Origin: Leclercia adecarboxylata
GTDB lineage: Bacteria > Pseudomonadota > Gammaproteobacteria > Enterobacterales > Enterobacteriaceae
Direction: 5' to 3'
Assembly: GCA_901472455.1 (NCBI GenBank)
Contig: LR590464.1
Location: 4,898,001-4,962,000 of the forward strand
DNA: 64,000 bases
This document shows positions 1 through 64,000 of this stretch, in pieces. Within the stretch, counting starts at the first letter, position 1; each line of letters begins with the position of its first letter. The notes below the pieces were generated by a model. It made no database searches. It was given only the letters and a program-made list of their open reading frames with translations, and was not told the DNA's origin. The position numbers were made by a program, and so were the translations under genes.

Positions 1-80
1 GAGCGCAGTGACGAAATCCCGGAAGAGGCGAAGGTGATCATGCGTGAACTGGGTATCGACCGGAAACGTGGGAATACTAA
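1..80 (+). CDS. metJ: MetJ methionine repressor, C-terminal end (partial)
   Basis: Only the last ~26 codons are in the window. They match the end of the E. coli MetJ ribbon-helix-helix repressor (ERSDEIPE, then IMRELGI, then ETWEY). MetJ binds met boxes with S-adenosylmethionine as corepressor. The ETWEY-stop ending is reached only if one C is restored near base 60 (GACCGG for GACCCGG). As written, the frame would run past to the TGA at 91-93. The start and the metB side lie outside the window. Confidence 0.85.
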
Positions 81-123
81 CGCTGCGGTGTGATCCCGCT
101 GAGGTGCTCAGCGGGATGGTTTC

Positions 124-802
124 TCAGAAGTTGTAGCCTAAGCCTACGCGAAGACGCGTCTGGCGGTCGTCGCTGGTGGCAGTGTTATAGCCGGAAGAGA
201 CGTTTACCCACTTCCACAAACGGCACCCATGAATCAATCTTATACGCCACGCGGAAGTTATATTCGTAATCTTCTTTTTTGTTATTATACAATCTTCGTT
301 GTCGGCGAATTTATAAATGCCGTTCAGTTCAAACATCCAGTTATCGATATTATATCCCAGCCACATTTCCGGCGGTATACCATACGATCATCTTTACCGT
401 CTGCATTACGCCGGGTATATTCGGTACGATAACGGAACGCCGCCCACCAGTTATCATTAATATTATACTGCACGCGTAAATAGGGTTTATAAATGGACAT
501 ATTGTCGCCCATTTCAACGGCAATACCCGGCTGCCAGACAAACCCCTGCCAGGTGAACTGGTAGCTGGCAGTATATTCGCTGCTGTTGCTCTCCATATTA
601 TTGAGTGCATCGTTAGACTGCTTTTCATCAGAGCGCGAGACGGCCTCAACGGCTACGCCAAAGCCTGTCCCAAAGCGGTGCGACATGTACACGCGGTCAT
701 AGTTACGCCATCGTCGTAATACTCGTGTCGATAATCAACGTATCCTGCCTGCGCTGCACACGATATTAACGGAAGCGCGAATAAGAGTTGCGTCAGTTTC
801 AT
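124..802 (-). CDS. KdgM/NanC-family outer-membrane porin (frame broken)
   Basis: The start (802) gives a signal peptide beginning MKLTQLLFALPLISCAAQA, followed by VDYRHEYYDD, the typical mature N-terminus of KdgM-type oligogalacturonate/acidic-sugar porins. Further on are RVYMSHRF, a middle with alternating aromatic beta-strands (WWAAFRYRTEYTRR, YNIDNWMFELNG) and a C-terminal strand ending RLRVGLGYNF with the terminal Phe needed for BAM recognition. About 220 residues fits the 12-stranded KdgM family. The frame breaks near 702 and at several points between 230 and 370, so the middle is poorly defined. In E. coli this place holds yiiX instead. The substrate cannot be read from the sequence. 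Confidence 0.8.
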
Positions 803-1083
803 CCTTTTTCCCTCAACGTAAATCTACCCTGAAAGCCATCGTGACTAAAATGGCAAATAAAATTTATGTCGAGCGCAGTGTAATTTTACAACCAGGGATA
901 AACCTTTTATTTATTGCCATGCCTGATAGCCAAATGGCAAAGATATCAAGAAGGCAAAGATGAAGCTCACTATCCGTATAAATAGGATGATATGACGTGG
1001 CGGGAATTATTTTCAGGAAACTTGAAATATATATTTAAAAGAAGAATATAAATATAAAATTTATTCAGGAGCTATATTGCAGG
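803..1083. other. AT-rich spacer upstream of the porin gene
   Basis: About 280 bases with no credible gene. The part next to 802 must hold the promoter and ribosome site of the porin. I see AT-rich tracts (for example 1021-1070) but no operator that I can name with confidence. Confidence 0.5.
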
Positions 1084-1112
1084 CAAAAAAAAACCGCCCT
1101 GAGGCGGTTTCT
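1084..1112 (-). terminator. Rho-independent terminator of rpmE
   Basis: On the minus strand an AACCGCC...GGCGGTT hairpin (1091-1110) with a TCAG/CTGA loop runs into a tract of eight or more T, starting ten bases after the rpmE stop codon. Confidence 0.9.
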
Positions 1113-1121
1113 TCTGGATGC

Positions 1122-1335
1122 TTATTTTGCGCCCGGGATGTTGAAACGCTTGTTGAAGCGGTCAACACGGCCACCGGTTGCAACATCACGCTGCTTACCA
1201 GTGTAGAACGGGTGGCATTTGCCGCACACGTCCAGGTTCAGATCGTGGCCCACGGTAGAGCGGATCTGGATAGAGTTACCGCAAGAGCAGTTTGCAGTAA
1301 TCATTTCGTTATTTAGGATGGATATCTTTTTTCAT
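1122..1335 (-). CDS. rpmE: 50S ribosomal protein L31 (bL31, zinc-binding form)
   Basis: Starts MKKDIHPKY at 1335 and ends [11 protein letters not shown], about 70 residues, the usual L31 length. The CSCGN and CGKCHPF cysteine pairs mark the zinc-containing (C+) form, which lies in the large-subunit central protuberance and bridges to the small subunit. One extra A near codon 9 interrupts the frame, and removing it restores [12 protein letters not shown]. Gene order, with divergent transcription from priA, is as in E. coli. Confidence 0.95.
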
Positions 1336-1536
1336 GGGGAGAACCTCAGTTAAGGCCGCGTCGCTCTTCCAGCCCTAACGCCAGACACACGCGATGTTGA
1401 ATGTAAGTTCTTTGATGCAAAGTGCACCAAAGGCGGCGAATCATACAGAATTTAACCAGGGTATGCAAACTGATCCGCACGCCGCCTTTCACTAATGTGT
1501 ATACTAACGCGCCACTTTTCAAGTCAGGAAGATTCG

Positions 1537-3758
<2,222 letters not shown>

Positions 3759-3865
3759 TAACTCGCCTCACACTTTTTATGAAAATTCTGTAACCGCTTC
3801 CATTCGCAATCTGGATAAAACTGACGCAGTCAGAAGAGCGGTGATACGCCTGCGAGGAGAAGAGG

Positions 3866-4890
3866 TTGAAGTCCAGGAAAGAGGTTGCCTCGGCGACCAT
3901 GAAAGATGTTGCCCTGAAAGCAAAAGTCTCAACGGCAACGGTATCCCGAGCCTTAATGAATCCCGATAAAGTCTCTCAGAGCACGCGCAATCGTGTTGAG
4001 CAGGCTGCGCTGGAGGTGGGTTATCTGCCTCATGCGATGGGCCGTAACGTTAAACGTAACGAATCCCGCCACCATCCTGGTCATTGTGCCCGACATCTGC
4101 GATCCCTTTTTCAGCGAAATTATCCGCGGCATTGAAGTGGACCGCCGCGGCTCAGGGCTACCTGGTACTGATTGGTGACTGCGCGCACCAGAACCAGCAG
4201 GAAAAAACCTTTATCGACCTGATTATTACCAAGCAGATCGACGGCATGCTGCTGCTCGGCTCCCGTCTGCCCTTCGATGCCAGCATTGAAGAGCAACGCA
4301 ACCTGCCGCCGATGGTCATGGCCAACGAGTTTGCCCTGAGCTGGAACTGCCTACCGTTCACATTGATAACCTCACCGCAGCCTTCAACGCCGTGAACTAT
4401 CTACAGGAACTGGGCCATAAACGTATCGGCTGTATCGCCGGGCCGGAAGAGATGCGCTGTGCCATTATCGCCTTCAGGGTTACGTGCAGGCGCTGCGCCG
4501 CACCGGGGCGACGGTGGATCCGCACTATATTGCCCGGGGCGATTTTACCTACGCCGCAGGCGGCTGGCGCTGGAACAACTGCTGTCGCTGCCCCAGCCGC
4601 CGACCGCGGTGTTCTGCCACAGCGACGTGATGGCGCTGGGCGCGTTATCGTATGCCAAGCGTCGCGGCCTGAATGTGCCGAAAGATCTCTCTATTATTGG
4701 CTTCGATAACATTTCATTGTCTGAGTTTTGCGATCCGCCGCTCACGACCGTGGCGCAGCCCCGCTATGATATTGGCCGGGAAGCGATGCTGTTATTACTG
4801 GATCAACTGAACGGCCAAACGGTCAGCAGTGGCTCCCGTTTACTTGACTGTGAATTGATTGTTCGCGGTTCAACCCAGGCGCTAACGTAA
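3866..4890 (+). CDS. cytR: CytR, LacI-family repressor of nucleoside uptake and catabolism
   Basis: The TTG start at 3866, behind GAGGAGAAGAGG, gives MKSRKEVASATMKDVALKA, the equivalent of the E. coli start. The N-terminal helix-turn-helix reads DVALKAKVSTATVSRALM, the hinge KRNES, and the periplasmic-binding-like core includes IVPDICDPFFSEIIRGIE, GMLLLGSRLPFD, FCHSDVMALGAL and IIGFDN. CytR acts with CRP and is relieved by cytidine. The frame breaks about five times (near 4067, 4141, 4331, 4453 and 4560), each repaired by one base. It is on the same strand as ftsN, as in E. coli. Confidence 0.92.
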
Positions 4891-4983
4891 AGCCGCCGCC
4901 TTTCAGACTTCCTCATCTGGTCAAAGGCCCGTCGCTTAAGTAACATGACGGGCTGACAAACGATAAAATACAGCGAAACGATA

Positions 4984-5968
4984 GTGGCACAACGAGATTA
5001 TGTACGTCGCGGCCAGCCGGCACCTTCGCGACGCAAAAAGAGTAGCTCACGGAAACCGCAACGCAGCATGCCTGCGGTCTCGCCTGCCATGGTCGCGATT
5101 GCGGCGGCGGTACTGGTAGCATTCATCGGCGGCCTCTGGTTCATTACGCACCATAAAAAAGAAGAAGCAGAAGCGCTGCAGGGCAATAAAGTTGTCGGCA
5201 ATGGCTTACCCCCGAAACCGGAAGAGCGCTGGCGCTATATTAAAGAGCTGGAGAGTCGCCAGCCGGGCGTCCGTGCGCCGACAGAACCTTCTGCCGGTGG
5301 CGAGGGTGGTGGATCCCACTCAGTTAACAACGAACAGCGTCAGCTACTGGCACAGATGCAGGCCGATATGCGCCAGCAGCCCACCCAGCTTAACGAAGTG
5401 CCGTGGAATGAACAGACGCCGGCACAGCGCCAGCAAACGCTGCAGCGTCAGCGTCAGGCACAGCAGCAAACTCAGCAGCAGCAACAGTGGGCGCAGAGCC
5501 AGCCGGTACAGCAGCCTAAAGCGCAGCCGCGCGTAACGGAGCAGCCGTATCAGCAGCCGCGTACCGCGCAGACTCAGCCGGTTCAGCAGCCTAAAGCACA
5601 GCCGTCGAAACAAAATCAGCCGTATCAGGATCTGTTGCAGACCCCGGCGCATACCACCGCCCAGGCACCGAAAACGCAGCAGGCCGCGCCAATCACCAAA
5701 GAGACCGAGGCGCCAAAGCAGACGGCTGAGAAGAAAGACGATCGCCGCTGGATGGTACAGTGCGGCTCCTTTAAAGGGGCAGAGCAGGCAGAAACCGTAC
5801 GGGCGCAGCTGGCCTTTTGAAGGGTTTGACTCGCGCATCACCACCAATAACGGCTGGAACCGCGTGGTGATTGGGCCGGTCAAAGGCAAAGACAATGCCG
5901 ATGGCACCATCTCCCGTCTGAAGATGGCAGGTCACACAAACTGCATTCGACTCGCTTCCGGGGGTTGA
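4984..5968 (+). CDS. ftsN: FtsN, late divisome activator with SPOR domain
   Basis: The GTG start gives MAQRDYVRRGQPAPSRRKKS, a short basic cytoplasmic tail, then one membrane segment (VAIAAAVLVAFIGGLWFI, residues ~34-53), the essential periplasmic E-domain stretch (EERWRYIKELE), a long Gln/Pro-rich linker (codons ~110-235), and a C-terminal SPOR domain (WMVQCGSF ... AGHTNCIRL) that binds denuded glycan. One extra T near 5816 stops the frame in the middle of SPOR (QLAF*). Removing it gives EGFDSRITTNNGWNRVVIGP and the stop at 5968. FtsN is essential in relatives, so the break is not believable as biology. Confidence 0.94.
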
Positions 5969-6059
5969 AACCCCCAAAATCCCCCCATCTATACTCCTAT
6001 TCAGCCTGAGCACTGCCTCGGGGCTTCTATTCCGAATTTGTAACCAGGGGGGTCTGCTC

Positions 6060-6599
6060 GTGACAACAATAGTAAGTGTACGCCGTAACGGGCCCAGGTG
6101 GTAATTGCCGGTGATGGCCAGGCCACACTGGGTTAATACCGTCATGAAAGGCAACGTGAAAAAAGTGCGTCGTCTGTATAACGACAAAGTGATCGGCCGG
6201 TTTTGCAGGCGGTACCGCTGACGCCTTCACGCTGTTTGAACTGTTTGAACGTAAACTGGAAATGCATCAGGGCCATCTGGGTGAAAGGCCGCCGTTGAGC
6301 TGGCGAAAGACTGGCGTACCGATTCGCATGCTGCGCAAGCTTGAAGCGCTGCTGGCGGTCGCTGATGAAAAATGCGTCACTGATCATCACCGGTAACGGT
6401 GACGTGGTACAGCCAGAAAACGACCTGATTGCTATCGGTTCCGGCGGCCCGTACGCCCAGGCTGCCGCCCGCGCGCTGTTGGAGAACTCCGACCTTGGGC
6501 GCGCGCGATATCGCTGTGAAAGCGTTGGATATTGCAGGTGATATCTGCATCTACACCAACCACTTCCACACCATCGAAGAATTGCCATCTAAGGCGTAA
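6060..6599 (+). CDS. hslV: HslV (ClpQ), proteasome-like peptidase subunit
   Basis: The GTG start gives [11 protein letters not shown]. After removal of Met the Thr2 (TTIVSVRR) is the N-terminal nucleophile of this beta-type peptidase. [41 protein letters not shown] and [18 protein letters not shown] follow the E. coli order, ending [13 protein letters not shown]-like at 6599. Single-base insertions break the frame at about six places (6097-6105, 6195, 6280, 6286, 6368, 6490), making it one of the worst-read genes here. HslV forms the peptidase rings of HslVU; hslU starts ten bases later in the same operon. Confidence 0.92.
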
Positions 6600-6608
6600 G
6601 GATTTCTC

Positions 6609-7946
6609 ATGTCTGAAATGACCCCACGCGAAATTGTCAGCGAACTGAACAAACACATTATCGGCCAGGATAACGCCAAGCGTTCCGTGGCGATTGCCCT
6701 GCGTAACCGCTGGCGTCGTATGCAGCTGGATGAAATGCTGCGCCATGAAGTGACGCCGAAAAACATTTTGATGATCGGCCCGACCGGGGTCGGTAAAACC
6801 GAGATCGCACGTCGTCTGGCGAAACTGGCTAACGCGCCGTTCATCAAAGTTGAAGCGACCAAGTTCACCGAAGTGGGCTATGTCGGGAAAGAAGTGGATT
6901 CTATCATCCGCGATCTGACCGATTCCGCTATTAAAATGGTGCGCGTCCAGTCCATCGAGAAAAACCGCTATCGCGCCGAAGAAATGGCGGAAGAGCGCGT
7001 GCTGGATGTGCTGATCCCACCGGCGAAAAACAACTGGGGCCCAGGCAGAACAGCCTGCTGAGCCGTCAGCTGCACGCCAGGCGTTCCGCAAAAAAACTGC
7101 GCGAAGGCCAGCTGGATGACAAAGAGATTGAGATCGATCTCGCCGCCGCACCAATGGGTGTGGAGATCATGTCACCTCCAGGCATGGAAGAGATGACCAG
7201 CCAACTGCAATCCATGTTCCAGAACCTGGGCGGGCAGAAGCAGAAGCCGCGTAAATTGAAAATCAAAGACGCGATGAAGCTGCTGATTGAAGAAGAAGCG
7301 GCCAAACTGGGTGAACCCGGAAGAGCTGAAGCAGGACGCCATCGACGCCGTTGAACAGCACGGCATCGTGTTTATCGATGAGATCGATAAAATCTGTAAG
7401 CGCGGCGAGTCCTCCGGCCCGGATGTCTCCCGTGAAGGCGTACAGCGCGACCTGCTGCCGCTGGTTGAAGGCTGCACAGTCTCCACCAAGCACGGCATGG
7501 TAAAAACCGACCACATTCTGTTTATCGCTTCTGGTGCATTCCAGGTGGCGAAGCCGTCTGACCTGATCCCGGAACTGCAGGGCCGTCTGCCGATCCGCGT
7601 TGAGCTGCAGGCCGCTGACCACTGAAGACTTCGAGCGTATCCTGACTGAACCAAACGCCTCTGTGACCGTACAGTACAAAGCGCTGATGGCGACCGAAGG
7701 CGTGAACATTGAGTTCACCGAAGACGGTATTAAGCGAATTGCTCAGGCAGCCTGGCAGGTTAACGAAAACCACTGAAAACATCGGTGCGCGTCGTCTGCA
7801 CACCGTGCTGGAACGCCTGATGGAAGACATCTCTTATGATGCGAGCGACCTGAACGGTCAAAGCATTACCATCGATGCCGACTATGTGGAGTAAGCATCT
7901 TGATGCTTTAGTAGCAGATGAAGATCTGAGCCGTTTTATCTTATAA
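6609..7946 (+). CDS. hslU: HslU (ClpY), AAA+ unfoldase of the HslVU protease
   Basis: Starts [20 protein letters not shown]. Walker [10 protein letters not shown] (~6778), pore loop GYVGKEV (~6880), an I-domain, Walker B VFIDEID (~7370) and the sensor/C-terminal part ending DLSRFIL, the tail that inserts into HslV to activate it. Length is ~443 aa as in E. coli. Breaks lie near 7040, 7070, 7311 (+G), 7610 (+C), 7770 and 7889 (+G). Correcting the last extends the gene from the apparent stop at 7894 to the TAA at 7944-7946. Confidence 0.94.
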
Positions 7947-7976
7947 TCGCGGTCATTGCATTTTCATCACTGATGA

Positions 7977-8000
7977 TGGGGCTGAAAAGCCCCATTTTTA
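7977..8000 (+). terminator. Rho-independent terminator after hslU
   Basis: TGGGGCT-GAAA-AGCCCCA hairpin followed directly by TTTTTA. It separates the hslVU message from menA, whose start is 16 bases further on, so menA probably relies on readthrough or a promoter within or near this stretch. Confidence 0.85.
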
Positions 8001-8015
8001 TTGGCTAAAAATCTT

Positions 8016-8936
8016 ATGACTGAAATCAGCCGTACACGTGCCTGGCTGGAAAGCCTGCGTCCTAAAACCCTTCCTCTCGCCTTCGCCGCCATTATTGTCG
8101 GCACGGCCCTTGCGTGGTGGCAGGGCTATTTCGATCCGCTGGTCGCTGCGCTGGCGCTGATCACCGCCGGACTACTGCAAATCCTCTCGAATCTCGCTAA
8201 CGACTATGGCGATGCCGTCAAGGGCAGCGATAAGCCCGATCGTATCGGGCCTTTGCGTGGGATGCAGAAAGGGGTGATCACCCAAGAGCAGATGAAGCGG
8301 GCGCTGATTATCACCGTCGTGTTGATTTGTCTCTCCGGGATTGCCCTGGTGCTGGTGGCCTGTAAAACCCCGGCAGATGCCGTTGGCTTCCTCGTACTCG
8401 GCTTACTGGCGATTGTCGCGGCGATCACCTATACCGTCGGCACCCGTCCTTACGGATACATCGGACTGGGTGACATATCGGTGCTGGTGTTTTTCGGCTG
8501 GCTGAGCGTGATGGGTAGCTGGTATCTACAGGCGCATACCCTGATTCCGGCGCTGTTCCTGCCAGCCACCGCCTGCGGCATGCTGGCGACAGCGGTGCTC
8601 AATATTAACAACCTGCGGGATATCGACAGCGATCGCCTGAACGGTAAGAACACGCTGGCGGTCCGGCTGGGTCCGGTCAATGCACGCCGCTACCATGCCT
8701 GCCTGCTGATGGGTGCCCTGCTTTGTCTGGCCCTGTTCAACCTGCTGTCGCTGCACAGCCTGTGGGGCTGGTTGTTTGTACTCGCCACGCCGCTGCTGGT
8801 CAAACAGGCACGTTATGTGATGCGCGAGCAGAGCGCCTCGGCCATGCCGCCAATGCTGGAACGCACGGTAAAAGGGGCATTGCTGACTAACCTGTTGTTC
8901 GTAGTCGGGATTGTCCTTAGCCAGACGCTAAGTTAG
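8016..8936 (+). CDS. menA: 1,4-dihydroxy-2-naphthoate octaprenyltransferase
   Basis: Intact, ~306 aa. MenA is a UbiA-family integral membrane enzyme joining DHNA to octaprenyl diphosphate to make demethylmenaquinone. The two Mg-diphosphate motifs are visible: NLANDYGDAVKGSDKPD (~8195) and NNLRDIDSDRLNGKNT (~8608). About eight hydrophobic segments are spread along the protein. I chose ATG 8016 (MTEISRTRAWLESLRPKTLP, matching E. coli) over the in-frame TTG at 8001. Confidence 0.95.
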   Translation: MTEISRTRAWLESLRPKTLPLAFAAIIVGTALAWWQGYFDPLVAALALITAGLLQILSNLANDYGDAVKGSDKPDRIGPLRGMQKGVITQEQMKRALIITVVLICLSGIALVLVACKTPADAVGFLVLGLLAIVAAITYTVGTRPYGYIGLGDISVLVFFGWLSVMGSWYLQAHTLIPALFLPATACGMLATAVLNINNLRDIDSDRLNGKNTLAVRLGPVNARRYHACLLMGALLCLALFNLLSLHSLWGWLFVLATPLLVKQARYVMREQSASAMPPMLERTVKGALLTNLLFVVGIVLSQTLS

Positions 8937-9028
8937 CTGACAAATATCAATTAACAATTGGATGATTTTGCCAACAATGCATTTCGCGCGATATACTGAA
9001 ATCACTCGCAGCAACTGAACTTAAGCCT

Positions 9029-9945
<917 letters not shown>

Positions 9946-9949
<4 letters not shown>

Positions 9950-10622
9950 ATTCTAAGCTCACGAACATATTCTGGGTTTGCCACAGGCGTAATTGTGCTC
10001 ATGAAAATGGGTAATCTTCCCAAGTGCGGTTCAAGTTTGCATGTTTTTTCAAGCGGATCAGGAAAGAGTAGAGGTAACACGCTTTTATTTTTATGTTCAC
10101 CAACAGGGCCATAATAATCCCAGATGCGGTATGCTTTTTCCTTAGCGCATATATGCAGAAAAGAAGTGTAGTCTGCATAGTTAACTGCCTGACAAAATCC
10201 AAATAGATTTGAAACAAGATCTTCAGCGCTATACCCACTATCAGTTAAAACCACATAAGGCCAAAAGTCCTGCAGCGATTCGAACTGGTGAGAGGTGCCT
10301 ATAAATATAGATAGAGCCACCCCCTGTAAAACGCGATCGCTAAGACCCCGACGCACTAAAAACCTTCTGTATATACCGGTAGTAATACCTATTCCAAAAA
10401 CATTCGTCGACATACTCTGGTCATAATTAACGTCGAACCAGGTATCATCTCCACCACGAGGCATGACCATTTGCTGCCATAACCTTTCGGCACCAGTTGG
10501 ATTGGCATGTCCAAGGTCGATCCATCCCAGATTTTCTGTATAAATAAGGCCTGTGGGGGTATTACGGGTAATATATCGGTCAGAATTATCGATAATATCA
10601 CTTTCGTTTAGTCATCTCGCAT
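9946..10622 (-). CDS. Unknown protein, weak resemblance to DUF4056
   Basis: A continuous frame from ~10601 down to 9946 encodes ~218 aa. It includes RYITRNTPTGLIYTENLGW, IDLGHANPTGAERLWQQM, GIYRRFLVRRGLSDRVLQG, DSGYSAEDLVSNLFGFCQAV and ICAKEKAYRIWDYYGP. The IYT-x6-DLGH and YSAEDLVSNLFG stretches recall DUF4056 from memory, which is not a firm match. The start is uncertain: ATG 10622 (MRDD...) needs one base restored near 10608 to enter the frame, and an even longer frame would begin inside the zapB terminator. No transmembrane segment or signal is evident in the readable part. It is the first gene of a two-gene minus-strand unit with the small membrane protein. Confidence 0.6.
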
Positions 10623-10663
10623 TCCCTGTGAGTAACGTAATGAGCGATCGTATTCTCTCCAAA

Positions 10664-10695
10664 TAAAAAAGGCATCCATTACAGATGCCTTTTTC
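10664..10695 (-). terminator. Terminator of zapB
   Basis: GGCATC-CATTACA-GATGCC hairpin (10671-10689) with A-run on one side and T-run on the other, so it could work in both directions. It lies just beyond the zapB stop. Confidence 0.85.
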
Positions 10696-10707
10696 AAAAA
10701 TTCGGAA

Positions 10708-10949
10708 TTAAACCTCTTCCATACGTCCCAGCAGAGCATGCAGACGATCCTGCCAGCCGTTCTGCTGTTCGCGCAGATGGTTGGTTTTCACGCTCCAGCT
10801 CTTCGCGACCGTGCTGAGCAGTCTGAATTTCCTGCGACAGTGCGTTGTTTTTTTCTTTCAGCTCTTCGATTTCCATCTGCAGGCAGGGTGATGGTATCAA
10901 TCGCCTGCTGTACTTTGGATTCCAGTTTCTCAAACACTTCTAAAGACAT
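10708..10949 (-). CDS. zapB: ZapB, coiled-coil Z-ring associated protein
   Basis: [20 protein letters not shown] from 10949, then [20 protein letters not shown] and [10 protein letters not shown], ending RMEEV at 10708; ~79 aa, one long coiled coil. ZapB bridges ZapA-FtsZ rings and MatP. Two single-base errors (near 10780 and 10888) split the frame. Leu/Glu heptads continue through both when corrected. It is transcribed away from glpF, as in E. coli. Confidence 0.9.
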
Positions 10950-11352
10950 AATCCTACCTCTCCTGAATTTGCAAGGCGACGCTTGACGTAAACGCGCACA
11001 ACACCTGGTGTCGATTGTATGGAGCGCCGCCCTCCCTGTCCAGCGGCAGACCGCGCAGATTGCGGTTTGCAACACTTTTCAGTCTCCTCCTGGTGCGTTC
11101 GCATCATATACCCCTAAATTGTTAACACTTCCGTTAATAGAATGCTTATGCCCGCCCTGGCGTATAAAACGCTAATGCACACTTCATGGCGCGATATCGC
11201 TCATTTTCTTGACGCGGCACACACATTTTAATTTCGATATTTCTCGTTTTTGCTCGTTAACGATAAATTAACACTGGTGTCTACAGGACATCGTGGCGAT
11301 GGTGACGTTCGGCGCGATAACAATAACCATTATTTTTCTTCAGGATCCGATT
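10950..11352 (+). promoter_or_regulatory. zapB-glpF divergent control region
   Basis: Four hundred bases without a gene, between divergent zapB and glpFKX. The GC-rich part to ~11090 is zapB leader. The AT-rich part 11100-11345 should hold the glp promoter. Segments such as ATTTCGATATTTCTCG and TGCTCGTTAACGATAA (11229-11265) look like GlpR-type operator halves with a central TCG/CGA. This is inferred by eye, and CRP control is expected from E. coli but not assigned here. Confidence 0.4.
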
Positions 11353-12181
11353 ATGAGTGAAACATCAACCTTAAAAGGCCAGTGCATCGCAGAGTTCCTG
11401 GGTACTGGGTTGTTGATTTTCTTTGGCGTAGTTGTGTGGCGGCGCTGAAAGTGGCGGGCGCCAGCTTCGGTCAGTGGGAAATCAGCGTGATCTGGGGTCT
11501 GGCGTGGCGATGGCCATCTACCTGACGGCGGGGGGTTTCAGGTGCCCATTCTTAACCCTGCGGTGACCATCGCGTTGTGGGCTGTTTGCCTGCTTTGACA
11601 AACGCAAGGTTGTTCCTTTTATCGTGGCGCAGTTTGCCGGTGCCTTTTGTGCAGCGGCGTTAGTTTACGGGCTTTATTACAACCTGTTTATCGACTTCGA
11701 ACAGACGCACCATATGGTGCGTGGCAGCACCGAAAGCCTCGAGCTGGCGGGTATCTTCTCCACCTATCCGAATCCGCACATTAATTTTGTGCAGGCCTTC
11801 GCAGTAGAGATGGTGATTACCGCTATCCTGATGGGCGTTATTATGGCGCTGGGTGATGACGGTAACGGCATTCCGCGCGGCCCGCTGGCACCGCTGCTGA
11901 TTGGTTTACTGATTGCGGTGATCGGTGCATCTATGGGACCGCTGACGGGCTTCGCCATGAACCCGGCGCGCGATTTGGGACCCAAGACTTTTGCCTTCTT
12001 TGCGGGCTGGGGCGAGGTAGCCTTTACCGGTGCGAAAGATATTCCTTACTTCCTGGTGCCGCTGTTCGGGCCTATCGTTGGGGCATCACTTGGCGCATTT
12101 GGTTATCGTAAGTTAATTGGCCGCCATCTGCCGTGCGACACCTGTGTGGTTGAGGGAGAAGAAAAGCCTCTCCACAACTGA
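11353..12181 (+). CDS. glpF: Glycerol facilitator GlpF (aquaglyceroporin)
   Basis: Starts MSETSTLKGQCIAEFLGTG. It is a six-helix MIP channel passing glycerol and small polyols. The second NPA motif is clear (GFAMNPARDLG, ~11952). The first (HLNPAVTIALW, ~11548) appears once an extra T is removed. The end RHLPCDTCVVEGEEK matches the cytoplasmic tail. Frame breaks cluster between 11430 and 11590 (about five single-base insertions); the rest (11624-12181) is intact. First gene of glpFKX; glpK follows after 40 bases. Confidence 0.94.
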
Positions 12182-12221
12182 ATCAAAAGCTTCGCTGTAA
12201 TCTGACTACGGGACACATAAT

Positions 12222-13731
<1,510 letters not shown>

Positions 13732-13737
13732 GACAAA

Positions 13738-13823
13738 CTCACCCCTCACCCTCTCCCCAAAGAGGCGAGGGGACTTAAAATACCCTCTCCCCTTTGGGGA
13801 GAGGGCCGGGGTGAGGGGTTCAG
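13738..13823. repeat. GC-rich interspersed palindromic repeat (glpK-glpX)
   Basis: CTCACCCTCTCCCCAAAG...CTTTGGGGAGAGGG...GGTGAGGGG: two nested inverted arms. The same kind of element recurs at 17763, 33820 and 35845 and flanks the tandem array at 39399. It resembles REP/BIME-type elements that stabilise or terminate messages between operon genes. Confidence 0.85.
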
Positions 13824-13895
13824 ACCGCACCACCCTCCCCCTTCCCCACTCTGTGATAAACTTCGTGCAATTCCTTTTGACCGCACGAGTATCCA

Positions 13896-14906
13896 ATGAA
13901 ACGTGAACTTGCTATCGAATTTTCCCGCGTGACCGAAGCTGCCGCTCTGGCAGGCTATAAATGGCTTGGCCGTGGCGATAAAAATACCGCCGACGGCGCA
14001 GCCGTCCATGCCATGCGCATTATGCTTAACCAGGTCAACATCGACGGCACTATCGTGATTGGCGAAGGCGAAATCGACGAAGCGCCGATGCTGTTTATCG
14101 GTGAAAAAGTGGGAACCGGCAATGGCGATGCGGTGGATATCGCCGTGGATCCGATCGAAGGCACCCGCATGACCGCTATGGGTCAGGCTAATGCGCTGGC
14201 CGTGCTGGCCGTAGGCGATAAAGGCACCTTCCTCAACGCGCCTGATATGTATATGGAGAAGTTGATTGTCGGGCCTGGCGCAAAAGGGATTATCGATCTT
14301 AATCTGCCGCTGGCAGATAACCTGCGTAACATTGCTGCCGCGCTCGGGAAACCGCTGAGCGAACTGACGGTCACCATCCTGGCAAAACCGCGTCATGATG
14401 CAGTCATCGCCCATATGCAGCAGCTGGGTGTGCGCGTCTTTGCGATCCCTGATGGCGACGTGGCGGCCTCTATCCTTACCTGTATGCCGGATAGCGAAGT
14501 CGACGTGCTTTACGGCATCGGTGGCGCACCGGAAGGGGTGGTATCCGCTGCGGTGATCCGCGCCCTCGACGGTGATATGCAGGGCCGTCTGCTGGCCCGT
14601 CACGAGGTGAAAGGCGACAGCGAAGAAAACCGCCGTATCGGTGAGCAAGAGCTGGCCCGCTGTGCCGCTATGGGTATTAAGGCCAATACCGTGCTGCGTC
14701 TGGATGATATGGCGCGCAGCGACAACGTTATCTTCTCTGCTACCGGCATCACCAAAGGCGATCTGCTGGACGGCATCAGCCGCAAAGGCAATATGGCCAC
14801 CACCGAAACGCTGCTGATCCGCGGTAAATCCCGCACCATTCGCCGCATCCAGTCGATTCACTATCTCGACCGCAAAGATCCCGACGTTCAGACCCACATT
14901 CTGTAA
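13896..14906 (+). CDS. glpX: Class II fructose-1,6-bisphosphatase GlpX
   Basis: Intact, 336 aa, ending DPDVQTHIL as in E. coli. The metal/phosphate site motif VDPIEGTRM (~14145) and GEGEIDEAPML (~14062) are present. It hydrolyses FBP to fructose-6-phosphate, allowing hexose synthesis from glycerol. It follows glpK in the operon with the palindromic repeat between them. Confidence 0.97.
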   Translation: MKRELAIEFSRVTEAAALAGYKWLGRGDKNTADGAAVHAMRIMLNQVNIDGTIVIGEGEIDEAPMLFIGEKVGTGNGDAVDIAVDPIEGTRMTAMGQANALAVLAVGDKGTFLNAPDMYMEKLIVGPGAKGIIDLNLPLADNLRNIAAALGKPLSELTVTILAKPRHDAVIAHMQQLGVRVFAIPDGDVAASILTCMPDSEVDVLYGIGGAPEGVVSAAVIRALDGDMQGRLLARHEVKGDSEENRRIGEQELARCAAMGIKANTVLRLDDMARSDNVIFSATGITKGDLLDGISRKGNMATTETLLIRGKSRTIRRIQSIHYLDRKDPDVQTHIL

Positions 14907-15003
14907 AACCGTTTGATCAATTGAGCTTTCCGGCCCCCGCGGGCTGGAAATCTCCCTCTCAGGTAAGGAAGATATAACCCGAGATCAGCACAGGGAGAAC
15001 ATC

Positions 15004-15750
15004 ATGGCAGACTGGGTAACAGGTAAAGTCAAAAAGGTAGAGTTCTGGACCGATGCGCTATTTAGTCTGACCGTCCATGCGCCCATCCAGCCTTTTACGG
15101 CCGGGCAATTCGCCAAGCTGGGACTGGAAATCGACGGCGAACGCGTGCAGCGCGGCCTACTCCTATGTCAACGCGCCGGATAACCCGGATCTCGAGTTCT
15201 ATCTTGTCACCGTTCCCGATGGCAAACTCAGCCCGCGGCTGGCGGCACTCAAACCCGACGATGAGATCCAGATAGTCAGCGAAGCGGCAGGCTTCTTCGT
15301 GCTTGAGGAAGTACCGGACTGCGACACCCTGTGGATGCTGGCGACCGGGACTGCCATCGGCCCGTACCTTTCTATCCTGCAATACGGGAAAGACCTGGAG
15401 CGTTTTAAAAATATCGTCCTGGTGCATGCCGCGCGCTACGCTGCTGACCTGAGCTACCTGCCGCAGATGCTGGAGCTACAGAAACGCTATGAAGGGAAAG
15501 TGAAAGTTCAGACGGTGGTGAGTCGCGAGACGGTAGCGGGTTCGCTGACCGGACGTGTACCGGCGCTGATTGAAAGCGGAGAACTGGAAGCTGCCGTTGG
15601 CCTGCCGATGACCGCCGAGACCAGTCATGTCATGTTGTGCGGCAACCCGCAGATGGTACGTGACACCAACAACTGCTGAAAGAGACCCGGCAGATGACCA
15701 AGCATTTACGCCGTCGGCCGGGCCATATGACTGCAGAGCACTACTGGTAA
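15004..15750 (+). CDS. fpr: Ferredoxin/flavodoxin-NADP+ reductase
   Basis: MADWVTGKVKKVEFWTDALFSLTVHAP from 15004. The FAD-binding RAYSYVN (after removing a G near 15158), the NADP-binding ATGTAIGPYLSIL and VMLCGNPQMVRDT, and the end RRPGHMTAEHYW with its terminal aromatic stacking on FAD are all seen. Length is 248 aa. A second break (-C near 15669) separates the last 25 residues. Fpr supplies electrons to flavodoxin-dependent enzymes and is a SoxRS target in E. coli. It ends base-to-base against the convergent DUF805 gene. Confidence 0.95.
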
Positions 15751-16171
15751 TTAACGGTACTTTACCTCGATCGTATCTTTGCCGTATTTATTCTCGCCCT
15801 GGGTGCCCACGAAAGCGCCCAGGTCGACAATAAGCATCACAAAAATAACGGTGGGGATCAGCCTGCCAACCACCCATGGCAGCATGGAAGGCAACATCGA
15901 CCAGTTACCTGCCAGCAGCATCCACGCCAGCACCACCAGCAGCGCCCAAAGCCCCGAACGACCCCGATCGTGCAGACGTTTCACTAATACCGCCGCCGTT
16001 GGCCACAACAGCGAAACCAGCCGCGAAAGCCGCCGTCTGGGTGTTCAGCCACGCATTGTTGGCAGAAATAAACAGACCCAGCATGGCGATAATCCATACG
16101 CCAATCCAGATCCAGAAATCACGGCGCCCAATACGCCCTCTGAATGAAAACAACCACTGCTGTATGGTCAT
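15751..16171 (-). CDS. yiiR: DUF805 inner-membrane protein (YiiR-like)
   Basis: MTIQQWLFSFRGRIGRRDFWIWIGVW opens the DUF805 motif (GRIGRRDFW). Three to four hydrophobic segments follow, then the RLHDRGRSGLWALL signature and the end VGTQGENKYGKDTIEVKYR. About 139 aa, as YiiR of E. coli at the same place. Function of the family is unknown. A frame break near 16000 lies between the second and third membrane segments. Confidence 0.9.
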
Positions 16172-16284
16172 GCCAGGTTCCTTATTATCATCGCGGAGCG
16201 TAGTTTACCCTGGAGTCGCATCCTTTTGACAAGCCAGCCGGATATGGTTTTAATCGTGGGCAGTAACAGTGAGAGACTTTATTG

Positions 16285-16883
16285 ATGAAGATGCGGTTTT
16301 CCCTTATTTGGCTGGGTTTAATGCTGTCCTGTGCGAGCATTTCTCTGCGTGCTGCCGAGACATCCGCACCTGCCGACTGCGCCCTACGTGATGCCTGGCG
16401 CACCGTCATTTGATCAATCCATTAGTCTGTTCCGCGAAAGCTTTAACAGTGCTAACCCCACCCTGCCACTCAATGAATTTCGCGCCATAGAAGGTGCCCG
16501 GGATACCCCCACCCTGACCCGCGCCGCCAGCAAAATTAATGAGAACTTATACGCCTCAACGGCGCTGGAACGCGGAACGCTCAAAATCAAGAGCATGCAG
16601 ATCACCTGGCTGCCGATCCAGGGGCCGGAGCAAAAAGCCGCTAAAGCCAAAGCGCTGGAGTACATGAGCGCCATTTTACGGGCGTTTACGCCGGCGTTGA
16701 CCCAAATCGCAAAGCCAGCAAAAGCTGCAAAAGCTGCTGACTGCCGGTAAAAACAAACGCTATTACGCCGAAACGGAAGGTGCGGTTCGTTATGTAGTGG
16801 CAGATAACGGCGAAAAGGGGCTGACCTTCGCTGTTGAACCGATTAAGCTGGCGTTATCTGAGACCCTCGGCGGGGCGAATTAA
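16285..16883 (+). CDS. yiiQ: YiiQ, DUF1454 periplasmic protein
   Basis: Starts MKMRFSLIWLGLMLSCASIS-LRA, a cleavable signal peptide. After a break near 16380 the mature part reads SFDQSISLFRESFNSANPTLPLNEFRAI, TRAASKINENLYASTALERGTLK, MQITWLPIQGPE, and after a second break near 16712 TAGKNKRYYAETEGAVRYVVAD to the TAA at 16881-16883. About 199 aa, same as E. coli YiiQ next to tpiA. Function unknown. Confidence 0.88.
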
Positions 16884-16993
16884 TGACAAAAAGCAAAGCC
16901 TTTCGAGGGAAAATCTCTATACTGATTCACAGACCATGCTGCCCAGCCGGGTGGCCATATTCCTTAATTCGCTCTTGAGCGTGGAGAATTGAA

Positions 16994-17761
16994 ATGCGAC
17001 ATCCTTTAGTGATGGGTAACTGGAAACTGAACGGCAGCCGCCACATGGTAAACGAGCTGGTAGCTAACCTGCGTAAAGAGCTGGCTGGTGTGACTGGCTG
17101 TGCTGTTGCGATCGCTCCGCCGGACATGTACCTGGATATGGCTAAACACGCCGCTGACGGCAGCCACATCGTTCTGGGTGCACAGAACGTTGACGTTAAC
17201 CTGTCTGGCGCGTTCACCGGTGAAACCTCCGCTGAAATGCTGAAAGATATTGGCGCGAAATACATCATCATTGGCCACTCTGAGCGTCGTACCTACCACA
17301 AAGAGTCCGACGAGTTCATCGCTAAGAAATTCGCTGTGCTGAAAGAGCAGGGTCTGATCCCAGTGCTGTGCATCGGTGAAACCGAAGCCGAAAACGAAGC
17401 GGGCAAAACGGAAGAAGTGTGCGCACGTCAGATCGACGCCGTGCTGACCACTCAGGGCGCAGCAGCGTTCGAAGGCGCGGTAATTGCTTACGAGCCAGTA
17501 TGGGCGATCGGTACCGGCAAATCTGCAACCCCAGCGCAGGCTCAGGCGGTTCACAAATTCATTCGTGACCACATTGCGAAAGCAGACGCGAAAGTGGCTG
17601 AGCAAGTGATCATCCAGTACGGCGGTTCCGTAAACGCAGCGAACGCAGCTGAGCTGTTCACCCAGCCGGACATCGATGGCGCGCTGGTTGGCGGCGCATC
17701 CCTGAAAGCAGACGCTTTCGCGGTGATCGTTAAAGCAGCAGAAGCAGCTAAACAGGCGTAA
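16994..17761 (+). CDS. tpiA: Triose-phosphate isomerase
   Basis: Intact, 255 aa. TIM barrel with the active-site lysine (GNWKLNGS), electrophilic histidine (IIIGHSERR), catalytic glutamate ([11 protein letters not shown]) and C-terminal phosphate-binding VGGASL. It interconverts DHAP and GAP, joining glycerol and rhamnose catabolism (both yield DHAP) to glycolysis. Confidence 0.98.
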
Positions 17762-17762
17762 A

Positions 17763-17796
17763 ACCCTTCTCCCCTCTCCCCCCGGGGAGAGGGAAA
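17763..17796. terminator. CT-rich palindrome between tpiA and the convergent transporter
   Basis: CCCTCTCCCCCCGGGGAGAGGG hairpin followed by AAATTATAATTT. It sits exactly between two convergent stop codons and may terminate both messages. The arm sequence is that of the interspersed repeat seen elsewhere in the window. Confidence 0.65.
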
Positions 17797-19103
17797 TTAT
17801 AATTTCCCCAGCACGCTAAACCACAGATAATCCAGCGGCAGCAGCACCAGATACGTTGCCACCGCCAGCGCCAGACAGAGCAACATTCCCGCCCGCGCAG
17901 GCACTTTCCCCAGCCCCATCGCCACCACAATTGGCGACGCCTGATACGGCAGTAGCGGCGTGGAGTATCCCAGCACCTGAATCATAATCACCGACAACAG
18001 CGGAAAGCCGGTGGCGTCCGAGAAGCTTTGTGCCAGGGTGGTGTACAGCGCTGGAACGCCGTTAGCAGTCATGATGAAATTCAGCGCGGTAGTGATACCG
18101 GTCAGCGCCAGGAAACTGGTGAACGGCGCATCTGCATCCAGCGGCATCACCTGCATCAGCGCCTCACCCATCGCATTCCCGATCCCGGTCTGGGTCACGG
18201 TGATCGCCAGCCCAAGAATGCCTGCCACGTAAATACAGGTGCGCATGTTCACCCCGGCCGAGAACTCATCGCCGGTGATAAAACCGATCCGCGGCAGCAT
18301 CACCACAATTGACGCCGCAAGCCCGGTCCACGCAGGACCAATGCCATGCCAGCTCTCCGTCACCCACATCACCAGTACGACCGCCAGCAGCCAGGCGAGG
18401 CGCTTTTCGTCGCGGTCCATCGGTTCCGGTGGCGCAAGATCGCGGGGCGGTTTTGGCGCTCCGGGGAACAGCCAGCAGATCAGGCCGATCAGAACCAACC
18501 CCTTGAGAATGCCCAGTACCGGCGTATGGAGCAGCAGGTAAGGGACATAGTTAAGATGAATACCGTACGAGCCTTCCGCCCGCCCCGCTCATCACCAGAT
18601 TAGGCACGTTAGCCGGGAGGATAGTGGCGGAGAGCTGAAATGTGCCAAACCCCACCGCCAGCGCCAGTCCAAACCATGCCCGGGAGCCGTCGGCGATGCC
18701 GGCCCGCTTCGCCATCGCCGCCAACAATCGGCATCAATAGCGCGATGCGCCCCATGTTAGAAGGCATCACAAACGCCAGCGCATAGGTAAGCAGCACCAC
18801 GCTGGCCACCATCAGCGGCCAGGAGTCGGTCAGCCTTGAGGACAGCGCTCTTGCGGCCCTGTCTGCCAGACCGGTTTTGCGGATCGCCACGCCCAGCACA
18901 AACCCGCTGAACACCAGCCAGAAGGCCGAGGAGGCAAAACCGCCGAAAATGACCTCCGGCGGCGCAATTTTGGCGATCATCGCGGCGGTAAAAAACAGCA
19001 GCGCGGTCAGGAACTCCGGCAGCAGCGAGGTCGCCCACAGGATGATGGTGACGACGATAATCAGCGAGGGCAGAAACAGTGGGTGAGTGAACCAGATCGA
19101 CAT
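17797..19103 (-). CDS. DASS/SLC13-family anion permease
   Basis: About 433 aa with ~11-12 hydrophobic segments. MSIWFTHPLFLPSLIIVVTI opens it; AFVMPSNMGRIALLMPI is the first substrate/sodium-binding region (SNT-like) and LNFIMTANGVPALYTTLAQ the second. It ends LDYLWFSVLGKL. The family carries di- and tricarboxylates or sulfate with Na+ or as antiporters; the substrate cannot be told. Frame breaks near 18590 and 18720 divide it into three readable parts. E. coli has no transporter between tpiA and cdh, so this is a lineage-specific insertion. Confidence 0.82.
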
Positions 19104-19161
19104 GCCTGTCTCCTGTAGAATTTTTCAGCAAGTCTAAGGCGGCAGGCAGCGCGAGTAAACG

Positions 19162-19928
19162 CTATTTATGGTAGGGATCATGCAGGATATCGCATTGATG
19201 ATCCTGCAATTCCTCAGCGGACGCGAGGTTAAGCGCCAAAAAGATTGCGCTCGGTCGCCAGCAGGACAAACGAGCCGTCTGACTGCTGGGCCATCGCCAT
19301 ACCGTAGCGTCCCATATGCTTGCGCGCATCGGGAACCTCTTCAGCCAGCATCATGAACGGGCTGCGCTTCACCAGCTCCGCTTCCGTCACCCGACGCGCC
19401 AGATACTCATGCCCTTCCAGCCCCGCCCGGAAACGGTCGCCATTGGGTGCCCACCTGGGCCTGGTGCGCATTCAGTTTTTCGCGTACGTCCGGGCGCAGG
19501 CAGGAGATATGGATATGCAGATGATTTTGCGTGCGTCCGAGCCGCGAATTAATGGTCAGCGACACCGCGCTATTAGGGATTTCCGCGCCGTGCTTCATGC
19601 GCATAAACCCGCGCGCCTGCCATGCCAGCCAGAAGAAGTTGGGGGTATGCGCCTTTGTCAGTAACGGACTTTCGGTTCCGTTAATACGGTACGTCGGCAT
19701 CAGCAAATATTGCAGCGGGCCGTTGCGATCCTTGAAGACCACGTAGCCTGCATCGGGCTTCACCTGGACACAGGGAGCGGGATTGCGGTGTTGCAGCTGT
19801 CCGGGCAGACACTGGTCGAGAACAATATGGCGTAACGCATCAGGATGACCGACGGACTTTAGCCAGACAACGACGATGACCATCGTCACCACCACCAGCG
19901 CCAGGAGGAGTAAAGCCGCTTTTTTCAT
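19162..19928 (-). CDS. cdh: CDP-diacylglycerol pyrophosphatase
   Basis: N-terminal membrane anchor [20 protein letters not shown], then [31 protein letters not shown], the HIT-like [13 protein letters not shown] catalytic stretch (His-x-His-x-His) and [22 protein letters not shown]. Breaks near 19452 and 19229 interrupt the frame. After the second is corrected the end reads [15 protein letters not shown], as in E. coli, with stop at 19162. It cleaves CDP-diacylglycerol to phosphatidate and CMP at the inner membrane. Confidence 0.9.
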
Positions 19929-19981
19929 GATGCGTTCCCTGTATTCGATTCAATCAGAAGCGTAACGCACTTTGATGACAA

Positions 19982-20016
19982 ACAAAAAAGCCCGACAGTA
20001 TGATGCTGTCGGGCTT
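19982..20016 (-). terminator. Rho-independent terminator of sbp
   Basis: On the minus strand AAGCCCGACAGCATC...TACTGTCGGGCTTTTTTG: an 11-bp stem with a T6 tail, 18 bases after the sbp stop. Confidence 0.93.
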
Positions 20017-20033
20017 GCAAACACTATGGCTAA

Positions 20034-21023
20034 TTAACGCTTGCTGATCTGATCGAAAGTTCCGCCATTAGCGAAGTGATCTTTTTGCGCTTTGGTCCAG
20101 CCGCCGAATACTTCATCGATGGTGAACAGCTTCAGTTTCGGGAACTCCTTCTCATATTTCTTCGCCACCGCTTCATCACGTGGACGGTAGAAATTCTTCG
20201 CGGCAATCTCCTGGCCTTCCGGGGTGTAAAGGTACTTCAGGTAGGCTTCCGCCACGGCCTGGGTGCCTTTCTTATTCGTCACTTTATCGACTACAGAGAC
20301 GGTTGGCTCAGCCAGAATCGATTCGCTTGGGGTGACGATTTCAAACTTGTCTTTACCCAGCTCGTTAGTTGCCAGCAGCGCTTCGTTTTCCCACGCAATC
20401 AGCACATCGCCAATGCCACGTTCAACGAAAGTATTGGTTGAACCGCGCGCGCCGGAGTCCAGCACTTCAACGTTTTTAAACAGCGACTTCACGAAATCCT
20501 GGGCTTTAGCCTGGTCGCCATTATTGTGGTGCAGGGCGTAGCCCCAGGCTGCCAGATAGTTCCAGCGAGCGCCGCCAGAACTTTTCGGGTTCGGGGTGAT
20601 CACCGACACGCCCGGCTTAACCAGGTCGTTCCAGTCGTGGATCTGTTTCGGGTTGCCCTTACGTACGAGGAAAACGATGGTGGAGGTGTATGGCGCAGAG
20701 TTGTCCGGCAGACGTTTGATCCAGTTTTTATCGATACGACCGCGTTCCGCGATAGCGTCCACGTCATAGGCCAGGGCCAGCGTCACCACATCGGCTTCGA
20801 TACCGTTAATGACCGAGGTCGCCTGCTTACCGGAGCCGCCGTGCGACTGACGGATCACCACGTTGTCGCCGGTTTCCTGCTTCCAGTGTGCGGCAAACGC
20901 TTTGTTGTACTGCTCGTACAGTTCACGCGTCGGATCGTAAGACACGTTCAGCAGCTGGATATCCTTTGCCAGAACGCTGGTCGAAGCCAGCAATAAAGTT
21001 AACCCCACGCCCCATTTGTTCAT
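20034..21023 (-). CDS. sbp: Periplasmic sulfate-binding protein
   Basis: Intact, 329 aa. Signal peptide [19 protein letters not shown], then [18 protein letters not shown]. The sulfate-binding loops [26 protein letters not shown] and [13 protein letters not shown] are all present. It delivers sulfate (or thiosulfate) to the CysTWA ABC importer encoded elsewhere; controlled by CysB in relatives. Confidence 0.97.
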
Positions 21024-21148
21024 TGTCCCACTCTCTTGAAGTTGTGTTTAATGGTTGCAGCGTGCCAGAAAGCTGACCAATGATTAAAGAATAAAAAAAG
21101 ATTGGCTATAACGTAGAGGAATAAAAATCAGGCAATAGACGTTAAAAA

Positions 21149-21177
21149 GCCGGGTGGTGGCTAAACCTAACCCGGCC
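21149..21177. repeat. REP-like palindrome
   Basis: GCCGGGTGGTGGCTAAACCTAACCCGGCC: GCCGGGT...ACCCGGC arms with the GTGGC core usual for REP elements, between sbp and pfkA. Confidence 0.75.
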
Positions 21178-21227
21178 TGGAGTCACGGTGTGGGCTGATG
21201 TCCTCAACCCCGGCAACGATCGGCTGA

Positions 21228-22193
21228 TTAATACAGCTTTTTTCGCGCAATCCATCCAGTCACCTTTAAACGGACGCTTCATGTTTTCGATAGCGTCAAT
21301 GATGTCGTGGTGAACCAGTTTTTTCGTTCTGAATGCCGACGCAACGGCCCGCCAAAGCCCTGCTGCAGCAGTTCAATCGCGTACGCACCCATACGGGAGG
21401 CCAGAATACGGTCGTAAGGACCCGGGGAGCCGCCGCGCTGGATGTGGCCGAGAACGGTCGCGCGGGTTTCGCGTTTGGTCTCGGTTTCGATGTATTTCGC
21501 CAGCTCGTCAACGTCACAGATGTGCTCGGTGATTGCCACGATGGCGTGTTTCTTACCTTTCGCGATACCGGCTTTGATTTCGTTAACCAAATCTTCACGG
21601 CTGAATTCCACTTCTGGAACCACCACGAACTCACAGCCGCCCGCAATCGCCGCCGCCAGAGTCAGGTCGCCACAGTAGCGGCCCATCACTTCAACGATGG
21701 AAATACGCTGGTGAGAAGAAGAGGTGTCGCGCAGGCGGTCAATGGCTTCAACCACGGTGCCCAGAGCAGTGAAGTAACCGATGGTGTAGTCAGTACCTTT
21801 GATGTCGTTGTCGATGGTGCCTGGCAGGCCAATGCACGGGAAGCCCATTTCGGTCAGGCGTTTTGCACCCATATAGGAACCGTCACCACCGATAACCACC
21901 AGCGCGTCGAGGCCGCGTTTTTTCATGTTCTCGATAGCCACTTCACGGATGCGTTCGTCACGGAATTCCGGGAAACGTGCGGAACCCAGGAAGGTACCGC
22001 CGCGGTTAATCATGTCGGAAACACTGTAGCGATCGAGCTGCACCATGCGATCTTCATACAGGCCCAGATAACCGTCATAGATACCAAAAACTTCCAGACC
22101 TTCCGTCAACGCAGCACGAACTACACCGCGAATTGCTGCGTTCATGCCGGGCGCATCACCGCCGCTTGTCAACACACCGATTTTCTTAATCAT
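21228..22193 (-). CDS. pfkA: 6-phosphofructokinase I
   Basis: [23 protein letters not shown] from 22193. ATP-binding [12 protein letters not shown], catalytic [14 protein letters not shown] (Asp127), [16 protein letters not shown] and [14 protein letters not shown] follow. An upstream in-frame TTG exists but the E. coli-like start is clear. Frame errors near 21340 and 21310 garble the last ~35 codons; corrected, they read [37 protein letters not shown] with stop at 21228. Length is 320 aa. It is the committed step of glycolysis, allosterically controlled by PEP and ADP. Confidence 0.95.
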
Positions 22194-22357
22194 GACTACC
22201 TCTGAACTTAGGAATGCAAAAATGAAATCTGTTGCCGGAAGACTTCTGACGACCAACGAATACTGCAAATAGTATATCAATCACTTCCAGCTGAATTGAT
22301 TCAGGTCAGGCCATATGGCGGTTATTTTTCCACAAAATGCTAGCCTGGTTCACTTTT

Positions 22358-23273
22358 TTACAACGAATTACGAAAGCTCAAATGTCCATTGCCTGGCTTA
22401 GGTACGACTGAGCAGGGATCCTGGTGAATAATGACATCTGACCCCGGGAAACGCTGCAAAATCGCCTGCTCAACCTGCTCAGCCACCAGATGTGCCTGAA
22501 CCAGCGGCAGGTTATCTTCCATTTCTAAATGAATCTGAATAAAGCGGGTCGGCCCTGACTGCCGCGTGCGAAGATCGTGAGCGCCACTGACGCCTGGCCA
22601 GGAGGTCACAATTTCGAAGATTTCATGCCGTTCTGCGTCTGGCAATGCGCGATCGAGCAGTGATTGCACCGCATCGTACCCCATGCGCAACGCACTGTAT
22701 AAAATATAAAAGCCAATCCCTAACGCAAATAGCGCATCGGCCCGGTGCCAGCCATACCAGGCCAGACCGAGCGCGATCAGGATCGCGCCGTTCATCATAA
22801 CATCAGACTGATAATGAAGCATATCGGCCCGTATCGCCTGACTTTGCGTTTTACGCACAACCCAGCGCTGGAACGTTACAAGAACCAATGTGCTTATAAG
22901 CGCTATTACCGTCACCACCACGCCCACGCCGGGATCTTTCATTGGCGTCGGGGTAAACAGGTGCTGAATGCCGGTCAAAAAGAGAAACAGCGCCGAACCG
23001 GAAATAAACATGCTTTGCGCCAGCGCCGCCAGCGACTCCGCTTTGCCGTGGCCAAAGGTATGCTCTTCATCCGCTGGCTGCAGCGAGTAACGCACGACCA
23101 AACAGGTTAGTGAGCGAGGCGGCAATATCGACCAGCGAATCGACTAGCGCTGCCAGAATACTGACGGAACCGGTGTACCACCACGCGAAAATTTTAATGA
23201 TTAACAGGCACGACGCCATGATCGTCGCAGCAAGTGCGGCCCGGCTTACCAGCCGTCCATAGGATTGATTCAT
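22358..23273 (-). CDS. fieF: FieF (YiiP) iron/zinc efflux transporter
   Basis: Cation-diffusion-facilitator family, ~300 aa: [21 protein letters not shown], with the metal-site aspartates in [14 protein letters not shown] (residues ~45/49) and the partner His/Asp in [14 protein letters not shown] (~153/157). The cytoplasmic C-terminal domain contains [22 protein letters not shown]. It forms a dimer that exports Zn2+/Fe2+ against protons. One base error near 23103 breaks the frame after SLTNLF. The last residues ([14 protein letters not shown]) differ from E. coli. Confidence 0.94.
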
Positions 23274-23362
23274 AAACACTCCTGTCACGCTATGCCGTTA
23301 GTATAACGGATGCAGGGGCGTCAATAAGATGAATAAACGGTTAACGAAATTTAATGACGGGC

Positions 23363-23421
23363 AAAAAAAACCCCCACATCATGTGGGGGGAAGACAGGGA
23401 TGGTGTCTATGGCAAGGAAAA
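23363..23421 (-). ncRNA. cpxQ: CpxQ sRNA from the cpxP 3' UTR
   Basis: The transcript strand reads TTTTTCCTTGCCATAGACACC, then ATCCCTGTCTTCC, then CCCCCACATGATGTGGGGGTTTTTTTT. This is almost base-for-base the E. coli CpxQ sRNA, which RNase E cuts from the cpxP mRNA and which represses membrane-protein mRNAs with Hfq. The final hairpin plus T8 is at once the cpxP terminator. The assignment rests on remembered sequence and position. Confidence 0.85.
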
Positions 23422-23427
23422 ACAGGG

Positions 23428-23928
23428 TTACTGGTTACTACGGGTATTGCTACTAAAAAGCGTCGATTCAGCGTTCTTCTGCATCCGTGCAACCTCGCGC
23501 AACTGATCCATACGTTGCTGGTGTTTCTGGTTCAAAACCGCTTGCTGCTCGGGCGTTAACAGGTGAAACATCTGGTTGCGGACCTTAGCCATTTCGACCT
23601 GTCGGGCAACCTGTTCCTGCGCCATTTTGTTTGCCTGAGCGCGCACAGCGTTTTCATCAAAATTTTCTGCGGTGACAAGGCGATGCATTGTCTCCATTTC
23701 GCTAACATTAACAGGGGGCTGATCATGACGAGCCCGCTGCATGAGATCTCGCATCTGCTGACGCTGATGTTCGGTTAAACTTATGCCGTCGAACATATGG
23801 CCCTGGGCACTCTGCTGCGCGATGCCCTCCACTGAGAGACGGTTATCGCCGGTGATGACTCCAGCAGCCTGGCTAAATGCACTAAACGCCAGCGTTGAGG
23901 CCATGACAGCAGCGGTAACTTTGCGCAT
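23428..23928 (-). CDS. cpxP: CpxP, periplasmic inhibitor of CpxA
   Basis: Intact, ~166 aa. [23 protein letters not shown] is the signal peptide. Two LTxxQ motifs ([15 protein letters not shown] and [16 protein letters not shown]) form the cradle dimer of the Spy/CpxP family. ATG 23928 is preferred to the GTG one codon upstream. CpxP lowers Cpx signalling until misfolded proteins titrate it. Divergent from cpxR with a shared control region. Confidence 0.95.
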
Positions 23929-24008
23929 CACTTACTCCCAAAATCTTTCGTGTCGCGATTCAACGAGAGACAGTCTACGATTCAGGCTGCAAACATGCGT
24001 CAGGGGGT

Positions 24009-24023
24009 GTAAAACAACGTAAA
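24009..24023. promoter_or_regulatory. CpxR box in the cpxP-cpxR spacer
   Basis: GTAAA-ACAAC-GTAAA is a perfect match to the CpxR consensus GTAAA-N5-GTAAA. It lies 81 bases from the cpxP start and 56 from that of cpxR, placed for autoregulation of both. Confidence 0.9.
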
Positions 24024-24078
24024 GTCATGGATTAGATAGCCTTGATGACGTAATTTCTGCCTCGGAGGTATTTAAACA

Positions 24079-24778
24079 ATGAATAAAATCCTGTTAGTTG
24101 ATGATGACCGAGAGCTGACATCCCTTTTAAAGGAGTTGCTCGACATGGAAGGCTTTGACGTGTCGGTAGCCCACGACGGGGAGCAGGCGCTGAGTCAACT
24201 CGACGATAGCATCGACTTGCTTTTGCTCGACGTCATGATGCCGAAGAAGAACGGTATCGACACCCTTAAAGAGCTGCGCCAGACGCACCAGACCCCAGTA
24301 ATTATGCTGACCGCGCGCGGTAGCGAACTCGATCGTGTACTTGGCCTTGAGCTGGGTGCCGATGACTATCTGCCTAAACCGTTTAACGACCGTGAGCTGG
24401 TGGCACGTATTCGGGCGATCCTGCGCCGTTCCCACTGGAGCGAGCAGCAGCAAAACACCGACAGCGGTTCGCCAACCCTTGAAGTCGACTCCCTGAGCCT
24501 GAATCCAGGCCGCCAGGAAGCCAGCTTCGACGGCCAGGCGCTGGAACTCACCGGCACCGAATTCACACTGGCTTTATCTGCTGGCGCAGCATCTGGGCCA
24601 GGTGGTATCGCGTGAGCATCTGAGCCAGGAAGTGCTGGGTAAACGCCTGACGCCGTTCGACCGGGCAATTGATATGCACATCTCTAACCTGCGCCGCAAA
24701 TTACCGGAGCGCAAGGATGGTCATCCGTGGTTTAAAACCCTGCGTGGACGCGGCTATCTGATGGTGTCCGCTTCATGA
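24079..24778 (+). CDS. cpxR: CpxR response regulator
   Basis: OmpR/PhoB class, 232 aa. Receiver MNKILLVDDDRELTSLLKE with phospho-acceptor Asp51 (LLLLDVMMPKKNG), Thr in MLTARG and Lys in DYLPKPFNDREL. The winged-helix C-terminus ends RKLPERKDGHPWFKTLRGRGYLMVSAS. An extra G near 24571 breaks the frame inside the DNA-binding domain (EFTLLYLLAQHLGQVVSREHL when corrected). The stop TGA overlaps the cpxA start as ATGA. Confidence 0.96.
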
Positions 24779-26148
24779 TAGGCAGCTTAACCGCCCGCAT
24801 CTTCGCCATCTTCTGGCTGACGCTGGCACTGGTTTTAATGCTGGTTTTGATGTTACCCAAACTCGACTCACGCCAGATGACGGAGCTTCTCGACAGCGAG
24901 CAACGTCAGGGTGTGATGATCGAGCAGCACGTAGAAGCAGAGCTGGCCATCGATCCGCCCAATGATTTGATGTGGTGGCGCAGGCTGTTTCGCGCTATCG
25001 AAAAATGGGCGCCGCCGGGACAACGCCTGCTGCTGGTGACCAGCGAAGGCCGCGTGATCGGGGCAGACCGCAATGAAATGCAGATTATCCGCAACTTCAT
25101 TGGCCAGGCGGATAACGCCGATCATCCGCAAAAGAAAAAATATGGTCGGGTAGAGATGGTGGGGCCATTCTCCGTCAATGACGGGGAGGATAACTACCAG
25201 CTCTACCTGATTCGCCCGGCAAGCAACTCCCAGTCCGATTTTATCAACCTGCTATTTGACCGCCCGCTGCTGCTGCTGATTGTTACCATGCTGGTGAGTT
25301 CACCGCTGTTGCTGTGGCTGGCGTGGAGCCTGGCGAAACCCGCACGTAAATTAAAAAACGCCGCGGATGAAGTGGCGCAGGGCAACCTGCGACAGCACCC
25401 GGAGCTGGAAGCCGGGCCACAGGAGTTCCTGGCGGCAGGGGCCAGCTTCAACCAGATGGTGGCGGCGCTTGAGCGGATGATGACCACCCAGCAGCGTCTG
25501 CTCTCTGATATTTCTCATGAGCTGCGCACCCCGCTGACGCGTCTGCAACTGGGCACCGCCCTGCTGCGCCGCCGTAGCGGAGAGAGCAAAGAGCTGGAGC
25601 GTATCGAAACCGAAGCGCATCGTCTGGACAGCATGATCAATGACCTGTTGGTCATGTCCCGCAATCAGCAGAAAAACGCGCTGGTCAGCGAGACGGTGAA
25701 AGCCAACCACCTGTGGCACGAGGTGCTGGATAACGCGGCATTCGAAGCGGAGCAGATGGGGAAATCCTTCACCGTCAACTTCCCGCCAGGCCCATGGCCG
25801 CTGTACGGTAACCCCAACACGCTGGAAAGCGCGCTGGAGAATATCGTACGTAACGCCCTGCGCTATTCGCATACCAAAATCGAGGTGGCGTTCTCGGTGG
25901 ACAAAGACGGCATCACCATCAACGTTGATGACGATGGCCCTGGCGTCAGCCCGGAAGATCGCGAGCAGATTTTCCGTCCGTTCTACCGTACCGACGAGGC
26001 GCGTGACCGTGAGTCCGGCGGCACCGGGCTGGGTCTGGCGATTGTCGAAACCGCGATGCAGCAGCACCGTGGCTGGGTGAAAGCCGATGACAGTCCGCTG
26101 GGCGGCTTGCGGTTAACGCTCTGGCTACCGTTGCACAAGCGTTCGTAA
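24775..26148 (+). CDS. cpxA: CpxA envelope-stress sensor kinase
   Basis: Intact, 457 aa. Membrane segment 1 (residues ~8-28), periplasmic sensor region, segment 2 (~165-185, LLLLIVTMLVSSPLLLWLAW), HAMP, then the H-box SDISHELRTPLTRLQ (His ~248), N-box NIVRNALRYS, DDDGPGVSPEDREQIFRPF and GGTGLGLAIVE. It phosphorylates or dephosphorylates CpxR in answer to envelope damage. It starts within the end of cpxR. Confidence 0.98.
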   Translation: MIGSLTARIFAIFWLTLALVLMLVLMLPKLDSRQMTELLDSEQRQGVMIEQHVEAELAIDPPNDLMWWRRLFRAIEKWAPPGQRLLLVTSEGRVIGADRNEMQIIRNFIGQADNADHPQKKKYGRVEMVGPFSVNDGEDNYQLYLIRPASNSQSDFINLLFDRPLLLLIVTMLVSSPLLLWLAWSLAKPARKLKNAADEVAQGNLRQHPELEAGPQEFLAAGASFNQMVAALERMMTTQQRLLSDISHELRTPLTRLQLGTALLRRRSGESKELERIETEAHRLDSMINDLLVMSRNQQKNALVSETVKANHLWHEVLDNAAFEAEQMGKSFTVNFPPGPWPLYGNPNTLESALENIVRNALRYSHTKIEVAFSVDKDGITINVDDDGPGVSPEDREQIFRPFYRTDEARDRESGGTGLGLAIVETAMQQHRGWVKADDSPLGGLRLTLWLPLHKRS

Positions 26149-26153
26149 TTATT

Positions 26154-26185
26154 GTGCCGGGTGGCGGCTTCGCCTTACCCGGCAT
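26154..26185. repeat. REP-like palindrome after cpxA
   Basis: GTGCCGGGTGGCGGCTTCGCCTTACCCGGCA: TGCCGGGT...ACCCGGCA arms with the GTGGCGGCTTCGCC core, a standard enterobacterial REP unit directly after the cpxA stop. Confidence 0.88.
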
Positions 26186-26207
26186 TGCATTCTAGCAAGG
26201 AGAATCG

Positions 26208-26237
26208 ATGTACTCTATCTCCTATATCTGCCTTTAG
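26208..26237 (+). other. Orphan ribosome site with a nine-codon ORF
   Basis: AAGGAG, seven bases, then ATG TAC TCT ATC TCC TAT ATC TGC CTT TAG. The Shine-Dalgarno is strong but the frame closes after MYSISYICL, exactly where the sequence turns AT-rich. It may be the decapitated start of a gene that lay downstream of cpxA before the SIR2-like insert, or a leader peptide; nothing further supports either. Confidence 0.3.
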
Positions 26238-26259
26238 ATTAACAACCTATATATTACTT

Positions 26260-27431
26260 CTAGGAAATATTTTTTTTACGGAGTTCTTCTCTAATCATGC
26301 TTAGAAATTTATTCTCAATATATAATTGTGAGTTAGTCTCGGTTTCAAATGCGTTACAGAAATCAGTAAACCCGCCCTGAATTAGGTCTACCCTATTTGC
26401 ATTTGAATTAAATATTTCTGGTACCATTGTCAAAAATGGATCATATACAACCACCTTTCTATTATTGTTTTTTTCGAACCAGTTCTTCAAAATTTCATTG
26501 ATATGCTTGTCACCAAAACTGTAGCCAATCACACTCAAACAATCGATCTTATCAATTCGCTTTTCAAATAAATTCATAAATGAGACAGGGACGATTTGTT
26601 GAAATCTCTTCTGAAATTTATGTTTCCCAGATAGTAAAGATCTTCTGAGAAACTGAAGTTCACCATCATTATCGAAAGTAAGAACTTCATTCGCTGTCCG
26701 AAGACCATCTCGTTTACATATTGATATATTTAGATTTTCAACCTTCCTTATTTCATTAAAAATTCCATCTATACATTGTGTATCGCCATATACTTTTAAA
26801 AAAGCAGTTTATCCTCTACTGCAAACATATCAATAGATCCATGCAATTTTATTAAATTAAAACCAGAATCACAATCTTTGAAAAAATCGAATGAATCATC
26901 ATCTATTTGTTTAGCGGTTAAACATTTAAAATTAGCGATGTTACTATAGTTTGTATTTTGATGATAAAAACCATCTTTAAACCTGATATTATGATGATTA
27001 CAGATGCTTTCAAAAACAACATCATGGTTTAAAGAGAATACATATGTACACTCTTTTTTTTCAAGAATTTTTCTTAATCCAACATAATGATTAACTTTAG
27101 CTTTGAATAGTAAATTGATATTACCTTGAATTTCCAACAGTAAGAGCTGAATGCATTCTATAAATTGAAGGATTATGTGGTGGGTAACCTCGCGATTCAG
27201 TTCGTTATCAAGATACTTTTCTTCTAACAAACCAACCATATCTTCATAATGAAGAGTCTTATCTTCAATTAATCCTTTAAAAAAGTCTTTTGCTTTTTCA
27301 TCTCCATGGAAATTAAACAGTTTGGTATGAAGTCTTTTTAAAATATTTTTCCTTATAACGTCAGTAAATTCCCATACTAAAGGCATACCCACTTCATAAG
27401 AAGCCCCAGCACCTAAAAAAATCCCATCCAT
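26260..27431 (-). CDS. SIR2-like domain protein, candidate NADase / phage-defence gene
   Basis: One protein of ~390 aa once a T is restored in the T-run near 26800 (EDKLLFLKVYGD). Visible motifs in order: N-terminal nucleotide-binding MDGIFLGAGASYEVGMP (residues 1-17), CTYVFSLNHDVVFESI (~145), LIKLHGSIDMF (~195) and a late VIGYSFGDKHINEILKN (~295). This order (GAGAS, N-HD, LHGS, YSF-D-H) is that of bacterial SIR2-like proteins, many of which are NAD+-consuming antiphage effectors. The Asn/His-Asp pair typical of NADase activity is kept. No effector partner, HerA or TIR gene lies nearby. It is far more AT-rich than its neighbours and has AT-rich codon use, a sign of transfer. It lies between convergent cpxA and yiiM. 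Confidence 0.75.
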
Positions 27432-27473
27432 CTTGACCTCGAAACTATTAATTCAAAGAAAACTCAAAACATA

Positions 27474-28148
27474 TTACTTCCCCCACAATCTCCGTGAATT
27501 ATCTTCGATCTTGTTGCTAAGTCGCCGCTTCTGCATGGTTCTGGTCCAGCTGATGGATAGCCCCGCCGCCGACAGCAGACGGTGATATTGCTCATCATCA
27601 AACGGCATATGCCAGGCGATAGCACAGGCGTCATACACCGACACATCGCTCAGGCGAGAGACCAGCGTCAGCGGCGCATCCGTTTCGACCTTCCCTGCTA
27701 AAATCACCCGATACAGCCAGCCGGTTTTCCCGGCATTTTGCATCTGCGTAGCGATATCGCTGATACCGAAGTGGAAGTTGAGCTTGAAGCAGGGAGACCG
27801 CGGCTGAGTGACCTGGATCAGGGCCTCGCCCCAGCGAAAGATATCCCCGATAAATACGTTCTTCTCGGTCAGCCCTTCGGTTGACAGGTTTTCGCCAAAA
27901 GCCGGGGCGACGAAAAGCCCGGCCTGGTCAGGGTATTCGCTGGCCCAGAATGCATAATGCTCGCGCGGATAGTGGCACAGCGCCCGATCCGGCCCGCCGT
28001 GGATTTTCTTCTCCGCCTGCTCATCGCCCACCAGCCCTTTTTCGGTGAGGGAGAGCTCGCCGTCAACCTGCAGTTTGGCAATCGCGCTCGGGCGGCTGCC
28101 TTCGTAATCCTTTATTTTTCCGATAAATACGTTAACGGGATGATTCAT
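27474..28148 (-). CDS. yiiM: YiiM, MOSC-domain molybdoenzyme (N-hydroxylated base reductase)
   Basis: Intact, 224 aa. MOSC domain with EKKIHGGPDRALCHYPREHY, PAFGENLSTEGLTE and the Moco-ligating cysteine in QPRSPCFKLNFHF, then the C-terminal three-helix part WHMPFDDEQYHRLLSAAGLS. E. coli YiiM reduces 6-hydroxylaminopurine and similar mutagenic bases. RBS AAGGAGGCGCG precedes ATG 28148. The kdgT gene that separates it from sodA in E. coli is absent. Confidence 0.95.
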   Translation of the reverse strand: MNHPVNVFIGKIKDYEGSRPSAIAKLQVDGELSLTEKGLVGDEQAEKKIHGGPDRALCHYPREHYAFWASEYPDQAGLFVAPAFGENLSTEGLTEKNVFIGDIFRWGEALIQVTQPRSPCFKLNFHFGISDIATQMQNAGKTGWLYRVILAGKVETDAPLTLVSRLSDVSVYDACAIAWHMPFDDEQYHRLLSAAGLSISWTRTMQKRRLSNKIEDNSRRLWGK

Positions 28149-28167
28149 CGCGCCTCCTTACGCAGAT

Positions 28168-28204
28168 TGTGGGTATAAAAAAAGCGAGTCATCAGACTCG
28201 CTTC
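28168..28204 (-). terminator. Rho-independent terminator of sodA
   Basis: Minus strand AAGCGAGTCTGATGACTCGCTTTTTTTA: GCGAGTC/GACTCGC stem with T7. Confidence 0.93.
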
Positions 28205-28224
28205 TCACAGACGGCTTTGCAACC

Positions 28225-28845
28225 TTATTTTTTAGCGGCGAAACGTGCTGCTGCTTCGTCCCAGTTCACCACGTCCCAGAAGGCTTTGATGTAGTCCGGG
28301 CGACGGTTCTGGAATTTCAGGTAGTAAGCGTGTTCCCACACGTCCAGACCCACGATTGGGAAACCGGATGCGCCAGAGATAGCTTCACCCATCAGCGGGG
28401 AGTCCTGGTTAGCAGTGGAAACCACAGCCAGTTTGTCGCCTTTCAGTACCAGCCACGCCCAGCCAGAGCCGAAACGGGTAGCAGCGGCTTTTTCAAACTC
28501 AGCTTTGAAGTTATCAACGGAGCCGAAGTCGCGCTCGATAGCGGCTTTCAGGTCGCCCTGCAGGGTGGTGCCGGTTTTCAGGCCTTTCCAGAAGAAGCTG
28601 TGGTTAGCGTGGCCGCCAGCGTTGTTACGCAGAACGGTTTTCTTGTCAGCTGGCAGTTGATCCAGTTTGGTGATCAGCTCTTCAGCAGGCAGGCTAGCGA
28701 ATTCTGGCAGGCTTTCCAGCGCCGCGTTGGCGTTGTTAACGTAAGTCTGGTGGTGTTTGGTGTGATGGATCTCCATCGTCTGCTTGTCGAAATGCGGCTC
28801 AAGGGCGTCGTAAGCGTACGGCAGGGATGGCAGGGTATAGCTCAT
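28225..28845 (-). CDS. sodA: Manganese superoxide dismutase
   Basis: Intact, 206 aa. [20 protein letters not shown] at 28845; an upstream in-frame ATG (28857) is not used in E. coli. Metal ligands His27 ([13 protein letters not shown]), His82 ([10 protein letters not shown]), Asp168 and His172 ([20 protein letters not shown]). Gly77/Gln147-type Mn specificity is kept ([16 protein letters not shown]). Cytoplasmic defence against superoxide. Confidence 0.98.
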
Positions 28846-28899
28846 AATCATCTCCATTATTGTCGGGCGGCAAACGTGTTAATGCCGCGTAAGCAGTTG

Positions 28900-28944
28900 G
28901 TTCATTATAGTTAATTAAATGATATTGAAAATGTTTATCAATGC
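28900..28944 (-). promoter_or_regulatory. sodA promoter with Fur-like box
   Basis: On the minus strand TATAAT (-10, at 28904-28909), ~59 bases before the start, preceded by ATTGATAAACATTTTCAATATCATT (28918-28942), a near copy of the E. coli sodA Fur/ArcA region. Iron and anaerobic repression are therefore likely kept. Confidence 0.75.
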
Positions 28945-29030
28945 CGTAGTTTTAATAAGGTTATAACTTTTCGTTATGTGACTGATCTGGCGGGGCGTGC
29001 GGTGATGCGCAGGGGGGAGCAAACAATCTA

Positions 29031-29881
29031 TTACGCGGCGTTATGGCTGCGGTGTCGCCACTGAACCGGGGTCATCCCCACTTCACGGTTAAACACCACC
29101 GAAAAGTAGTTACTGTCCTCAAAGCCGCACTGCATGGCGACTTCGCTGACCAGCAACTCGGTATGTTGCAGCAGATACTGCGCATGGCAGATCCGCAGTT
29201 GGCGCAGGTAGTGGTTTACCGTCATGCCGGTCTGGGTGCGGAACTGCTGGCGCAGGGCGCGCTCGCTGCACTGCTCCTGCTCGCAAAACTTTTCCAGCAC
29301 AAAGCTGCGGTTCAGGCTGCCCGCCAGGGCGGTGATCAGCTTATCCAGCAGTGCTTCCGGCTCGCTGGCGGCCGGGTTATCCGGGGCGTAACGGTAGCGT
29401 TTGAGCATGATCGTCAGCTGAGCAAACAGCAGCTCGGCCATATCGAATGCGTGGGGATCGGTCTTCAGGCTCTCCTGCTCCAGTTGCGTAATCACCGGGC
29501 GCACCTGCGTCATGCCGTTGCTGCCCAGCCGCCAGTGCGGAGTGTTGCCCGCTTTGAGAAAACCGGGGGATGTTCGCCGCCCAGTCGACGTTGAGCTTCA
29601 GGCGGTCGGGGCAGTAGATGATGTTCTGAAGTACCAGATCGTTGACCGAGGCGTAGGAGTGTTTATCTTCCGCACGGATATTAAAACAGGTCGCCACGGG
29701 TAATGCGGTAAGGGCGATCGTTGAGGACATGCAGGCCATTACCGCGCCACACCAGCACCAGTTCGCCAAAATCGTGAGTATGTTCGGCAAAGACATTTTG
29801 CGGATAGCGGTCCGCCACCGCGACGGCCTGCGCGGTGGAGGCAAAAAAATCAGCTCTGCGAAGAATCAACTGTCCGGCCAC
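29031..29881 (-). CDS. rhaR: RhaR, AraC-family activator of rhaSR
   Basis: GTG start at 29881 ([27 protein letters not shown]). Cupin sugar-binding part [54 protein letters not shown], and a C-terminal pair of HTHs ([20 protein letters not shown] and [19 protein letters not shown]). Breaks near 29688, 29565 and 29515; the C-terminal half is intact. With rhamnose it activates rhaSR transcription. Confidence 0.92.
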
Positions 29882-29954
29882 ATCACAACCTCAACGGTGA
29901 ATAACCTGACATTATTACCCGCTTTGCGGCAGTAAAACGGTGATTTTCCTCGCG

Positions 29955-30791
29955 TTACTGAAGCATCGCATCCCGGCCCTGGCGAATGTCGCGCGGGGAC
30001 CAGTCAAATTCCCGGCGAAACAGGGTCGAAAAGTGGTTACTGTCGCCAAAACCGCAGCGATAGGCGATATCGGTAACGCTCTCGTCGGTATGGCGCAGCA
30101 GATGGCGCGCTTTGATTAAGCGCAGCCGGTTGAGATAGCGCTGGGGCGTTAGCCCGGTATGCTGCTTCAGCTGGCGATGCAGCGTGCGCAGCGACAGGGA
30201 AAAGTTATCTGCCAGCGTCTCCCAGCAGACATCTTCGGCGAAGTGATCTTCCAGCCACGCCATCAACTGGTTGAGCCGCGCGTCGTTATCCGCCGCCCCG
30301 TCCACCAGACTGCCACGACGCAGCAACACCAACAGCTGCATAAACAGGATCTCGCGGCTGGCGAGGGCGTGGGTAGTCTGCCCCTCTTCGGACTGCTCCA
30401 TCTGGCTGACCAGCTGGCGCACCTGCTGTAGCGTGGCCTGGTTTACCCGCCAGTGCGACGGATAGTGACCGTCCTGCTCCTGAGGCAACAGCTGGTTCAG
30501 CCCTGACAGAAACTGGAACGCTTCCGGGGAGCGATACAGTACGTTGGTCAGGCACAGGTTATCGGTATGTTCATACATGTGCCGGTCATGGTCGCGCACA
30601 AAACACACCGTGCCGCCGCTAATGGTGTAAGGCTGCCCGTTAAAAACATGGATACCCGTACCGTGCTCCACAATCACAATCTCATGAAAATCATGATGAT
30701 GCTCTGGAAACGCAGCCTGGGGCAGCCGCGGCTCAATCGCCACAGGCGAGTGGCCTGAAGGGAAAAAATCCACGCTGTGCAGTACGGTCAT
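29955..30791 (-). CDS. rhaS: RhaS, AraC-family activator of the rhamnose operon
   Basis: Intact, 278 aa. N-terminal cupin [25 protein letters not shown], then [21 protein letters not shown] and [24 protein letters not shown], the two HTHs that contact half-sites before rhaB. It is upstream of rhaR in one transcript and divergent from rhaB. Confidence 0.97.
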
Positions 30792-30963
30792 AACGGGTCA
30801 CCAGATGATAAAAGTTCTCAAAATAGTAATTTAGGGTTTCCCGGCTGACCTTAAATTTTCGACAGCAAATGGCGCAAAGCCTGTCGCTTTTTCAAGAAAA
30901 GGCGGGAAAGATCTGGAAATGCGCCCACCGTCACATCCCTTGAGAGCCGCGCTATTAGCGGAA

Positions 30964-31050
30964 AATGTGAACTTCCTCACGTTCATCTTTGCTTTCTTGC
31001 CAGCGCCTGAAATGCGCTGTCAGTAGTAAGAAGGTCGCCGACGCTTCCCT
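30964..31050 (+). promoter_or_regulatory. CRP and RhaS sites of the rhaB promoter
   Basis: TGTGA-ACTTCC-TCACG (30966-30981) is a CRP site. Downstream, CATCTTTGCTTTCTTGCCAG and CTGTCAGTAGTAAGAAGGTCGCC align with the two 17-bp RhaS half-sites of E. coli rhaBAD and are in inverted order. A TACACT-type -10 follows near 31060. The rest of the 300-base spacer (30792-30963) holds the rhaS leader and promoter, with no other site I can name. Confidence 0.8.
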
Positions 31051-31091
31051 TTTTTACACTGTCCGGTAATGACTAAAGGAAGGACCGGACC

Positions 31092-32561
31092 ATGACTTTT
31101 CGCCATTGTGTGGCTGTCGATCTAGGCGCATCCAGCGGCCGCGTAATGCTGGCGAGCTACCATCGCGAGCAGCGCACCCTTCAGCTGCGCGAAATCCACC
31201 GTTTCGTGAACTGCCTGCAAAAACAGGACGGTTTTGACTGCTGGGATATCGACACTCTGGAAGCGGAGATCCGTACCGGGCTAAATAAGGTATGTGAAGA
31301 AGGCATTCACATCGACAGCATCGGGATCGACACCTGGGGCGTGGATTACGTCCTGCTGGACGGCAACGGTAACCGCGTCGGCCTGCCGGTCTCGTATCGT
31401 GATAGCCGCACCGATGGGGTGATGGCGCATGCGCTGGCGCAGCTCGGGAAAGCCGAAATCTATGGCCGCAGCGGCATTCAGTTTCTGCCGTTTAATACCT
31501 TGTATCAGCTGCGCGCCCTGGTGGAACAGCAGCCGGAGCTGGTGGCGAACGTCGCCCATGCCCTGCTGATCCCCGACTACTTCAGCTACCGTCTCACCGG
31601 CCAGATGAACTGGGAATATACCAACGCCACCACCACCCAGCTGGTAAACATCAATTCCGATTCCTGGGACGAGAACCTGCTCAACTGGACGGGTGCGTCG
31701 CGCGACTGGTTTGGCACCCCGACCCATCCGGGCAACGTGATCGGTCACTGGACATGCCCGCAGGAGAACGCTATCCCGGTGGTGGCCGTCGCCAGCCACG
31801 ACACCGCCAGCGCGGTTATCGCCGCCCCGCTGGCCTCTCAGGATGCGGCCTATCTCTCCTCCGGCACCTGGTCGCTGATGGGCTTTGAAAGCAAAACGCC
31901 CTACACCAGCGATACCGCGCTGGCAGCGAATATTACCAACGAAGGCGGCGCCGAAGGCCGCTACCGGGTGCTGAAAAACATAATGGGCTTATGGCTGCTG
32001 CAGCGGGTGCTGAAAGAGCAACGCATCAGCGACCTGACCGCCCTGATCGGTGAGGCGGAAACCCTTCCGGCGTGCCGTTTCCTGATCAACCCCAATGACG
32101 AGCGCTTTATCAACCCGGCCAATATGAGCGCCGAGATCCAGGCCGCCTGCCGCGAGACCGCCCAGCCCGTACCGGAGAGCGCCGCCGACCTGGCGCGCTG
32201 CATCTTCGACAGCCTCGCCCTGCTGTATGCCGAGGTGCTGCACGAGCTGGCGACCCTGCGCGGCAAGCCGTTCAGCCAGTTGCACATTGTTGGCGGCGGT
32301 TGCCAGAACCATCTGCTCAACCAGCTGTGCGCCAACGCCTGCGGCATCACGGTGTTAGCCGGGCCGGTTGAGGCCTCCACTCTCGGCAATATTGGCATCC
32401 AGCTGGTGACCCTCGACGAGCTGGCCGACGTGGACCAGTTCCGTCAGGTGGTGACCGGCAATTACGGCCTGACCACTTTTACCCCTCATCCCGATCATGA
32501 GATTGCCCGCTACCGCACGCAGTTTCAGCAACAACGACCGACTAAGGAGCTTTGCGCATGA
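31092..32561 (+). CDS. rhaB: L-rhamnulokinase
   Basis: Intact, 489 aa FGGY kinase. [19 protein letters not shown] (ATP phosphate site), [43 protein letters not shown] and [18 protein letters not shown]. It phosphorylates L-rhamnulose at O1. First gene of the rha operon; its TGA overlaps the rhaA ATG. Confidence 0.97.
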
Positions 32562-33817
32562 CCACTCAACTTGAACAAGCCTGGGAACTGGCTAAACAGC
32601 GTTTCGCCGCCGTGGGCGTGGATGTCGAGGAGGCTCTGCGTCAGCTCGACCGTCTGCCCGTCTCTATGCACTGCTGGCAGGGCGATGATGTCGCCGGGTT
32701 TGAGAACCCAGGCGGTGCGCTGACCGGCGGCATCCAGGCCACAGGTAACTATCCGGGCAAGGCACGTAACGCCGCCGAGCTGCGGGCCGATCTGGAGCTG
32801 GCCCTGAGCCTGATCCCGGGGCCAAAACGCCTTAACCTGCACGCTATCTATCTGGAGTCCGACACGCCGGTCGATCGCAACGCCATCAAGCCGGAACACT
32901 TTAAGAACTGGGTCGAGTGGGCGAAAACCAACAAGCTGGGGCTGGATTTTAACCCCTCCTGCTTCTCGCATCCGTTGAGCGCCGACGGCTTTACCCTCGC
33001 CCACGCCGATGACGAAATTCGTCAGTTCTGGATCGACCACGTGAAGGCCAGCCGCCGCGTGTCGGCGTACTTTGGCGAGCAGCTGGGCACGCCATCGGTG
33101 ATGAACATCTGGATCCCGGACGGGATGAAAGACATCACCGTGGACCGCCTCGCCCCGCGTCAGCGTCTGCTGGCGGCGCTGGATGAAGTGATTAGCGAAA
33201 AGCTGAACCCGGCGCACCACATCGACGCCGTGGAGAGCAAGCTGTTCGGCATTGGTGCCGAGAGCTACACCGTCGGCTCCAACGAGTTCTACATGGGTTA
33301 CGCCACCAGCCGTCAGACCGCGCTGTGCCTGGACGCCGGCCACTTCCATCCGACAGAAGTGATCTCCGACAAAATTTCAGCCGCCATGCTCTATGTGCCG
33401 CACCTGCTGCTGCACGTCAGCCGTCCGGTACGCTGGGACAGCGACCACGTGGTGCTGCTGGATGACGAAACCCAGGCCATCGCCAGCGAGATTATTCGCC
33501 ATGACCTGTTCGACCGGGTGCACATCGGCCTCGACTTCTTTGATGCCTCCATCAACCGCATCGCGGCCTGGGTTATCGGCACCCGCAACATGAAGAAAGC
33601 CCTGCTGCGCGCCCTGCTGGAGCCAACCGCCGAACTGCGTGCGCTGGAAGCCGCGGGCGATTACACCGCGCGTCTGGCGCTGCTGGAGGAGCAAAAATCA
33701 CTGCCATGGCAGGCGGTATGGGAGATGTACTGCCAGCGCAACGACGCCCCGGCGGGCAGCCAGTGGCTGGATAACGTCCGGGCGTATGAGAAAGAGATTT
33801 TGAGCCAACGCGGGTAA
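32558..33817 (+). CDS. rhaA: L-rhamnose isomerase
   Basis: Intact, 419 aa; starts [20 protein letters not shown] at the ATGA overlap, not at the in-frame start six bases upstream. Metal-site residues lie in [37 protein letters not shown] and [17 protein letters not shown] of the TIM barrel. It converts L-rhamnose to L-rhamnulose with Mn2+. Confidence 0.98.
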
Positions 33818-33819
33818 GA

Positions 33820-33905
33820 CAACCCTCGTCCTTGCCCTCTCCCTGACGGAGAGGCATCACACCATTCCCTCGCCCCTTTGGGGGGAGGGTCAGGGTGAGG
33901 GGAAA
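33820..33905. repeat. GC-rich interspersed palindromic repeat (rhaA-rhaD)
   Basis: CCCTCGTCCTTGCCCTCTCC...CCTCGCCCCTTTGGGGGGAGGGTCAGGGTGAGGGG: the same arms as at 13738 and as the ends of the 39399 array, here inside a co-transcribed operon. Confidence 0.85.
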
Positions 33906-33937
33906 CCCCGCCCCGATTTAACAGGAAATGAAAGACT

Positions 33938-34768
33938 ATGCAGACCATTATCGACGCCTGGTTCGTCCAGGGCATGATTAAAGCCACCTCCGACGCCTGG
34001 CTGAAAGGCTGGGACGAGCGCAACGGCGGCAACCTGACGCTGCGCCTGGACGAAGCGGATATCGCCCCGTATGAAGCCGACTTCCACGCCAAACCGTGCT
34101 ATATCGCCCTGAGCCAGCCGATGCCGCTGCTCGCCAATACGCCGTTTATCGTTACCGGTTCCGGCAAGTTCTTCCGCAACGTCCAGCTTGATCCCACCGC
34201 GAATTTAGGGGTGGTAAAAGTGGACAGCGACGGCGCGGGCTACCACATTCTTTGGGGGCTGACTGACGAAGCGGTGCCAACCTCTGAGTTGCCGTCCCAC
34301 TTCCTCTCCCACTGTGAGCGTATCAAAGTCACCGGCGGGAAAGATCGCGTGATTATGCACTGCCACGCCACCAACCTGATTGCCCTGACCTTCGTGCTGG
34401 AGAACAACACCGACGTTATCACCCGTCAGTTGTGGGAAGGCAGCACCGAGTGTCTGGTGGTGTTCCCGGATGGCGTGGGCATTCTGCCGTGGATGGTACC
34501 CGGTACGGATGAGATCGGCGAAGCCACGGCGATTCAGATGCAAAAACACTCGCTGGTGCTGTGGCCGTTCCACGGCGTGTTCGGCAGCGGCCCGACGCTC
34601 GATGAAACCTTTGGTCTGATCGACACCGCCGAGAAGTCTGCCGAAGTGCTGGTAAAAGTCTATTCGATGGGTGGCATGAAGCAGACCATCACCCGGGAAG
34701 AACTGATTGCGCTGGGCAAACGCTTTGGCGTCAACCCGATGCAGTCCGCGTTAGATCTGTACAAATAA
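33938..34768 (+). CDS. rhaD: Rhamnulose-1-phosphate aldolase
   Basis: Intact, 276 aa. Class II zinc aldolase: [11 protein letters not shown], zinc ligands in [12 protein letters not shown] and [20 protein letters not shown], catalytic Glu in [14 protein letters not shown]. It splits rhamnulose-1-phosphate into DHAP and L-lactaldehyde, the substrates of TpiA and of the dehydrogenase encoded at 40069. Confidence 0.97.
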
Positions 34769-34776
34769 GAACATCG

Positions 34777-34800
34777 CGCCCCGCTCATTGAGACGGGGCG
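34777..34800 (+). terminator. Hairpin without T-run between rhaD and the importer genes
   Basis: CGCCCCG-CTCATTGAGA-CGGGGCG, nine bases after the rhaD stop. There is no T-tract, so it is more likely a partial terminator or an mRNA-stabilising/processing stem than a full stop. Confidence 0.5.
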
Positions 34801-34853
34801 AAGCTACACCTGCAATCCCTACACAAATCACCTTATTAAGTGGAGTAAAAGCA

Positions 34854-35840
34854 ATGAAAATAAAGACAAGCTTGATCCTCACCGTTGCCGCCCTGGCGTT
34901 GTCCGGTTCTGCTTTAGCTGAAGTTAAAATCGCCCTGGTGGCGAAATCGTTAGGTAATGGCTTCTTCGAAGCGGCAAACGTGGGTGCCCAGGAGGCAGCC
35001 AAAGAGTTAGGTGATGTTAAAGTGATCTATACCGGCCCAACCACCACCACCGCCGAAGCCCAGATCGAAGTGCTGAACGGGTTGATCGCGCAGGGGGTGG
35101 ATGCGATCGCCATCTCCGCCAACGATCCTGATGCCGTGGTGCCGGTGCTGAAAAAAGCGATGCAGCGCGGGATCAAAGTGGTGTCGTGGGACTCCGGCGT
35201 GGCGAAAGCCGGGCGCCAGATCCACCTTAACCCTTCCAATAACGCGCTGATTGGCGAGACTAACGTCAAGCTGGCGGCCGAAGCGCTGAAAGCGCTGAAC
35301 GTGGAAAAAGGCGATGTGGCGGTATTGAGTGCCACGCCGACCTCCACCAACCAGAACACCTGGATTGCCGAGATGAAAAAGGTGCTGCCACAGTACCCGT
35401 CCGTCAATCTGGTGACCGTGGCCTATGGCGACGATCTGTCGGATAAGAGCTACCGCGAAGCGGTCGGCCTGCTGAAAACCTACCCGGATCTGAAAGTGAT
35501 CGTCTCTCCGTCGTCGGTCGGCATCGTGGCGGCAGCGCAGGCGGTGAAAGATCAGGGCAAGATCGGCAAAGTGTACGTGACCGGCCTCGGCCTGCCATCT
35601 GAAATGGCGGGCGCGGTGAAATCCGGTGCCAGCAAGAGCTTCGCCATCTGGAACCCGATTGACCTCGGTTATGCCGCGACTTACTTAGCGGATGATCTGG
35701 TGAAAGGCACGGCGACCAAAGAAGAAGCCAGCATGGGCAAACTGGGCAAAGTGAAGCTGGATGCCGACGGCAGCGGCGCAATGGCTGAGCCGTTTGTTTA
35801 CGATGCCAGCAACATTGATAAGTTCTCAAAAATCTTCTGA
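34854..35840 (+). CDS. Rhamnose ABC importer, periplasmic binding protein
   Basis: Intact, ~328 aa. ATG 34854 behind AGTGGAGT is chosen over the longer upstream frame because it gives a good signal peptide (MKIKTSLILTVAALALSGSALA, cleaved before EVKIAL). Ribose/autoinducer-2 type binding fold: VGAQEAAKELG, GLIAQGVDAIAISANDPDAV, VVSWDSGVAKAG, VYVTGLGLPSEMAG. It corresponds to the rhizobial rhamnose-binding RhaS, which must not be confused with the activator RhaS. Substrate inferred from the operon. Confidence 0.88.
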   Translation: MKIKTSLILTVAALALSGSALAEVKIALVAKSLGNGFFEAANVGAQEAAKELGDVKVIYTGPTTTTAEAQIEVLNGLIAQGVDAIAISANDPDAVVPVLKKAMQRGIKVVSWDSGVAKAGRQIHLNPSNNALIGETNVKLAAEALKALNVEKGDVAVLSATPTSTNQNTWIAEMKKVLPQYPSVNLVTVAYGDDLSDKSYREAVGLLKTYPDLKVIVSPSSVGIVAAAQAVKDQGKIGKVYVTGLGLPSEMAGAVKSGASKSFAIWNPIDLGYAATYLADDLVKGTATKEEASMGKLGKVKLDADGSGAMAEPFVYDASNIDKFSKIF

Positions 35841-35844
35841 TTCC

Positions 35845-35873
35845 TTTTCCCTCTCCCTGTGGGAGAGGGATAC
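35845..35873 (+). repeat. Short palindromic repeat before the ATPase gene
   Basis: CCCTCTCCCTGTGGGAGAGGG hairpin, one arm pair of the interspersed repeat, in the 48-base gap between binding-protein and ATPase genes. It may limit 3'-5' decay and so keep the binding-protein message more abundant. Confidence 0.7.
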
Positions 35874-35888
35874 AAGTGGAGAACTATC

Positions 35889-37391
35889 ATGACCCCATTA
35901 CTGGCGCTCAATGGCATCACCAAAGTTTTCCCTGGTGTACGCGCGCTTGAGAACGTGCAGCTTGAACTCTGGCCCGGCAAAGTCACCGCTCTGATCGGTG
36001 AAAACGGCGCGGGCAAATCGACGCTGGTCAAAGTGATGACCGGCATCTACCAGCCCGACGAGGGCGAGATCCTCTACAAAGCCATTCCTATACAGCTGCC
36101 GACCCCCGACTCGGCGCATAAGGTGGGCATCACCGCGATTCACCAGGAGACCGTCCTGTTCGATGAGCTGTCGGTCACCGAAAACATTTTTGTCGGTCAG
36201 TATCTGTATAAAGGCATTTTCAAAAAGCTCGACTGGCCGGAAATGCACCGACGGGCGCAGGCGATCCTCACCCGTCTGGAGGTGCAGATTGACCCCCGCG
36301 CGATGCTGAAAACCCTGAGCATCGCCCAGCGCCATATGGTCGCAATTGCCCGGGCGCTGTCGTTTGACGCGCAGGTCGTTATTCTCGACGAACCAACGGC
36401 GGCCCTGTCCCAGCACGAAATCCTTGAGTTCTATCAGATCGTGGAACGTTTAAAGCAGGAAGGGAAAGCGATCCTGTTTATCTCGCATAAATTCGACGAG
36501 ATTTTTGAACTGGCCGATCACTACACCATTCTGCGCGACGGCGTGTTTGTCGGCGCGGGGGCCATCAATGACATCACCGAAGAGCGGATGGTGGCGATGA
36601 TGGTGGGCCGCGCCATTACCCAGACCTTCCCGAAGGTGGAATGCGAAAAAGGCGATATCGTGCTGGAGGTGCAGGATCTCTGCCACCCGACCGAGTTCGC
36701 GAACATCACCTTTACCCTGCGCAAAGGTGAGATCCTCGGCTTCTACGGGCTGGTGGGCGCCGGGCGTACCGAGCTGATGCAGGCGCTCTCCGGCGTCTCG
36801 CGCCCTTCTTCCGGCAGCATTGTGCTGAACGGTAAAGAACAGCATTTCCGCCAGCCAGCGGATGCCATCAAAGCCGGGATCGTCTGCGTGCCTGAAGAGC
36901 GCCAGAAGCAGGGGGCGATTATCGAACTGTCGATTGCGCAGAACATCAGCCTGCCACAGCTCAACAAACTCAACGCCAACGGCGTGCTGAATGACGATCG
37001 CGAGTGGCAACTGGCAGACGAATATGCGAAGCGGCTGCAAGTAAAAGCCTTTAGCTGGAAACAGGCGGTCGAAACTCTCTCTGGCGGCAACCAGCAGAAA
37101 GTGGTGATCGGCAAGTGGCTGGCAACCCACCCGGACGTAATCATCCTCGATGAACCGACCAAAGGGATCGATATCGGCTCCAAAGCGGCGGTGCATCAGT
37201 TTATGTCCGAGCTGGTCGGCCAGGGGCTGGCGGTGATCATGGTCTCCTCCGAACTGCCGGAAGTGATGGGCATGGCTGACAGGATCATCGTTATGCATGA
37301 AGGGTTAATGGTGGCGGAATATCAGGCGGGGGGCGCGACGGCTGAAACCATCGTCAGCGCCGCCAGCGGTGCCAGACAGGAGGCCGCATAA
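35889..37391 (+). CDS. Rhamnose ABC importer, duplicated ATPase
   Basis: Intact, 500 aa from ATG 35889 (MTPLLALNGITKVFPGVRAL). RbsA-type fused nucleotide-binding domains: first half Walker A GENGAGKST, LSIAQRHMVAIARAL signature, VVILDEPTAAL; second half GLVGAGRTE (Lys replaced by Arg, usual for this class), LSGGNQQKVVIGKWL, VIILDEPTKGID. It powers uptake through the two permeases. It ends in the ATG of the first permease gene (TAATG). Confidence 0.92.
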   Translation: MTPLLALNGITKVFPGVRALENVQLELWPGKVTALIGENGAGKSTLVKVMTGIYQPDEGEILYKAIPIQLPTPDSAHKVGITAIHQETVLFDELSVTENIFVGQYLYKGIFKKLDWPEMHRRAQAILTRLEVQIDPRAMLKTLSIAQRHMVAIARALSFDAQVVILDEPTAALSQHEILEFYQIVERLKQEGKAILFISHKFDEIFELADHYTILRDGVFVGAGAINDITEERMVAMMVGRAITQTFPKVECEKGDIVLEVQDLCHPTEFANITFTLRKGEILGFYGLVGAGRTELMQALSGVSRPSSGSIVLNGKEQHFRQPADAIKAGIVCVPEERQKQGAIIELSIAQNISLPQLNKLNANGVLNDDREWQLADEYAKRLQVKAFSWKQAVETLSGGNQQKVVIGKWLATHPDVIILDEPTKGIDIGSKAAVHQFMSELVGQGLAVIMVSSELPEVMGMADRIIVMHEGLMVAEYQAGGATAETIVSAASGARQEAA

Positions 37392-38392
37392 TGGTGCAAC
37401 AGCTGCTTAAACACCGCGAGGCATTACTGGCGGCGGTGATTGTGCTGATGGTTATCGCCATCGGCGCGCGTGCCCCGTCGTTTATCGCGCCGGGCAACCT
37501 GGTGGAGATATTTAACGACACCTCCATTCTGATCATTCTCGCCCTCGGGCAGATGATGGTGCTGCTCACCAAAGGCATTGACCTGTCGATGGCGGCAAAC
37601 CTGGCACTGACCGGGATGATTGTCGCCCTGATTAACTTCCATTACCCCGATGTGCCGGTCTGGGCGCTGCTGATCCTGGCGACCGCGCTGGGCCTGCTGA
37701 TGGGTATCATCAACGGCCTGCTGGTATGGAAAATGGGCATTCCGGCGATTGTGGTGACACTGGGCACCATGAGCATCTACCGCGGGATTATCTTTCTGCT
37801 CTCCGGCGGCGGCTGGGTGAACTCCAACCAGATGGGTGCTGATTTCCTCGGCCTGCCGCGGGCATCGGTGCTGGGCTTGCCGGTGCTGAGCTGGTGCGCC
37901 ATTGCCGCGTTGCTGCTGGTGGGCTATTTCCTGCGCTACAGCCGTACCGGGCGCGCACTGTACACCGCAGGCGGTAACGCCACGGCGGCTTATTACACCG
38001 GGATCAACGCCGGAAAAATGCAGTTCGTCAGCTTCTGCCTCTCCGGGGCCCTGGCCGGGTTCTGCGGCTATCTGTGGATCTCGCGCTTTGCGGTGGCCTA
38101 TGTCGATGTGGCAAACGGCTTTGAGCTGCAGGTGGTAGCGGCCTGCGTCATCGGCGGCATCAGCACCATGGGCGGTACGGGCCGGGTGTTGGGTTGCCTG
38201 TGCGGGGCACTGTTCCTCGGGGTGATCAACAACGCCCTGCCGGTGATTGGCGTGTCGCCGTTCTGGCAGATGGCCATCTCCGGGACGGTGATCGTGATTG
38301 CGGTGCTGCTCAATGAACGTGGCAACAAACGCAAAGGACGGCTGATCCTGCGCGATGCGGCGCTGGCTCGTCAGAAACAGGCGGTGAGATGA
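37391..38392 (+). CDS. Rhamnose ABC importer, permease 1
   Basis: Intact, 333 aa, BPD_transp_2/RbsC family with ~9 hydrophobic segments. ALGQMMVLLTKGIDLSMAANLALTG is the conserved cytoplasmic EAA-like region of this class; YTAGGNATAAYYTGIN and CVIGGISTMGGTGRVLG follow. Corresponds in order to rhizobial RhaP. Its stop overlaps the next gene. Confidence 0.9.
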   Translation: MVQQLLKHREALLAAVIVLMVIAIGARAPSFIAPGNLVEIFNDTSILIILALGQMMVLLTKGIDLSMAANLALTGMIVALINFHYPDVPVWALLILATALGLLMGIINGLLVWKMGIPAIVVTLGTMSIYRGIIFLLSGGGWVNSNQMGADFLGLPRASVLGLPVLSWCAIAALLLVGYFLRYSRTGRALYTAGGNATAAYYTGINAGKMQFVSFCLSGALAGFCGYLWISRFAVAYVDVANGFELQVVAACVIGGISTMGGTGRVLGCLCGALFLGVINNALPVIGVSPFWQMAISGTVIVIAVLLNERGNKRKGRLILRDAALARQKQAVR

Positions 38393-39398
38393 TGAGTAAA
38401 ATAATGACGTCTGAAGAGATTAAACATGCCCCCGCCCCGGCGGGCATCTTCCAGCGCCTGCTGTGCTGGGAAGGTTTTTCTGCTGGCGGTAACGCTGGCC
38501 GTATTCGTCGGCAACGCCCTCGCCTCCCCTTACTTCCTCGATATCTGGAACCTGTCGGATGCGACGTTCAACTTTACCGAAAAAGCGATCATCGTGTTGC
38601 CGATGGCAATGCTGATTATCGCCCGGGAAATTGATCTGTCGGTGGCCTCCACTATCGCCCTCAGTTCCACGGTGATGGGCTTTTGCGCGGCGGCCGGGCT
38701 GGATACGCCGCTGCTGGTCTGCGTGGGCTTAGGCGTTGGGCTGCTGTGCGGGGCTGTTCAACGGCCTGCTGGTGACCCGCTTTAACTTGTCCTCGATTGT
38801 GATCACCATCGGCACCATGAGCCTCTATCGCGGCATCACCTACATTCTGCTGGGCGACCAGGCGCTGAACACCTGGCCGGAGAGCTTCGCCTGGTTTGGT
38901 CAGGGGTATGTCTGGGGCGCGCTGTCGTTTGAGTTCGCGCTCTTTATCGTGCTGGCCATCCTGTTTGCCTTCGTGCTGCACAAGACCAACTTCGGGCGTC
39001 GCACCTACGCCATCGGCAACAACCCGACCGGGGCCTGGTATTCCGGCATCAACGTGAAGCGTCACAACCTGATCCTCTTTGCCCTGGTGGGGCTGATGGC
39101 CGGGCTGGCCTCGGTGCTGCTTACCTCGCGTCTGGGCAGTACCCGCCCGACCATTGCGATGGGCTGGGAGCTGGCGGTGGTGACCATGGCGGTGCTGGGC
39201 GGCGTCAATATTCTCGGCGGTTCCGGCAGCATGGTGGGCGTGATTATCGCCGCCTTCCTGATGGGATTGGTCACCTTTGGCCTGAGCCTGCTCAACGTGC
39301 CGGGCATTGTGATGTCGGTGATCATCGGCGCCATGCTGATTGTGGTGATCTCCCTGCCGATCATCACCCGCCGGATTATGCAGCGAAGACGGATGTAA
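38389..39398 (+). CDS. Rhamnose ABC importer, permease 2
   Basis: MMSKIMTSEEIKHAPAPAGIF, then after removal of a G near 38472 VFLLAVTLAVFVGNALASPYF, MLIIAREIDLSVASTIALSS, and after removal of a second G near 38753 GLFNGLLVTRFNLSSIVITIG, YAIGNNPTGAWYSGINV, VLGGVNILGGSGSMVGV. About 335 aa, paralogue of permease 1 and counterpart of RhaQ. It starts in an ATGA overlap with permease 1 and is followed at once by the tandem array. Confidence 0.88.
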
Positions 39399-40036
39399 TC
39401 CCCTCACCCCTGCCCTCTCCCCAAAGGGGAGAGGGAGAAAAGCCGCACGGTGCAGCGCCCTCGCCCCTTTGGGCAGAGAGAGAAAGGCCGCACGGTGCAG
39501 TGCACTCGCCACTTCGGGCAGAGAGAGAAAGGCCGCACGGTGCAGCGCCCTCGCCCCTTTGGGCAGAGAGAGAAAGGCCGCACGGTGCAGCGCCCCCGCC
39601 CCTTTGGGCTGAGGGAGAAAGGCCGCACGGTGCAGTGCCTTCGCCCCTTTAGGCTGAGGGAGAAAGGCCGCACGGTGCAGTGCCTTCGCCCCTTTAGGCA
39701 GAGGGAGAAAGGCTGCACGGTGCAGCGCCCTCGCCCCCTTTGGGCAGAGGGAGAAAGGCCGCACGGTGCAGTGCCCCGCCCTTTTGGGCAGAGAGAGAAA
39801 GGCCGCACGGTGCAGCGCCCTCGCCCCTTCGGGCAGAGAGAGAAAGGCCGCACGGTGCAGTGCCCCGCCCTTTTGGGCAGAGAGAGAAAGGCCGCACGGT
39901 GCAGCGCCCTCGCCCCTTTGGGCAGAGAGAGAAAGGCCGCACGGTGCAGTGCCCCCGCCCCTTTGGGCAGAGGGAGAAAGGCCGCACGGAACAGTCCCCT
40001 CGCCCCTTTGGGGAGAGGGTTAGGGTGAGGGGCCCA
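39399..40036. repeat. Tandem array of a 45-bp unit inside a palindromic repeat
   Basis: GCCGCACGG recurs 13 times, at 39442, 39487, 39532, 39577, 39622, 39667, 39712 (GCTGCACGG), 39758, 39802, 39847, 39891, 39936 and 39981: spacing 45, with 46/44 where a C or T run varies. Unit layout: GCCGCACGGTGCAG, YGCCCTCGCCCCTTTGGGC, AGAGRGAGAAAG. The array is bounded by CTCACCCCTGCCCTCTCCCC on the left and CCTTTGGGGAGAGGGT on the right, the two halves of the interspersed repeat found elsewhere. Because 45 is divisible by three, 15-residue repeat frames are open on both strands; I regard them as accidental. It fills the 670-base gap between permease 2 and the dehydrogenase. Confidence 0.95.
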
Positions 40037-40068
40037 GATTTGCAAAATCACCATTAAGGAGAATTATC

Positions 40069-41217
40069 ATGAGCTTTATGTTGGCGCTGCCAAAAATCAG
40101 CCTGCACGGCGCAGGCGCAATCGGCGATATGGTTAAGCTGGTGGCAAACAAACAGTGGGGCACGGCGTTGATTGTCACCGACGGTCAGCTGGTAAAAATG
40201 GGCCTGCTCGACAGCCTGTTTACCGCCCTCGACGCGCAGCAGATGTCGTATCACCTGTTCGACGCAGTTTTCCCTAACCCGACCGAAGCACTGGTGCAGC
40301 AGGGTTATGCCGCGTATCAGGATGCGCAGTGTGATTACATTATTGCCTTCGGCGGCGGCAGCCCGATCGATACCGCCAAAGCGATTAAAATTCTCACCGC
40401 CAACCCTGGCCCCTCTACCGCTTACTCCGGCGTCGGCAAAGTGATCAACGCGGGCGTGCCGCTGGTGGCGATCAACACCACCGCAGGCACGGCGGCAGAG
40501 ATGACCAGCAACGCAGTCATTATCGACGCCGAACGGCAGGTCAAAGAGGTGATCATCGACCCGAACATCATCCCGGATATCGCCGTGGATGACGCCAGCG
40601 TGATGCTCGATATTCCGGCTGCCGTGACGGCTGCCACCGGGATGGACGCCCTGACCCACGCCATCGAAGCCTATGTCTCCGTTGGTGCGCACCCGCTGAC
40701 TGACGCCAACGCCCTGGAGTCCATTCGCCTGATCGCCCACTGGCTGCCGGAAGCGGTAGACAACGGGCATAACCTGGAGGCGCGCGAGCAGATGGCCTTC
40801 GGCCAGTATCTGGCGGGTATGGCCTTTAACAGCGCCGGGCTTGGACTGGTGCACGCCCTCGCCCACCAGCCGGGGGCAACGCACAACCTGCCGCACGGCG
40901 TGTGCAATGCCATCCTGCTGCCGATTATCGAAAACTTTAACCGTCCGAACGCCGTGGCGCGGTTTGCCCGCGTGGCGCAGGCGATGGGCGTCGATACCCG
41001 CGGCATGAGTGATGAAGCCGCAAGCATGTCGGCCATTCAGGCGATTCGTGACCTGAGCGCCCGCGTCGGTATTCCCTCTGGTTTCAGCAAGCTTGGCGTC
41101 ACCAAAGCCGACATCGAAGGCTGGCTCGACAAAGCCCTCGCCGACCCGTGCGCCCCCTGCAACCCGCGCAGCGCCAGCCGTGACGAGGTGCGCGAACTCT
41201 ATCTGGAGGCATTATGA
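40069..41217 (+). CDS. Iron-containing alcohol dehydrogenase, lactaldehyde reductase
   Basis: Intact, 382 aa, Fe-ADH (FucO/YiaY) family. NAD-binding [28 protein letters not shown]; iron ligands in [18 protein letters not shown] (Asp/His), [19 protein letters not shown] (two His). Ends [15 protein letters not shown]. Placed after the rha importer and coupled to rhaM by ATGA, so most likely reduces L-lactaldehyde from RhaD to 1,2-propanediol. E. coli uses fucO from the fucose locus for this and has no copy here. RBS AAGGAGAA precedes the start. Confidence 0.88.
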
Positions 41218-41528
41218 TCCGCAAAGCCTTTGTGATGCAGGTAAACCCTGACGCACACGAGGAGTATGAACGTCGCCACAACCCGATCTGGCCCGAGCTG
41301 GAAGCGGTGCTGAAAGACCACGGCGCGCACAACTACGCCATTTATCTGGATAAATCCCGCAACCTGCTGTTCGCCACGGTGGAGATCGAATCGGAAGAGC
41401 GCTGGAACGCGGTAGCGAATACCGACGTTTGCCAGCGCTGGTGGAAATATATGGGGGAGGTGATGCCGTCTAACCCGGACAACAGCCCGGTGAGTACCGG
41501 GCTGCAAGAGGTGTTTTACCTGGCCTGA
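41214..41528 (+). CDS. rhaM: L-rhamnose mutarotase
   Basis: Intact, 104 aa: [51 protein letters not shown], ending LQEVFYLA. It interconverts alpha and beta anomers of rhamnose, with the active-site His in the AHNYAI region. It overlaps the dehydrogenase stop (ATGA), and its last 13 bases overlap the end of the convergent permease gene. Confidence 0.97.
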
Positions 41529-42790
41529 TGTGTTAACGCTGCCGCGCTCGCGGCAGCGATATCCCGCTTATTGCTCAACGTAAAGGCTGACAATACCGTC
41601 ACCGCCAGTACAAAACAGCCCAGCATCAGATAGGTATCCTGGAAGCCGATCCGGTCATACATATTCCCGGCAAACGCGGAGAGGAAAATCGCCGCCAGCT
41701 GTTTGGCAAAGTTGAAGCCAATCAGGTAGATGGTCGCAGACAGGCGAGTATCGAACACGCCAGTAATGTATTTGAACGCCCCCACCAGCAGGAACGGCAC
41801 TTCCAGCGCGTGCAGCATCTTCAGGGCCACCACTTCGACGGCAGTGGTCGCAAATGACGAACCAATGATGCGCGTCGCCATGATCACCCCGGCAATCAGC
41901 AACGTATTTTTTGCGCCAATGCGGTTAATGATCCACGGCGAACAGAACATGATGATGGCGTTGCAGATCTCCCCGGCGGTGGTCGCAAAGCCGAATGCCC
42001 GCGTGCCTTCCTCCGGCGTGGCGAAGAAGGTTTTAAAGAACGTGGCGAACTGCTGATCGAAGACGTCGTACACGCAGGCCACGCCAATCACGTACAAAAT
42101 GAACATCCACATTTTGCGCTGGCGGAACAGGTTAAACACGGTTCTGGCGGTGATCTGCGGCTGGTTTGCACCGAGGGCGTTCATCACCTGGGCGGTCTGG
42201 TTAGGCTTCGGTTTTGCCACCACCAACAGCACCATCAACACCAGTGCCGCCGCGGAACCCATCCAGAACACATAGGAGGGATCAATCCCGAACAGGATGC
42301 CGCCCGTTGAGGCGCACAGCCCCCAGCCGAGACAGCCAAACATTCGCGCCTTGCCATATTCAAAGAAGCTGTTGCGGCTCACGCGCTCAATGTAGGCCTC
42401 AATCGCGCCCGACCCTGCCGAGAAGACGAAGCCGATATAGATCCCACCGCTCAGCGCCCCGAGCCAGATATTGGTCTTCAGCAGCGGAGCAAAGACATAG
42501 AGGAAGAACGGCGCGAACAGAAACAGCAGTACCGCGATGATCCACAGCAGGTGTTTTTTCAGCCCCAGCTTGTCCGACACCACACCCAGCACCGGCTGGA
42601 ACGAGATGGCAAACAGCGAGATGCAGGAGAAGACGATCCCGGTATGGGTTTTATTCAGGCCGATGATGTCCGACAGCCAGATCGGCAGGAACGGAAAGCA
42701 GGTGGCCATGATGAAGAAGTAGAGAAAGAAGAACGATCCGAAGATCCAGAAGTTCGGGTTGTCTTTGTGGGTACAGGTGGTCGTATTCAT
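41516..42790 (-). CDS. rafB: RafB/LacY-type oligosaccharide:H+ symporter
   Basis: Intact, 424 aa, 12 membrane segments, MFS oligosaccharide:H+ symporter family. LacY functional residues can be placed: Glu126 ([12 protein letters not shown]), Arg144 ([17 protein letters not shown]), Glu269 (FATPEEGTR), Arg302 (ATRIIGSSF), Lys319/His322/Glu325 ([13 protein letters not shown]). The pairing with alpha-galactosidase and a RafR-like repressor points to raffinose/melibiose uptake. Second gene of the raf transcript, 45 bases after the alpha-galactosidase. Confidence 0.9.
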
Positions 42791-42835
42791 TATTTTTTAT
42801 CCTCAACACAGGGCCGGTTGCCCGGCCCATTACCC

Positions 42836-44965
42836 TTATACGCGTTCAACGCCAATCAGGATGGCAGTTTCCGGGTCCAGAACCGGCAGGGCAAGCCCCG
42901 CCTGCATCAGCCATTCGCCGCTCACCGTCTGCGGGGATTCCATCCACGCCGGCAGCTTGCGCATGGTGTGTCCCCCCTCACCGGTCAGGCGAATATTGGG
43001 GTGATCGAGCAGCGTGATGCGGTACTGCGCGCTGGCCGTCAGCCCCGGCATACGCAGCGGCATCATCAGAGTGTAATCAGGCATTGCCAACTGGCTGACA
43101 ATGAACAGCCCCTGACGCTGGTCCTGACTCACTATCCCCTGCGCCAGCGTGGTGCTGTCGGGCATATCCACCCGCCACTGGGTGCCGTGGTGGATCACCT
43201 CGCGCCACTGCTTATGCAGGGCCGCATAGTGCCGGTAGCCTTCGCGCTCCTGCTCATCCACGGCGAGAGGGTCCAGCTCCAGCCCCATATGGCCAAACAG
43301 CGCCGTCAGGCCACGGAAGGCGATACTGTGCTGACGGAAGGTGGCATGGCATTTATGATGACCGATATGCGCGCCCATCACCTCTGGCGGGAAGAAGTAG
43401 CTCATGCCACGCTGGATAGTGTTGCGTTCCAGCGCGTCATTGTTATCCGATGCCCAGAAGCGATGGCAGCGGGTCAGGACTTCATAATCGATACGCCCGC
43501 CGCCGGAAGAGCAGGATTCAAATTCCACATGGGGGAAGCGTTCGCCAAGGGTATCCAGCAGGCGGTAGAACTGTCGGGTCTGGGCATCGGCAGCGGCTTT
43601 GCCGTTATGGCCCGGCTGCACCAGCTCACGATTCATGTCCCACTTCACATAGTCCACCGCGTGCTCACCCAGCAGCCAGCTCATGCGCTCCAGCAGATAA
43701 TTGAAGGCAGCAGGAATGTTGAGGTTCAGCACCCACTGGTGGCGGCCAGTGGGCCTGCTCATAACCCGGTAAGGCCAGCACCCAGTCCGGGTGAGCGCGG
43801 TACAGATCGGAGTTGGGATTAATCATCTCCGGCTCGACCCAGATGCCAAACTCCATACCGAGGCTTTTGACGTGATTAATCACCGGCGTTAAGCCGTTGG
43901 GGTATTTCTGCTCGTCGAGATACCAGTCGCCCAGCGCCGCATGGTCGTCATTGCGCCCTTTAAACCAGCCATCATCGATGATAAAGCGCTCCACGCCCAG
44001 CGAGGGCCGCTTCGTCTGCCATCCGCATGATGTACTCAGGATCGTGGTTAAAGTAGATCCCCTCCCAGGTATTGAGGTGTACCGGGCGCGGTTTGTTCTC
44101 CGGGAAGCGAATGATGTTGTCACGCAGATAGCGGTGGAACTGCTGGCTCATGCCGTTCAGCCCCTGGGGCGGAGTAGCTGGCGTAAAGGCGTGGCGGTCC
44201 ACAGCGTTTCGCCCTCCTCCACCGCCATTTCACCCGGCAGATAGAGCGCTTCGGCCTGCAAATAACGGCGGCCATCGGTTTTGGCCTCCGCACGCAGACG
44301 ATGGTTGCCGCTCCAGCCCAGATGAACGCCCCAGACGTCACCGTGCATTTCGCTAAAGCCCGGCGTGCCGCTGATCAGCGCCGGGAAATGCTCATGGGAG
44401 CTGCGGCGCGCGGCGGTTTTCAATCACAAAGCTATCGTGCTCCAGCAGCAGGCGATGCGGCTGGAATTCGCGGATCCAGCGGCCATGAAACGCCATGACT
44501 TCGCGGGCACGTTCCGCCAGCGGCAGGGTGACGGCCAGGCGGTCAACCTGCACGGCTGGCTTTTGAGATTGGTCAGGCCGTGGCGAATCGCCAGTACGCC
44601 GCTGTCATCGAGGGCGATCTCACTGGTCAGACGCAGGCCAGCCTGGTCATCTTCGGCAGTGAGGGGTCAGGGTTTGTCCCTGCTGCGATACCGCGACGGT
44701 ACGGAACTGCGGCGAGCCATCCCGCCCCTGGCGGTGGCCTTCAATGCCCGGCGCGCCGAACAGACCGTGACTGAGTTCAGCCATAAGCGTGACCGGCGAA
44801 TCAACATCCAGTCTGCCGTTGGCAATCGGGCGGGAAAGCGTTTCCGCATCCTGCGGCGAAAAGTGGCGAAGGGTGCGGCCCCCAGTAAAGAATTTCGGCG
44901 AACGGGTGGGTTTTGATCACCACATCAACCGTTTCGCTCGCGAGTCGTAATACTGCCTCTTGCAT
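42836..44965 (-). CDS. rafA: Alpha-galactosidase, GH36 (RafA-like)
   Basis: About 708 aa, the RafA length. Start at 44965: MQEAVLRLASETVDVVIKTH. Central part: GVERFIIDDGWFKGRNDDHA, GIWVEPEMINPNSDLY, nucleophile Asp in DYVKWDMNREL, SCSSGGGRIDYEV and the acid/base Asp in HRFWASDNNDALE. It cleaves alpha-1,6-galactosides such as raffinose and melibiose in the cytoplasm. At least six single-base errors between 43750 and 44890 break the N-terminal half; the C-terminal 300 residues are intact. Confidence 0.9.
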
Positions 44966-45001
44966 CGGACATCTCCTGTCATCGGGATATCCTGAGTGTT
45001 G

Positions 45002-45040
45002 ATCCGAAACGTTTCGGATACAAACCAAAACGTTTCGGAT
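45002..45040 (-). promoter_or_regulatory. Twin operators of the raf repressor
   Basis: O1 ATCCGAAACGTTTCGGAT (45002-45019) is a perfect 18-bp palindrome. O2 (45023-45040) has the right arm GTTTCGGAT intact and the left arm AACCAAAAC with two mismatches. Centres are 21 bp apart, two helical turns, so two dimers would bind one face. They lie 37 bases upstream of the alpha-galactosidase start, as at the plasmid raf operon. Repression by the adjacent LacI-family protein is inferred. Confidence 0.85.
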
Positions 45041-45070
45041 TTGTGATCGGGTTTTAGATATTGGGGAAAT

Positions 45071-46075
45071 TTATGCCGTCTGGCCAGGCGAGAATTCTGG
45101 CTGCCACAGCACCTGAAGCTGGCTGATTTCTTCACCGTTAATCAGTTGAAGGACCATATCGGCGATCTGCTTGCCCACTCCCTGGCGGGTAGATTGGGAT
45201 CACCGCCGCCACGTCGATATCGACAATGCTGTCCTGCGGCAGGCCATCGTAAACTACCAGCGCAACGGCATCCTCGGCCGGTTAAGCGGCCCCATCTGCG
45301 CCAGCGCCATTGCGGCGCCGTCGCCATGGGTGTTGCAATCGGTGACGATCGCCGTGGGGGGCGACATCCAGCGCCAGCAGTTCCTGCGTGGTGGTGTAAC
45401 CCGCCCGGCGTGGAAGGAGGCATGGTGCGCAGCCATTCGCTGGAAAGGCCCGCTTCTTTCAGGGCATCAAGGTAGCCCTGCCGACGCTGGGTAATAAACG
45501 CCTGATTGTTGCTCTCACCCAGCAGCGCGATGCGCTGATGCCCGCCCTCAATTAAGCGCCGGGTTTGCGTTGAAGGTGCCCGCATAGTTGTCGAAATCGA
45601 ACCAGGCGTAGGGTTTTGGCAGATGGCTGCGGCCCAGTGCCAGGAACGGGAATCCGCGGCCTGCAGTTGCTCGAGGCGCGTGATCGTTATCCAGGGTATG
45701 GGCCACAATCAGCGCATCCACACGGCGGCTTTGCACCATGCGCATGTAGCTGTGTTTGTCGGCCAGATCGTCATCGGCAATCAACAGCAGATCGATCTCA
45801 TGTTTGCGCCAGTTCGTGGCTAATTTCGCCAACCATGTCCATAAAGACGCTGTTATTGAGCGGAACGGGATGCACCGGAAAGACCAGCCCCACGGGCGTC
45901 GATTTTGGCCCATCTTCAAACGGCGGGCAAAGGTGTTCGGGCGATAGCCGCGGCGCTGCGCTTCGGCTTCCACGCGGGCGCGCGTCTCGCTGGAAACGTC
46001 AAAATAGCCGTTGAGGGCGCGGCTCACCGTCGTTACCGACAGTCCCAGTTCTTTAGCAATGGCTTTAAGCGACAT
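45071..46075 (-). CDS. rafR: RafR-like LacI-family repressor
   Basis: MSLKAIAKELGLSVTTVSRALNGYFDVSSETRARVEAEAQ is the helix-turn-helix, followed by RGYRPNTFARRLKMG, then ligand-domain pieces VFMDMVGEISHELA-like, IDLLLIADDDLADKHSYMRMVQSRRVDALIVAHTLDND, FLALGRSHLPKPYAWFDFDN, IALLGESNNQAFITQRRQGYLDAL, and an end EEISQLQVLWQPEFSPGQTA at 45071. The wording is that of RafR from the E. coli raffinose operon. About seven single-base errors. It is upstream of rafA on the same strand (order R-A-B). Confidence 0.87.
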
Positions 46076-46096
46076 GATTATCCGTGTCTTCGTGTG

Positions 46097-46648
46097 TCAG
46101 TTTTGTTCCGCCACCATAAGCGCCAGGGTATCTGGCTCAAGCGCTTTGAAGAGATGCGGCTGGTCGGCAGGATAGCAAATATAGTCTCCAATCCCGAGCG
46201 CTTCCGGTGCGTCGGTGAGACCAACCAGTGCCTTTCCCTTCATGATGACAATATGCTCAACCGAACCCGGCGGGTGAGGATGGGAAATACGGTCAGCCCC
46301 GGGCTGCGCCATCAGGATATAGATATCGCGTCGCGCACCCGGCGGACAGGCCGCCAGGTAAAATGGCCTCATAGTTGGCCTGTTCAGCAATGACTTTCGT
46401 CCCTTCGCCAAGGCGGATCACCTGGGTAGTGGGCTGTTGCGGTTTCGAGCAGACGGGCAAAAGGGATATCCAGCGCCACGCACAGCGACCATAAGGTTTC
46501 GAGGCTAGGATTACCATTCCCGGACTCCAGCTGGGAAAGGGGTGGATTTGGCGATCCCGGCACGGCGAGCGATTTCCGCCAGTGAAAGCCCGGTCCGCAT
46601 GCGCTCCCGCACCAGACTTTTAGCGATTACGCTGATTGGCTGCGTCAT
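46097..46648 (-). CDS. XRE-family regulator with C-terminal cupin
   Basis: MTQPISVIAKSLVRERMRTGLSLAEIARRAGIAKSTLSQLESGNGNPSLETLWSL-type helix-turn-helix at residues ~10-65, then a cupin domain with VIAEQANYEAILPGG, IYILMAQPGADRISHPHPPGSVEHIVIMKG and IGDYICYPADQPHLFKAL. About 180 aa. Breaks near 46540, 46430 and 46350. It is divergent from azlCD, which it probably controls. The ligand is unknown. Confidence 0.85.
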
Positions 46649-46667
46649 AATGGGTCTCGTGTTCTAT

Positions 46668-46735
46668 AAAACGAACGAATCGTTCATCTTGATAAACGAA
46701 TATGATGCGTTCATTATAATGGATACTCGTTCGAT
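46668..46735. promoter_or_regulatory. Palindromic repeats between the XRE regulator and azlC
   Basis: AACGAACGAATCGTT (46670-46684), then AACGAATATGATGCGTT (46695-46711), then a CGTTCG half (46728-46733). Two to three copies of an AACGA/TCGTT motif in a short divergent spacer are the layout of an autoregulated operator. Binding by the adjacent XRE protein is inference. Confidence 0.6.
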
Positions 46736-46749
46736 ATGGCTAAATATGT

Positions 46750-47413
46750 ATGAAACAGACTTTCTCTTGTCTTAACGGCGATACCATCAAGGCGATTATT
46801 CTCGTGTGGTCTGGCGGTGGGTGTTGTGGGGATGTCCTACGGCTCGCTGGCGATGGGCGTATGGCTTCCCGCTGTGGGTGCCCTTTGTGCTCTCCATTTC
46901 GGTGCTGGCAGGTGCATCGGAATTTATGTTTATCGGCATTGTCGCCAGCGGGGGCAATCCCCTTGCCGCAGCGGCGGCCGGGCTGCTGGTTAACGCCCGC
47001 CATGTGCCGTTTGGCGTAACGGTGCGCGATTCTGGTGGGTAAACGCGGCGCCAGCTTGCTGGGCTGCCACATCATGAATGACGAAAGCGTGGTGTTTGGC
47101 CTGTCGCAAAAAACGCCGGAACAGCGTAAAGCAGCCTACTGGCTCTGTGGTCTGGGAGTCGCCATCATCTGGCCGCTGGGCACGCTGCTGGGGGGCGATG
47201 GTCGGCAAACTGCTGCCGGAGCCGGAAACCATCGGGCTGGATGCGGTATTCCCGGCTATTTTACTGGCCTTAGTCGTCCCCGCCTTTAAGAACCGCACAA
47301 CGCTTATCCGCGCCTGTAGCGGTGCTGCGTTGTCGCTGGCCGCCGTGCCCTTTGCGCCGGTGGGGCTGCCGGTGCTGCTCTCTCTGCTTGGCCTCGCGGC
47401 GAGGAAAAAATAA
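46750..47413 (+). CDS. azlC: AzlC-family branched-chain amino-acid exporter, large subunit
   Basis: MKQTFSCLNGDTIKAIIL, VGMSYGSLAM, PLWVPFVLSISVLAGASEFMFIGIVASGG, GLLVNARHVPFGVTVRD, NDESVVFGLSQKTPEQRKAAYWL. About 220 aa, five to six hydrophobic segments. ASEFMF and LLVNARH are AzlC/YgaZ signatures. Breaks near 46810, 46855, 47028 and 47192. The TAATG overlap joins it to azlD. Confidence 0.88.
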
Positions 47414-47737
47414 TGCAAAACATGACCGTTTTTATTCTCGGCATCGCCCTGCTGTCGGCGGGCACCTACCTGATGCGTCTCGGTTGGAGCCAAACTGGGC
47501 AGCCGGTTAGCGTTGTCTGAACGCGCCCAGGCCCTGCTGTCGGATGCAGCAACGGTGCTGCTGTTTTCAGTGGCGCTGGCGACCACCTTCTATGAAGGGG
47601 AACATTTTGCCGGGATGGCGCGGGTGCTGGGTGTGGCCTTTGCGGTGTTTCTGGCCTGGCGCAAGGTGCCGTTGATTGGGGTGATCGTCGCGGCAGCCGT
47701 GGTGACGGCCTTGCTGCGTCTGACAGGTATAAATTAA
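47413..47737 (+). CDS. azlD: AzlD-family small exporter subunit
   Basis: MQNMTVFILGIALLSAGTYLMRL, then after one extra base near 47491 LSERAQALLSDAATVLLFSVALA, FAGMARVLGVAFAVFLAWRKVPLIGVIVAAAVVTALLRL. About 107 aa, four hydrophobic segments; the GTYLMR motif is shared with AzlD/YgaH. It forms the two-component exporter with AzlC. Confidence 0.88.
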
Positions 47738-47765
47738 AAAAAGCGCCCCGGGGGCGCTCTTTCGA
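47735..47765. terminator. Bidirectional terminator, azlD / DUF1471 gene
   Basis: AGCGCCCC-GGGGCGCT stem (47742-47759) with A7 on the left and CTTTC on the right. It lies between convergent stops and is stronger for the minus-strand gene. Confidence 0.85.
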
Positions 47766-47780
47766 CAAAAAACGTTGCTT

Positions 47781-47994
47781 TTATTTGTTCAGTTCAGCGG
47801 TCATGTGTACACGGTTACCGGCGAAAGCCTGAGTAATAGTGTAAGAAGACGCGCCTGCCTGTTCAGCCTGAGCGGCGATTTTGGCTTCTGCGCCATCAAT
47901 GGTGCTGGCGGATGCGGTAACAGACTGCGCTGCGAAAGAACCGAAAGGACGTTGCCAGAGCGATTACTGCTACAAAAGTTTTGATGCTTTTCAT
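47781..47994 (-). CDS. DUF1471 (YdgH/BhsA/McbA) small periplasmic protein
   Basis: MKSIKTFVAVIALATSFGSFAAQ signal peptide (one extra T near 47945 removed), then SVTASASTIDGAEAKIAAQAEQAGASSYTITQAF and the end NRVHMTAELNK. About 70 aa, single DUF1471 domain with the usual A-K-A-GA-SY-I pattern. Members answer to stress and affect surface and biofilm. Which paralogue it is cannot be told. Confidence 0.85.
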
Positions 47995-48110
47995 GATAGG
48001 AGACCCTTGCGATTAGTTGTTGGTGTAAAGGCACCGTGCCTTGATGTGATAAATAATAGGCCTCATCACCGACAACTGAAAGCGGAAGGATTTGCTAAAA
48101 GAATTCAAAT

Positions 48111-48958
48111 TTACTGAACAACATTCAACCGCTGTGGGTGGGTATAGATCGTGGCTTTTCCCGGCTTGCAGAATCCCACCAGCGTCAGGTTGCAACGCTC
48201 GGCCACTTCCACTGCCAGCGTGGTGGCGGCAGATACCGCAAACAGGATCTCGACCCCGCACATGGCCGCCTTTTGCACCATCTCGTAGCTGGCCCGGCTG
48301 GAGACCAGCGCAGCCCCCTGCTGCCAGACGGCGCTCTCTCCCGCGCGGCGGCCCAGCAGTTTATCCAGCGCCACATGGCGTCCGACATCTTCATGCCCGC
48401 CTGCGATCTCGCCCGACGGTAATACCCAGGCGGCGGCATGGGTGCAGCCGCTCAGATTGCCGACCGGCTGTACACGTGAAGGTTGTTCAGCGCCATATCC
48501 AGGTTTGCCAGGCTGAAGGTCTGGCTAAAAGGCAACGGGGTGATGGGTTTGCCGATGTCGTTCAACTGCTCCACACCGCACACACCGCAGCCGGTGCGTC
48601 CGGCCAGCGCGCGGCGGCGCTCTTTAAGGGCCATAAAGCGACGGCTGGAGAGTTCAATTTGTACCTCCATGCCGTTGCAGACCTGCACCACATCCATCCC
48701 GTAAATCTCTTGAGGGTGGTCGATAATGCCCTCAGAGAGCGAAAAACCGATGGCAAAGAGCGTCAGATCTTTTGGCGACGCCATCATTACGACGTGCGAG
48801 ATACCGTTGTAGACCAGCGCCACGGGCACCTCTTGCGCAATCCAGTCCGGGATGGGTTGGTTGAGTTGAGGGGGTCTGCGTACCTCGCACGCCACGACGC
48901 CGACGGGCTGGGAGGAGGTATCTCGGATTTGTTTTGGCACGACTTCGTTCCTGGGCAA
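48111..48958 (-). CDS. fdhD: FdhD, sulfurtransferase for formate dehydrogenase
   Basis: [42 protein letters not shown], the active CGVCG pair in [57 protein letters not shown], ending [20 protein letters not shown]. FdhD passes sulfur from IscS to the molybdenum cofactor. The start is unsure: TTG 48958 or GTG 48940. Breaks near 48470 and 48405. Divergent from fdoGHI-fdhE. Confidence 0.93.
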
Positions 48959-49114
48959 CTTCGCAATTTAAGGGGGGCTATTGCAGCATAAATAGCAGCG
49001 GTTCGCCCCAGAGATGGATCAATTTTTTCGTCCGGGCGTCCGTAGACCGGTTTTACCTCCTGGGGAGGAGGAGATCGAATGAGTTGATACAGTCTTGTAA
49101 CACACAAAATCAAT

Positions 49115-49134
49115 AACGTGATTTAGTTCACATT
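49115..49134. promoter_or_regulatory. CRP/FNR-type site between fdhD and fdoG
   Basis: CGTGA-TTTAGT-TCACA (49117-49132) fits the CRP consensus TGTGA-N6-TCACA with one mismatch. The remaining spacer 48959-49382 is non-coding: AT-rich 49090-49215, then a leader with GGAATTGTGGGAATACAAAATTCC. No other site is assigned. Confidence 0.6.
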
Positions 49135-49382
49135 TCTAAATTAGCAAGCTTAGAATTCGTTCACTTTGTTTTAACTACATTCAAACAAGCCTACCGACAA
49201 TGTGGTATTCTGCGCCCTATCCCTCAAGGAATTGTGGGAATACAAAATTCCAACCCTTTGCGGTTATTTTGTAACCGTAAAGTAAAACTCTAAATACCCA
49301 AATAACACGTGTTGCAGGCAAGCAGCAAAACGCGCCTGCGGCTCGCCTTATTAAGGTAGCAATGTCGAAACAAGGAGTGACC

Positions 49383-52300
49383 ATGCAGGTCAGCAGAAGG
49401 CAGTTCTTTAAGATCTGCGCTGGCGGTATGGCAGGCACCACGGCGGCGGCACTGGGCTTTGCGCCCGGCGTAGCGCTGGCGGAAACTCGGCAGTACAAAC
49501 TGCTGCGCACCCGCGAAACCCGTAACACCTGTACGTACTGCTCTGTCGGCTGTGGGCTGTTGATGTATAGCCTCGGCGACGGTGCAAAAAACGCCAAAGC
49601 ATCTATTTTTCCATATCGAAGGTGACCCGGATCATCCGGTTAACCGCGGGCGCTTTGTCCGAAAGGGGCAGGTCTGGTGGACCTTCATTCACTCGGAAAG
49701 CCGCCTGAAATTCCCGGAATATCGCGCGCCAGGCTCTGACAAATGGCAACAAATCAGTTGGGAAGAGGCGTTCGATCGCATCGCTAAACTGATGAAAGAA
49801 GACCGCGATGCCAACTTTATGGCGCAGAATGCCGAAGGCACCACCGTTTAACCGCTGGCTCTCCACCGGTATGCTGTGTGCCTCTGCTTCCAGTAACGAA
49901 ACCGGCTATTGTAACCCAGAAGTTTTACGCGCGCACTCGGTATGCTCGCGGTCGACAACCAGGCGCGTGTCTGACACGGACCAACGGTAGCAAGTCTTGC
50001 TCCAACATTTGGTCGCGGTGCGATGACCAACCACTGGGTCGACATCAAAAACGCCAACCTCATTGTGGTGATGGGCGGTAACGCCGCTGAAGCGCACCCT
50101 GTCGGGTTCCGCTGGGCGATGGAAGCCAAAATCCACAACGGTGCAAAACTGATTGTGATCGATCCCCGCTTTACGCGTACTGCGGTCAGTGGCGGATTTC
50201 TACACCCCTATTCGTTCAGGTACTGACATCACTTTCCTGTCAGGCGTACTGCTGTACCTGATGACCAACGAAAAATACAACCGCGAATACACCGAAGCCT
50301 ATACCAACGCCAGCCTGATCGTGCGTGAGGATTACCACTTCGAAGATGGCCTGTTCAGCGGTTACGACGCCGAAAAACGCAAGTACGACAAAACCAGCTG
50401 GAACTACGAGCTGGATGAGAAAGGCTTTGCGAAACGCGACACCACCCTGCAACACCCGCGCTGCGTGTGGAACCTGCTGAAAGAGCACGTTTCCCGCTAT
50501 ACGCCGGAGGTGGTGGAAAACATCTGTGGGACGCCGAAAGCCGACTTCCTGAAGGTGTGCGAGATGATCGCTGAAACCAGCGTTCACGATAAAACCGCGT
50601 CGTTCCTGTATGCCCTCGGCTGGACGCAGCACTCTATCGGCGCGCAGAACATCCGTACCATGGCGATGGTTCAGCTGTTGCTCGGCAACATGGGGATGGC
50701 GGGCGGCGGCGTGAACGCCCTGCGCGGTCACTCCAACATCCAGGGTCTGACCGATCTCGGCCTGCTGTCGCAGAGCCTGACCGGTTATATGAACCTGCCA
50801 AGCGAAAAACAGACCGACCTGCAAACCTACCTGACGGCCAGCACGCCAAAACCGCTGCTCGAAGGCCAGGTGAACTACTGGGGCAACTATCCGAAGTTCT
50901 TCGTCTCAATGATGAAGGCCTTCTTCGGTGACAAAGCGACGGCGGAAAACAGCTGGGGCTTTGACTGGCTGCCGAAGTGGGACAAGGGCTACGACGTTCT
51001 GCAGTATTTCGAGATGATGCACCAGGGCCAGGTTAACGGCTATATCTGCCAGGGCTTTAACCCGGTGGCGTCATTCCCGAACAAGAACAAGGTTGTCGCC
51101 TCTCTGTCGAAACTGAAGTTCCTGGTCACCATTGACCCGCTCAATACCGAGACCTCGACCTTCTGGCAGAACCACGGTGAGTCGAACGACGTCGATCCGT
51201 CGAAGATTCAGACCGAAGTGTTCCGTCTGCCGTCCACCTGCTTCGCGGAAGAAAACGGCTCTATCGTCAACTCTGGCCGCTGGCTGCAGTGGCACTGGAA
51301 GGGTGCGGACGCCCCGGGCATCGCCATGAACGACGGCGAGATCCTGGGCCGGTATCTTCTTACGCTTGCGTAAGATGTACGGCCTCTCAAGGCGGCGCGA
51401 ACCCGGAACCGGTGCTGAACATGACCTGGAACTACTCGACGGCCGGAGAACCCATCCCCCGGAAGAAGTGGCGGATGGAGAGCAACGGTAAGGCGCTGGC
51501 GGATGTTATCGGACCCGGCTACCGGTGTTGTTCTGGCGAAGAAAGGCGATCAGCTCAGCACCTTCGCGCACCTGCGTGATGACGGCACCACCCTCTAGTG
51601 GGCTGCTGGATCTTTGCCGGAAGCTGGACGCCGAAAGGCAACCAGATGGCCAACCGCGATAATGCCGACCCGTCAGGGCTGGGGCAATACGCTGGGCTGG
51701 GCATGGTCCTGGCCGCTGAACCGCCGCATTCTTTATAACCGTGCGTCTGCTGACCCCGCAGGGCAACCCGTGGGATCCGAAGCGGTCAGCTGCTGAAGTG
51801 GGACGGCGCGAAATGGGGGTGGCGTGGATATTCCTGACTACAGCACCGCGCCTCCGGGCAGCAATGTCGGGCCCGTTTATCATGCAGCCTGAAGGGATGG
51901 GACGTCTGTTTGCTATCGACAAGATGGCGGAAGGGCCGTTCCCGGAACACTACGAGCCGTTTGAAAACGCCGCTGGGCACCAACCCGCTGCACCCGAACG
52001 TGGGTCTCTAACCCGGCTGCCCGTATCTTTAAAGGCGACTTTGAAGCGCTGGGTAAAAAGGACAAGTTCCCGTATGTCGGCCACCACCTACCGTCTGACC
52101 GAGCACTTCCACTACTGGACCAAGCCACGCCGCTGCTTAACGCCATCGCGCAGCCCGGAACAGTTCGTGGAGATCGGCGAGAAGCTGGGCGAACAAGCTC
52201 GGCATTGCCCCATGGCGATACCGTGAAGGTCTCTTCCAACCGCGGCTACATCAAAGCCAAGGCGGTAGTGACCAAGCGTATTCGCACGCTGAACGTAAAC

Positions 52301-52465
52301 GGTCAGCAGGTAGATACCATCGGCCATCCCGATTCACTGGGGTTACGAGGGCGTGGCGAAGAAAGGGTTCATTGCGAACCACCCTGACGCCCATTCGTTG
52401 GTGGATGCGAACACGCAGACGCCGGAGTTTAAGGCCCTTCCCTCGTGAACGTGGAAAAGGTGTAA
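49383..52465 (+). CDS. fdoG: Formate dehydrogenase-O major subunit (selenoprotein)
   Basis: About 1016 aa. Tat signal SRRQFFKICAGGMAG...ALA, 4Fe-4S cysteines CTYCSVGCG with CPKG further on, bis-MGD sites (VVMGGNAAEAHPVGFRW, GWTQHSIGAQNIRTMAM, GGGVNALRGHSNIQG), a long intact stretch 50189-51373, and the end VNVEKV at 52465. The in-frame TGA at 49972-49974 in QARV-Sec-HGPTVAS is selenocysteine. More than fifteen single-base errors lie before 50215 and after 51340. It oxidises formate in the periplasm, passing electrons to FdoH/FdoI. Confidence 0.95.
49972..50010 (+). other. Selenocysteine codon and SECIS of fdoG
   Basis: TGA preceded by GCGCGTGTC and followed by CACGGACCAACGGTAGCAAG, nearly the E. 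coli fdoG/fdnG sequence. The downstream bases form the stem-loop read by SelB. Automatic callers will treat this as a stop. Confidence 0.88.
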
Positions 52466-52478
52466 CGGGAGACGACTT

Positions 52479-53396
52479 ATGGGCTTATCAATCGCCAAGA
52501 CATTATTTCGTCGTTCCGCGGACTAACAGTTTTCACCCCCGCCCGCCTCAGGCGCGGGACCACCAGCAGGAAGTGGCGAAGCTTAATCGGACGTGACCAC
52601 CTGTATCGGCTGTAAAGCCTGTCAGGTGGCCTGTTCGGAGTGGAACGACATCCGTGACGAAGTGGGTCACAACGTCGGGGTGTACGATAACCCTGCCCGA
52701 TCTGACCGGCTAAGTCCTGGACGGTGATGCCGCTTCTCGGAAGTGGAACAGAACGACAAGCTGGAGTGGCTGATCCCGCAAAGATGGGCTGTATGCACTG
52801 CGCGGATCCGGGCTGCCTGAAGGCCTGCCCATCCGAAGGGGCAATCATTCAGTACGCCAACGGCATTGTCGACTTCCAGTCTGAGCAGTGCATCGGCTGC
52901 GGCTACTGCATTGCGGGCCTGTCCATTCGACGTGCCGCGCCTGAACCCGGAAGACAACCGCGTCTACAAATGTACGCTGTGCGTCGACCGTGTGAATGTC
53001 GGCCAGGAGCCAGCCTGCGTGAAGACCTGTCCAACCGGCGCCATTCATTTTGGCTCCAAAGAGGACATGAAAACGCTGGCGGGCGAACGCGTCGCTGAGC
53101 TGAAAACCCGCGGTTACGACAACGCTGGCCTGTACGATCCGTCCGGGGTTGGCGGTACGCACGTGATGTACGTGCTGCACCACGCCGACAAGCCGAATCT
53201 GTATCATGGCCTGCCGGAGAACCCGGAAATCAGCGCCACGGTTAAGTTCTGGAAAGGCATCTGGAAGCCGCTGGCCGCCGTCGGTTTTGCCGCGACGTTC
53301 GCTGCAAGTATCTTCCACTACGTCGGCGTTGGTCCAAACCGCGCGGAAGAGGAAGACGACAACCTGCATGAAGAGAAAGACGAGGTGCGCAAATGA
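52479..53396 (+). CDS. fdoH: Formate dehydrogenase-O iron-sulfur subunit
   Basis: MAYQSQDIIRRSATN-like start at 52479 after corrections. Four 4Fe-4S cysteine groups: [42 protein letters not shown] and CTLCVDR with CVKTCPTGA. The C-terminal membrane anchor is [26 protein letters not shown]. About 300 aa. The frame is broken at ~8 points before 52930 and clean afterwards. Carries electrons from FdoG to the cytochrome; its stop overlaps fdoI (ATGA). Confidence 0.94.
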
Positions 53397-54028
53397 AAAG
53401 ACGTGACACCATCGTGCGCTACACGGCGCCGGAACGTATCAACCACTGGGTCACCGCCTTCTGCTTCATGCTGGCGCGATAAGCGGGCTGGGGTTCTTCT
53501 TCCCCTCCTTCAACTGGCTGATGCAGATCCTCGGTACGCCGCAGCTGGCGCGCATCCTCCACCCGTTCGTTGGGGGTGGTGATGTTCGCCTCGTTCATCA
53601 TCATGTTTTTCCGTTACTGGCACCACAACCTAATCAATCGGGATGATATCTTTTGGGCGAAGAATATTCGTAAGATCGTCGTCAACGAGGAAGTAGGTGA
53701 TACCGGACGTTATAACTTCGGCCAGAAATGCGTATTCTGGGCGGCGATTATCTTCCTGGTGCTATTGCTGGTCAGTGGTGTGATCATCTGGCGTCCGTAC
53801 TTTGCGCCTGCTTTCTCAATCCCGGTGATCCGATTTGCGTTAATGCTGCATTCATTTGCCGCAGTGGCGTTAATTGTGGTTATCATGGTGCATATTTACG
53901 CCGCCCTCTGGGTGAAAGGCACCATTACCGCGATGGTGGAAGGCTGGGTTACTAAGACGTGGGCGAAGAAACATCACCCGCGCTGGTACCGTGAAGTCCG
54001 CCAGAAACAGGAAAAGTCATCTGAATGA
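53393..54028 (+). CDS. fdoI: Formate dehydrogenase-O cytochrome b556 subunit
   Basis: [28 protein letters not shown], four hydrophobic segments, haem-ligating histidines in [23 protein letters not shown] and [11 protein letters not shown], ending [16 protein letters not shown]. 211 aa. Breaks near 53480 and 53573. It passes electrons to menaquinone/ubiquinone. Overlaps fdhE by ATGA. Confidence 0.95.
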
Positions 54029-54958
54029 GTATTCGCATAATCCCGCAAGATGAGCTGGGTTCGAGCGAGAAACGCACGGCGGAAGTGATTCCGCCGCTAC
54101 TGTTCCCCAGACTGAAAAACCTCTACAACCGCCGCGCTGAACGCCTGCGCGAGCTGGCAGAGAACAACCCGCTTGGCGATTATCTGCGCCTTTGCCGGGC
54201 TGATCGCCCATGCCCAGGAAGTGGTGCTGTACGACCATCCGTTGCAGATGGACCTGACCGCGCGCATCAAAGAGGCGAACGCTCAGGGCAAACCACCGCT
54301 GGATATTCACGTCCTGCCGCGCGATAAGCCACTGGCACAAGCTGCTGAATTCGCTGATTGCCGAGCTGAAGCCCGAGATGAGCGGCCCTGCCCTGGCGGT
54401 GATCGAGAACCTCGAGAAAGCCTCTGAGCAGGAGCTGGAGCAGATGGCGAGCGCGCTCCTTTGCGTCCGATTTTGCGTCAGTCAGCAGCGATAAAGCGCC
54501 CTTTATCTGGGCCGCCCTGTCGCTCCACTGGGCGCAAATGGCCAGCCTGATCCCAGGCAAAGCCCGCGCAGAATACGGCGAAGCACGCCAGTTCTGCCCG
54601 GTGTGCGGTTCGATGCCGGTCTCCAGCATGGTGCAAATCGGGACGACCCAGGGGCTGCGCTATCTGCACTGCAACCTGTGCGAAACCGAGTGGCACGTGG
54701 TGGCGCATCAAATGCAGCAACTGCGAGCAGACCCGCGATCTGCACTACTGGTCGCTGGAGAACGAGCAGTCTGCGGTGAAAGCCGAAAGCTGCGGCGACT
54801 GCGGCACCTACCTGAAGATCCTGTACCAGGAAAAAGACCCGAAAGTGGAGGCCGTCGCTGACGATCTCGCTACCCTGATTCTGGACGCAAAAATGGAGCA
54901 GGAGGGCTTTGCCCGCAGCTCTATTAACCCGTTCCTGTTCCCGGGTGAAGGGGAGTAA
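54025..54958 (+). CDS. fdhE: FdhE, formate dehydrogenase assembly protein
   Basis: [80 protein letters not shown], then rubredoxin-like [15 protein letters not shown] (garbled near 54722) and [14 protein letters not shown]; ends [11 protein letters not shown]. ~309 aa. Five or so frame errors (54185, 54345, 54455, 54720). Cytoplasmic factor needed for respiratory formate dehydrogenase maturation. Confidence 0.93.
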
Positions 54959-54972
54959 TTCCCTGTGATAGT

Positions 54973-54997
54973 GCCGGGCGGCGTGAGCTTGCCCGGC
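54973..54997. repeat. REP-like palindrome after fdhE
   Basis: GCCGGGCGGCGTGAGCTTGCCCGGC: GCCGGGC...GCCCGGC arms, 14 bases after the fdhE stop, marking the end of the backbone before the cdi locus. The following 150 bases are AT-rich and should carry the cdi promoter. Confidence 0.8.
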
Positions 54998-55149
54998 TTG
55001 TCAATCTCAAACCCCCTCCGTTTCTGGACATCACAACCGCTTGACATAGCGCTATTTTTTTCAGAATTCATTTAGCCGCTAAAACGTAGAAAACCCTCTT
55101 TTAGTACGTCACTATCCCTGCAACAAAACATTACATTATGTAAGGGAAA

Positions 55150-56851
55150 GTGTTGGAAATGGAATTCCGGCTATTACGATTACGGATTAAGAGAACCGTC
55201 TTTTTCATCTGCGCGCTTCTCAGTCTTTCATCAACGGCTGTCGCGGCACCGGCCGATGCGCAATTTATCCTTCAGCAGCAACGCCAGCAGGCGCTGGAAG
55301 CCCAGCTAACGCCTCAAACGCCCGACGTTCGTCTGCCCTCTCCCGCGAATAGTGAAGATAGCGGTGAATTCGCAGCCGAAACGCCCTGCTTCACGATTCA
55401 TGACGTCACGCTGTCTGGACAGGATGCGTTCCCCCACTGGGTGCCGCTGCAGCGCATGGCGAATCAGGTTGTGGGTAAATGCCTGGGTGCTAAAGGCATC
55501 AACCGCGTCATGAGCCTGCTGCAAAACCGCCTTATCTCCCACGGCTGGACGACGGCACGCGTGCTGGCTCCTGCGCAGGATTTAAAAAAGCGGGCATTTA
55601 GCGCTGGCGGTTATTCCGGGGAAGATCCGCCAGGTCTCGTTAACCGACGACAGTAGCCGCTGGCTATGGCTGTACAGCGCCTTCCCGGCGCACGACGGCA
55701 ACCTGCTGGACCTGCGGGACATCGAGCAGGGTCTGGAGAACCTTCAGCGCCTGCCTACCGCTCAGGTCAAGATGGACATCATTCCGGCCGAACAGCCGGG
55801 CGAAAGCGATATCGTGATTACTCGCCAGCAGAGCAAGTTCTGGCGGCTTGGCCTGTCGCTTGATGATTCAGGCACCTCATCCACGGGCCGCTATCAGGGC
55901 GGGATGACGCTTTCGCTGGATAACCCCCTGGCGCTGAGCGATCTCTTCTGGTTCTCCATTAACCACGACCTCCAGACCGGGCCGGAAAAAGGCAATCAGA
56001 ACCTCAGCGCCCACTGGTCCGTTCCTGTGGGCTGGTGGGCATTTTCCGTCACCGGCAGCGACTATCACTATCACCAGTCCGTCGCCGGGCTAAACGGCGA
56101 CATTCGCTACAGCGGGAAAAGCCAGAGCCTGGTGGCGCAGGCCAGCCGGGTGCTGCACCGCAGCAGCGCGCAGAAAACCACGTTCACCTGGGACGTCGAA
56201 AGCCGGACAACGAAAAACTACATCAACGACACCGAAGTGGAGGTGCAGCGCCGCCACGTCTCCTCCTGGAAAGCCGGGCTTCAGCATCGCCACTATATCG
56301 GCCCCGCCACGCTCGATGCGGGCATCAGCTATCAGCGCGGCACGCGTTGGTTTGGCGCGCAGCCTGCTCCTGAAGAGACGTTCGATGAAGCCACCGCGTT
56401 AGGCCGCATTCTTCGCACCCATGCACGCCTGAGCCTGCCGTTTGAACTGGGCACGCAGCGCTTCCGCTACGACGTGGCCTGGCAACGTCAGACCAGCAAC
56501 ACGCCGCTCACCTCGCAGGATCAGTTTTCCATCGGCGGGCGCTGGACGGTACGCGGCTTTGACGGCGAACGTACGCTTAGCGCCGATCGCGGCTGGCTGG
56601 TGCGCAACGATCTCTCCTGGCAGACCCCACTTGCCGGCACCGAGTTCTATCTGGCCGCCGACTACGGCGAGGTTGCCGGCAAGGGGACGGAATACCTGAC
56701 GGGCAACCATTTGGCCGGTGGTGCCGCGGGCCTGCGCGGCGCCCTCTGGAAAGTGGGATACGACGCCTTCGCGGGCGTGCCCTTCTCCCGCCCCGGCGGC
56801 TTCAAAACCAGCCCGGCGACCTTCGGCTTCAACCTGAATATGGATTTCTGA
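55150..56851 (+). CDS. cdiB: CdiB/ShlB-type two-partner secretion transporter
   Basis: About 566 aa. Signal peptide in [28 protein letters not shown] domain region ([44 protein letters not shown]), linker with [43 protein letters not shown], then a 16-strand barrel with the conserved [18 protein letters not shown] loop motif and terminal Phe (FGFNLNMDF). One extra A near 55586 breaks the frame once. The start is GTG 55150 (with AAGGG upstream); ATG 55159 is possible. It exports CdiA. Confidence 0.92.
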
Positions 56852-56853
56852 GT

Positions 56854-57393
56854 ATGCGTTATGGCGAATTGACGGTTCATTGTCCGCTCCTCCACACCGT
56901 CACGCTGAATGAAGCCGAAGTGCTTGGTGCGTCGGTGTGGCTCTGGATGCATTCACTCAATCACCGTGACGCGCCGCTGCACGCCCTCCCAGTGGTGTTA
57001 CTGCCCATCATTAAACGCCAGCAGTACGTGCTGGTAGAGGAGAAAGGACGCCCGATCGTTTTCCTGAGCTGGGCATGGATGAGCGAAGAAGCCGAACGCC
57101 GCTACCTCACCGAAGCAACGGTTGTCCTCCCGGAGGAAGACTGGTGTAGCGGCGACCGCTTGTGGTTTCGCGACTTTATCGCGCCATTTGGCCACGCGGA
57201 AACCCTGTTCCGCCTTCTGCGCAAGGAGATTTTCCCGCACCACATTGCGCGCTCGCTCTGGCATCGCGGCAATGAGAAAGGCCGTCGCATCAGCACATTT
57301 TATGGCAAGCAGGTCACGCGCGATGCGCTGCTGAGCTGGAAGAAAAAGCACCCGCTGCACCGGATAAAAATAAAAGGATTTCACCATGAATAA
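56854..57393 (+). CDS. cdiC: HlyC-type toxin-activating lysine acyltransferase (CdiC-like)
   Basis: Intact, 179 aa. GASVWLWMHSLNHRDAPLHAL carries the candidate catalytic His at residues ~28-33; IVFLSWAWMSEEAERRYL and WCSGDRLWFRDFIAPFGHAETLFRLLRKEIFPHHIARSLW hold the invariant Asp of the HlyC family. The family moves fatty acyl groups from acyl-ACP to lysines of RTX toxins. In a minority of cdi loci the homologue (CdiC) acylates CdiA. It begins two bases after cdiB and overlaps cdiA by 8 bases, so it belongs to the operon. Confidence 0.9.
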   Translation: MRYGELTVHCPLLHTVTLNEAEVLGASVWLWMHSLNHRDAPLHALPVVLLPIIKRQQYVLVEEKGRPIVFLSWAWMSEEAERRYLTEATVVLPEEDWCSGDRLWFRDFIAPFGHAETLFRLLRKEIFPHHIARSLWHRGNEKGRRISTFYGKQVTRDALLSWKKKHPLHRIKIKGFHHE

Positions 57394-60300
57394 ACGCCTG
57401 TATCGCATCGTCTTTAATAAAGCCCGCGGCATGCTGATGGTCGTCTCCGAGCTTGCCCGCGGTTGCGCGGGCACCTCGCCATCTCCCGGGATCGGACGCA
57501 GCCTTCAGCGCCTTGTCTGCCGCGTCGGGGCGCTCAGCTTTGCCCTGTGGCTGGCCTCCGGTGCGGTAACGATACAGGCCGCGGGCATCGTGGCGGACGC
57601 CTCAGCGCCTGGCAAGCAGCAGCCCACCGTCATCAGCACCGCCAACGGTACGACGCAGGTGAATATCCAGACCCCATCGGCAGGCGGCGTGTCCCGCAAC
57701 ACCTACAGTCAGTTCGACGTTGGCCGGGACGGGGTCATCCTGAATAACTCCCATAAAAATACCTCAACCCAGATTGGCGGGATGGTAACCGCCAACCCGT
57801 GGCTGGCAAAGGGCGAGGCGAAGGTCATCCTCAACGAGGTGAACCGCGCGCCAACCCCAAGCCAGCTCAACGGTTACATCGAGGTGGCCGGACAAAAAGC
57901 CGACGTAGTCATCGCCAGCCGTCCGGCATCACCTGCGACGGCTGCGGCTTTTATTAACGCCCGGGCGCGCCACCGCTGACGACCGGCACCGCCCAGATGC
58001 AGGATGGCCGGATAACCGGATACCAGGTGGAGCGCGGTGACATTACCGTGAACGGCAGCGGGCTGGACTCTACCCGGCAGGAGCACACCGACATCATCGC
58101 CCGGGCGGTTCAGGTGAACGCCGCCATTCACGCGCAGGATTTACGCGTCACCACCGGGCCGCAACGCGGTGGATGCGGGCTCATGAAAAGGTTTCCGCCC
58201 TTGCGGATAAGGGTGCGGCAAAACCCGCGCTGGCGCTGGATGTCGCGCAGGTCGGCGGCATGTACGCCGGTAAAATCCGCCTGCTCGGAACGGAAAAAGG
58301 CGTCGGGGTGCGCAACGCGGGGCCAATATCGGCGCGGAAGCCGGGACGGTCACCCTCTCTGCCGACGGACGCATTGAGAACAGCGGCGCCCTCTGGTCTT
58401 CCAGCGGACGCGACCCTCTCCAGCACGGCCTCCGTGCAAAACAGCGGTTCGATTGCCGCTGAGCATAACGTCAACCTGACCGGCACGGAGATCGCCAGCA
58501 CCGGCACGCTGGCTGCTGGCGTGCTGTCCGATGGCAGCATCGGCAATGATGGCAATCTCACGCTGAACGCCAGTGGCACGCTCAATATGCACGGTCTGAA
58601 TGCGGCAGGCAGAAACATCAAAGCCGTGGGTCAGGGGCTGGATGCCTCAGGCAGCGTGACGCAGGGTAACGCCATTACGCTTGACGCCGGACAAGGCAGT
58701 CTCAGCACTGAAAACGCGCAGATCGTTGCCCGGGACACGCTTAGCGCGGCCACCTCAGGCACACTCGACAATAACGGTGGCCTGCTCGCCGCCGACCAGC
58801 TCACGCTCTCGGCAAAACGCCTGCAAAACCAGAAAGGTCAGATAAGCCAGAGCGGTACACGGGCGCTGACGCTGAACCATCAGGACGGCATTGATAATCG
58901 CGAGGGCGTGATTGCCGCCAACGCCACGGTCAACGTTAACGCCGCGTCGCTGGATAACCGCAAGGGCCAGGTTGTCGCCGCCGATACCGGCACACTGACC
59001 ATAAAAACGACTGACCTGATGGACAACCGAGAGGGCGAAATGGCGGCGGCAGACAGCCTCAGCGTGACCGCCGACAGGCTGGACAACAGTGGAGGCTTTA
59101 TCGGCGCTGAACAAGGCCGTGTCGGGCTGACCAGCAGCAAAGCGCTGATGAATGCCGGCGGGACGATTGCCGCCCGCGATACCCTGACGCTCGACAGCGC
59201 CGGGTTGAATAACGATGAAGGTTTGATTCAGTCTGGTGCGGACACGATCGTCGATACCCACGGCAACAGCATTTCAAACAGAGATAACCAGACGACGGGC
59301 GGCATCGTCAGCTTTGGCAAACTGCACGTGAACGCTAGCAGTATTAACAACCAGCACGGCATGCTTGCCGGGGTGAAAGAGACTGAAGTTTGGGCCAAAA
59401 ACGTAGATAACCGCGACGGCACGCTGGCCTCTGATTCAACCCTGCAACTGAATGCGCATGCCGTTGACAACCAGCGCGGTACGCTCAGCACGGGGAACGA
59501 CCTGTCGCTGGCGCTGGCTGATAACCTGGACAACCGCAACGGCACCCTCAGCGCGGCTGGCTCGCTGAGTATTCATGCCGGGGCGCTGGATAATACGCAA
59601 GGTACGCTGGTATCCGGTAAGGATGCGCGAATAGACACGTCCCGGATAACTAACCAGAGAGGGATGATTGCCGCCCAGAGCGATCTTGCAATCACCGGGC
59701 AACGTCTGAACAACGACAGCAGCGGGCTGGTACAGAGCGGGAGCGATCTCACCCTGGCCGTTGAACATATCGACAACCGCAACAGTGGCGATATGGGCGG
59801 CATCGTGAGCCAGGGCAACCTGTCGATCAAAACGACCGATCTGCAAAATGATGCGGGCGTCATCCTCACCGAAAAACAGGCCACGCTGGACGCCACACGC
59901 TTTAGCAATATTGCCGGAACGCTGTTTGCCCTGGATACGCTGACGCTGGCCACACACAGTGATAGCGACAACCGTCAGGGGATCATTCAGGGAAGCGGGA
60001 TCGTTCTTGATACCCACGGCTATCAGCTGGATAACCGCGAGGGGACGCTCTACAGCCTGGCGGCCATGCAACTTGCTACCGCCGGGCTGAACAACCAGAA
60101 CGGTACCCTGGGCGCAAAGGGTGATTTTTCACTGCTGGCAACCTCGCTGGATAACCGTTCCGGCGGGCGTCTGGTTAGCGAGCAGGGAATGGCCCTCACC
60201 CTCGACCGTCTTGATAACCAGGACGGGCAGATCCAGTCTCTGGGTAAGCTGGTGGTGAACGCCGTATCAGGTGCAATCGACAACACGCGGGGCCTGATCC

Positions 60301-63300
60301 GCAGTGGCGCAACGGTGACGCTCAACGCAGCCTCACTGCTCAACCGCAATACTCAGGCCGAAGAAAAGGGCATTGAAGGGCTGGATGTGACAATCCACAG
60401 CCAGCAGCTCGATAATGCCCAGGGAACGATGCTGGCAGGCAAGACGTTATCCATCACCAATGCCGGAACCCTTGATAACATGCAGGGTGAGCTGTCTGCC
60501 ACTGGCACGCTGTCGCTAAGTGGAGCAGCCATGCGGCTCCTCAACACCGATGGTGTGGTCATCGGTGGCGAGCGCGTGAACATTGACGCGAGCGATGTCA
60601 CGGGTGATGGTCAGTTGCTGTCGCTGGGCGACATGGCGCTTCGCACACGCCAGGCCTTTAACAACACGGGTGATATTATCGCCAACGGCAGCGTCACGTT
60701 TACCACGCCAGGCCGCGTGACCAACGCCGGTAATCTGCTGGCCGGTACAACGCTTGACCTCACTGCCACCAGCCTCTTCAACGCAGCTTCCGGTGAAATA
60801 GCCGCGGGTGCAACCTGGCTATCAGTTGCCGGTTCGCTCGACAACTATGGCCTTATTGATGGTAGCCAGACGTGGCTGCGTGCCGGGACCTTAACGAACG
60901 CGGGCACCGGCCGTATCTATGGCGACCATCTCTCGCTGCAGGCTACCACGCTGAATAACCTGGCTCAGGGCGGAAAAGCGGCGACCCTCGCCGGGCGTCA
61001 GCGTGTGGATATTGGCGCAGACACCATAAACAACCGCGATCATGCGCTGATCTACAGCGACGGTGCGCTGGCTATCGGCGGACAGATCGATGCCCGTGGT
61101 TTTGCCACCGGTCAGGCGAAGACGCTGAACAACCATAGCGCAACGATTGAATCTGCGGGTGATATGGCGCTGTCCATCAGCCAGATTAATAACGTCAACG
61201 ATCGTTTCAGCACCGAGGTGGCGCTGATCTCCACGGAGGAGATGCACGAGTATCAGCACAGGGGATCGCCTGACCGCTGGGACGCGAATACCGCAGGGGT
61301 TTTTGTCGACCATAACTCTGCCGACCGCTTGCTGAATCTCAACACCCCGGACGATACCGGGGCCAATAATGACAACTTTTACGAATACAGCTATACCCGC
61401 ACCATCGAAGAAGAGGTAATCACCGAGAGTGACCCGGGAAAAATCCTCTCCGGTGGAAATATGCTGATCGCTGCACACCAGGTGTTGAACGATAAAAGCC
61501 AGATTGTGGCAGGAGGAACGCTCGGCATCTTCGCCGATTCAGTAGACAACGTGATGCCAGAAGGCAGCCGCTGGATCACCGATGCAGGCTCGGTGACGCA
61601 CTACAGCCGTAAATCCAAAAAAGGCGGTGACTCTCAGGGTAAGAGCACCTCAGACTACACGCCGCCAGTGGTGATCCAGTCCATCACCCTCAACCCCGGA
61701 CGCATGGAGGGCAACAGCCAGGCTGAAGGCAGCGACATTTCCCTCTCCCCTGCCACCGCGCACGGAACGGACGCCACGCTCCAGGAAGTGGGCAGCCTGA
61801 CGGTTGGCGTTGAAACCACCGTACCCGGGCAGGGGGCGTTGTCCCCTGAACTGCCTGCCGGAAATACCCCAGCGAAATGGATCGAAATGCCTGCCAGCGA
61901 TGCGCAGGGCGTGGTGATCCGTGCGGCAGGGCCAGACACCCGACTGCCAGACAGCAGCCTGTTTAATAACCTACCCGATCCGTCGGCGGCGTATCTGGTT
62001 GAAACCGATCCACGCTTTACCAACAACAAAACGTGGCTCGGCAGCGACTACATGCAGAATGCGTTCGCGACAGATCCAAACAACGTGCATAAGCGACTTG
62101 GTGACGGCTATTACGAGCAGCGACTAGTGCGCGAGCAGATCATCGCCCTCACCGGCGGGCGCTATCTGGGCGACTACCGCGATGACGAAACCCAGTTCAA
62201 AGCACTTATGGATACGGGGATTGCTTTCGGACAAGAGCATCAGCTTATCCCTGGCGTGGCGCTCACCGCCGAACAGATGAGCCCTGCTGACGGAGGACAT
62301 GGTCTGGCTGGTGAATACACGGGTGCAGCTTGCAGACGGCAGTTGGCAAACGGTGACGGCGCGCAGGTGTATGTTCGCGTACAGCCTGGCGACATTGACG
62401 GTTCCGGCGCGCTGATGGGGGGCCAGAACGTCGTGATGAACCTGAACCGTGACCTGGTCAACAGCGGCACAATTCATGGCCGTGAAGTGGTCCAGCTTAG
62501 CGGCCGACAACATCACTAACAGGGCGGGGACGATTCAGGGGCAGACGTCAGCCTGCTCGCCCGTACGGACATCAATAACATCGGCGGCACAATTTCCGGC
62601 ACCATTCCGTACTGGCCTCTGCCGGACGGGACATTAACATCACTACCACGACCCGCAGCGCACAGAGCACCGCCGGGAAAACAGCTTTGAACGCACCGCC
62701 ATTGAACGTGTGGCAGGGATCTACGTCCAGGGCGATGACGGTAAGCTGGTGCTAAACGCCGGGCGCGATCTCAGCCTGACCGGGGCGCAGGTGGTGAACA
62801 GCGGCAGCGACAGCCAGACGGTGCTTAACGCCGGGCGGGATCTGAACTGTCGACCGTTACCACCTCGACCAGCGATAACCTGACGTGGGATAAAGACAAC
62901 TGGCTGAAGCAGTCCGTCACGCAGCAGGTAGGAAGCCAAATCTCCGGCGCTGGCGACGTTACGATGATAGCCGGACGCGACGTGAATGCCCAGGCGGCCT
63001 ACGTCGAGGCGGGTGACCAACTCGGCGTGGGTGCAGGACCGTGATATTTCCATCACGGCGCCACTGAACGCAGCGAATTTGAGTCGCACCATAAATCTAC
63101 TGGCAGCAGCGGCGCGCTGTCGAAAAAGACCGTGACCACCCACGATGTGGTCAACCGTGAGACCGCACAGGGGGCCCTGTTCAGCGGCGACACCGTGATA
63201 CTGCAGGCAGACAATAATCTGCTTGTTCAGGGCAGTAATATCGTTGGCGATAACGATGTCCACCCTGGCGGCAGGCAACAACCTGACCCTGACCACGGCG

Positions 63301-64000
63301 GAAGAGCACAACCAGGAGAGCCATCCAGCGACAGGAGAAAAAATCGGGCTTCTCCGGCACGGGCGGCATTGGTTTCAGCTACGGCAAGCAGAGCCTGAAG
63401 GTCACTGACACTGCGCAGGACACCACGCATCGCGGCAGCACCATCGGCTCCATTAACGGCAACGTCACCCTGAGCGCGGGCAGCGACCTGAACGTCCACG
63501 GCTCGGAGCTGATTGCCGGGCAAGACATGACGCTGGTCGGGAAAAACGTCAGCCTCACCGCCGCCACCGACAGCGCACCCAGACCACACCGTTGAGCAGA
63601 AAACCTCCGGCCTGACCTCGCGCTCTCCGGCGCCGGCGGGTGGTGCCCTCGACAGCAGCGTCCGCACCCTGAAGCAGGCCGGTGAGACCGACAACGACCG
63701 CCTCGCCGCCTTGCAGGCGGTGAAAGGCGCCCTGACCCTCGGACAGGGTGCACAGGCCGTCGTGCTCGACCAGGCCACCGGCGACCAGAAGGGCAATGAC
63801 AACACCATCGGCGTCAGCCTCTCTTACGGCAGCCAGTCGTCAAAATCCACCAGACCAGCACGCAGACTACCGCAAAAGGCAGCAGCCTCACCGCCGGGAA
63901 TAACCTCACCGTGGTGGCAACGGACGGCGACCTGCTGGTTCACGGCAGCCAGCTTGATGCCAGCAATGACCTGTGGTTACAGGCGAGCCAGGACGTGAAC
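57386..64000 (+). CDS. cdiA: CdiA contact-dependent inhibition exoprotein, N-terminal ~2200 aa (partial)
   Basis: Start MNKRLYRIVFNKARGMLMVVSE is the extended signal peptide of type Vb proteins. The TPS domain contains NTYSQFDVGRDGVILNNS and TANPWLAKGEAKVILNEV. FHA-1 repeats (~58500-61150) are built of LDNRxGxL-type strands. A receptor-binding region (~61160-62340) contains TDPRFTNNKTWLGSDYM and KRLGDGYYEQRLVREQIIALTGG. FHA-2 repeats run from ~62400 to the edge. Breaks near 57930, 58170, 58330, 62510 and repeatedly after; 58.35-62.5 kb is one intact frame. The pretoxin domain, the C-terminal toxin and cdiI are outside the window. Confidence 0.92.

Follow-up and report, generated by a model that had tools for sequence, protein, structure and literature searches.

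Our analysis of the interval between cpxA and yiiM in Leclercia adecarboxylata suggests that it carries a gene gained by horizontal transfer, whose product, a SIR2-like NADase with a single domain, belongs to a rare clade and would probably serve as an NAD+-destroying phage defence; we hold this composite reading with moderate confidence. The clade is, by sequence comparison, related to the SIR2 subunits of SIR2-HerA and yet distinct from them. What we observed is the family of the protein, its co-linearity with the E. coli SIR2, the foreign origin of the gene, the lack of an adjoining HerA gene, a motif peculiar to the clade and the mobile surroundings of its relatives; NADase activity and a part in defence are inferred. 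The window, here and below, is the whole stretch of 64,000 nucleotides that was analysed; its features are collected in Table 1.

The gene and its reading frames

The first-pass annotation of this DNA had described a gene of about 390 residues with the motif order of bacterial SIR2-like NADases. All of these motifs (GAGASYE, SLNHDVVFE, KLHGSID and GYSFGDKHI) are present on the minus strand, but they do not share one open reading frame: the first three lie in an N-terminal frame and GYSFGDKHI in another, C-terminal one, the two overlapping at about 26796-26805. The length therefore holds not for a single ORF but by analogy with intact relatives of 392, 397 and 400 aa. The N-terminal frame is 42-47% identical to relatives and matches a PADLOC SIR2 profile (E 5.9e-13), as does the C-terminal frame. 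A family profile built from three intact relatives matches the own genome twice at this locus, over positions 1-245 (the first 211 residues being supplied by the open N-terminal frame) and 212-386 (the C-terminal frame, E 6.1e-45). Combined, the frames cover about positions 1-386 of the 397-position profile, so that the family sequence appears to continue without loss from one to the other.

Table 1. Features at the cpxA-yiiM interval (positions in the window)
Feature	Position	Strand	Remarks
cpxA	24775..26148	+	convergent neighbour; 83% identity to E. coli cpxA
Palindrome, which we take to be REP-like	26149..26183	.	borders the insert; 22 further matches in own genome
AT-rich insert	26184..27473	.	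about 1.29 kb; absent from related species
10-bp direct repeat, left copy	26251..26260	.	ATATTACTTC; brackets the gene
SIR2-like C-terminal frame	26260..26805	-	182 codons including stop; contains QFLRRSLLSGKHKF and GYSFGDKHIN
ATG-started ORF within the C-terminal frame	26260-26577
SIR2-like N-terminal frame	26796..27431	-	211 aa; contains GAGASYE, SLNHD and KLHGS
10-bp direct repeat, right copy	27471..27480	.	overlaps the yiiM stop codon
yiiM	27474..28148	-	upstream neighbour on the strand of the SIR2-like gene, 42 bp apart; E. coli annotation

Foreign origin and distribution

The GC content of the gene is 30.4% and that of the insert 30.5%, against 57.2% for the window minus the insert, which agrees with the earlier remark that the gene is more AT-rich than its surroundings; at a sampling step of 50 bp, the insert is the lowest-GC stretch of 1290 bp in the window and no other is as low. 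The gene is found in one of 61 species of the genus, its own, and is not part of the genus core. Judged from its 30% GC and this distribution, it is horizontally acquired. Its absence from the E. coli gene order, also claimed at first, was seen in one E. coli strain, where 170 bp separate cpxA from yiiM; a search of 5,426 E. coli genomes at E 1e-5 gave no DNA match to the insert.

As the pattern scans reach close relatives only, all counts of relatives are lower bounds. In the family scan, at least five of 392 genomes matched, the own one included: G267 is the only match over the full query (45% identity), G074 holds a short SIR2 remnant, G123 gives a weak match and G400 has a SIR2 gene with HerA downstream. 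The phylum sample gave at least three matching genomes in 398 (own included), the class sample only the own one in 369, and the family of G663 only G663 in 199. The plasmid scan found one Vibrio plasmid (42% identity), and the same scan started from a relative added a single remote Arthrobacter protein; the viral contigs and the genome contigs yielded one relative each, the phage contig L011 and a contig of Aidingimonas. A search of 50,697 phage records at a threshold of E 1e-5 found no relative, the other viral scans added none, and no further SIR2_2 match was seen in the own genome.

The insertion site

As first stated, the gene lies between convergent cpxA (+) and yiiM (-). The sequence is homologous to the empty site in related species up to 26183 and again from about 27475, at the yiiM stop; the palindrome next to the left border is also present at the empty site of several of these species. 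No other gene-sized ORF was found in the insert, which thus lacks a transposase or integrase. The 10-bp repeat around the gene, a possible target-site duplication, was spotted post hoc as one of seven direct-repeat families listed; when the left side was simply shuffled 20,000 times, a match as good arose in 92 cases. TTACTTCCCCC also precedes the yiiM stop in L030. Because the gene follows yiiM in the same direction after 42 bp, read-through from yiiM is possible, and promoter and terminator scans of the locus stayed at chance level.

The suggestion that the cpxA-yiiM gap is a small defence hot spot was rejected, as the gap is short in the genus, in a family sample and in E. coli. It measures at most 347 bp in 57 of 60 other species of the genus, in raw distances taken from two listings with slightly different measuring ends. 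In the other three, the gap is occupied by an IS481 transposase (G023) or by an operon of a GntR regulator, a TIM-barrel protein (by eye) and an MFS protein (G020, G025). Among 74 genomes of the family (own included), 49 have a DNA match; by eye, cpxA and yiiM are adjacent in 12 other genera, 11 of them with a gap of at most 139 bp, and the gap of the remaining one (G121) holds an operon that by eye resembles that of G020 and G025. In E. coli, 5,052 of 5,375 matching genomes have 80% or more of the site at a single location, a criterion that permits inserts of up to about 860 bp; the one genome opened among the other 323 has an IS621-family (IS110-like) transposase in the gap (L085, 7607-8587). 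As a separate observation, the GntR/TIM-barrel (by eye)/MFS operon spans about 3.3 kb and occupies the gap at L047, L049 and L067, in three species of two genera, the family models having been run on L049 only.

SIR2 family and domain layout

Both PADLOC SIR2 profiles and solved SIR2 structures place the protein in the SIR2-like NADase family, as the first-pass annotation had proposed. Intact relatives match the PADLOC profiles down to E 8.6e-18. An 8-row family profile found three solved sequences at E <=0.01, all labelled SIR2: the 8j4u group (8j4u, 8sub, 8uae and others; E 1.2e-14), by title E. coli SIR2-HerA or Nezha, together with 8yhx and 8w9l, which are assigned by their titles alone. 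Against the E. coli SIR2 the profile aligns in two stretches, 4-233 and 270-335 of 399, and the alignment is co-linear through GAGAS, NHD (against NYD), KLHGS and GYSFGDEHVN (against GFGFGDYHIN). The GYSFGD strand of the SIR2 domain falls at about 305, and a tail of about 60 residues follows the domain; the remoter G663 protein is longer, with 483 aa. Sensing had been tentatively ascribed to a C-terminal half at residues ~215-390. We reject such a separate sensor half, since co-linearity with the E. coli SIR2 carries the SIR2 domain itself to 335 of 399.

Other searches gave smaller signals. The Pfam SIR2_2 match lies below its cut-off, and NCBIfam NF042942 (SIR2_antiphage) shows a weak likeness around the GYSFGD strand, scoring at best 42.5 bits in the relatives and 24.8 bits for the C-terminal piece of the window, far under its cut-off of 500; the control SIR2 loci found with this model are likewise below it. 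The two window pieces alone had no convincing match among solved structures. The AlphaFold model of the phage relative is poor (pLDDT 52.3, pTM 0.38). Used as a Foldseek query, it found nothing at E <=0.001, and the best 31 of the 50 matches listed are sirtuin or SIR2-HerA entries (E 0.018-0.15), a ranking that we count as slight support.

Neighbourhoods of the clade

The lack of an obvious partner, claimed at the outset, extends to the clade: HerA, Argonaute and TIR are all absent as immediate neighbours in the window and five relatives (the Vibrio plasmid, Aidingimonas, the phage contig, G267 and G663). None of these six loci has a DUF87 (HerA) protein as immediate neighbour, whereas a DUF87 ORF stands directly downstream in 11 of 11 other SIR2 loci used as control. 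For the control, 295 genomes from the same bacterial family were searched with NF042942, which gave 13 matches in 10 of them, all below cut-off; ten of these matches were opened (left out were L080, a 140-aa frame, L083 and one without a locus) and L016 was added; the comparison concerns immediate neighbours, the Pfam scan having covered part of the ORFs within 8 kb.

The neighbours vary from locus to locus. They are cpxA and yiiM in the window, two proteins without Pfam match on the Vibrio plasmid and again in G663, an exonuclease/phosphatase-family protein and a phage integrase in Aidingimonas, and a DUF4276 protein (HEC-01B) and an AsnC-type regulator in G267. On the phage contig (5.8 kb), the relative at 4389-5567 lies directly behind the terminase large subunit, and the contig ends 273 bp after the gene. 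The Vibrio plasmid is mobilizable and carries annotated MqsR/MqsA and an FRG gene matching the candidate defence family PDC-S15. In G267, the candidate defence pair HEC-01A/HEC-01B adjoins the SIR2 gene (L056, 5695-8808), and a near-identical pair stands beside the SIR2 remnant of G074, from another genus (L014), within an island that is 91-100% identical between the two; none of the papers listed for HEC-01 carries that name. This island aside, SIR2 is the only specific protein common to the loci in an all-vs-all ORF comparison, the other matches being, by eye, regulator- or receptor-like pairs.

The catalytic motif

The Asn of SLNHD and the HG His of KLHGS are kept in the window and five relatives (L010, L011, L012, L013 and L064). 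SLNHD itself is found in the window, G267, Vibrio, Aidingimonas, G663 and the remote G483, and the phage relative has FLNHY. The N-Y-D pocket of ThsA, DSR2 and Sir2-HerA is thus replaced by N-H-D (N-H-Y in the phage relative), while all 11 HerA-linked SIR2 proteins read TTNYD. The remote Arthrobacter protein reads TLNYD and has no HerA match in its two scanned neighbours, so N-H-D marks this clade and not every HerA-less SIR2. In DSR2, the Y134A exchange in NYD is described as obviously decreasing NAD+ degradation (PMC11263360), and with N-H-D in the clade activity cannot be assumed; antiphage SIR2 domains can, according to the account of Avs5, vary at catalytic motifs, with NG for HG (PMC12931631).

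In a tree of 17 relatives, the window left out, a single branch (94/93; 90% of 200 bootstrap trees) divides HerA-linked from HerA-less proteins, in a topology with 5 of 14 inner branches open and with long branches that meet. The HerA-less Arthrobacter protein joins the HerA side, away from this clade.

Comparison with known systems

The nearest known protein is the SIR2 of SIR2-HerA or Nezha, with which the clade shares a single co-linear SIR2 domain of about 400 aa, the Asn and His, and the GY/F-S/G-FGD strand. It differs in having no adjoining HerA gene, in N-H-D for N-Y-D and in its place on the other side of the tree branch, to which the long-branch warnings apply; membership was rejected on HerA adjacency (0 of 6 clade loci against 11 of 11 controls). 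DSR1 and DSR2 are described as SIR2 defence proteins without a HerA partner. DSR2 depletes NAD+, abortive infection having been proposed, but it has a long C-terminal region (HTH, helix bundle, HEAT) where the clade has its short tail, and it was rejected because the relatives of 392-400 aa end about 60 residues past the SIR2 domain (the remoter G663 protein having 483 aa); DSR1, likened by description alone, is said to act without cell death. ThsA of Thoeris is described as a SIR2 NADase with an Asn-His dyad. The clade keeps this Asn and His, yet has N-H-D where ThsA has N-Y-D, leaves no space in which a second ligand domain could fit and lacks a TIR gene next to it; Thoeris was rejected since cpxA and yiiM, and no ThsB/TIR, flank the gene. 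SPARSA (SIR2-APAZ with Argonaute) was rejected as well, Argonaute being no immediate neighbour in the window or the relatives.

The vertebrate FAM118A/B (SIRal) offer an analogy only, with no sequence match to the clade found. They are reported as SIR2_2 sirtuins close to antiphage sirtuins whose head-to-tail filaments process NAD; by the same report, FAM118A and FAM118B each have almost no activity without the other (PMC12700824), so they do not exemplify a SIR2 that works entirely by itself.

Proposed function and alternative readings

A role as phage-defence effector is, from the sequence comparisons, probable for the intact protein. It would most likely be idle in healthy cells and, upon phage infection, would hydrolyse NAD+ and keep the phage from multiplying, a response that the cell itself would probably not survive. 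With no partner encoded next to it, the protein could be activated through oligomerisation, by analogy with the FAM118 filaments, or through direct binding of a phage product. Relatives on a mobilizable plasmid, in a phage contig, beside an integrase and beside HEC-01A/B are consistent with defence, and NAD+ hydrolysis on infection is described for Thoeris, DSR2, Sir2-HerA and Avs5, usually with cell loss, the drop in Avs5 being a passing one (PMC12931631). What weighs against this reading is that the NADase and defence role is derived from sequence, together with the sub-threshold Pfam SIR2_2 and NF042942 scores, the N-H-D motif, the poor structure model and the broken copies in the window and Aidingimonas. 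In the accounts consulted, SIR2 defence enzymes depend for their activation either on a partner (HerA, a ThsB signal, Argonaute) or on an extra sensor region (DSR2, Avs5); a clade that does without both would point to the minimum that a SIR2 immune switch requires. The boldest form of the idea, a speculative one that we consider unlikely, is that the clade is a self-sufficient immune enzyme, a bare SIR2 domain of about 390 residues that would both sense the phage and destroy NAD+ with His for Tyr beside the catalytic Asn, and whose gene would move unaccompanied, a short direct repeat on either side of it. SIR2, phage and SLNHD as whole words were not found together in the papers searched from 2020 on, and no title on lone SIR2 systems, in a search of titles only, concerned a single-domain SIR2 without partner.

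Self-sufficiency would fail if the protein needed a partner encoded elsewhere, such as a HerA-type ATPase. The closest solved relatives named by title are the SIR2 chains of E. coli SIR2-HerA, deletion of herA in V. cholerae is reported to abolish Nezha phage resistance (PMC11559045), and in the own genome a single DUF87 protein passes the cut-off, with two weak matches under it. That protein, however, is about 440 kb away, the same search matches 14 of 14 control genomes, E. coli included, and the contrast between the controls, with DUF87 directly downstream, and the clade, where it is never an immediate neighbour, makes such a partner a quite improbable requirement. The His next to the catalytic Asn could instead belong to an NAD-dependent enzyme outside defence, for ADP-ribosyl transfer or plasmid or prophage upkeep, carried on mobile DNA, and the plasmid and phage-contig relatives, of putative function, would fit with this. 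We regard it as decidedly doubtful, because candidate defence genes (HEC-01, PDC-S15) lie near two relatives and the best of the three solved matches, the 8j4u group, is by title an E. coli SIR2-HerA or Nezha defence protein.

A further alternative bears on the window copy alone: a defence gene might have been acquired and its frame lost afterwards, leaving a genuine pseudogene. The gene does lie in two frames, and degraded relatives are known from G074 (the remnant) and Aidingimonas (L010, itself frame-broken). Yet, with ORFs of the sister species G002 as reference (89% identical on the yiiM side of the site and 93% on the cpxA side; 49 ORFs taken, 11 of them lacking a match of sufficient quality or length), 20 of the 38 conserved genes in the window align in more than one frame; these include the genes read as cpxR and fieF and one that is presumably pfkA. 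The own genome scores 78% complete despite being a single contig of 5.06 Mb, and the frames otherwise cover the family profile. An error-rich assembly is the simplest reading of the split genes, and any pseudogene within the record needs care; since the conserved genes are split alike, the break in the SIR2-like gene is probably an assembly error, and gene death is a somewhat unlikely explanation. In practice, the copy in this record is split and unfit for use as deposited. The genes surveyed for splits span positions 1562-54953 of the window. Within that span, a second AT-rich stretch (about 40-46% GC; 9400-10700), between genes that by eye are rraA-like and zapB-like, contains broken minus-strand ORFs, four of them without a Pfam match.
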